DNA of 32,660 nt from NCBI RefSeq assembly GCF_025965585.1, contig NZ_JAOPWR010000325.1:1-32660 (forward strand). The letters run 5' to 3'. The notes under the pieces were generated by a model that saw only the letters and a list, made by a program, of their open reading frames with translations, was not told the origin of the DNA and did not search any database. Of this stretch, positions 1-32,660 are shown one piece after another. How positions within the stretch are numbered: the stretch's first letter is position 1; each line of letters begins with the position of its first letter. Origin of the DNA: Pseudonocardia sp. GTDB lineage: Bacteria > Actinomycetota > Actinomycetes > Mycobacteriales > Pseudonocardiaceae. Position numbers and translations under genes: made by a program.

Positions 1-2744
1 TCGCCGGGAGCGCAGGCTCCCGTGGGCGCACCGACTCCCGCCAGCTCGTCTACGACTTCGTGGACGGCAGCCGCGAGCAGGTCGACCTGCTCGGCGGCAA
101 GGGCGCCAACCTCGCCGAGATGACGAAGCTCGGGCTGCCGGTGCCGCCCGGGTTCACCGTCACCACCGAGGCCTGCCGCTTCTACCTGGAGCGCGGCGAG
201 GAGCCGCAGTCGCTGCGCGTGCAGGTGACGATGGCGCTGCGCCGGCTCGAGGACCAGCTCGGCAGGCGCCTGGGCGACGTCCAGGACCCACTGCTGGTGT
301 CGGTCCGGTCGGGCGCCAAGTTCTCGATGCCGGGGATGATGGAGACCGTCCTCAACGTCGGGCTCAACGACTACTCGGTGAAGGGGCTCGCCGAGGCCGC
401 CGACAACGAGCGGTTCGCGTGGGACTCCTACCGGCGGCTGGTGCAGATGTTCGGACGCACCGTGCTGGGCATCCCCGGCGAGCTGTTCGAGGCCGAGCTC
501 GACGCGGCGAAGAGGCGGGCGGGCGCGGCCGCCGACGTCGACCTGACGGCCGGTGACCTGCGCGAGCTCGTCGAGACGTTCAAGCACATCGCCGCCGACC
601 ACACCGGGCGCGACTTCCCGCAGGACCCGCGCGAGCAGCTGGACATGGCGATGCGGGCGGTCTTCGAGTCGTGGAACACCGACCGCGCGCGGCTCTACCG
701 CCGCCGCGAGCGCATCCCGCAGGACCTGGGCACGGCGGTCAACGTGTGCGCGATGGTGTTCGGCAACCTCGGCGACACCTCCGGCACCGGCGTCTGCTTC
801 ACCCGCGACCCGGCCAGCGGCAAGCTCGGCGTCTACGGCGACTATCTCGTCAACGCCCAGGGCGAGGACGTCGTGGCCGGCATCCGCAACACCCTCACGC
901 TGGAGGACTTCGCCCAGCTCGACCCCGCTTCGCACGCCGAGCTCACGAAGATCATGCGCAGGTTGGAGACCCACTACCGCGACCTCTGCGACATCGAGTT
1001 CACCGTGGAGCGCGGCAAGCTGTGGATGCTGCAGACCCGGGTGGGCAAGCGGACGCCCGCCGCCGCGTTCCGGATCGCCACCCAGCTCGTGGACGAGCAC
1101 CTCATCACCGACGACGAGGCCCTGACCCGGGTCACCGGCCAGCAGCTCGCGCAGCTGATGTTCCCGCAGTTCGACGCGGACGCCCCGCGCGAGCTGCTCA
1201 CGAAGGGCATGGCCGCCTCGCCCGGAGCGGCGGTCGGGAAGGTCGTCTTCGACTCCGACACGGCCGTCGCGTGGGCCGCGCGCGGCGAGGACGTCCTGCT
1301 CTGCCGCCGTGAGACCACGCCCGACGACCTGGCCGGCATGGTCGCCGCGGCCGGGGTGCTGACGAGCCGGGGCGGCAAGACCTCGCACGCCGCCGTCGTG
1401 GCGCGGGGCATGGGCCGCACCTGCGTGTGCGGGGCCGAGGAGCTGGACGTCGACGCCGAGGCCCGCGAGGTGCGGGTCGGCGGGCGGGTGATCGCCGAGG
1501 GCGAGGTGCTGTCGATCGACGGCTCCACCGGCGAGGTGTTCGCCGGGGCGATGCCCGTCGTCGACTCGCTCGTGGTGACCTACCTGGAGAAGGGCCTCGA
1601 GGTGGCCCTGGCGAGTGCGGAACCCGAAGCCGCGGAGCTGGTCAGGGCCGTCCACCGCCTGCTGACCCACGCCGACCGCACCCGGCGGCTGCGGGTGCGC
1701 TCCAACGCCGACACGGCCGAGGACGCGGCCCGCGCCCGGGAGATGGGCGCCGAGGGCATCGGGCTGTGCCGCACCGAGCACATGTTCCTCGGCGACCGAC
1801 GGGTGCTCATCGAGCACCTGATCCTGGCCGAGACCGCCGGTGAGCGCGACGCCGCGCTGGACGCCCTGCTGCCGCTGCAGCGCGCCGACTTCGAGGACCT
1901 GCTGCGCGAGATGGACGGGCTGCCGGCCACGATCCGGCTGCTCGACCCGCCGCTGCACGAGTTCCTGCCCGACCGCACCGAGCTGGCCGTCCGGGTCGCC
2001 GTGGCCCGAGCCGGCGACGGCGCCGATCCCGCCGACGAGCGCCTGCTGGCGGCCGTGGAGCGGCTGCACGAGTCCAACCCGATGCTCGGGCTGCGCGGCG
2101 TCCGGCTGGGCCTCGTCGTGCCCGGCCTCTACGCCATGCAGGTGCGCGCGATCGTCGAGGCCGCCGCGGCGCGGGCACAGCAGGGCGGCACGCCGCAGGT
2201 GGAGATCATGGTGCCGCTGGTGGGCTCGGTGATGGAGCTGCACCTGATCCGCGACGAGATCGACGGGCTCATCGCCGAGATCCTCGCGAACGCCGGGGTG
2301 ACGCTCGACGTCCCGGTCGGCACGATGATCGAGCTCCCGCGGGCCGCGCTCACCGCCCACCGCATCGCCGAGGTCGCGGAGTTCTTCTCCTTCGGCACGA
2401 ACGACCTCACCCAGACCACCTGGGGGTTCTCCCGCGACGACGTGGAGGCCGCGATCTTCGCCGCCTACCTGGAGAAGGGCGTCTTCACGGTGTCGCCGTT
2501 CGAGTCGCTGGACCGCGACGGGGTGGGTGCGCTGGTCCGGACGGCCGCCGAGAACGGGCGGGCCGCCCGGCCCGGGCTCAAGCTCGGCATCTGCGGCGAG
2601 CACGGCGGGGACCCGGAGTCGGTGCACTTCTTCCACGACATCGGCCTGGACTACGTGTCGTGCTCGCCCTACCGCGTGCCGGTGGCCCGGCTGGAGGCCG
2701 GACGCGCCGCGCTCGCGTCGGAGAGCGGCGGCGACGGACTGTAG
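1..2744 (+). CDS. ppdK: Pyruvate, phosphate dikinase (5' end outside window)
   Basis: Interconverts pyruvate + ATP + Pi with PEP + AMP + PPi in the cytoplasm. The reading frame is open from base 3 and codons before the GTG at 60 already encode family-like sequence (RQLVYDF), so the true start lies left of the window. Numbering from that GTG, the order is an ATP-binding domain (about 1-340, with LLGGKGANLAEM near the start), a swivelling phosphohistidine domain (GGKTSHAAVVARG, His443) and a PEP/pyruvate barrel (about 510-885) with GTNDLTQTTWGFSRDD and the catalytic Cys845 in GICGEHGGDP. At 894+ aa it matches the usual 870-900. The family usually has GGMTSHAAV; here Lys replaces Met. No partner gene is visible. 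Identification is very secure; only the N-terminus is missing. Confidence 0.97.
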   Translation, partial: AGSAGSRGRTDSRQLVYDFVDGSREQVDLLGGKGANLAEMTKLGLPVPPGFTVTTEACRFYLERGEEPQSLRVQVTMALRRLEDQLGRRLGDVQDPLLVSVRSGAKFSMPGMMETVLNVGLNDYSVKGLAEAADNERFAWDSYRRLVQMFGRTVLGIPGELFEAELDAAKRRAGAAADVDLTAGDLRELVETFKHIAADHTGRDFPQDPREQLDMAMRAVFESWNTDRARLYRRRERIPQDLGTAVNVCAMVFGNLGDTSGTGVCFTRDPASGKLGVYGDYLVNAQGEDVVAGIRNTLTLEDFAQLDPASHAELTKIMRRLETHYRDLCDIEFTVERGKLWMLQTRVGKRTPAAAFRIATQLVDEHLITDDEALTRVTGQQLAQLMFPQFDADAPRELLTKGMAASPGAAVGKVVFDSDTAVAWAARGEDVLLCRRETTPDDLAGMVAAAGVLTSRGGKTSHAAVVARGMGRTCVCGAEELDVDAEAREVRVGGRVIAEGEVLSIDGSTGEVFAGAMPVVDSLVVTYLEKGLEVALASAEPEAAELVRAVHRLLTHADRTRRLRVRSNADTAEDAARAREMGAEGIGLCRTEHMFLGDRRVLIEHLILAETAGERDAALDALLPLQRADFEDLLREMDGLPATIRLLDPPLHEFLPDRTELAVRVAVARAGDGADPADERLLAAVERLHESNPMLGLRGVRLGLVVPGLYAMQVRAIVEAAAARAQQGGTPQVEIMVPLVGSVMELHLIRDEIDGLIAEILANAGVTLDVPVGTMIELPRAALTAHRIAEVAEFFSFGTNDLTQTTWGFSRDDVEAAIFAAYLEKGVFTVSPFESLDRDGVGALVRTAAENGRAARPGLKLGICGEHGGDPESVHFFHDIGLDYVSCSPYRVPVARLEAGRAALASESGGDGL

Positions 2745-2769
2745 GCCGGTCGCTCCACAGTGGATTCCG

Positions 2770-2862
2770 GTGACGAACGTCATCGGTGGCATCGGGCTGC
2801 TCATGTTCCTCGTGCTGGAGGGCACCCGCGGCCCCGACTCGCACGGCCAGGACCCGAAGATG
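2770..2862 (+). pseudogene. Remnant of a DUF805-like membrane protein C-terminus
   Basis: The codons here read VTNVIGGIGLLMFLVLEG followed by TRGPDSHGQDPK. This looks like the last membrane helix and the G-T-x-G-P-N-x-Y-G-x-D-P tail of DUF805 proteins. No upstream helices exist, because the preceding sequence is the 3' end of the dikinase gene, and the frame runs on to 3000 without family-like sequence. I infer a truncated gene relic. The match is short and comes from memory of the family pattern, so the call is tentative. The rest of 2745-3015 holds only the palindrome at 2981-2998. Confidence 0.4.
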
Positions 2863-2980
2863 TCCGCGCGTAGGTGGGCGCATCCGCTGTTCGAACGACC
2901 GCAGCGCTCATCTCGCGCGTGGCGCAAACGTGACGGCCTGAACCGGTATCACCGCGCGCTGGAGATCGTGCTCATCGATA

Positions 2981-2998
2981 ACGTCCCGTCCGGGACGT
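2981..2998. promoter_or_regulatory. Perfect inverted repeat upstream of small hypothetical gene
   Basis: ACGTCCC-GTCC-GGGACGT is a perfect 7-bp inverted repeat with a 4-base centre. It ends five bases before the GAGGAGG ribosome-binding site (3003-3009) of the gene at 3016. Its position suits an operator or a leader hairpin next to the ribosome-binding site. There is no T-tract, so a terminator is less likely. Confidence 0.4.
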
Positions 2999-3015
2999 GA
3001 CCGAGGAGGCGGGGG

Positions 3016-3321
3016 ATGACGACCCGACTGATACCGGGCCCCGCGGCGAACCGCGGGAACGCCGAACCGTTCGAGGCGCACGAGCAGTCCCGGGTGCGCG
3101 CGGCGGCCCACCACGCCCGCCGCGTGTTCCCGGGCGTCGTCGGTGAGCTCGCCCATCGCGAGCTCACCGCCTACGCCGACTTCGGGTTCCGCTGGGCGAG
3201 CGACGCCCTGATCCCGCGGCTCGCCGCGGAGATACTGGCCACCCCGACCCCTGTCACCGCCGAGGACAGGGATCGCTCCGGCTCGTTCGCCGCCGCGCCC
3301 CCACGGCGTAGGGCTCGGTGA
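3016..3321 (+). CDS. Small hypothetical actinobacterial protein
   Basis: 101 aa, starting at ATG with a clear GAGGAGG site 6 bp upstream. It is a soluble helical protein without signal peptide or cysteines; the central part (AAHHARRVFPGVVGELAHRE then LTAYADFGFRW) resembles small uncharacterised proteins that I associate with actinomycetes. Function unknown. Its last 20 or so codons are low-complexity Arg/Ala-rich and overlap the end of the broken multicopper oxidase on the other strand. The original C-terminus may therefore have ended near ILATPTP, and the present tail may be read-through into the decayed neighbour. The good ribosome-binding site argues it is still expressed. Confidence 0.5.
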   Translation: MTTRLIPGPAANRGNAEPFEAHEQSRVRAAAHHARRVFPGVVGELAHRELTAYADFGFRWASDALIPRLAAEILATPTPVTAEDRDRSGSFAAAPPRRRAR

Positions 3322-3560
3322 CGCCCTCGTACATCAGGTGAGCCACCAGGCCCTGCGACGCGTGCGGCAGGTCGTGGCAGTGGTCCATCCGGATGCCGGG
3401 GTTGTCGGCCACGAACGCGATGTCGCCGCTGGTGTTGACGATGTGCATCCGCACGACGTCGCCCTTCCGGACGACGAACATCGGGGCGTCCGGGAACAGG
3501 TGGCCGTTGGCCCGACGGGAGCCGGAACGGCTGCTCGGCCGCGGTCAGCCTGATGTCCAC
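3254..3560 (-). pseudogene. Broken multicopper oxidase, C-terminal fragment
   Basis: The minus strand encodes MFVVRKGDVVRMHIVNTSGD joined directly to IAFVADNPGIRMDHCHDLPH and ASQGLVAHLMYEGVTEP. This is the C-terminal cupredoxin domain of a multicopper oxidase with the HCHxxxH copper site kept. The HPxHLHGH copper loop, which should lie between SGD and ADNPG, is missing, so about 15-25 residues are deleted. Upstream, DIRLTAAEQPFR (3520-3560) is in another frame from ANGHLFPDAPMFVV, which indicates a frameshift near 3505-3520. The first two cupredoxin domains are absent. Further upstream a third frame reads TLIAIVVAA, possibly a relic of the N-terminal membrane segment. It cannot make an active laccase or cuprous oxidase. 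3561-3623 shows nothing else. Confidence 0.75.
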
Positions 3561-3623
3561 ATCGGGCGGCGACGACGATCGCGATCAGCGTGCGCCTGCG
3601 TCCCCTCCGCGTGTCATCGCCGG

Positions 3624-4097
3624 TCAGACCGCGGACGTCCGGTCGGACGACGGTTCCGCCGCCTCCCTCCGGTGGCGGCCGGTGTCCTTCAGCCGGGTGG
3701 CGGCGATGGCGGCCGCGAACAGAAGCAGGGCGTTGAGGCCGTGCAGCAGTCCGAGACCCGGCACGGCCGAGCTGACGATGCCGAGCGCCACCTGAACGAT
3801 GATCAGCCCCACGATGACCCCGGCCCACATGACGCCGCGTGGCACCTTCGCGAAGAACGAGACGACCAGCAGGATCAGCGCGAGCGCCGGGATCACCATC
3901 TCCCCGTTGATGCCGTGGATCGCGAACCCGATCACGCCGTCGAAACCGGCGCCCTCGCTCTCCATGGTGGCCTTGTCCAGCACCCCGCCGTCCTGGATCC
4001 AGCGACCCAGCCCGAAGAGGGCATAGGCGATCGTCGCAGCCTGGACGGCAACGCCGACCGCGATCAGGTAGGCCAGTACGCGATACGTCGTTCTCAT
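3624..4097 (-). CDS. Four-helix membrane protein (DUF6220-like)
   Basis: 157 aa from ATG at 4097, preceded by GGGGAGAG four bases upstream; the frame stays open further upstream but that part is not family-like. Four hydrophobic segments are visible: YLIAVGVAVQAATIAYALFG, MVIPALALILLVVSFFA, VMWAGVIVGLIIVQVALGI and LHGLNALLLFAAAIAA. Histidines occur in or near helices 2 and 4 (HGING, LLHGLNA), an arrangement seen in small haem-binding or cytochrome-like membrane proteins; this is inference only. I recognise the pattern as DUF6220, whose function is unknown. It is transcribed away from the hydrolase at 4269, with 171 bp between the starts. Confidence 0.7.
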   Translation of the reverse strand: MRTTYRVLAYLIAVGVAVQAATIAYALFGLGRWIQDGGVLDKATMESEGAGFDGVIGFAIHGINGEMVIPALALILLVVSFFAKVPRGVMWAGVIVGLIIVQVALGIVSSAVPGLGLLHGLNALLLFAAAIAATRLKDTGRHRREAAEPSSDRTSAV

Positions 4098-4268
4098 GTT
4101 CTCTCCCCTGTGACCCCGACCCGGTGTCCCCTCCAACGATGGGCCGGGGGCCGTCCAGATACAGAGCCGGCCGGAGCGCTGCGGCGGAGCTGCCCTCCCC
4201 GGGGGTGCCCCCACCACCCCCCGCCCAGCTCCTTGACCAGGCCCGCCGCGAGCGCCAGCATCCGCGCC

Positions 4269-5330
4269 ATGGACCTGCTACCCGGTGTGCGCTCCGCGTT
4301 CGTCGAGACCGACCGCATCCGGATGCACGTCCTGGTGTCCGGGCCGGTCGACGGCCCGCCGGTGGTCCTGGTGCACGGCAACCTCTCCACGGGGCGGTTC
4401 TTCGAGCACCTGATGCCCTCGATCGACCCGCGCCACCGGGTGATCGCGCCGGACATGCGTTGCTTCGGCGACAGCGAGCCCGCGCCCCTGGACGCCACGC
4501 GGGGGCTCGCCGACTGGTCCGACGACGTCCACGCCCTGCTGCGCGCGCTGCGCGTCGACGCCCCGCCCCACCTGGTCGGCTGGTCGACGGGGGGCGCCGC
4601 GATCGCGCGGTACGCGATGGACCGGCCGGTGGCGTCTCTGACGTTCGTCGATCCCGTGTCGCCCTACGGCTACGGCGGCACCCGCCCCGACGGCACGCCG
4701 TGCTTCCCCGACTTCGCGGGTACCGGGGGCGGCGGCGTCAACCCCGAGGTCGTGACCCGGCTGGCCGAGGGCGACGCGACCTCGGAGAGCCCGTTCTCCC
4801 CGCGCAGCGTCATGAACGCCTTCTACATGGCGCCGACGCACCGGGAGCCGCCGGAACGGGAGGACCTGCTGGTCGCCGAGATCCTCAAGACCGTCACGGG
4901 CGACGCGAACTACCCCGGCGACAGCATCACGTCGGAGAACTGGCCGGGCTTCGCCCCCGGCACGAGCGGGATCCTCAACGCGCTCTCGCCGAAGTACTGC
5001 AACTGGTCGGGCATCGTCGACATCGACCCGAAGCCCCCGGTGCTCTGGACGCACGGCGAGCACGACCTCGTGGTGGCCGACGGCTCGATGCTGGAGATGG
5101 GCACGCTCGGCGCGGCCGGCGCGATCCCGGGCTGGCCGGGTGCCGAGGTGTACCCGCCACAGCCCATGGTGAGCCAGATCCGCGACGTGCTCGGGCGGTA
5201 CGCGGCGGCCGGAGGCTCGGTACGCACCGAGACGTCCACCGGCTCCGGGCACGGCCCGATCCTCGACGCGGCCCAGAGATGGCTGGACGTGTTCACCGAG
5301 TTCCTCACCGCGGTCGGCCCGGAGGATTGA
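4269..5330 (+). CDS. Alpha/beta-fold hydrolase
   Basis: 353 aa cytoplasmic serine hydrolase. The oxyanion-hole strand VVLVHGNLSTG comes near residue 35, the nucleophile elbow GWSTGG places Ser106, the acid is likely the Asp of HGEHDLVVAD, and the catalytic His is in GSGHGPILDAA. An extended lid region (about 130-230) separates the core strands. No signal peptide. The ATG at 4269 fits the family N-terminus (MDLLPGVRSAFVETDRIRMH) but lacks a convincing ribosome-binding site. The substrate cannot be read from sequence; ester, lactone or C-C bond hydrolysis are all possible. The oxidoreductase at 5360 follows after 29 bp on the same strand, so the two are probably co-transcribed. Confidence 0.85.
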   Translation: MDLLPGVRSAFVETDRIRMHVLVSGPVDGPPVVLVHGNLSTGRFFEHLMPSIDPRHRVIAPDMRCFGDSEPAPLDATRGLADWSDDVHALLRALRVDAPPHLVGWSTGGAAIARYAMDRPVASLTFVDPVSPYGYGGTRPDGTPCFPDFAGTGGGGVNPEVVTRLAEGDATSESPFSPRSVMNAFYMAPTHREPPEREDLLVAEILKTVTGDANYPGDSITSENWPGFAPGTSGILNALSPKYCNWSGIVDIDPKPPVLWTHGEHDLVVADGSMLEMGTLGAAGAIPGWPGAEVYPPQPMVSQIRDVLGRYAAAGGSVRTETSTGSGHGPILDAAQRWLDVFTEFLTAVGPED

Positions 5331-5359
5331 CCCCACCCTCCGGTGGGTTCACCTCGCTC

Positions 5360-6268
5360 ATGCGCGCAGTCATCAGGGCCGGCGACCAGCCGGGACGGAT
5401 CGGCTTCGACGACGTCGACGAGCCGGTACCGGCGCCGGACGAAGCCGTGATCGCCGTCCGTGCGTTCTCGGTGAACCGCGGCGAGCTGTCGCTTCTGGAG
5501 ATCAGGCCCGACGGCTGGCGGCCGGGCCAGGACGTCGCCGGGGAGATCGTCGTGGCCGCAGCGGACGGCTCCGGACCTCCGGTGGGAGCGCGGGTGGTGG
5601 CCCGCGCCGACCAGGCCGGCTGGGCCGAGCGCGTCGCGGTGCCCACCGACCGGATCGCCGTGCTGCCCGACGCGGTGTCGTTCGAGCAGGCGGCCACGCT
5701 CCCGATCGCGGGCCTCACCGCCCTGCGGTCCCTGCGCATGGGCGGCCCACTGCTGGGCAACCGCGTGATGGTGACGGGTGCGGGCGGCGGCGTAGGCCGG
5801 TTCGCCGTCGAGCTGGCGGTCGACGCCGGGGCCCGGGTCACCGCCGTAGGCCACCCCGCCGACGAGCTCCGCGCCCTCGGGGCCGCGGAGGTCGTCCCCG
5901 AGGTCGAGGCTGTCGAGGCGGGCCTCGCGCTGGTGGTCGACGCGGTCGGGGGCCCGGTGCTGACCGCGTCGGTGAAGCGGTGCCGTCCCGGCGGCACCGT
6001 CGTGCTGGTCGGAGCGGTCACCCAGGAGCCGGCCACGCTGAGACTGTGGGACTTCGGCGGGCACGGGGTGTCGATCACGTCGTTCTTCTCCGCCATGACC
6101 GGTGCCCGTGACGACGAGGACCTCGGCACGCTCGTGGGCCTGATCGCCGAGGGCCGGCTGCACCCGCACATCAGTCACCTCGCCGACTGGTCCGAGCTCG
6201 CGGAGACGCTCGATCTGCTGCGCAACCGCAAGCTCGGCGGCGGCAAGGCCGTCCTGACGATCAGCTAG
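5360..6268 (+). CDS. Quinone-oxidoreductase-like MDR dehydrogenase
   Basis: 302 aa medium-chain dehydrogenase/reductase. Residues 1-115 form the GroES-like domain (PGQDVAGEIVV, VGARVVARADQAGWAE) and about 120-250 the Rossmann domain with the nucleotide motif VTGAGGGVGRFAVELA. The Cys and His ligands of zinc-dependent alcohol dehydrogenases are absent, so it belongs with the zinc-free NADPH:quinone or enoyl reductases. It probably reduces a quinone or an activated double bond with NADPH. The start ATG is chosen because it begins the conserved MRAVIRAG strand. It lies 29 bp behind the alpha/beta hydrolase in a likely two-gene operon that ends at the hairpins at 6271-6305. Confidence 0.88.
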   Translation: MRAVIRAGDQPGRIGFDDVDEPVPAPDEAVIAVRAFSVNRGELSLLEIRPDGWRPGQDVAGEIVVAAADGSGPPVGARVVARADQAGWAERVAVPTDRIAVLPDAVSFEQAATLPIAGLTALRSLRMGGPLLGNRVMVTGAGGGVGRFAVELAVDAGARVTAVGHPADELRALGAAEVVPEVEAVEAGLALVVDAVGGPVLTASVKRCRPGGTVVLVGAVTQEPATLRLWDFGGHGVSITSFFSAMTGARDDEDLGTLVGLIAEGRLHPHISHLADWSELAETLDLLRNRKLGGGKAVLTIS

Positions 6269-6270
6269 TC

Positions 6271-6305
6271 CGATCGCGTGATCGACCGTCGGAGCCCGGG
6301 CTCCG
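6271..6305 (+). terminator. Two adjacent hairpins after the MDR gene
   Basis: Two bases after the stop codon lies CGATC-GCGT-GATCG (6271-6284), followed by the perfect palindrome CGGAGCCCGGGCTCCG (6290-6305), which can fold as a 6-bp stem with a CCGG loop. There is no U-tract, as is common in high-GC actinomycetes. Position and symmetry suggest a transcription end for the 4269-6268 pair. 6306-6459 holds no gene I can support. Confidence 0.45.
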
Positions 6306-6459
6306 GCGGCGATGAAGAGGTCCGGGCACGCGCGGTCCGATGACCGGGTGCTGCTCGTCCACTCCGCCGCCCCGGGCACGTCCGGCGACCAGGTGCTCGA
6401 TCTGTCGCGCATCGTCGGACTACAGGAACTTCGTGCATCCGTTACGCTCTGGTGAACGT

Positions 6460-6483
6460 GTCGACGGCTGATGACTCGTCGAC
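6460..6483. promoter_or_regulatory. Inverted repeat upstream of the ArsR gene (possible operator)
   Basis: GTCGACG-N10-CGTCGAC is a perfect 7-bp inverted repeat, eight bases before the GGAGGGGG ribosome-binding site (6491-6498) of the ArsR-type gene. ArsR repressors commonly bind such interrupted palindromes in their own promoters, so autoregulation is the likely reading. It differs from the CAACGCG boxes in front of the amidase. Confidence 0.45.
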
Positions 6484-6507
6484 GCACTGTGGAGGGGGCG
6501 TTCGATC

Positions 6508-6876
6508 GTGGCTGCCGACCTGGCATTCGATGCGCTGGCGGATCCGGTCCGCCGCGAGATCCTCGCGGTGCTCGCTGCCCGCGAGGAGTGCAGCGCGGGT
6601 GAGCTGTCCGGGGCGATCCAGCGCGTCGGGCGCACCGCCGTGTCGAGCCACCTTCGCGTCCTGCGCACCGCGGGCCTCATCGCCGAACGCCGCACCGGCC
6701 GGTTCCGCTACTACTCGGTCGACCCCACCGGCCCCGCCCAGGACGTGATCCGCCTCCTGCAGGAGCTCTTCCAGGGCTCGCTGGAGGCCGCGAAGGTCGT
6801 CGCCGAGTCCGGAGCAGGGTCGACGGTAGGCGTGTCGCGCAACGTCGCCGACGCATCGGACATCAGAGCCATGTGA
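6508..6876 (+). CDS. ArsR-family winged-helix repressor of the nitrile operon (NhlD-like)
   Basis: 122 aa. It starts at GTG behind GGAGGGGG. An ArsR winged helix spans about residues 3-85: ALADPVRREILAVLA, the recognition region RTAVSSHLRVLRTAGLI, and the wing ERRTGRFRYYSVD. The usual metal-binding cysteines of the alpha-3 helix (CVC) are absent, so it is probably not a metal sensor. It sits directly before an amide-sensor-like gene and the nitrile hydratase operon. This parallels Rhodococcus rhodochrous J1, where NhlD (repressor) and NhlC (AmiC-like) control the low-molecular-mass nitrile hydratase. I infer the same role here. Its TGA overlaps the start of the next gene, so the two are translationally coupled. 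Confidence 0.85.
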   Translation: MAADLAFDALADPVRREILAVLAAREECSAGELSGAIQRVGRTAVSSHLRVLRTAGLIAERRTGRFRYYSVDPTGPAQDVIRLLQELFQGSLEAAKVVAESGAGSTVGVSRNVADASDIRAM

Positions 6877-8318
6877 TGGCCTCCCTGGCCCTGTCCGCCG
6901 AGCAACGGATCGACGCGTCGCCCGGCGCGGTGTTCGACCTGTTCGGGGCGGGGTCAGGTGCGGGCTGGGTCTTCGACGCCGCCTGCGACCGCGTCGCGGC
7001 GGGAGCGGCGGTCACGCTGCGCGCACCCCTCGGCGGCCCCACCGGCGAGCCGGTCGAGATGCTGGGGCGGATCACCCGCGCCCGGCCGCCCGGCCGCAAC
7101 CCCGGCCGGATCGAGATCATGCTGGACGTGCCCTGGCGCGGCCGGCTGCGCGTGCTCTTCGACGCGGACGGTCTCGGCACCCGCGTGCGGATCGTCGCCG
7201 ATCTCGACAACGAGGGGCTGCACTGGCTGATGCGCAGGCGCGGCTACCCGGTCCGCGACGACGCGCCCGACAGCAACCATCTCGTCGGCCTGCTCACCAG
7301 CAAGTCCGGTCCGGGCAGCGTCTTCGCCGCCGCCACCGGGAACCTCGCCGCGATGGCCGTCGAGGAGATCAACTCCGACGGTGGGATCCGCGGGCGGCCG
7401 GTGCGGCTGATGGTCGGCGACGACGCCACCGACCCCGTGATGGGCACCGTCGAGGCCCGGCGGCTCGTGCACAACGGCTGCCGCGTGATCATGGTCAGCA
7501 CGACCTCGGCCACGTTCGCCCACGTGGCCGACGAGCTGCGCCCCGACGAGGTGCTGCTCGTGCACACCGTGATGAACGAGGGCGGCCTGGGAGGCGACCT
7601 GCTGGTCCAGCTGGGCGAGCGCCCCTACCAGCAGCTGCGGGCAGCGGCCGACCCGATGATGACGCTCGCGGGCGGACGACGCTGGTTCCTCGCCGGCAAC
7701 GACTACGTGTGGCCGCAGTGCGTGCACGCAGCGGCGCGGCGGGTGGTCGCCGAGGAGCACGGCCAGGTCGTCGGCGAGGCCTTCGCCCCGCTCGGCACGC
7801 GCGACTTCACCCCGGTCATCGAGGCCGTCCTCACGTCCGGGGCCGACGTCGTGCTGTCGTCGTTCGTGGGCGCCGACCTGGTGGCCTTCGAGCGCCAGTG
7901 CCACGCGATGGGTGTGCGGGAACGGGCCCGCTCGCTGGCGCTCGCCCTCGACGAGCCCACCCGCGAGCGCATCGGGGACGCCGCGGGCGACGGGATGTGG
8001 GGCGTGTCGGGCTACTTCGAGCAGCTCCCCGACGAGGCCAACAAGGAGTTCCTGCACCGCTACCGCCAGGCGTTCGGGGCGTTCGCCCCGCCGGTGTCGA
8101 GCATCTCGGAGTCGGTCTACGAGTCGGTCCACCTGTACGCGGCGGCAGCCCGGCGTGCCGGCGAGGACGAGCCGCGCACCGTCGCCCGCGAGCTGCGCCG
8201 CAGCCGCTCGGACTTCCCCCGGGGCACGGTCACGGTGGCCGGGCCGGAAACGGTACGGCAGCAGCTGTTCCTCGCGGAGGCCACACCCGGTGGTTTCGCC
8301 GTGAGTCCGTCGCGTTAA
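6876..8318 (+). CDS. SRPBCC-AmiC-like fusion, putative cytoplasmic amide/nitrile sensor
   Basis: 480 aa from ATG 6876 (a GTG at 6873 is equally possible); either start overlaps the repressor's stop. Residues 1-115 look like an SRPBCC/START ligand-binding fold (EQRIDASPGAVFDLFG, ending DLDNEGLHWLMRRRGYP). Residues about 130-480 form a type 1 periplasmic-binding fold of the AmiC/branched-chain amino acid type (HLVGLLTSKSGPGSVF, AVEEINSDGGIRGRPVRLMVGDD, the FTPVIEAVLTSGADVVL region). There is no signal peptide or lipobox, so it works inside the cell like Pseudomonas AmiC or Rhodococcus NhlC, which bind amides and relieve repression. I infer that it antagonises the ArsR protein when amide is present. 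The N-terminal SRPBCC part is not in AmiC or NhlC as I know them. Confidence 0.82.
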   Translation: MASLALSAEQRIDASPGAVFDLFGAGSGAGWVFDAACDRVAAGAAVTLRAPLGGPTGEPVEMLGRITRARPPGRNPGRIEIMLDVPWRGRLRVLFDADGLGTRVRIVADLDNEGLHWLMRRRGYPVRDDAPDSNHLVGLLTSKSGPGSVFAAATGNLAAMAVEEINSDGGIRGRPVRLMVGDDATDPVMGTVEARRLVHNGCRVIMVSTTSATFAHVADELRPDEVLLVHTVMNEGGLGGDLLVQLGERPYQQLRAAADPMMTLAGGRRWFLAGNDYVWPQCVHAAARRVVAEEHGQVVGEAFAPLGTRDFTPVIEAVLTSGADVVLSSFVGADLVAFERQCHAMGVRERARSLALALDEPTRERIGDAAGDGMWGVSGYFEQLPDEANKEFLHRYRQAFGAFAPPVSSISESVYESVHLYAAAARRAGEDEPRTVARELRRSRSDFPRGTVTVAGPETVRQQLFLAEATPGGFAVSPSR

Positions 8319-8327
8319 ACAACATCA

Positions 8328-8383
8328 CCAACGCGTCAACGCGCCAACGCACATTGACGCGCTATCTGCGCAGTCAATAAGGT
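8328..8383 (+). promoter_or_regulatory. Promoter and operator array of the nitrile hydratase operon
   Basis: A -35 TTGACG (8354-8359) and -10 TAAGGT (8378-8383), 18 bp apart, form a good actinomycete sigma-A-like promoter 30 bp before the amidase ATG. Three head-to-tail 8-mers lie upstream, CCAACGCG, TCAACGCG and CCAACGCA (8328-8351). CGCGTCAA (8332-8339) pairs with TTGACGCG (8354-8361) as a perfect inverted repeat whose right arm covers the -35. This is where a repressor would block transcription; the ArsR protein encoded just upstream is the obvious candidate. Confidence 0.65.
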
Positions 8384-8412
8384 TCCTCCGCAACCGACCG
8401 CGAGGAGCCCCC

Positions 8413-9960
8413 ATGCCCATTGACCCACCGGATTCCGCCGCGCTCGACGGCGTGGCCCAGCACTACGGTCTCGGCCTCGCAGCCGACGACATCGCCTCGT
8501 TCAGCCCGCTGGTGAACGGCCTGCTCGCCTCCTGGGACGCCGTCGAAGAGCTCTACAACGCGTCCGCACCCACGATGCCGGAGCGCGCCTGGGTCCGCCC
8601 GGAGCCCGCCGACAACCCCTACAACGCCTGGTACGTCACCACCGCGATCACCGGTTCCGGCGAGGGCCCGCTTGCCGGCATGTCCGTGGCGGTCAAGGAC
8701 AACACCGCTGTCGCCGGCGTGCCGATGACCAACGGCGCGAAGACCGTCGAGGGCTACGTCCCGTTGCGGGACGCCACCATCATCACCCGCATGCTCGCCG
8801 CGGGCGCCACCATCGCCGGCAAGGCCGTCTGCGAGGACCTCTGCTTCTCCGGGGGCTCGCACACCGCCAGCACCGGCGCGGTCCGCAACCCCTGGGACGA
8901 GACGCGCTCCACCGGCGGGTCGTCCTCGGGCAGCGCGGCACTCGTCGCGTCCGGCATCGTCGACGCCGCCACCGGCGGTGACCAGGGCGGCTCGATCCGC
9001 ATGCCGTCGTCCTACTCGGGCATCGTCGGCCACAAGCCCACGTGGGGCCTGGTGCCCTACACCGGCGCGTTCCCGATCGAGCAGTCGATCGACCACGTCG
9101 GACCCATGACGCGCACCGTCGCCGACGCCGCCAAGATCCTCAACGTGATCGCAGGCCCGGACGGGTTGGACCCGCGCCAGCAGCGTGACCTCGTGCCCGA
9201 CGACTACGTGGCCGCGCTGTCGCGCGGCGCCGAGGGCCTGCGGGTGGGCGTCCTCACCGAGGGCTTCGGGCACCCGAACTCCGAGCAGGGCGTGGACGAC
9301 GCCGTGCGCGCCGCCACCGAGACGCTGCGCGGCGCCGGCCTTGTCGTCGAGGACGTCTCGGTGCCGTGGCACCTGCACGGCGCCCGGATCTGGGACGTCA
9401 TCGCCACCGAGGGCGCCGCCGCGCAGATGGTGGACGCCAACGGCTACGGCATGAACTGGAAGGGTCTCTACGACCCCGAGGTCATCGAGCACTACGGCAA
9501 CCAGTGGCGCGCCGACGGCAGCCAGTTCTCCGAGACCGTCAAGCTCGTGCTCCTGGCCGGTCGTTACGCGATCAACACCTATCAGGGCAAGCACTACGCC
9601 ATGGCCCAGAACCTCGCGATCGACCTCAAGGCCGCCTACGACGAGGCGCTCTCGCGCTACGACGTCCTGGTCATGCCGACCACGCCGATCCAGGCCTCGG
9701 TCATCCCGGCGCCGGACGCTCCCCGCGAGGAGATCATCGGCCGGGCGCTGGAGATGCTCGCCAACACCTCCGTCACCGACGTCACCGGCCACCCGGCCTG
9801 CTCGGTCCCCGCAGGCCTGGTGAACGGCCTGCCCACCGGGATGATGATCGTCGGCAAGCACTTCGACGACGCCACGGTGCTGCGCGTCGCGAACACGTTC
9901 GAACAGGCGGTCGGGGGCTTCCCGGCGCCTTCCGCTGCAACGGCTGGGAGCCAGGCATGA
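8413..9960 (+). CDS. Amidase of the nitrile hydratase operon (amidase signature family)
   Basis: 515 aa. Hydrolyses the amides made by nitrile hydratase to carboxylic acid and ammonia. The Ser-cisSer-Lys triad is complete: Lys95 in VAVKDN, cis-Ser170 in TGGSSSGS, and nucleophile Ser194 in GGDQGGSIR. Segments such as [34 protein letters not shown] and [11 protein letters not shown] closely resemble the enantioselective amidases linked to Rhodococcus nitrile hydratases (about 520 aa). The ATG has a GAGGAG site. It is the first gene after the regulated promoter and overlaps the beta-subunit start by ATGA, so the order is amidase, beta, alpha, activator with coupled translation. Confidence 0.95.
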
Positions 9961-10658
9961 ACGGCGTGCACGATCTCGGAGGCACCGACGGGCTCGGACC
10001 CGTACCCGTACCGGACTCCGAGCCGGTGTACCACGCGGAGTGGGAGAAGGCCGCGTTCGCGATGTTCTCCATGGCGTTCCGCGCCGGTTTCTTCGGCGTC
10101 GACGCCTTCCGCTACGGCATCGAGCAGATGCACCCGGCCGCGTACCTGCTCTCGCCGTACTACGACCACTGGGCCCACACCGTCGAGCACTACGGCGTGG
10201 CCAAGGGCGTGCTCGACGAGGCCGAGATCGACAAGCGCATGCAGTACTTCCTCGAGAACCCCGACGCCCCGATGCCCCAGCGGGAGGACCCCGACCTGCT
10301 CGCGTTCGTCGAGGGTGTCGTCAAGTCGGGCGCGCCCGCGAGCCGGCCGTCGGACAAGGTCGCGCAGTTCGCCGTCGGCGACACCGTGACCGTGCTCGCC
10401 GACAGCCCGTTCGGCCACACCCGTAAGGCCCGTTACGTCCGCGGCAAGACCGGCGTGATCACCGCCGCCCACGGCACGATGATCTACCCGGACAGCGCCG
10501 GCAACGGCGGTGACGACGCGCCCGAGCACGTCTACACCGTGAAGTTCACCAACGAGGAGCTCTGGGGCGCGGAATCCGCCGAGCCCAACGGCGTCGTCTA
10601 CTTCGACGTCTGGGAGCCCTACATCGTCCCCGCCACCGCTTCGGAGAAGGCAGCCTGA
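9957..10658 (+). CDS. nthB: Nitrile hydratase beta subunit, cobalt type
   Basis: 233 aa. Forms the alpha-beta unit that hydrates nitriles to amides. The N-terminus [16 protein letters not shown] is the family hallmark. A helical half (about 20-130, with [14 protein letters not shown] and SPYYDHW) is followed by an SH3-like barrel from about 140 ([27 protein letters not shown], the PEHVYTVKF strand, ELWG, and WEPYI at the end). The conserved Arg of GHTRKARY that contacts the oxidised alpha cysteines is present. Length and beta-before-alpha order match the Pseudonocardia thermophila type. The ATG overlaps the amidase stop (ATGA), and its own stop overlaps the alpha start (TGATG). Confidence 0.96.
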
Positions 10659-11269
10659 TGAGCACGACGATTCGCACCCAGGAAGAGATCGCGGCCCGCG
10701 TCAAGGCGCTCGAGGCCATCATGATCGAGAAGGGGATCATGACGACCGGCGCGGTCGACCGCCTCGCCGAGATCTACGAGAACGAGGTCGGCCCCCAGCT
10801 CGGGGCGGCGGTCGTCGCGAAGGCGTGGACCGACCCGGAGTTCAAGGCCCGGCTGGTCGAGGACGCCACGAAGGCCTGCGCAGAGCTGGGCATCGGCGGT
10901 CTGCAGGGCGAGGACATGGTCGTCGTCGAGAACAGCCCGACCGTGCACAACGTCATCACCTGCACCCTGTGCTCCTGCTACCCGTGGCCGGTGCTCGGGC
11001 TCCCCCCGAACTGGTACAAGGGCCCGGAGTACCGCTCGCGCATCGTGCGCGAGCCGCGCAAGGTGCTGCGCGAGGACTTCGGCTTCGACGTGCCCGACTC
11101 CGTCGAGGTGCGGGTGTGGGACTCCTCGTCGGAGATGCGCTACTGGGTCCTCCCGGAGCGCCCGGCCGGCACCGAGGGCCTCGACGAGAAGGCGCTCGCC
11201 GCGCTCGTCACCCGCGACTCGATGATCGGCGTCGGCCCGGTCGCGTCGACTCCTCCCGGGCAGGCCTGA
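10658..11269 (+). CDS. nthA: Nitrile hydratase alpha subunit, cobalt type
   Basis: 203 aa. Carries the catalytic low-spin metal centre. The metal claw is CTLCSC with Cys102, Cys105, Ser106 and Cys107; Thr103 marks the cobalt-containing class (iron enzymes have Ser there). Cys105 and Cys107 are expected to be oxidised to sulfinic and sulfenic acids. The following [20 protein letters not shown] and [10 protein letters not shown] are standard. Starts with a one-base overlap to the beta gene and ends with a one-base overlap to the activator gene. Very secure. No NhlF-type cobalt permease is visible in the window, so cobalt uptake must be encoded elsewhere. Confidence 0.97.
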
Positions 11270-11676
11270 TGGCCTTCCGTCAGGACACCACCGAGCTCGG
11301 CGACGCCCGTCGCCGCGTCGAGGAGCTGGTCTGCCAGCTCCCCGGCGGGGATCGCGCGTTCAACGAACCGTGGGAGCTGCGGGCGTTCGCGATGGCCGTG
11401 GCGGCCTACCACTCCGGTCAGTACGAGTGGAGCGAGTTCCAGCTCTCGCTGATCGACTCCATCAAGAAGTGGGAGGAAGCAGGCGTCAGCGAGAACCCGG
11501 CGCCGTGGTCGTACTACGAGCACTGGCTGGAGGCCCTGGAGACGGTGCTGGCCGGCAACGGCGCGCTGTCCGACGCCGCGCTCGACGAGCGTACGAAGGC
11601 CGTCCTGTCCACCCCGAAGAACGCCAACCACCACGAGGCCCACCGCGAACCGGTCGCGGTGGACCCGGCCAGGTAG
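11269..11676 (+). CDS. Nitrile hydratase activator / P14K-type metallochaperone
   Basis: 135 aa. A homologue of the beta-subunit N-terminal half (FNEPWELRAFAMAVAAYHSG, YEWSEFQLSLIDSIKKWE, YYEHWLEALE). In cobalt nitrile hydratases such proteins (P14K, NhlE, epsilon) bind apo-alpha and deliver cobalt and oxidised cysteines by swapping alpha subunits between complexes. The length fits the roughly 140 aa family. The gene starts on the last base of the alpha stop and is the last tightly coupled member of the operon; 86 bp with a strong hairpin then separate it from the next gene. Confident for family, inferred for mechanism. Confidence 0.92.
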   Translation: MAFRQDTTELGDARRRVEELVCQLPGGDRAFNEPWELRAFAMAVAAYHSGQYEWSEFQLSLIDSIKKWEEAGVSENPAPWSYYEHWLEALETVLAGNGALSDAALDERTKAVLSTPKNANHHEAHREPVAVDPAR

Positions 11677-11687
11677 CGCTCGGCGCC

Positions 11688-11729
11688 CGTGCGCGGTAAT
11701 CGTTGCTCCAGCAACGGCTACCGCGCACG
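11688..11729. terminator. Large perfect hairpin after the nitrile hydratase operon
   Basis: CGTGCGCGGTA (11688-11698) pairs perfectly with TACCGCGCACG (11719-11729). Inside it, CGTTGCT (11701-11707) pairs with AGCAACG (11710-11716), leaving a symmetric 2x2 internal loop and a two-base tip. Eighteen base pairs make it the strongest structure in the window. It starts 12 bp after the activator stop and ends 33 bp before the next GTG. No T-run follows. It could be a bidirectional terminator, an mRNA-stabilising hairpin, or a dispersed palindromic repeat. Confidence 0.6.
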
Positions 11730-11762
11730 CACGTGTCCGGCCCCCAACGACGAGGGAGAACG

Positions 11763-12800
11763 GTGTCCGGCTACTACTCAGACGACGTCCACGGCAAGCA
11801 CGAGTACTTCGAGCTCGGTGGCTTCCCGCTCACAACCGGCTACACGCTCCCCAATGCCCGCCTGGCCTACAAGACGCTGGGCACGCTCAACGCGGCCAAG
11901 GACAACGCGGTGCTGTTCCCGCACATGTTCAGCGGCACGTCGGCGTCGATGGAGACGTTCGTTGGCGAGGGCCGCCCGCTCGACCCCGCGAAGTACTTCG
12001 TGATCTTCCCCGGGCAGTTCGGCGGCGGGTTCTCCTCGAGCCCGTCCAACACGCCCCCGCCGTTCGACCGCGGCCAGTTCCCGCCCGTCGCCATCGCCGA
12101 CGACGTGGTGGCCCAGCACCGGCTCGTCACCGAGCACTTCGGCATCTCCACGCTGCACGCCGTGCTCGGCTGGTCGATGGGTGCGCAGCAGACCTACGAG
12201 TGGGCCGTCCGCTACCCGGACCTGGTGCCGCGCGCCGCGGTGTTCGCGGGCACCGCACGCACGCCCGTGCACAACCAGATCTTCATCGACACCCACACCG
12301 AACTGCTCATCTCCGACCCGGAGTTCAAGGGCGGTTTCTACGACGACTCGGCGCAGGTCCACGTCGGGCTGCGCCGGCTCGCCGTCTCGTTCTCGCTGAT
12401 GGGCCTGTCGTCGTCGTTCTACCGCGACGAGCTGTGGCGCAGCCTGGGCTTCGTCTCCTCCGACGACTTCCGGCAAGGCTTCATCCGCGGCTACTTCGCG
12501 CCGATGGACCCCAACAACCTGCTGTGCCAGAACCGGAAGTGGAAGGCGGGTGACGTCGGCGCGCACGCGGGCGGTGACCTCGCGGACGCCCTCGGGAAGA
12601 TCACCGCGAAGTTCTTCGTCAGCGCGTTCTCCGAGGACCTGTTCTTCCCGCCCGAGGACTGCAAGGCCGACTGCGACATGGTCCCGACCGGGCAGTACCG
12701 CCCGATCGAGACCCCGATGGGCCACTTCGGCATGTTCTGCCTGCGCCCGGAGGACCAGGAGGCCATCGACGCGGTGATCGCGGAGACACTGGCCGCCTGA
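11763..12800 (+). CDS. MetX-like alpha/beta hydrolase or acyltransferase
   Basis: 345 aa from GTG behind GAGGGAGAA. The layout is that of the homoserine O-acetyltransferase family: an N-terminal strand region (PNARLAYKTLGTLNAAKDNA, LFPHMFSGTSASMETF), nucleophile Ser138 in GWSMGAQQTYEWA, a helical lid (about 170-270), a likely acid in AFSEDLFFPPEDC and His in MGHFGMF. True MetX enzymes have GGSMGGMQ and homoserine-binding Arg/Tyr residues; here GWSMGAQQ differs, so it is probably not a methionine biosynthesis enzyme. It lies between the nitrile hydratase operon and a second amidase. A role in nitrile or amide catabolism, for example hydrolysing an ester or activated acid, is inference. Confidence 0.75.
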   Translation: MSGYYSDDVHGKHEYFELGGFPLTTGYTLPNARLAYKTLGTLNAAKDNAVLFPHMFSGTSASMETFVGEGRPLDPAKYFVIFPGQFGGGFSSSPSNTPPPFDRGQFPPVAIADDVVAQHRLVTEHFGISTLHAVLGWSMGAQQTYEWAVRYPDLVPRAAVFAGTARTPVHNQIFIDTHTELLISDPEFKGGFYDDSAQVHVGLRRLAVSFSLMGLSSSFYRDELWRSLGFVSSDDFRQGFIRGYFAPMDPNNLLCQNRKWKAGDVGAHAGGDLADALGKITAKFFVSAFSEDLFFPPEDCKADCDMVPTGQYRPIETPMGHFGMFCLRPEDQEAIDAVIAETLAA

Positions 12801-12829
12801 ACCGGGCCGCGCGGGCGATCATCGGCGGT

Positions 12830-14026
12830 GTGAGCCAGTCACTCAACGCCGTCGTCACCGTCCTCGACCCGGGCACGCCCGGCTCCGGCCCATTGGCCGG
12901 GCTGCGGTTCGGGATCAAGGACAACATCGGGATCGCCGGGGTGGCATCGACGTGCGCCTCGGCGTTCTTCGCCGACCGGATCGCGGCCGCGGACGCCGAG
13001 GTCGTCAGCCGGCTGCGGGACGCGGGCGCCTCCCTGGTGGCGACGCTGAACATGGCCGAGTTCGCGATGGGCGTGACGTCGCAGAACTCGGTGCACGGTG
13101 GCGTCCGCAACCCGTGGGACCTCGACCGGATCCCCGGCGGGTCGAGCGGCGGCTCCGGAGCGGCGGTCGCGGCCGGGCTCGTGGACGTCGCGCTTGGCAC
13201 CGACACCGGCGGCTCGGTGCGGATCCCCGCCTCCATGAACGGCGTCACCGGCCTGCGTCCGACGGTCGGGTCGGTGAGCGACGACGGGGTGTTACCCGTC
13301 TGCCTCGAGGCCGACGTGGTGGGCCCGCTGGCCCGCTCCGTCGGCCTCGTCGCGCGGACGCACGCGGTGCTGACCGGACGGCCGGTGGCCGGCGTCGCGC
13401 CGCCCAGCACGGTCGGTGTGGTCACGGTGCCGCTCGCCGTGGACGACGGGGTGGCCGTCCGCGTCGACGCCGCGGTGCGGGACCTGGAGTCGGCCGGGGC
13501 CCGGCTCGTGCCGGTGACCGTGCCCGGGTTCGCCGAGGTGCGGGAGTCGCTCTACACCGTGGTCTACGCCGACGTCGCGGCCCAGCACCGCGAGCGGATC
13601 CTCGGCGAGCCGGAGCGTTTCCAGCCCGACACGCTCACGCGCTTCCGGCTCGGGCTGGACACCACCCCGGCTCAGCGGGCCGCGGCGATGGCGGAGATCG
13701 AGGAGTTCCGCCGCGGCCTCGACGCGCTGTTCGCCGACGTGGACGTGCTGCTGACGCCGACGGTCGCCGTCGACGTGCCCCTCATCGGAGGTGATCCCGA
13801 CGTGCTCGCCGTGACCCGCCGCGTCGGCGAGCTCACCGCGCCGTGGTCGGCGCACCTCGGCCCGACGCTCGCGCTCCCCGTGGGGCCGCACCCGGGGTCC
13901 GGGATGCCCGTGGGCGTGCAGCTCACCGGGCCGGCCGGGAGCGAGGACCTGCTGTTCGCGGCCGGTGCCACCTTCCAGCGCCGGACGTCCTGGCACGAGC
14001 TGCGTCCGCCCCTGCACGCGGCGTGA
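12830..14026 (+). CDS. Second amidase-signature hydrolase (GatA-like)
   Basis: 398 aa from GTG, 29 bp behind the MetX-like gene. The full catalytic set is present: Lys30 in FGIKDN, cis-Ser105 in GGSSGGS and Ser129 in GTDTGGSVR. It is over 100 residues shorter than the operon's first amidase because it lacks the N-terminal helical extension and some C-terminal loops, so it is a different branch (compact amidases close to AtzF/GatA-like enzymes). It is not GatA itself: no gatB or gatC is near. The substrate is unknown; small amides, allophanate-like or carbamoyl compounds are possible. Its position suggests it shares the amide-degrading role. Confidence 0.88.
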   Translation: MSQSLNAVVTVLDPGTPGSGPLAGLRFGIKDNIGIAGVASTCASAFFADRIAAADAEVVSRLRDAGASLVATLNMAEFAMGVTSQNSVHGGVRNPWDLDRIPGGSSGGSGAAVAAGLVDVALGTDTGGSVRIPASMNGVTGLRPTVGSVSDDGVLPVCLEADVVGPLARSVGLVARTHAVLTGRPVAGVAPPSTVGVVTVPLAVDDGVAVRVDAAVRDLESAGARLVPVTVPGFAEVRESLYTVVYADVAAQHRERILGEPERFQPDTLTRFRLGLDTTPAQRAAAMAEIEEFRRGLDALFADVDVLLTPTVAVDVPLIGGDPDVLAVTRRVGELTAPWSAHLGPTLALPVGPHPGSGMPVGVQLTGPAGSEDLLFAAGATFQRRTSWHELRPPLHAA

Positions 14027-14030
14027 CTCG

Positions 14031-14099
14031 TTCACATTCGACGACTTCGAGAAGGGCGTGCACGACTTCGGCGAGAGGGTCATGCCGCTGGTCGGCTGA
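14031..14099 (+). pseudogene. Possible C-terminal relic of a flavin-dependent oxidoreductase
   Basis: Right after the amidase stop the frame reads FTFDDFEKGVHDFGERVMPL and then VG-stop. This looks like the last amphipathic helix of luciferase-like (LLM) monooxygenases, many of which end with a similar DDF..GV..FGERV.P pattern. No start codon or upstream part is present. It overlaps the 3' end of the opposite-strand monooxygenase by 20 bp. It may be the stump of a gene lost by rearrangement. The call rests on one short helix. Confidence 0.35.
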
Positions 14100-15285
14100 C
14101 GGCCGGGGTCTCCCACTCCACGTGGTGGGCGTGGATCCAGTCCGTGTTCTGCTTCTGCGCCATCCGCAGGCCCAACGGGAGCAGCGCGTCGCGGAGGATC
14201 CGCCCCACCGGCCCCGCGGCCTTGCTGTTGCTCGACCTGGCCCCGTGCTTGACGATCCTCTCCACCCGTTCCCGGCGCAGCTGCTCGAACAGCCGGAACG
14301 CGGTCGGGACGTCCGGAGCGTCGCGCAGGAAGCGGGCGATCAGCACGGCGTCCTCGAGTGCCATCGCCGCCCCCTGGCCGGCGGCCGGGGACGTCGCGTG
14401 GGCGGCGTCGCCGATCACGATCATGGTGCCGCGGTGCCAGGTGGGCACCGTCGGCATGTCGTAGGTGGCCCACCCGGCCAGCGGCCCGGGCGCCGCGCGG
14501 ACGATCTCCGCGAACGGGCCGCGGTCGGACGCGGTGAGCGCGAGCAGCCAGGTGCGCCAGTCCTCGTCGGTCATCGCGGCGAGCTCCGCGGCCGTCGGCT
14601 CGTCGGCGCGCGGCGGGTTGGCGAACCAGCCGAGGCCGCCGTCCGGGGTGACGACGTAGGCCCAGAAGCACCGTTTCCCGAACACCATCTGGAACTCACC
14701 GACCGGCGCGTCCGGGACGGTCATCCCGGGGATGAAGCCGCCGATGTTCAGCACCGGGACGTACCGCACGGGCGGCGCCGCCGGGTCGATCACCTGGCGC
14801 ACGCAGGAGCGGATGCCGTCACAACCGACGAGCAGGTCACCCTCGGCCGTGCTGCCGTCCGCGAAGCGCGCGGTCACCCGCGTGCCCGTGGGCGTGGCGT
14901 CGACGAAACGCCTGCCGTACGCGATCGACGCCCCGCGGGCCACGGCCTCGTCCCGCAGCGCCGCGTAGAGGCCGGCGCGGGGCATCATCTGCGTCGGCGT
15001 GCCGTCGGCGAGCGGCGCGCCGTTGGACATCCGGCCCAGCACCCTGCCCGAACCGGACAGGAAACGCATCGACGGCTGCGGGAATCCCACCCCTCGGACG
15101 ACGTGCTGCGCGTCGACGGCGGCCAGTGCGTCGATGCCGTTGGCCTGCAACGTCAGCCACGAGCCCAGCTCGTCGGCCCCGGTGGGGTGGCCCTCGAACA
15201 CCTTCGCGTGGATGCCGGCCTTCTGCAGGGCCATCGCCGCGACCGGCCCCGCGATCCCCGCCCCGATCACCAGTGCTGTGGTCAT
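14080..15285 (-). CDS. FAD-dependent class A monooxygenase
   Basis: 401 aa. An NAD(P)H- and FAD-using aromatic or hydrophobic-substrate hydroxylase. The FAD dinucleotide motif GAGIAG is at residues 8-13, with Glu near 32 after the second strand (KVFEG). The dual FAD/NAD(P)H motif reads DLLVGCDGIRS and the third motif IGDAAHATSPAAGQGAAMALED. The C-terminus lacks membrane or thioredoxin-like extensions. Start ATG 15285 has GAGGAGG seven bases upstream. It is divergent from a MarR regulator, with only 89 bp of repeat-rich DNA between them. That is the usual arrangement for an inducible detoxifying hydroxylase under MarR control. Substrate unknown. Confidence 0.9.
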   Translation of the reverse strand: MTTALVIGAGIAGPVAAMALQKAGIHAKVFEGHPTGADELGSWLTLQANGIDALAAVDAQHVVRGVGFPQPSMRFLSGSGRVLGRMSNGAPLADGTPTQMMPRAGLYAALRDEAVARGASIAYGRRFVDATPTGTRVTARFADGSTAEGDLLVGCDGIRSCVRQVIDPAAPPVRYVPVLNIGGFIPGMTVPDAPVGEFQMVFGKRCFWAYVVTPDGGLGWFANPPRADEPTAAELAAMTDEDWRTWLLALTASDRGPFAEIVRAAPGPLAGWATYDMPTVPTWHRGTMIVIGDAAHATSPAAGQGAAMALEDAVLIARFLRDAPDVPTAFRLFEQLRRERVERIVKHGARSSNSKAAGPVGRILRDALLPLGLRMAQKQNTDWIHAHHVEWETPAVSRPAA

Positions 15286-15323
15286 GCCGCCTCCTCGGTA
15301 AGCTCACTCGGACGAGCAAGTAT

Positions 15324-15359
15324 CTCGTCTGTACGAGTCTCTTGGGTATACGAGAGACT
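15324..15359. promoter_or_regulatory. Overlapping inverted repeats between monooxygenase and MarR genes
   Basis: The 89-bp divergent spacer contains CTCGT-CTGT-ACGAG (15324-15337) and AGTCTCT-N10-AGAGACT (15336-15359). ACGAG also recurs at 15312-15316 and 15350-15354. The second repeat ends three bases before the MarR ribosome-binding site AAGGAGG (15363-15369). On the minus strand, GATACT next to the first repeat could be a -10 for the monooxygenase. The two nested palindromes look like MarR dimer operators controlling both genes. Confidence 0.55.
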
Positions 15360-15374
15360 GTCAAGGAGGTTCCG

Positions 15375-15818
15375 GTGACCGACGCGGACGGCCTGCGTGC
15401 CGAGATCGGCACGCAGGTGCTGCGCTTCATCGCGGGCGTGGTGCTGCACAACACCGCCGTGGCGCAGCGGGTGGGGCTGGGCGCGAGCGACTCGCAGTTC
15501 GTGGGCCTGCTGAACATGAACGGCCCACTCACCCCCGGCCGGCTCGCGGAGCTGACGGGGCTGACCACCGGCACCGTCACGGGCGTGATCGACCGGCTGG
15601 AGAAGGGCGGCTTCGTGCGCCGCGAGCGTGACGCCGGCGACCGCCGCAAGGTGCTCGTCACGCCCGCTCCGGAGGGGATGGCGCGACTGACCGAGGAGTA
15701 CCGCGCGCACGGCGAGCACATGGAGCGGGTCCTGGCGACGAGGAGCGCCGATCAGCTGAAGGTGATCGCCGACTTCCTGGCCGACATGAACGCCTCCCCC
15801 GGCGAACCTCCCCGCTGA
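15375..15818 (+). CDS. MarR-family transcriptional regulator
   Basis: 147 aa from GTG, five bases after AAGGAGG. It has the MarR winged helix: GRLAELTGLTTGTVTGVIDR (helix-turn-helix, about 55-75), LEKGGFVRRERDAGDRRKVLV (wing) and a C-terminal dimerisation helix. The N-terminal helix (AEIGTQVLRFIAGVVLHNTA) completes the dimer interface. It probably represses itself and the divergent monooxygenase through the inverted repeats at 15324-15359 and releases them when it binds a phenolic or similar ligand. This is inferred from arrangement and family. The gene ends in a convergent region facing ureC. Confidence 0.9.
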   Translation: MTDADGLRAEIGTQVLRFIAGVVLHNTAVAQRVGLGASDSQFVGLLNMNGPLTPGRLAELTGLTTGTVTGVIDRLEKGGFVRRERDAGDRRKVLVTPAPEGMARLTEEYRAHGEHMERVLATRSADQLKVIADFLADMNASPGEPPR

Positions 15819-15825
15819 ACGCCCG

Positions 15826-15841
15826 CCGGACGAGGGTCCGG
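15826..15841. terminator. Short hairpin between marR-type gene and ureC
   Basis: CCGGAC-GAGG-GTCCGG is a perfect 6-bp stem with a 4-base loop, eight bases after the regulator's stop codon. It lies in the 114-bp gap between converging genes. It may end the regulator transcript; no T-tract is present. Confidence 0.4.
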
Positions 15842-15932
15842 TCTCGTGGTCACCGCCCACCGGGTGGGGCCGCACCCGGATCGCTGCGCGAGCGAATCAC
15901 TGCACGAGGGTGCCGCTCGTCGAGGTCTCGGA

Positions 15933-17615
15933 CTAGAGGAAGTAGCGGTTCGTCATCGGGAGGACCTCGGCAGGCGGCAGGTCCACCGGCCTGCCGTCGA
16001 TCTCGACCTCCAGGGAGTCCGGTGAGACCCGGACCTGCGGCGACGCCCCGTTGAGCACCAGGTCGGCCTTCGTGAGGTGGCGCGAGTTCTGCACCGCCGA
16101 GAGCCGCCTGCGGATCTTGAGACGTCCGGCCAGCCCGGAGTCGATGGCCGCCTGCCCCACGAACGCGACGCCCAGCGAGGCGGGGGCGAGGCCGTAGGAG
16201 CCGAACATCGGACGGTAGATCTGCGGCTGGCCCAGGCGCGTGGAGTCGTTGCCGCCCCCGACCGGCCCCCACACCACGAACCCGTTCTTGAGCACCAGCT
16301 GCGGCTTGACGCCGAAGAACTCCGGGCGCCACAGCACGATGTCGGCGAGCAGGCCCGAGCGCAGCGAGCCGATCTCGTGGGCCATGCCCTGCGTGATCGC
16401 CGGGTTGACCGTGAGCTTCGCCAGGTACCGCAGGATGCGCGCGTTGTCGTTCGGGCCCTCGGCGCCGAACGCCTCCTTCATCCGGTGCGCGAGCTGCCAC
16501 GTCCGGATCGAGACCTCGCCGATGCGGCCCATGCCCTGCGAGTCCGACGACATCATCGCGATCGCGCCGCGGTCGTGCAGCACGCTCTCACCGGCCACCG
16601 TGCCGCCACGGCCGCGCCAGTTCAGTGAGGCCCTGTCCTCCTCCAGGGAGGCGTGCATGCGGTGCACGGCCATCTTCATCTCGGGATACTCGGCGTAGGT
16701 GTTCACCGAGTACGGGATGGTCGGCGTGGTGGACGAACCCAGCACGTGCGGCACCCCGGCCAGCTCCAACACGTTCGGGTGCCCGCCCCCGAGCCCCTCG
16801 ATGTGGTACGCGTGGATCGTCCGGCCGTCGATCGCGGCGAGGGTGTCCTCGAGCTCGCCACCCTCCTGGTTGGAGTCGGTGTGGATGCAGACCGGCACGT
16901 CGTACTCGTCGGCGATGGTGAGCGCGTTGTCGATCACCGAGGTGAAGCTGGCGGAGTCCTCGTGGATCTTCAGCCCGGCCGCGCCCATCTCCATGTTGCG
17001 CTCGAGCGGGTCGGGGTCCGACGAGCTGCCGCGCCCGAGCAGGGCCACGTTCATCGGGTAGCCCTCCCACGCCTCCATGAGGCGGTGGAAGTGGTACTCG
17101 GGGTTGACGCCCAGGTCGGACACGTGGCCGTAGCCCATTCCGACGACGGTGGTGGTGCCCGCCGAGAGCGCGGCGGGGATCAGGCTGGTGGTGGCCAGGT
17201 GCACGTGGGGGTCGATGATCCCGGCGGTGGCGATCATGCCCTCGCCCATGATCCAGCCGGTGTTGGCGCCCGCCACGAGGTCCACGCCGTCGGTGACGTC
17301 CGGGTTGCCGGCTCGGCCGAGGCCGACGATGCGACCCTCCTTGATCCCGATGTTGGTCTTGACGATGCCGACGAGCGGGTCGACCACCACCACGTTCGCG
17401 ATGATCAGGTCCATCGTGGAGTCCTGGTCGCGGTGGCTGGACATGCCCATGCTGTCGCGGATGGTCTTGCCGAAGCCCCACAGCGGCTCGTCGCCGTAGG
17501 AGGTGTGGTCGGCCTCCACCTCGGCGACGAGGTTGGTGTCGGCGAGCTGGATGCGGTCACCGACCGTGGGGCCGTAGAGGGTGTTGTAGGTGGGGCGCTC
17601 GATCGGACGCGGCAC
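15933..17615 (-). CDS. ureC: Urease subunit alpha, divergent
   Basis: 560 aa from GTG 17615 with CAGGAG eight bases upstream and two bases after the ureB stop. Urease alpha hydrolyses urea to ammonia and carbamate at a dinickel centre. All metal ligands are present: His137 and His139 (HVH), Lys216 for carbamylation (GLKIHED), His245, His271 and Asp358 (SSDSQGMG). The catalytic flap His318 is kept, but the flap reads AVHRMH where typical ureases have VCHHLD, so the usual Cys is Val317. The region after the HVH motif (GMGYGHVSDLGVNPEYHFHR) and HIEGLGGGHPNV also depart from the usual GGGTGPA and HTEGAGGGHAPD. It is clearly urease-related but from a divergent branch. Accessory genes ureDEFG are not in the window. 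Confidence 0.9.
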   Translation of the reverse strand: MPRPIERPTYNTLYGPTVGDRIQLADTNLVAEVEADHTSYGDEPLWGFGKTIRDSMGMSSHRDQDSTMDLIIANVVVVDPLVGIVKTNIGIKEGRIVGLGRAGNPDVTDGVDLVAGANTGWIMGEGMIATAGIIDPHVHLATTSLIPAALSAGTTTVVGMGYGHVSDLGVNPEYHFHRLMEAWEGYPMNVALLGRGSSSDPDPLERNMEMGAAGLKIHEDSASFTSVIDNALTIADEYDVPVCIHTDSNQEGGELEDTLAAIDGRTIHAYHIEGLGGGHPNVLELAGVPHVLGSSTTPTIPYSVNTYAEYPEMKMAVHRMHASLEEDRASLNWRGRGGTVAGESVLHDRGAIAMMSSDSQGMGRIGEVSIRTWQLAHRMKEAFGAEGPNDNARILRYLAKLTVNPAITQGMAHEIGSLRSGLLADIVLWRPEFFGVKPQLVLKNGFVVWGPVGGGNDSTRLGQPQIYRPMFGSYGLAPASLGVAFVGQAAIDSGLAGRLKIRRRLSAVQNSRHLTKADLVLNGASPQVRVSPDSLEVEIDGRPVDLPPAEVLPMTNRYFL

Positions 17616-17617
17616 GC

Positions 17618-18067
17618 TCAGACTCCTGAATCCCGGAAGCCGGCCGCGCGCAGCCGGGCCAGCGCAGCGGCGCGGTGCTCCTCGAAGCGCCCGTCGGACA
17701 GCGTCGCGTTGGTCAGGCCGTTGAATCCGTACACGGCCCGCTCCCCCGCGTACGACACCAGCGCGACGTCTCCCGACGCGCCCGGGCCGAACCTCACCGA
17801 CTCCCCCGCGGGCAGGTCGAGGCGCATCCCGAACGCCGCGGAGCGGTCGAACTCCAGGTGCCGGTTGGCCTCGAAGAAGTGGAAGTGCGAGGTGACCACC
17901 ACCGGCCACGCCGAGTGGTTGTGCACGTGGACGACGGCGGTCGTGCGCTCGCCGAGCTCCGGGACGATCGGCTCGGGAGCGGGCAGCACGCGCCCCGGCC
18001 AGCCGTCCGCCGGCGTGATCCTGACCTGGCCACGCGGTGTCGATGACTCGCTCGCAGGCTCGCTCAT
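17618..18067 (-). CDS. ureB: Urease subunit beta
   Basis: 149 aa. A small structural subunit of the urease trimer. The beta-sandwich core shows ELGERTTAVVHVHNHSAWPV, the conserved SHFHFFEANRHLEFDR, FGMRLDLPAGESVRFGPG and YGFNGL. About 20 residues of Ser/Pro/Gly-rich N-terminus and a 30-residue helical C-terminus extend beyond the usual 100-110 aa. Its ATG overlaps the ureA stop by four bases (ATGA), and ureC starts two bases after its stop, so ureABC is a single coupled operon. The core SHFHFFEANRHLEFDR motif makes the call secure. Confidence 0.95.
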   Translation of the reverse strand: MSEPASESSTPRGQVRITPADGWPGRVLPAPEPIVPELGERTTAVVHVHNHSAWPVVVTSHFHFFEANRHLEFDRSAAFGMRLDLPAGESVRFGPGASGDVALVSYAGERAVYGFNGLTNATLSDGRFEEHRAAALARLRAAGFRDSGV

Positions 18068-18366
18068 CGGATCGGGTTCCGCACCGCGACGAGCTTGGTG
18101 CCGTCGGCGAACATCACCTCGAGGTGCAGCAGCGGGATCATCTCCGCAACCCCGTCCATGACGTCCTCGCGGGTCAGGACGCTCTGCCCGAGCTCGATGA
18201 CGGCCTCGTAGGACAGCCCGTCGCGGGCGCCCTCGTGCATCTCGTCGCAGATCAGGCCGACGGCCTCGGGATGGCCCAGCCGGTGCCCCCGGGCCCGCCG
18301 CTTCCGGGCCAGCTCGGCGATCGTGAAGATCGTCAACCGCTCCTGGTCACGGGGTGAGAGTCTCAC
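18064..18366 (-). CDS. ureA: Urease subunit gamma
   Basis: 100 aa from GTG 18366. It is the smallest urease subunit and holds the trimer together. VRLSPRDQERLTIFTIAELA, RRARGHRLGHPEAVGLICDE, GARDG, LTREDVMDGVAEMIPLLHLE and FADGTKLVAVRNPI follow the family end to end, and the length is exactly typical. The GTG start was chosen because family conservation begins there; it lacks a clear ribosome-binding site. The same frame stays open upstream to an ATG at 18561 and beyond, so an N-terminally extended form cannot be excluded. It is the first gene of ureABC. Confidence 0.93.
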   Translation of the reverse strand: MRLSPRDQERLTIFTIAELARKRRARGHRLGHPEAVGLICDEMHEGARDGLSYEAVIELGQSVLTREDVMDGVAEMIPLLHLEVMFADGTKLVAVRNPIR

Positions 18367-18674
18367 CCGGCGAAGCCTATTGCCGGGTCCGCCTTCAGGC
18401 TCACGCCGGACAGGCCGCGGCGTGTCGCCCCCCTCGTCACCGGTGACGAGGGGGCCGAGAGCGGGAGGGTGTGACGCGACGGCGGCCGCGGCCGGCTCGG
18501 CCGGCACGCCGTCGATGACCCCGACGACCTTGCTCAGGCCCTCCTTGCCGGGTCGGCCCATGATCGGGGTGAACGTGTCGTAGGAGGCGCTGGCTGCCTG
18601 ACCACGGGGTCCGGGACGAGGCGGTCGGCTCGGTCCGCCGCACGGTGCAGAGCCGGCCGTGCAAGGCTCGGGCC
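18367..18674. other. Spacer upstream of ureA with protein-like open frame
   Basis: 308 bp between the divergent ureA and SDR starts. In the ureA frame (minus strand) it stays open and reads SYDTFTPIMGRPGKEGLSKV and VGVIDGVPAEPAAAA before turning to low-complexity sequence. This could be an N-terminal extension of UreA, the stump of another gene, or chance in high-GC DNA. I do not recognise a family. No clear promoter motif stands out for either gene. Confidence 0.3.
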
Positions 18675-19463
18675 ATGGATCTTCAGCTCACCGGCAAGCG
18701 CGCGATCGTCACCGGCGCGAGCCGCGGGATCGGGCTCGCCGTCGCCACCACGCTGGTCGCGGAGGGCGCTGAAGTGGCGCTCGTCGGCCGCGACATCACC
18801 ACCCTGACCGCGGCGGCCGCCGGCATCAACGGCGGGCGGGCGGTACCCGTGGTCGCCGACACCACCGACGACGCGTCCGTGCGCGCGATGGTGGAGCGCG
18901 TGGTCACCGAGCTCGGCGGCGTCGACGTGCTGGTCAACGCGGCCGCCGAGCCCGCGGGCGGACCCGCACCGGGCCTGGCCGGCACGACCGACGACGAGAT
19001 GCGCGACCAGTTCGAGACGAAGGTGCTCGGCTACCTGCGCTGCGCCCGCGCCGCCGCCCCGCACATGACGGCGCAGGGCTGGGGCCGCATCGTCAACATC
19101 AGCGGGCTCAACGCCCGGATGGCCACCTCGATCGTGGGGTCCGTGCGCAACGTCGCCGTCGCCGCGCTGACGAAGAACCTCGCCGACGAGCTCGGCCCGT
19201 CGGGCGTCGGTGTCACGGTGGTGCACCCGGGCATGACGATCACCGAGCGCTCCCCCGGCCTCTTCGCCGCGATGGCCGAGGCCGAGGGCATCACGCCCGC
19301 CGACGTCGAGGCCCAGTTCGGGGCCGGCACCAGCATCGGGCGCCTGACCACCGCCCAGGAGGTGGCCGACGTGGTGGTGTTCCTGTGCTCGCCGCGCAGC
19401 GTCGCCGTCACGGGCGACGCCGTCGCGACGGGCGGCGGCGGCCGGGGCGCGATCTACTACTGA
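18675..19463 (+). CDS. Short-chain dehydrogenase-like protein without YxxxK
   Basis: 262 aa Rossmann-fold SDR. The cofactor motif TGASRGIG is at residues 13-20, with NAA near 88-90 and the active-site Ser143 in NISG. Where classical SDRs have YxxxK, this protein has G155-S-V-R-N159 (GSVRNVAVAALTKNLADEL), so both the catalytic Tyr and Lys are gone. The C-terminal PGMTITERSP and VAVTGDAVATGGGG follow the family. It probably binds NAD(P) but either uses other residues for catalysis or acts without redox chemistry. The start ATG begins the conserved MDLQLTGKRAIVTG; ribosome-binding site weak. Its stop overlaps the opposite-strand methyltransferase stop by 7 bp. Confidence 0.88.
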   Translation: MDLQLTGKRAIVTGASRGIGLAVATTLVAEGAEVALVGRDITTLTAAAAGINGGRAVPVVADTTDDASVRAMVERVVTELGGVDVLVNAAAEPAGGPAPGLAGTTDDEMRDQFETKVLGYLRCARAAAPHMTAQGWGRIVNISGLNARMATSIVGSVRNVAVAALTKNLADELGPSGVGVTVVHPGMTITERSPGLFAAMAEAEGITPADVEAQFGAGTSIGRLTTAQEVADVVVFLCSPRSVAVTGDAVATGGGGRGAIYY

Positions 19464-20374
19464 TCCGGCTTGGTCGCCGTCAGCAGCACGCTGTTCATCC
19501 GGATCCCCGAGCCGAGCGCGGGCAGCGGGCGGCCGAAGCCCGCTGCCGCGTCGGGGCTCGGGACCGCCTCCACCGACCACCCCATGCCCGTCAGTCGCTC
19601 CGCGGGGCCGGTGCGCGGCTCCGTCTGCGCGAGGTCGCGCAGGTCCATGCCGAACGGGGCGCCGAACGCGACGATCGCCGGGTGGGCGGCCGAACTCTCG
19701 AAGACCGGCGCGAAGTGCTCGACGGCGACTGTGCTGCCCGGCGCCGACAGCTCGTCGACGGCGGCGAAGAGGTCGGCCTCGGCCGCGGCGGGCAGGAACG
19801 GGAGCAGCCCCTCGGCCAGCCATACCGACGGCCGCTGCGGGTCGAACCCGGCGGCGCGCAGTGCCGACACCCAGTCGTCGCGCAGGTCGACGCCCACGAC
19901 CCGGCGGTCGCAGCGTGGCTGCGCACCGTGCTCGGCCAGCACCTCGTCCTTGAACTCCAGCACCGCGGGTTGGTCCACCTCGTAGACGGTGGTGCCCGCG
20001 GCCCAGGACAGCCGGACCGCCCGCGAGTCCAGGCCCGCGGCGAGCAGCACGACCTGGTCGATGCCGCGCTCGGTGGCCGCGGTGAGGGCGGCGTCGAAGT
20101 AGCGCGAGCGCACGCCCTGGTAGGTGGTCATCACCGACCAGAAGGCGTCGACCTCGGCGGCGACGGCCGGGTCCTGCCCGGTCCGCGGCCACCCCTCCTC
20201 GGGCCGCGTCGGTAACCGTTGCGGGGTGCCGGCGGCGTCCACGAACCGCTCGGCCCACGGATCGTCCACCAGTCCGCCGTCCCGGTTGGTCTCGACGGCC
20301 CGGCCCGCCGCGACCATCAGCGCGGTGAACCCGACGCTGCTGACGATGTCCCACTGCTCGTACCGATCACTCAC
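19457..20374 (-). CDS. SAM-dependent methyltransferase, TIGR00027/LCM-like family
   Basis: 305 aa from GTG 20374, behind GGGGGAGA. It belongs to the class I methyltransferase group abundant in actinomycetes. Typical elements are the leading ALMVAAGRAVET, DDPWAERFVDAAG, VRSRYFDAALTAA, the SAM-binding VVLLAAGLDSRAVRL, the acidic YEVDQPAVLEFK and the late WLAEGLLPFLP. Members are thought to O-methylate carboxyl or hydroxyl groups, but few have known substrates. It lies 98 bp downstream of the exporter gene on the same strand, so it could belong to the same transcript. The 3' end overlaps the SDR stop by 7 bp. Confidence 0.9.
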   Translation of the reverse strand: MSDRYEQWDIVSSVGFTALMVAAGRAVETNRDGGLVDDPWAERFVDAAGTPQRLPTRPEEGWPRTGQDPAVAAEVDAFWSVMTTYQGVRSRYFDAALTAATERGIDQVVLLAAGLDSRAVRLSWAAGTTVYEVDQPAVLEFKDEVLAEHGAQPRCDRRVVGVDLRDDWVSALRAAGFDPQRPSVWLAEGLLPFLPAAAEADLFAAVDELSAPGSTVAVEHFAPVFESSAAHPAIVAFGAPFGMDLRDLAQTEPRTGPAERLTGMGWSVEAVPSPDAAAGFGRPLPALGSGIRMNSVLLTATKPDQ

Positions 20375-20472
20375 GACGTCTCCCCCGACTGCACTGCCCG
20401 GTCGTGATCGATCGTCGCGCAGCCCGAGCCGGCCCGCCGGGACGATGTCGTGATGATCGGGTTCGTCCCCGG

Positions 20473-21858
20473 CTACACCGCCACGGCGTCGCGCACGCGG
20501 GGACGGCAGGCCAGCACCACCAGCGCCCCGACCGCCGAGATCACCGCGTCGACCAGCACCGCGACGTTCCAGCCTGCGATCGTGTCCGCCGCGACGGGAT
20601 GGGTCGCGAGCACTGCGATGATCGTCACACCGATGGCCGCGCCCAGGTAGCGGGCGGTGTTGTTGGCCCCGCTGCCGATGCTCGCGAGGCCCGTGGGCGC
20701 GCTGGCGACGGCCTGCCGGGCGAGCGCGGCGTTGAGCACGCCGCTCGCCGCCCCGGCCACGAGCAGCCCCGGCAGCAGCCGTCCGGCACCCGCGCCGGGC
20801 CCGATGCCTGTGAGCATCACCTGCCCGACGGCCACCCCGAGCAACCCGGCCACGAGCTGGGCGCGCGGCGTGGCCCGGACGGGGAGACGCCGCGCGAGCA
20901 GCGCCGTCACCACGCTCGTGGCCGACCACCCCAGCAGGAGCAGCGCCGCGTAGACGACACCGTGGCCGAGGCCGCGCTGGAGCAGCGTCGGCAGGAACGA
21001 CATGCTCGCGATGATCCCGGCGCCGGTGGCCAGCGCCCCGATCGTGGCCCCGGCGAAGTCGGGCCTGCCGAACAGGCGCAGGTCCAGCATCGGGGCGCCA
21101 CGGCGCAGCTCGACGAGGACGAACACCGCGCCCAGCACCACCCCGCCGACCAGCAGCCCGATCACCGACGGCTGCGCCCAGCCCGAGCGGCCCTCGACCA
21201 GCCCGGCGAGCACCCCCGCGAGCGCGACGCCGAGCAGCAGCATGCCGGGCAGGTCCACCGCCTGCTGCCGGTCGGCGCGCGACTCGGTGAGCAGCCGCCA
21301 CGCCAGCACGGCCAGCAGCGCCGCCAGCAGCGCGATCAACCCGTAGGCGCTGCGCCACCCCAGCGCCGTGTCGAGCGCCGCGGCCAACAGCGGCCCCAGT
21401 GCGATCCCCCCGCCGACGCACGCGCCCCACACCCCGGTGGCGTGCACGCGCCGCGGGCCCGGAAGGAACGCGTGGCCGATGAGGCCCAGGCTGCACGCCA
21501 GGATCGCGGCCGCGCCGAGTCCCTGCCCGATCCGGGCCACGACGAGCACGGCAGTGCCGGACGCGAGCGCGGCCAGCACCGACGTCACGGCGAGCAGGAC
21601 GGCTCCGATCACGAACATGCGGCGGCGGCCGTGGTCGTCGCCGACGGCTCCCGCGGGCAGCAGCCCGACGGCGAGGCCGCAGCTCATCGAGCTGAGGATC
21701 CACGCCTGCCCGGCCGAGCCGGCGCCGAGCCCGGTCGCGGTGCCGGCCAGCGTCGCGATCGGCGTCGTGTAGGTGACGAGCGCCAGGACGGTGCCGAGCG
21801 CGGCGACGGCCAGGGTGCGCGTCTGCTCGGTGGTGGCGGCGACATGCGGTGTGGTCAC
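20473..21858 (-). CDS. MFS drug exporter (DHA-type)
   Basis: 461 aa membrane transporter from GTG 21858, behind AAGGGGG. Hydrophobic segments run along the whole length, about 12-14 helices. Motif A appears as GAVGDDHGRRRMFVIG after the second helix and motif C-like glycines as GACVGGGIALGPLLAAALD. It probably exports a drug-like compound in exchange for protons. It is divergent from an HxlR regulator with 75 bp between starts and a perfect inverted repeat in that gap, which suggests inducible expression under that regulator. The methyltransferase gene follows in the same direction. Substrate unknown. Confidence 0.9.
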   Translation of the reverse strand: MTTPHVAATTEQTRTLAVAALGTVLALVTYTTPIATLAGTATGLGAGSAGQAWILSSMSCGLAVGLLPAGAVGDDHGRRRMFVIGAVLLAVTSVLAALASGTAVLVVARIGQGLGAAAILACSLGLIGHAFLPGPRRVHATGVWGACVGGGIALGPLLAAALDTALGWRSAYGLIALLAALLAVLAWRLLTESRADRQQAVDLPGMLLLGVALAGVLAGLVEGRSGWAQPSVIGLLVGGVVLGAVFVLVELRRGAPMLDLRLFGRPDFAGATIGALATGAGIIASMSFLPTLLQRGLGHGVVYAALLLLGWSATSVVTALLARRLPVRATPRAQLVAGLLGVAVGQVMLTGIGPGAGAGRLLPGLLVAGAASGVLNAALARQAVASAPTGLASIGSGANNTARYLGAAIGVTIIAVLATHPVAADTIAGWNVAVLVDAVISAVGALVVLACRPRVRDAVAV

Positions 21859-21895
21859 GGGACCCCCTTCGGTCTGGTCACCGAACCACACTTCG

Positions 21896-21921
21896 CCGGT
21901 TCCATCAACAGATCGAACCGG
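21896..21921. promoter_or_regulatory. Inverted repeat between exporter and HxlR genes
   Basis: CCGGTTC-N12-GAACCGG is a perfect 7-bp inverted repeat in the 75-bp divergent spacer. A TACGCT (21922-21927) next to the right arm could be a -10 for the HxlR gene. With ATG only 6 bases further on, the transcript would be nearly leaderless. The position suits an operator through which the HxlR protein controls itself and the exporter. Confidence 0.55.
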
Positions 21922-21933
21922 TACGCTCGTCAC

Positions 21934-22470
21934 ATGCCCCTCGGTTCCGACTACAGCGGCCAGGACTGCTCGCTCGCCCGCGCGCTCGAGGTGGTCGGCG
22001 AGCGCTGGACGTTGCTGGTGCTGCGCGACTGCCTCTTCGGGGTGCGCCGCTTCACCGACCTGCGGGTCCGGCTGGACATCTCCCGTGCCGTGCTCAGCGC
22101 GCGGCTGGCCGACCTCGTCGAGGCCGGGCTGCTGGAGCGCCACGAGTACCGCCCCGGACGCCACGAGTACCTCGTCACCGCCGAGGGTGCAGCGCTCTGG
22201 CCGGCCGTCTACGCGCTCATGCAGTGGGGCGAGCAGCACCGCGCACCGGACGGCAGGCGCCGGGTCTTCGTGCACACCGCCTGCGACACGGAGATCGACG
22301 CCGGTGGCCGCTGCCCCGCCTGCGCGACGCTGCCCGGCCCCGCCGACCTGGAGATGCGGCCGGGGCCCGGGGCCGCGTTCCGGCGCGACGACCCGGTCAG
22401 CCGGGTGCTGCGACGGCCGCACCGGCTGCTGACACCCGTGACCGCGTCCGGCCGCTCCGGGAACGACTGA
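21934..22470 (+). CDS. HxlR-family transcriptional regulator with Cys-rich C-terminus
   Basis: 178 aa. The winged helix covers about residues 8-100: CSLARALEVVGERWTLLVLR, FGVRRFTDLRVRLDISRAVL, LVEAGLLERHEYRPGRHEYL, and TAEGAALWPAV. HxlR proteins normally stop near 110-150 residues. Here a tail adds HTACDTEIDAGGRCPACATL with a CxxC and another Cys 12 residues before it, which might bind zinc or sense thiol oxidants. The ATG has no ribosome-binding site, consistent with the leaderless promoter noted at 21922. The 3' end overlaps the opposite-strand exporter by 74 bp. It probably represses the divergent MFS exporter. Confidence 0.9.
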   Translation: MPLGSDYSGQDCSLARALEVVGERWTLLVLRDCLFGVRRFTDLRVRLDISRAVLSARLADLVEAGLLERHEYRPGRHEYLVTAEGAALWPAVYALMQWGEQHRAPDGRRRVFVHTACDTEIDAGGRCPACATLPGPADLEMRPGPGAAFRRDDPVSRVLRRPHRLLTPVTASGRSGND

Positions 22471-23647
22471 CCAGCAGAGCCACCGCCCCGGCGGCCAGCA
22501 GCGGCACCACCCCGCACACCGCCATGCCCACCCGGGCGCCCAACGCGCCGGTGATCCACCCGATCACCGGCCCGCCGATCGGCGTGCCCCCGGTGAACGC
22601 CAGCATGTAGAGGCCCATCACCCGGCCGCGGTAGGCCGGCTCCACCCACATCTGCACCGACGAGTTGGCCATCGCCTGGAACGCCAGGTTCGCTGCGCCC
22701 ATCACCGTCAGCACCACCAGGAAGCTCCCGAGCCCCGGCATCAGCGCGGCCACGGCCTGCAGCAGCCCGAACGCCGCGCCCGCCGCCACCAGCACCCGCA
22801 GGCGCGTCCGCGACCGGGCGCCCGCCGCCAGCGCCCCCGCCACCGACCCGACCGCCAGCACCACGTTGAACAGCCCGTACAGGCCCGCGCCGCCGTGGAA
22901 CGTGGTGCTCGCGATCGCGGTGAGCACCACCGGGAAGTTCAGCCCGAACGTCCCCACCACGCCGACCAGCGCGATCGTCGCGCCGATGTGCGGGCGCGCC
23001 GTCACGTAGTGCCACGCCGACCGCAACTGGCCCGGTGCCCGCAGCAGCGCCGGTGACCGCACCAGACCGGCGGGCCGGATGAGCAGCAGGCCGCCCGTCG
23101 GGCCGAGGTAGCACAGGGCGTTCGCAGCGAAGGCCCAGCCGATCCCGACCGTCCCGATCAGCACGCCCGCCACCACGGGACCGAGCAGGCGGGTGGTCTG
23201 GAAGACCGCGGCGTTGAGCGCGATCGCGTTGCGCAGGTAGCCCGCCGGCACCACCTCGTTGACGAACACCTGCCGCGCCGGGTTGTCGACGACGAACACG
23301 AGCCCACCGGCCAGCGCGATGAGGTCGACGTGCTCGACGCGGACCTCCCCGGTGAGCGTCAGCACGGCGAGCACCGCGGCCAGCGCGGCGTTGAGCACCT
23401 GCGTGACGAGCAGCAGCGTGCGCTTCGGGTACCGGTCGGCGATCAGGCCGCCATACATGCCGAGCAGCAGCATCGGCAGGAACTGGCACGCCATGGTCAC
23501 CCCGACGGCGACGGGACTGCCGGTCAGCTCCAGCACCAGCCAGTCCTGCGCGATGCTGCGCATCCACGTGCCGGTGCTCGCGACGCTCTGGCCGGCGAGG
23601 TAGATGCGGAAGGTCGGGACGCGGAGGGCGGCGAAGGTGTCGGTCAT
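22397..23647 (-). CDS. MFS transporter, EntS-like (MFS_3)
   Basis: 416 aa membrane protein from ATG 23647 with GAGGAA just upstream. The N-terminus MTDTFAALRVPTFRIYLAGQ, the STGTWMRSIAQDWLVLELTG stretch and the motif A GGLIADRYPKRTLLL are typical of the MFS_3/enterobactin-exporter group, as is FVVDNPARQVFVNEVVP. About 12 helices. It likely exports a small molecule; the substrate is unknown. It is divergent from a LysR regulator with 74 bp between starts. Its last 74 bp lie antisense to the end of the HxlR gene. Confidence 0.9.
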   Translation of the reverse strand: MTDTFAALRVPTFRIYLAGQSVASTGTWMRSIAQDWLVLELTGSPVAVGVTMACQFLPMLLLGMYGGLIADRYPKRTLLLVTQVLNAALAAVLAVLTLTGEVRVEHVDLIALAGGLVFVVDNPARQVFVNEVVPAGYLRNAIALNAAVFQTTRLLGPVVAGVLIGTVGIGWAFAANALCYLGPTGGLLLIRPAGLVRSPALLRAPGQLRSAWHYVTARPHIGATIALVGVVGTFGLNFPVVLTAIASTTFHGGAGLYGLFNVVLAVGSVAGALAAGARSRTRLRVLVAAGAAFGLLQAVAALMPGLGSFLVVLTVMGAANLAFQAMANSSVQMWVEPAYRGRVMGLYMLAFTGGTPIGGPVIGWITGALGARVGMAVCGVVPLLAAGAVALLVSRSRSGRTRSRVSAAGAAVAAPG

Positions 23648-23721
23648 CGATTCCTCACCCTGCGCCCGCCCGCGGCTATTCTGAACCCCGATCATCCGAC
23701 TTACTGTTATTGCGAGGCGCG

Positions 23722-24594
23722 ATGACCGAGGCGTACGACACGGCCCAGCTGCGGACATTCCTCGCGGTCGCCCAGACGCGCAGCTTCACGCAGGCGGCGG
23801 CGCGCCTCGGCATCCGGCAGCCGACGGTCAGCCAGCACGTCCGCAAGCTCGAGGAGGCCACCGGCCGGGTGCTGGTGCACCGCGACACCCACACCGTCAC
23901 CGTCACCCCCGACGGCGAGGCCATGATCGGGTTCGCGCGGTCGATCCTCGCATCGCACGCCGACGCCGCCGCCTACTTCCGCGGCGAGCGCCCGCAGGGC
24001 CGGCTGCGCATCGGCATGTCCGACGACCTCGCGCTCACGCGGCTGCCGCAGATCCTGCGCGACTTCCGCCGCGAGCACCCCCGCGTCGACCTCGACCTCA
24101 CCGTCGACCAGAGCGGCACGCTGCACCGCAGGCTGGAGAACGACCGGCTCGACGTGTTCGTCGGCAAGCGCCCGCACGGCGAGGCCCGCGGCACGCTCGT
24201 GCAGCGCGAGCGGCTGGTCTGGGTCGGCACCGCCGCCACCCGGCTCGACCCGAGCACGCCGCTGCCGCTGGTGGTCTACCCGTCGCCGAGCCTGAGCCGC
24301 ACCGCCATGCAGGACGCGCTGGAGCGCGCGGGCACCGCCTACCGCAGCGCGTGCGTCTGCCGCGGCGTCAACGGGCTCATCGCCGCGGTGGCCGCCGGCA
24401 TCGGGGTCTCCGCGCTGGCGCGCAGCCTCGTGCCGGTGCAGCTCGCCACGCTCGGCCCGCAGCACCGGCTCCCGGAGCTGGGCCACATCGACCTGGTGCT
24501 GCTCACCAACCCGCGCACCGAGCATCGCCCCGCCACCCGCGCGCTGACCGCCGCCGTGCTGGCCGGCGGCGCCGCGGGCATCGCCGCGTCGTAG
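23722..24594 (+). CDS. LysR-family transcriptional regulator
   Basis: 290 aa from ATG 23722 (a TTG at 23710 would add four residues). The N-terminal helix-turn-helix reads QLRTFLAVAQTRSFTQAAAR, LGIRQPTVSQHVRKLEEATG (about residues 9-48), followed by a linker helix and the LysR substrate-binding domain (GRLRIGMSDDLALTRLPQIL, LDVFVGKRP, VAAGIGVSALARSLVP). LysR proteins usually control the gene transcribed away from them, here the MFS exporter at 22397-23647. The inducer is unknown. It converges on the flippase-kinase gene with 5 bp between stops. Confidence 0.92.
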   Translation: MTEAYDTAQLRTFLAVAQTRSFTQAAARLGIRQPTVSQHVRKLEEATGRVLVHRDTHTVTVTPDGEAMIGFARSILASHADAAAYFRGERPQGRLRIGMSDDLALTRLPQILRDFRREHPRVDLDLTVDQSGTLHRRLENDRLDVFVGKRPHGEARGTLVQRERLVWVGTAATRLDPSTPLPLVVYPSPSLSRTAMQDALERAGTAYRSACVCRGVNGLIAAVAAGIGVSALARSLVPVQLATLGPQHRLPELGHIDLVLLTNPRTEHRPATRALTAAVLAGGAAGIAAS

Positions 24595-24599
24595 CTCGC

Positions 24600-27011
24600 T
24601 CAGCGGGGGCGGGGCGCCGGCGCGTCGGTGTCCAGCAGCGGGAGCGCACCGCGCACCACCGCTACGAGGTTCCGGCGTACCCACACCGGGTTGGCGGCGA
24701 AGGACGGCGACTTCTGCAGGTTCTGCGCCACGTGGTGCAGCCAGCCGAGCGAGGTCAGCGTGCGGATGTCGAGCACCGCGCCACCCAGCGACCGCTGCGC
24801 GCGGGCGAGCAGCTCGTGGTCGGTGGACCGGACGTCGTAGAGGCGGTCGACCACCACGGTGCCGATCTCGCTGCCCGTCAGCGCGCGCTCGGATGTCACC
24901 AGGAAGCTGACGACGTCGAGCACCGCGAGGCCGCGCTCCTGCCCCTGGCACCAGTCCACCACCGCGACGACGCGACCGTGCGCGTCGGTGAGCACGTTGT
25001 CCGGCGTGTAGTCGCCGTGCGTCCACCCCGCGCCCACCACCTGGCCCTCCAGGCGCGCGGCGAGGCGGGCGCCGAGCGTGCGCGCGTCGGCACGGACGCC
25101 GCGGGGCAGCACCCCCAGCACTTCGCGCATCGGGTCGAACACCCAGGCCCGCAGCTCGGCCGCACCCACCGTCACGGGCTCACCCGTGCGACGGTGCAGC
25201 TCGCTGATCATGGCGACGGCGCTGGAGCGGAACAGCCTGCGCCGGGCCGGGTCCTGCAGCGCGTCGCCGCCGCCGGCCCCCGCCAGGCGCGACTCCAGGG
25301 TGACGTACGAGCCGCTGCTCTCCCCGTCGCTGACCACGGTGGGCAACAGCGCGCGCCACTGGCCCAGCCGCTCGTCGGCGTGCAGGCTGCGCAGGACATC
25401 GGTCTGGCGGCGCAGCTGCGCGCGGCCCTTGGTGCTGTCGCTGGCCTTGAGCAGCACGCCCGGAACGGTCGGGGACTCGGTGTCGGGCGAGCCGGGCGCG
25501 GGCCCGTAGCCGACCACCACCGTGTCCGATCCCCCGCCGAGCCGCTCGCCCAGCACCCAGCCGGTGCCGCCGGCACGGGTGGCGGCGAACGGGCGGACGC
25601 GGCGCAGCAGCGCCGCCGACCGCAGGGCGTCGACGCGCCCGCTGAGCAGCGGCGGCAGCCACGGGGCGCCGGCCACCAGGATCCCGATCGCGACGACGCT
25701 CTGTGCGATCAGCCAGGACAGCCCGACGGCGGTGATGCCCAGGCTCGGCATGAGGAACCACGAGAGCGCGAAGACGATCACCGAGATGGTGGTGGGCACA
25801 CCGAACTGCACGCCCATCCGCTGCCGTACCCGCGCGGCGCCCACCGTCGAGGCCGTGATCACGTTGGGGATCGCCGAGAGCGACGTCAGCGCGAAGGCGG
25901 CCGCGCCGCGGTCGACGTAGTGCTGTCCGAACAACACCAGCACCAGGCGCGCGCCGACCGACAGCACGACGACGAGCGGCACCACCATCGCCAGCGCGCG
26001 GCGGACCATGGCCCGCCGTGCCGCTTCCAGCCCGTCGGGGTCGGCGGCGCTGTGGGCCACCATCGACTGGCTCATGCCCGACGAGACGAGGTAGAGCGAC
26101 TGCGTGATCGTCCAGACGATGCCGTAGACGCCGGCGTCATCGGGCCCGAGGCGGACGAGCACGAGCAGCGGGAGACCGAACAGCGCGGCCTGCCAGAACA
26201 TCGCACCGGCGTAGTCGGCGCGCAGGAAGCGGCCGATGGCGCCGATCGTGATCGGCACCGCCTGGCCCACCGACCGCCTGCCGAACCGCGGCAGCGCCCG
26301 CAGCAGCAGCCAACCGTTGATGCCCACCACGATCACGCCGGTGGCCACGGCCCAGGAGATCGCGAGGCCACCGGGCACCACCACTATCGCCGCGACGCCC
26401 AGCAGCGCGATCTTGAGCAGCGAGAAGACGAAGTTCTCCCCGGGCACGACGGTGGCGCGCCCGATGCCGGTCAGGACGAAGTCCTGGATCACGAAGATCG
26501 ACCACAGCGGGGTGGCCACGACGAAGAACAGCAGCAGCCGCACCGGCCCGAACGCGCTGACGAGATCGGGTGCCCAGAACCGGGCGCCGAGGGCGAAGCC
26601 GGCCCCGACCACCGCGGCCGCACCGGCCCCGACGAGGTAGCCGCCCACCACCAGCCGCCGCGCCGCCCAGCCCGCGACCGGGACGAACCGTAGGAGGGCG
26701 TAGGTCAGGTTGAGCTGCGCGACGCCGCCCAGGAACATCATCGTGGAGATGGCGACCTGGTTGATGCCGAGCACCGCGGGCGGGAAGAACCGGGCCGCCA
26801 GCACCCAGTAGAGGAGGCCCACGGCGGAGGTCAGCGCGGAGCTCAGGACGAGCGCCAGCCCGTCGCGGTGCGACGGCGCCAGGCGCGCGACCAGCGACCG
26901 CGGCGACCAGGACGGCCCCAGGGGCAGACCGTTGATCGGCACGGTGCGATCCTGTTCCACCGCCGACACGAAGGGGACGATAGCAACCCCGGTCCGACCA
27001 CCCGACGGCAA
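24600..27011 (-). CDS. Fusion of polysaccharide flippase and APH-type kinase
   Basis: 803 aa from TTG 27011; GTG at 26960 (786 aa) is an equally good start, as neither has a strong ribosome-binding site. Residues about 50-470 are an integral membrane domain of roughly 12 helices like Wzx/MATE-type oligosaccharide flippases (LSSALTSAVGLLYWVLAARF, LFGLPLLVLVRLGPDDAGVY, GMSQSMVAH). From about 490 a soluble aminoglycoside-phosphotransferase/choline-kinase-like domain follows, with nucleotide loop GERLGGGSDTVVVGYG, VLLKASDS, catalytic HGDYTPDN (His665, Asp667, Asn672) and metal-binding Asp686 in VVDW. The frame is continuous, so the fusion is not an artefact of a frameshift. It may flip a lipid-linked sugar and phosphorylate it or a related substrate; this is inference. 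It follows the DenD-like gene on the same strand. Confidence 0.82.
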   Translation of the reverse strand: MPSGGRTGVAIVPFVSAVEQDRTVPINGLPLGPSWSPRSLVARLAPSHRDGLALVLSSALTSAVGLLYWVLAARFFPPAVLGINQVAISTMMFLGGVAQLNLTYALLRFVPVAGWAARRLVVGGYLVGAGAAAVVGAGFALGARFWAPDLVSAFGPVRLLLFFVVATPLWSIFVIQDFVLTGIGRATVVPGENFVFSLLKIALLGVAAIVVVPGGLAISWAVATGVIVVGINGWLLLRALPRFGRRSVGQAVPITIGAIGRFLRADYAGAMFWQAALFGLPLLVLVRLGPDDAGVYGIVWTITQSLYLVSSGMSQSMVAHSAADPDGLEAARRAMVRRALAMVVPLVVVLSVGARLVLVLFGQHYVDRGAAAFALTSLSAIPNVITASTVGAARVRQRMGVQFGVPTTISVIVFALSWFLMPSLGITAVGLSWLIAQSVVAIGILVAGAPWLPPLLSGRVDALRSAALLRRVRPFAATRAGGTGWVLGERLGGGSDTVVVGYGPAPGSPDTESPTVPGVLLKASDSTKGRAQLRRQTDVLRSLHADERLGQWRALLPTVVSDGESSGSYVTLESRLAGAGGGDALQDPARRRLFRSSAVAMISELHRRTGEPVTVGAAELRAWVFDPMREVLGVLPRGVRADARTLGARLAARLEGQVVGAGWTHGDYTPDNVLTDAHGRVVAVVDWCQGQERGLAVLDVVSFLVTSERALTGSEIGTVVVDRLYDVRSTDHELLARAQRSLGGAVLDIRTLTSLGWLHHVAQNLQKSPSFAANPVWVRRNLVAVVRGALPLLDTDAPAPRPR

Positions 27012-27024
27012 ACTCTCGGTGAAA

Positions 27025-27037
27025 TGTGACCGTCACA
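27025..27037. promoter_or_regulatory. TGTGAC-C-GTCACA palindrome between denD-like and flippase genes
   Basis: A perfect 13-bp palindrome sits between the DenD-like stop (27033-27035, which it overlaps) and the flippase-kinase start. Its half-site resembles CRP/FNR-type TGTGA boxes, though the spacing is shorter than a classic CRP site. It may be an operator for the downstream gene or chance. Confidence 0.3.
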
Positions 27038-28001
27038 CGGGAAGTGCTCCGGACCGGCCGCCGATCTCCTCGATGTGGGCGCGCACGATCGCGTCGATGC
27101 CGTCGTCGCCGCGCAGGCCGAGGGCGGTCGCGCGGCCGGTGTCCCACGCGCCCGGCCACCCGGAGGCGATCCGCTGGATCTCCGGATCCGGCTCGAACCG
27201 GACGAGCTCCGCCACCTCGGGTCCCGCGATCCGCGCGAGCGCGTCCACCATCTCCGCGACCGTCACCGACACCCCCGGCAGGTTGACGGCGCGGTTCGGG
27301 CCCAGGTCGTCGAGGCCGTGGCCGGCGACCAGGCAGTCCACCGCGCGCTGCGGCGAGAGCAGCCACAGCCGCGTCTCCGGCACGACCGGGCAGACGCTCG
27401 CGATGCCGGCGACGGGCTCGCGGATCACGCCGCTGGCGAAGGACGACGCGGCCCGGTTGGGCGTGCCGGACCGCACCGACACGGTCGGCAGCCGCAGCAC
27501 CCGGCCGTCGACGAAGGCCTTGCGCGAGTAGTCCGCCAGGAGCAGCTCCGCGCAGGCCTTCTGCACGCCGTAGGACGTCTGCGGGTTCAGCGCGGTGGAG
27601 TCCAGGACGACGTCGGGCAGGTCACCGCCGTAGACGGCGACGGAGCTGGTGAACACCACCCGCGGCCGCGTACCCGTCGCCCGGCAGGCCTCGAGCAGCA
27701 CGCGCGAGGCGTCGAGGTTGATCCGCATGCCGAGGTCGAACTCCGCCTCCGCCTGCCCGCTGACGATCGCGGCCAGGTGGAACACCGACGACGCCCCGGC
27801 CACCGCGTCCCGCACCACCGCCGGGTCGGCGATGTCGCCGACCACCACGCGGACCCGCGGGTCGGCGAACCCGTCCGCCGCGACGACGTCGAGCAGCACG
27901 AGCTCCTCCACCGGCTGCCCGTCGAGCGCGCCGAGATCCAGCAGCCGGGCGGCGAGCCGTCGTCCCAGGAACCCGGCGCCACCGGTGATGACCACCTTCA
28001 T
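27033..28001 (-). CDS. denD: NAD-dependent dehydrogenase, D-erythronate dehydrogenase-like
   Basis: 322 aa extended SDR from ATG 28001 (MKVVITGGAGFLG, nucleotide motif at residues 7-13). The active site has Ser119/Ser120 and the Tyr144-x3-Lys148 pair in SYGVQK. Segments VFHLAAIVSGQAEAEFDLGM, RVLRLPTVSVR, SSFASGVIREP, CPVVPETRLWLLSPQRAVD and the late WPGAWDTGRA match my memory of DenD, which oxidises D-erythronate to 2-keto-D-erythronate. The rest of the erythronate pathway (OtnC, OtnI, DenK) is not in the window, so the substrate could differ. Two extra in-frame ATGs upstream (28019, 28037) arise from a tandem repeat and would add MEQAGP-like residues. Probably co-transcribed with the flippase-kinase. 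Confidence 0.82.
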   Translation of the reverse strand: MKVVITGGAGFLGRRLAARLLDLGALDGQPVEELVLLDVVAADGFADPRVRVVVGDIADPAVVRDAVAGASSVFHLAAIVSGQAEAEFDLGMRINLDASRVLLEACRATGTRPRVVFTSSVAVYGGDLPDVVLDSTALNPQTSYGVQKACAELLLADYSRKAFVDGRVLRLPTVSVRSGTPNRAASSFASGVIREPVAGIASVCPVVPETRLWLLSPQRAVDCLVAGHGLDDLGPNRAVNLPGVSVTVAEMVDALARIAGPEVAELVRFEPDPEIQRIASGWPGAWDTGRATALGLRGDDGIDAIVRAHIEEIGGRSGALPV

Positions 28002-28052
28002 GGGCCCAGCCTGTTCCATGGGTACAGCCTGCTCCATGGGTACAGCCTGCCA
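27999..28052. repeat. 18-bp tandem repeat, three copies, at the denD-like start
   Basis: Plus-strand copies are CATGGGCCCAGCCTGTTC, CATGGGTACAGCCTGCTC and CATGGGTACAGCCTGCCA. Because the unit is 18 bp and contains the start codon, each copy adds an in-frame ATG and six codons (MEQAxP) to the minus-strand gene. Copies differ at a few positions, so the duplication is not brand new. Confidence 0.85.
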
Positions 28053-28080
28053 GGAACGGCCACTGCACTTTGTCCTGACA

Positions 28081-28086
28081 TATCCT
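28081..28086 (+). promoter_or_regulatory. Possible -10 element of a leaderless promoter
   Basis: TATCCT fits the actinomycete TANNNT pattern and ends seven bases before the ATG of the aldo/keto reductase. Transcription would then start at or next to the start codon, giving a leaderless mRNA, in line with the lack of a ribosome-binding site. No good -35 is visible. Confidence 0.4.
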
Positions 28087-28093
28087 CGCCGAC

Positions 28094-28930
28094 ATGACCA
28101 CCACCGAGGTTCCGGCCGTCCCGATGAACGACGGCAGGTCCGTGCCCGCCGTCGGCTTCGGCACGTACCCGCACGACGGCGACGACTCCGAGACCACCGC
28201 GCTGCACGCGCTGGACGCCGGCTACCGCCTGCTCGACACCGCGCTGCGCTACGAGAACGAGGTGCGCATCGGCCGCGCCGTCGCCGCGTCGGACCTGCCC
28301 CGCGAGCAGATCCTCGTCTCCACCAAGCTCGCCGGGCGCCACCACGGCTACGACGCCACGATCGCGGGCTTCCACGAGTCGCTGACGAACCTCGCGCTGG
28401 ACCACGTGGACATGTACCTCATCCACTGGCCGCTGCCCCGGCTCGACAAGTACGTCGAGAGCTGGAAGGCGATGATCGCGCTGCGCGACGAGGGCCTGGT
28501 CCGCACGATCGGCGTCTCCAACTTCACCGAGGCCCACCTCACCCGGCTCGTCGACGAGACAGGCGTCGTCCCGGCCGTCAACCAGGTCGAGATGCACCCG
28601 TTCTTCCCTCAGCACGACCTGCGGGCGTTCCACGCGACGCTCGGAATCGTGACCGAGAGCTGGAGCCCGATGGGGCGCGGCGAGCTGCTCACCCACCCCG
28701 TCGCCACGGGCATCGCCGACGCCCACGGCGTCACCCCCGCCCAGGTGGTGCTGCGCTGGCACGTGCAGCTCGGCGCCGTGCCGATCCCGAAGTCGGCCGA
28801 CCCGCAACGTCAGCGCACCAACCTCGACCTCTTCGGCTTCGCGCTCGACGACGCGCAGGTCGCGGCGCTGTCCGGGCTGGAGCGCGGCCGCATCTGGGGC
28901 CAGGACCCCGCAACCCACGAAGAGTTCTGA
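28094..28930 (+). CDS. Aldo/keto reductase
   Basis: 278 aa NADPH-dependent (beta/alpha)8 reductase of the AKR5-like 2,5-diketogluconate reductase group. The full catalytic tetrad is visible: Asp48 and Tyr53 (LLDTALRYENE), Lys78 (VSTKLAG) and His111 (YLIHWP). Further signatures are GVSNFTEAHL, NQVEMHPFFPQ and the cofactor-phosphate segment IPKSADPQRQRTN. It reduces aldehydes or ketones to alcohols; the substrate is unknown. It is divergent from the DenD-like gene with 92 bp between starts; a shared sugar-acid role is possible but unproven. It ends 50 bp before the converging decarboxylase; that gap shows nothing. Confidence 0.93.
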   Translation: MTTTEVPAVPMNDGRSVPAVGFGTYPHDGDDSETTALHALDAGYRLLDTALRYENEVRIGRAVAASDLPREQILVSTKLAGRHHGYDATIAGFHESLTNLALDHVDMYLIHWPLPRLDKYVESWKAMIALRDEGLVRTIGVSNFTEAHLTRLVDETGVVPAVNQVEMHPFFPQHDLRAFHATLGIVTESWSPMGRGELLTHPVATGIADAHGVTPAQVVLRWHVQLGAVPIPKSADPQRQRTNLDLFGFALDDAQVAALSGLERGRIWGQDPATHEEF

Positions 28931-28980
28931 AGCGCCGCGCCCGCCTGGGCCGTGTCCTGCGAGTCTCCGTTCGCGATGGC

Positions 28981-31764
28981 CTAGAGCTCCGCCGCAGCCG
29001 AGTGGCTGCTCGCGGCTCCCGTTCTCCGTTCGACCTGGGAGTAGACCGCGGCGGGAACGCCCGCGATCTGGCGCAACGCCTCCTCGGTGAAGACCCGGTA
29101 GCCCAGCTGTGCCCGGTAGCCGTGGACCTCCGGGGTGTCGAGGCTGGACATGTAGGACAGGATGTCGCGGCTGAAGATCTGGCCCGGCACCAGGACCGGG
29201 AACCCGGGCGGGTAGGGGGTGACGAACGTCGCCGACACGACCTGCTCCCCCGCGTCGAGACGGGCCGCCACCTCCTCCGGCGTCAGGTACTGGCAGAGGT
29301 CGTCGTTGTAGGCGAGGAAGAACGCCCGCCGCATGTTCCCCTCGGACGTCTCCGGGCCCCCGCTGCGGAACACGTCGTGGAAGGCGCTGAAGTCCGGCAA
29401 CGGAGCGACGGTGCTGGTCAGGCGCCGCACCGTCGCGTCGTGCGCGGCCCGGTCGCGGGGGCTCATGTCCCCGATCTGCTCGTCGAGCTCGCGCACCATC
29501 TGGACGAGGATCTCGATGAGGAACGCCACCGAGCTGCGGGTCGTCCCGATGTGGGTCATGAACAGCACGGTGTTGCGGGAGGTCTTGTTCACCTGCACAC
29601 CGAAGCGGTCCATGAGGTGCACGCGTTTGAACGTGTCGCCGTCGATCCCGGTGGCCCCGATCGACAGCGTGATCCGGCACGGATCGAGGACGAAGTCGTC
29701 CTGGTCCCACGCCGCCATCATCTTCGTCAGACCCGACCGCAACGGCTGGTCGATACCGGCCGGCCGATACTCCCGCGGAATGAGATCCGCGGTGGTGAGG
29801 CAGCGGATGTAGCGACTCAACAGCGGATGGTTGTCGATCGCGTCGCGCAGGCTCATCGCATACTCGACCTGCTTCTGCACCAGCTCGAAACCCTCCAGCT
29901 CCGCCTGCCGTCGCCCCAGGTCCAGGGAGGCGAGGATCTGGTAGTTGGGAGAGGTGGACGTGTGCGCCATGTACGCCTCGTGGAAGGTCTCCTCGACCTT
30001 CTGGACGTAGTCCTGGTCGAACACGTGGATCATCCCGCCCTGGCGAAGCGAGGTCAGCGTCTTGTGCGTCGACTGGGTGGCGTACACGCGCACCCTGGCG
30101 GCGTCCGGGTCCGGCACCAGTCGCATGTCCAGCAGTGCGTCGTCGTCCACCACGCCGGCCCGGGCCGCGACGTGCTCGGCATGGCGCCGGCGGTGTTCGG
30201 CGCTGCGCAGGCGTTCCAGCAGACGCCGCGCCGACGACATCGCGGTGCGCCCGCGGTAGACGGGGTGGAAGCGGGCGAACGCGAACCAGGCCTCGTCCCA
30301 CAGGAACACCAGGTCCGGCTTGATGGCCAGGCACTCCTCCATCACCCGCTCGACGTCGTAGACGATCCCGTCGAACGTGCAGTTCGTGAGCATCAGCATC
30401 TTGATGCGATCGAGCTTCCCGGCGCGGCGGAACTCCAGCAGCGTCCGCTTGATCTCCCGCAGCGGCACCGCCCCGTACATCGAGAACTCGTTGATCCGGT
30501 AGGCGTCGAGGTAGGTGACGTGCGCCCCGGCGAGCACCAGCCCGTAGTGATGGGACTGGTGGCAGTTGCGGTCGACCAGCACGATGTCGTCGGGCTGGAC
30601 CAGCGCCTGGACCACGATCTTGTTCGAGGTCGACGTCCCGTTCGTCACGAAGAACGTCTCCCGGGCTCCGAACGTCTCCGCCGCGAGACGCTGTGAGTCG
30701 CGCAGCGGACCCGTCGGCTCCAGCAGCGAGTCCAGACCCCCGCACGTGGCCGAGGTCTCGGCGAGGAAGATGTCGAGCCCGTAGAAGTCGACCATCTCGC
30801 GGAGCCAGTGCGAGTTGACGATCGACTTTCCCCGCGACACCGGCAGCGCGTGGAACACACCGGTCGGCTTGTGGCTGTAGTCGCGCAGCGCGGAGAAGAA
30901 CGGCGCCCGGTAGCGGTGGTCCAACCCCCGCAGGATGCTGAGATGCAGCTCGAGTGAGCCCTCCCGGGCATGGAAGACCCGCCGGAAGTTGTTGCTCAAC
31001 CTTCCGGCGATCTCCTCGACGTTGCCCTCGGTGACCAGGTACAGGTCGAGCTCGGGCCGGATGTCGGTGAGCCGCTGCCCCAGCAGCTCGGCCAGCTCGT
31101 CGGCCGACCGGTCGGTGAGGTCGTCGGACCTGGCCGCGTCCAGGAAGACGCCCAGACTCGACAGGTCGTTGCGGGAGCGGCGGCCGAATCGCCGACGCAC
31201 CACGCAGGCCTGCAGGCTGAAGTTGAACATCACGGCTGTGACGGCGTCCTCGAAGGAGGGCACCACCACCACCTCGTAGACGAACTCGTCCTCCGGGCGC
31301 CGCAGCCTGCGCAGTTCCTCACGCAGGGCCCGCTCCTGCCCCGCGGTCATCTCGTCCACGACCAGGACCTCGAAGTACGGACGCCGCGCCGCAGCACGCT
31401 CGACCGGCCGGTCGCCCGCCTCCGGATCCTCCGCCGGCAGGGCCGCGACATCACCACCACGGAAGCTGTCGGTGATCTGTGCCCGGTTGAGGTCCGAGAC
31501 CAGCCGGGCCCCCCGCTGGACCTGACCGGCCTCGAACAGCCGCTGGACGTCCTCGAAACGACGCCGACCCGGGAAACCCCAGTACCGCTCGAACGGCTCG
31601 AGCACCCCCAGCAGGCTCCCGACCCGCTCGAGCGCCGCACCCGGCGATCGTCCCTGCTCCACCAGCTCGACGACGTGGGAGCAGGTCTCCTCGAGATCGC
31701 TCCAGGCATCCCGACGCAGCTTCCACATGCTGTTGTACATCTGCGACCGCGCCTGCTCCGTCAT
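28981..31764 (-). CDS. Orn/Lys/Arg decarboxylase-family PLP enzyme
   Basis: 927 aa from ATG 31764 behind GGAGGTG. A fold-type I PLP decarboxylase of the ornithine/lysine/arginine group. The PLP lysine is Lys568 (YATQSTHKTLTSLRQGG), the ring-nitrogen Asp is Asp490 (LFLWDEAWFAF), and FFVTNGTSTSNKIV holds the phosphate. The C-terminal domain contains YPPGFPVLVPGQ, typical of these enzymes. Before the core come a receiver-like wing domain (about 125-260: YFEVLVVDEMTAGQERALRE) and an extra N-terminal helical region of about 115 residues (MWKLRRDAWSDLEETC), making it longer than the usual 710-750 aa. It would make a polyamine such as putrescine, cadaverine or agmatine; which one cannot be told. Divergent from an RHH regulator. 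Confidence 0.88.
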   Translation of the reverse strand: MTEQARSQMYNSMWKLRRDAWSDLEETCSHVVELVEQGRSPGAALERVGSLLGVLEPFERYWGFPGRRRFEDVQRLFEAGQVQRGARLVSDLNRAQITDSFRGGDVAALPAEDPEAGDRPVERAAARRPYFEVLVVDEMTAGQERALREELRRLRRPEDEFVYEVVVVPSFEDAVTAVMFNFSLQACVVRRRFGRRSRNDLSSLGVFLDAARSDDLTDRSADELAELLGQRLTDIRPELDLYLVTEGNVEEIAGRLSNNFRRVFHAREGSLELHLSILRGLDHRYRAPFFSALRDYSHKPTGVFHALPVSRGKSIVNSHWLREMVDFYGLDIFLAETSATCGGLDSLLEPTGPLRDSQRLAAETFGARETFFVTNGTSTSNKIVVQALVQPDDIVLVDRNCHQSHHYGLVLAGAHVTYLDAYRINEFSMYGAVPLREIKRTLLEFRRAGKLDRIKMLMLTNCTFDGIVYDVERVMEECLAIKPDLVFLWDEAWFAFARFHPVYRGRTAMSSARRLLERLRSAEHRRRHAEHVAARAGVVDDDALLDMRLVPDPDAARVRVYATQSTHKTLTSLRQGGMIHVFDQDYVQKVEETFHEAYMAHTSTSPNYQILASLDLGRRQAELEGFELVQKQVEYAMSLRDAIDNHPLLSRYIRCLTTADLIPREYRPAGIDQPLRSGLTKMMAAWDQDDFVLDPCRITLSIGATGIDGDTFKRVHLMDRFGVQVNKTSRNTVLFMTHIGTTRSSVAFLIEILVQMVRELDEQIGDMSPRDRAAHDATVRRLTSTVAPLPDFSAFHDVFRSGGPETSEGNMRRAFFLAYNDDLCQYLTPEEVAARLDAGEQVVSATFVTPYPPGFPVLVPGQIFSRDILSYMSSLDTPEVHGYRAQLGYRVFTEEALRQIAGVPAAVYSQVERRTGAASSHSAAAEL

Positions 31765-31868
31765 ATCCGCACCTCCGCACCCTGACCGTGCCCCAACTGC
31801 GGCCGTCCGGGTGGGCGCGTTCGCCCAGCGGAACCGTCTCGCGCTCCGGAACCGCTCACCACATCTGA

Positions 31869-31901
31869 TTGACCATCTCGTGGGATGGTGTCAGGATGGT
31901 C
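31869..31901 (+). promoter_or_regulatory. Promoter with GATGGT boxes before the RHH regulator
   Basis: TTGACC (31869-31874) and CAGGAT (31892-31897) are 17 bp apart and resemble a sigma-A promoter. GACCATC (31871-31877) is inverted relative to GATGGTC (31895-31901), and another GATGGT lies between (31884-31889). These three hexamers overlap both promoter elements, as ribbon-helix-helix operators often do. The transcript would start very close to the GGAGGAGG site at 31902-31909, which is a mild problem for this reading. The remaining 31765-31868 shows nothing clear. Confidence 0.45.
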
Positions 31902-31915
31902 GGAGGAGGTAGCAC

Positions 31916-32311
31916 ATGGCGGAGGTCGACAAGAGCGAGAAGATCACCATCAACGTGGGACTGGTCGATCTCGGACAGATCGACCTGCTCGTGGACGAGG
32001 GCTTCTACGCCAACCGCACGGACTTCATCCGCACAGCGATCCGGCGGCAGCTCGAGAGCCGGGCGGACGCGGTGAACGACACCGTGCAGCGCCGGACGTT
32101 GACGCTCGGCACCCGGCATCTCGGCCGCCGGGAGCTCGAACAGCTCCGTGACGTCGGGCAGACGATCGAGCTGCAGGTACTGGGGCTCGCCACGGTCGCC
32201 GACGACGTCACCCCGGAGCTCGCGCTGGCGACCATCGCGTCGGTGGAGGTCCTCGGCGCCTTCCGGGCGCCGAGGGCGGTCAAGGCCGCCCTCGCGCCAC
32301 GCACGGTCTGA
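31916..32311 (+). CDS. Ribbon-helix-helix (CopG-like) regulator next to a PHA depolymerase gene
   Basis: 131 aa from ATG six bases after GGAGGAGG. The N-terminal half is a ribbon-helix-helix DNA-binding unit: strand EKITINVGLVDL, helix QIDLLVDEGF and helix RTDFIRTAIRRQLESRAD. The C-terminal half (TLTLGTRHLGRRELEQLRDV, then repeated VLG/ATVADDV segments) is a less familiar effector or oligomerisation part. A gene like this often precedes short-chain polyhydroxyalkanoate depolymerase-type esterases, and exactly such a gene starts 80 bp downstream. It therefore probably controls itself and that esterase through the GATGGT boxes; the ligand is unknown. Confidence 0.82.
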   Translation: MAEVDKSEKITINVGLVDLGQIDLLVDEGFYANRTDFIRTAIRRQLESRADAVNDTVQRRTLTLGTRHLGRRELEQLRDVGQTIELQVLGLATVADDVTPELALATIASVEVLGAFRAPRAVKAALAPRTV

Positions 32312-32390
32312 CCACCGCCACGCACGGGCCATCCATCCTCACGGCACCGCCCGACCGGGCCCGCTGCCGGTAAACACCCGAGAGGGATCC

Positions 32391-32660
32391 ATGGACGACG
32401 AACGCTCCACCAGCATGTCCGAAGCACTGAGACTCACCCGGGAGGGGAGGCTGGTGGAGGCGGTCGCGCTGCTGCAGCGCACCCTCGGGGCCGCACCACA
32501 CACGGCTGCGACCACACCCCGATCGCTCCTGGGCCGCCGGGCCGGTGGCGGACCGCGCGCCGGTGGCGGACTGGCGGGCATCCTCGCCGACGCGGCACGC
32601 GCCGGAGCCGGCGGCCTGCTGCGCAACCTCTCGACGACCACCGCCGGCGGCGGCCGTCCC
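32391..32660 (+). CDS. PHA depolymerase-like esterase, N-terminal part (3' end outside window)
   Basis: 90 codons are in view, from ATG with GAGAGGG upstream, and the frame is open to the window edge. It begins MDDERSTSMSEALRLTREGR then LVEAVALLQRTLG. This is the amphipathic helical start I know from PHB-depolymerase-family esterases (extracellular catalytic domain type 1), followed by the Gly/Ala/Arg-rich linker (GGGPRAGGGLAGILADAARA) that precedes the hydrolase domain. The catalytic domain lies outside the window. There is no signal peptide in this N-terminus. The adjacent RHH regulator supports the call. It would hydrolyse short-chain polyhydroxyalkanoate or related esters. Confidence 0.7.
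   Translation, partial: MDDERSTSMSEALRLTREGRLVEAVALLQRTLGAAPHTAATTPRSLLGRRAGGGPRAGGGLAGILADAARAGAGGLLRNLSTTTAGGGRP

Follow-up and report, generated by a model that had tools for sequence, protein, structure and literature searches.

A two-domain protein beside a nitrile hydratase operon of Pseudonocardia sp. as the probable sensor of an amide-induced ArsR repressor system

In the window, i.e. the whole stretch of 32,660 nucleotides of Pseudonocardia sp. DNA analyzed here, a gene for an ArsR-family repressor is followed on the same strand by the gene of a two-domain sensor protein, an amidase gene, and the genes for both subunits and an accessory protein of a nitrile hydratase (NHase; Table 1). 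The stop codon of arsR overlaps the start of the sensor gene at 6876, whose open frame comprises 6873-8318. One operator-like repeat lies before arsR and a second one before the amidase-NHase operon, the latter overlapping a promoter-like pair of hexamers; a generic sigma-70 scan gave no match at its threshold. The NHase genes are followed by a gene for a MetX-like hydrolase (11703-12800, PRK07581 subfamily) and by another gene of the amidase family (12830-14026). The MetX-like gene recurs with 77-78% identity in the loci L021, L022, and L025, and with 38% in L078. A gene of the urease-alpha/amidohydrolase family on the reverse strand (15936-17909, with a provisional frame start), with matches to the Urease_alpha N-terminal and Amidohydro_1 domains, possibly encodes another amide or urea enzyme.

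Table 1. Position of the sensor locus features within the window and basis of their assignment.
Feature	Position	Strand	Basis
Operator-like 30-bp repeat before arsR	6455..6484	-	Score 23.4; ends just upstream of the arsR ribosome-binding site
ArsR-family repressor, 122 aa	6508..6876	+	Pfam HTH_20 4.1e-10, HTH_5 1.3e-7; NCBIfam ArsR/SmtB 72.6 bits
Two-domain amide-sensor protein (probable function), 480 aa	6876..8318	+	ATG at 6876; GTG start at 6873 also possible
SRPBCC/START-like domain (predicted), residues 1-122	6876..7241	+	N-domain model, fold searches, Pfam hits of relatives
Type 1 periplasmic-binding fold (AmiC/UrtA-like), residues ~135-476	7278..8303	+	Peripla_BP_6 9e-71; structural similarity to UrtA and AmiC
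Operator-like 30-bp repeat before the amidase-NHase operon	8334..8363	+	Score 28.3 after training without the window; conserved in relatives
Promoter-like hexamers TTGACG (8354-8359) and TAAGGT (8378-8383)	8354..8383	+	Read from the sequence and aligned intergenic regions; overlap the operator
Amidase, PRK07235 type	8413..9960	+	Domain match
Nitrile hydratase beta subunit	9957..10658	+	Domain match; inside the longer frame 9366-10658
Nitrile hydratase alpha subunit	10658..11269	+	Domain match
Nitrile hydratase accessory (activator-like) protein	11266..11676	+	NHase_beta_N 2.2e-12; same annotation after nthA in R. rhodochrous pNit

The initial annotation had described the sensor as an SRPBCC-like N-terminal part joined to a type 1 binding domain in one chain, and this reading was borne out by structure prediction as well as by fold and domain searches. 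For the C-terminal half, the Peripla_BP_6 match spans residues 137-469 (E 9e-71), and the model of the full 480-aa chain (pLDDT 91.7) agrees with a UrtA/AmiC-like fold. By sequence, the closest solved structures belong to a periplasmic urea-binding protein (8tg1), to UrtA proteins, and to AmiC; AmiC shares 25-26% identity with the sensor in the structure alignment (E 1e-19 by sequence). Since this domain follows another domain in the chain, it is presumably cytoplasmic. No DNA-binding part was recognized in the two-domain sensor. For residues 1-122, models and fold searches agree on a helix-grip fold, and by these predictions this half is an SRPBCC (START/AHSA1-like) domain. In the SRPBCC fold, a long C-terminal helix closes the pocket; the models show a short helix at residues 112-121. 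At the sequence level, the sensor's own N-domain gave no match to curated SRPBCC profiles, a set of 40 N-domains gave 18 matches to PF10604 and 8 to AHSA1 at E<=1 (best 1.1e-6), and the N-domain profile found a single weak match among PDB sequences (3q6a, E 0.031). The matches from the fold searches include 3uid (MSMEG_6760) as well as the ligand binders PYL1 with abscisic acid and lachrymatory factor synthase with crotyl alcohol.

A sequence search with the sensor returned 437 proteins passing an E of 1e-5, and most of the best 120 of these 437 comprise 470-490 aa. In a scan of species genomes, 154 relatives were confirmed; the best 80 of the 154 loci were kept, 57 of which match from the first domain on. 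Matches to the first domain were obtained from Pseudonocardia, Streptomyces, Nonomuraea, Amycolatopsis, Allokutzneria, Acidimicrobiia, and others. When 197 genomes of the class were searched with the N-domain profile, scoring 21 candidates per genome, the own genome was the sole clear match, beside three weak ones (E 8e-5 to 5e-4). The two-domain class comprises 79 loci, including the window (L001) and L089, in which only residues 1-134 match; 16 of them share their protein with another locus and were dropped, resulting in 63 distinct two-domain proteins (the window's included), mainly from Actinomycetes and Acidimicrobiia. Four loci with a match starting at residues 39-104 were left out of both the two-domain and the one-domain class (L011, L031, L055, and L104); L011 and L031 are cut at a contig end, and L104 does have ArsR upstream. 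A shorter form of 334 aa (P0178) was present on 18 contigs; it aligns with 63% of the Rhodococcus sensor at 89% identity, diverges at its start, ends early, and looks like a broken copy that has spread. The possibility that two separate genes are merged here by a sequencing error is ruled out by the 63 distinct proteins.

The two classes differ in the gene preceding the sensor. Using an ArsR profile, an ArsR gene was detected just upstream on the same strand in 78 of the 79 two-domain loci compared to 0 of 22 one-domain relatives, where the two-domain loci are related by descent and the classes are clades, so that these are not 78 independent events. In the exception, L051, ArsR is encoded in a nearby operon on the opposite strand. 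One-domain sensors beside NHase genes adjoin MarR in both scanned cases, Pseudonocardia dioxanivorans (L100) and Rhodococcus M8 (L103), which are the two that this count covers; a third such sensor is that of L094. The sensors extend from 7411 to 9017 in L100 and from 5980 to 7454 in L103, with the paired MarR genes on the opposite strand. The combination of a one-domain sensor with MarR is an alternative wiring of the same input. Since the two-domain form occurs with ArsR, while the one-domain form is found beside MarR and not ArsR, the SRPBCC part follows the repressor type.

The ArsR sequences of 59 distinct loci, in which both genes were present and the sensor comprised at least 430 aa, were examined for the C-x-C motif; it was absent from the aligned parts of all 59. 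In the same sample, distance correlation gave no indication that the SRPBCC half is the partner of ArsR: the partial correlation was 0.07 between ArsR and the N-terminal half and 0.26 between ArsR and the C-terminal half, with an interval for the difference of -0.46 to 0.02, which includes zero. The own genome additionally encodes three stand-alone ArsR-AHSA1 gene pairs, assigned by position, on the contigs C376, C471, and C489, which account for 3 of 10 ArsR matches (the window's included) and 3 of 8 AHSA1 matches.

For the operator-like repeat, 35 distinct intergenic regions between sensor and amidase (window included) were compared. Most of them share a repeat with the consensus TGTCAACGTGTCACCACCCGTTGACATGTT, together with a promoter-like TTGAC/TAGATT pair. 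Of the 31 regions aligned on TTGAC, 19 have TCAA at a distance of 18 from TTGAC; 4 of the 35 lack the exact TTGAC. Training sites were taken from 25 of the 35 regions, and from 24, with the window left out, for the scans of the window, of the loci, and of unlinked NHase genes. The leave-one-out scores ranged from 13.3 to 40.6 and the per-region shuffle maxima from 1.2 to 13.4, and every score exceeded those of its own 100 shuffles. With the window left out of training, the two best places in it were 8334-8363 and 6455-6484, the best score elsewhere being 5.9. In the own genome of 6.8 Mb, the two sites were the only matches to a loose pattern that had itself been derived from them, while the control gave 0 matches.

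Among 62 distinct loci (window included), a site was found upstream of arsR in 35, after the sensor in 50, and at one or both of these places in 58; for loci outside the training set, the result was 34 of 38. Across 964 kb, 11 further sites were obtained compared to 1 in the reversed control. In 4 of the 62 loci (L041, L050, L051, and L078), both places lacked a site; of these, L050 and L051 have an operator-like site further away. In the 339 kb of the 22 one-domain loci, 4 sites were found, none of them close to the sensor. Likewise, none of 16 NHase loci lacking an ArsR-sensor pair, hand-chosen from those available and stemming from 16 genomes, had a site at the NHase genes; in three of them a score of 9.4 was reached about 3 kb away. 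In L075 and L076, further operator-like sites with a score of 26.7 lie about 9 kb after the sensor start, and since they are this far from the sensor, the regulon of these loci may hold another operon. In L102 (R. pyridinivorans 4-4), the ArsR-sensor pair is followed by ABC-transporter genes with an annotation for iron transport, and a site lies 100 bp downstream of the sensor match; this pair possibly controls a different target.

Gene content was compared for 49 distinct well-flanked loci, i.e. those with at least 5 kb before and at least 7 kb after the sensor. The two-domain order was indeed found beside other NHase operons, as the initial annotation had proposed to look for, with the NHase alpha subunit at 22 of the 49 loci. 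An amidase was present at all 49, which leaves 27 with an amidase and without NHase in the locus. For Acidimicrobiia, the amidase was only 30-34% identical; in the one locus scanned (L062), a UrtA-like binding protein, permeases, and ATPases are followed by a clear member of the Amidase family, which ends the operon. As the amidase occurs at every locus and NHase at only 22, amides are the common thread at the sensor locus, though this is no proof of the ligand.

Within the window's own group, 21 genomes were searched, 20 belonging to the genus, the window's genome among them, and one to the order; these are all but one (G006) of the 22 genomes with a two-domain match. An NHase alpha subunit was encoded somewhere in all 21. 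Accordingly, an NHase gene missing from the locus may still be present elsewhere in the cell. Outside the genus, 24 genomes having the sensor without adjoining NHase were hand-chosen from those available. In 15 of them, NHase alpha was found over the Pfam cut-off, while of the other 9, for which genome completeness is not given, 8 had no match and 1 had a sub-threshold match.

Among the closest known systems is the L-NHase cluster of R. rhodochrous. A protein 54% identical to the sensor over residues 1-470 is encoded on five Rhodococcus plasmids, among them that of R. rhodochrous BAA-870, where the order is ArsR, two-domain sensor, nthB, nthA, accessory protein, HoxN/NixA-type transporter, and amidase. 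The arrangement of ArsR, sensor, and then NHase and amidase genes is shared by the window and R. rhodochrous pNit, and operator-like sites precede arsR and nthB in the BAA-870 cluster as they precede arsR and the operon in the window. In contrast, the amidase precedes the NHase genes in the window, and no cobalt transporter was found among the part of its genes that was scanned. The order in BAA-870 equals that of strain J1, nhlD-nhlC-nhlB-nhlA-nhlF-amdA, with an ArsR-like NhlD and an AmiC-like NhlC. Because the BAA-870 L-NHase cluster encodes the same protein in this J1-like order, NhlC very probably has both domains, and by this analogy the window sensor is most likely of the NhlC type itself, which is already known functionally in J1. 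The earlier statement that AmiC and NhlC possess only the second part is hence probably wrong for NhlC, and it holds for AmiC.

AmiC, the amide receptor of Pseudomonas aeruginosa, has the same type 1 binding fold, lacks an SRPBCC part, and acts on the antiterminator AmiR. The window sensor has ArsR and not AmiR as its adjacent partner and is therefore classed as AmiC-like by fold only. The one-domain sensors with MarR, a pair of the NhhC/NhhD type, are likewise AmiC-like; in Rhodococcus M8 and Pseudonocardia dioxanivorans they adjoin NHase genes. They differ from the window sensor in lacking the SRPBCC part and in having MarR instead of ArsR, with an identity of 32-33%.

For the SRPBCC half, a parallel is provided by gene pairs of ArsR and COG3832 (AHSA1/SRPBCC). 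Excerpts of a 2009 survey describe them as a known class without the usual metal motifs, count the pairing 280 times, and leave its function open (PMC2701414). Such ArsR-SRPBCC pairs are noted in Frankia in an excerpt of PMC4531530, and MSMEG_6760 is described as co-transcribed with the ArsR protein MSMEG_6762 in an excerpt of PMC9416677. As in the window, the SRPBCC protein of these pairs adjoins ArsR, but it stands alone, whereas that of the window is fused to the amide-sensor fold. Another ArsR-family protein, CblA of Rhodococcus rhodochrous, regulates NHase and senses cobalt according to an excerpt of PMC7689651; the window ArsR differs from it by the lack of the C-x-C motif and by being paired with a protein sensor.

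Altogether, it appears fairly probable that the protein serves as the sensor in an NhlD/NhlC-like repressor system induced by amides, in which amide binding relieves repression by ArsR, with the SRPBCC half most likely contacting ArsR. This reading is built on the two folds, on the linkage of the genes, on the conserved sites, and on the missing C-x-C motif of ArsR, all of which were obtained by computation. In the proposed sequence of events, ArsR would bind the two operator-like repeats, the downstream one overlapping the -35 box, and block transcription. The AmiC-like half would bind a short amide, which NHase produces and the amidase consumes, and the amide-bound sensor would lift ArsR off the operator, the SRPBCC half most likely being the piece that touches it. 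This direct contact, already suggested in the initial annotation, is proposed because of the gene linkage and the known ArsR-COG3832 pairs; it fits the strict linkage and the MarR pairing of the one-domain sensors, while the distance correlation does not support it. Against this reading stand the 4 loci with no site at either place and strain BAA-870, which is described in an excerpt of PMC6941271 as expressing NHase constitutively, although no visible damage was found in its ArsR, sensor, or sites.

Alternatively, the AmiC-like half could contact ArsR in the way AmiC contacts AmiR, for which the complex is solved (1qo0), leaving the SRPBCC half as a part for dimerization or stability. The nominally higher partial correlation of ArsR with the C-terminal half points in this direction. 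However, one-domain relatives have no ArsR just upstream and adjoin MarR in the two scanned cases; since the SRPBCC part thus appears where ArsR does, we consider this explanation unlikely. The SRPBCC half could also bind nitrile while the AmiC-like half binds amide, as the initial annotation had proposed. SRPBCC folds often contain ligand pockets, the window gene lies beside NHase, and every genome searched from its own group encodes NHase alpha. On the other hand, the 27 well-flanked loci without NHase, the 9 of 24 hand-chosen outside-genus genomes without NHase alpha over the cut-off, and the lack of the operator at all 16 hand-chosen unlinked NHase loci leave separate sensing of nitrile unsupported, and only a slim chance is assigned to it. 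Of the new type of two-input nitrile regulator that had been envisaged, the domain reading was right, but the nitrile input found no support and the same protein is present in the BAA-870 L-NHase cluster. Finally, the ligand of the SRPBCC half could be a different small molecule, for example a longer acyl amide or acid, whose binding would tune the response. The ligand binders among the fold matches are in line with this; nothing specific was found for it, and we rate it as very improbable.

Among the results listed by searches of the open-access literature, no description of this two-domain architecture or of the operator was found. For the NHase regulation of industrial Rhodococcus strains, which is induced by the product, the results indicate how the sensor is built, which partner it is likely to have, and which DNA site belongs to it, and the operator could serve for finding the regulon or for building amide-responsive expression systems. 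In a wider and tentative generalization, which we hold to be possible without favoring it, SRPBCC proteins could be general antirepressor partners of ArsR proteins without metal sites, and the sensor family would display this principle through its wiring to an amide-sensing binding protein. If true, the many ArsR-COG3832 pairs without a settled function would be ligand-responsive modules of repressor and antirepressor. The sensor family offers a direct bench test of the role of SRPBCC proteins beside ArsR repressors.
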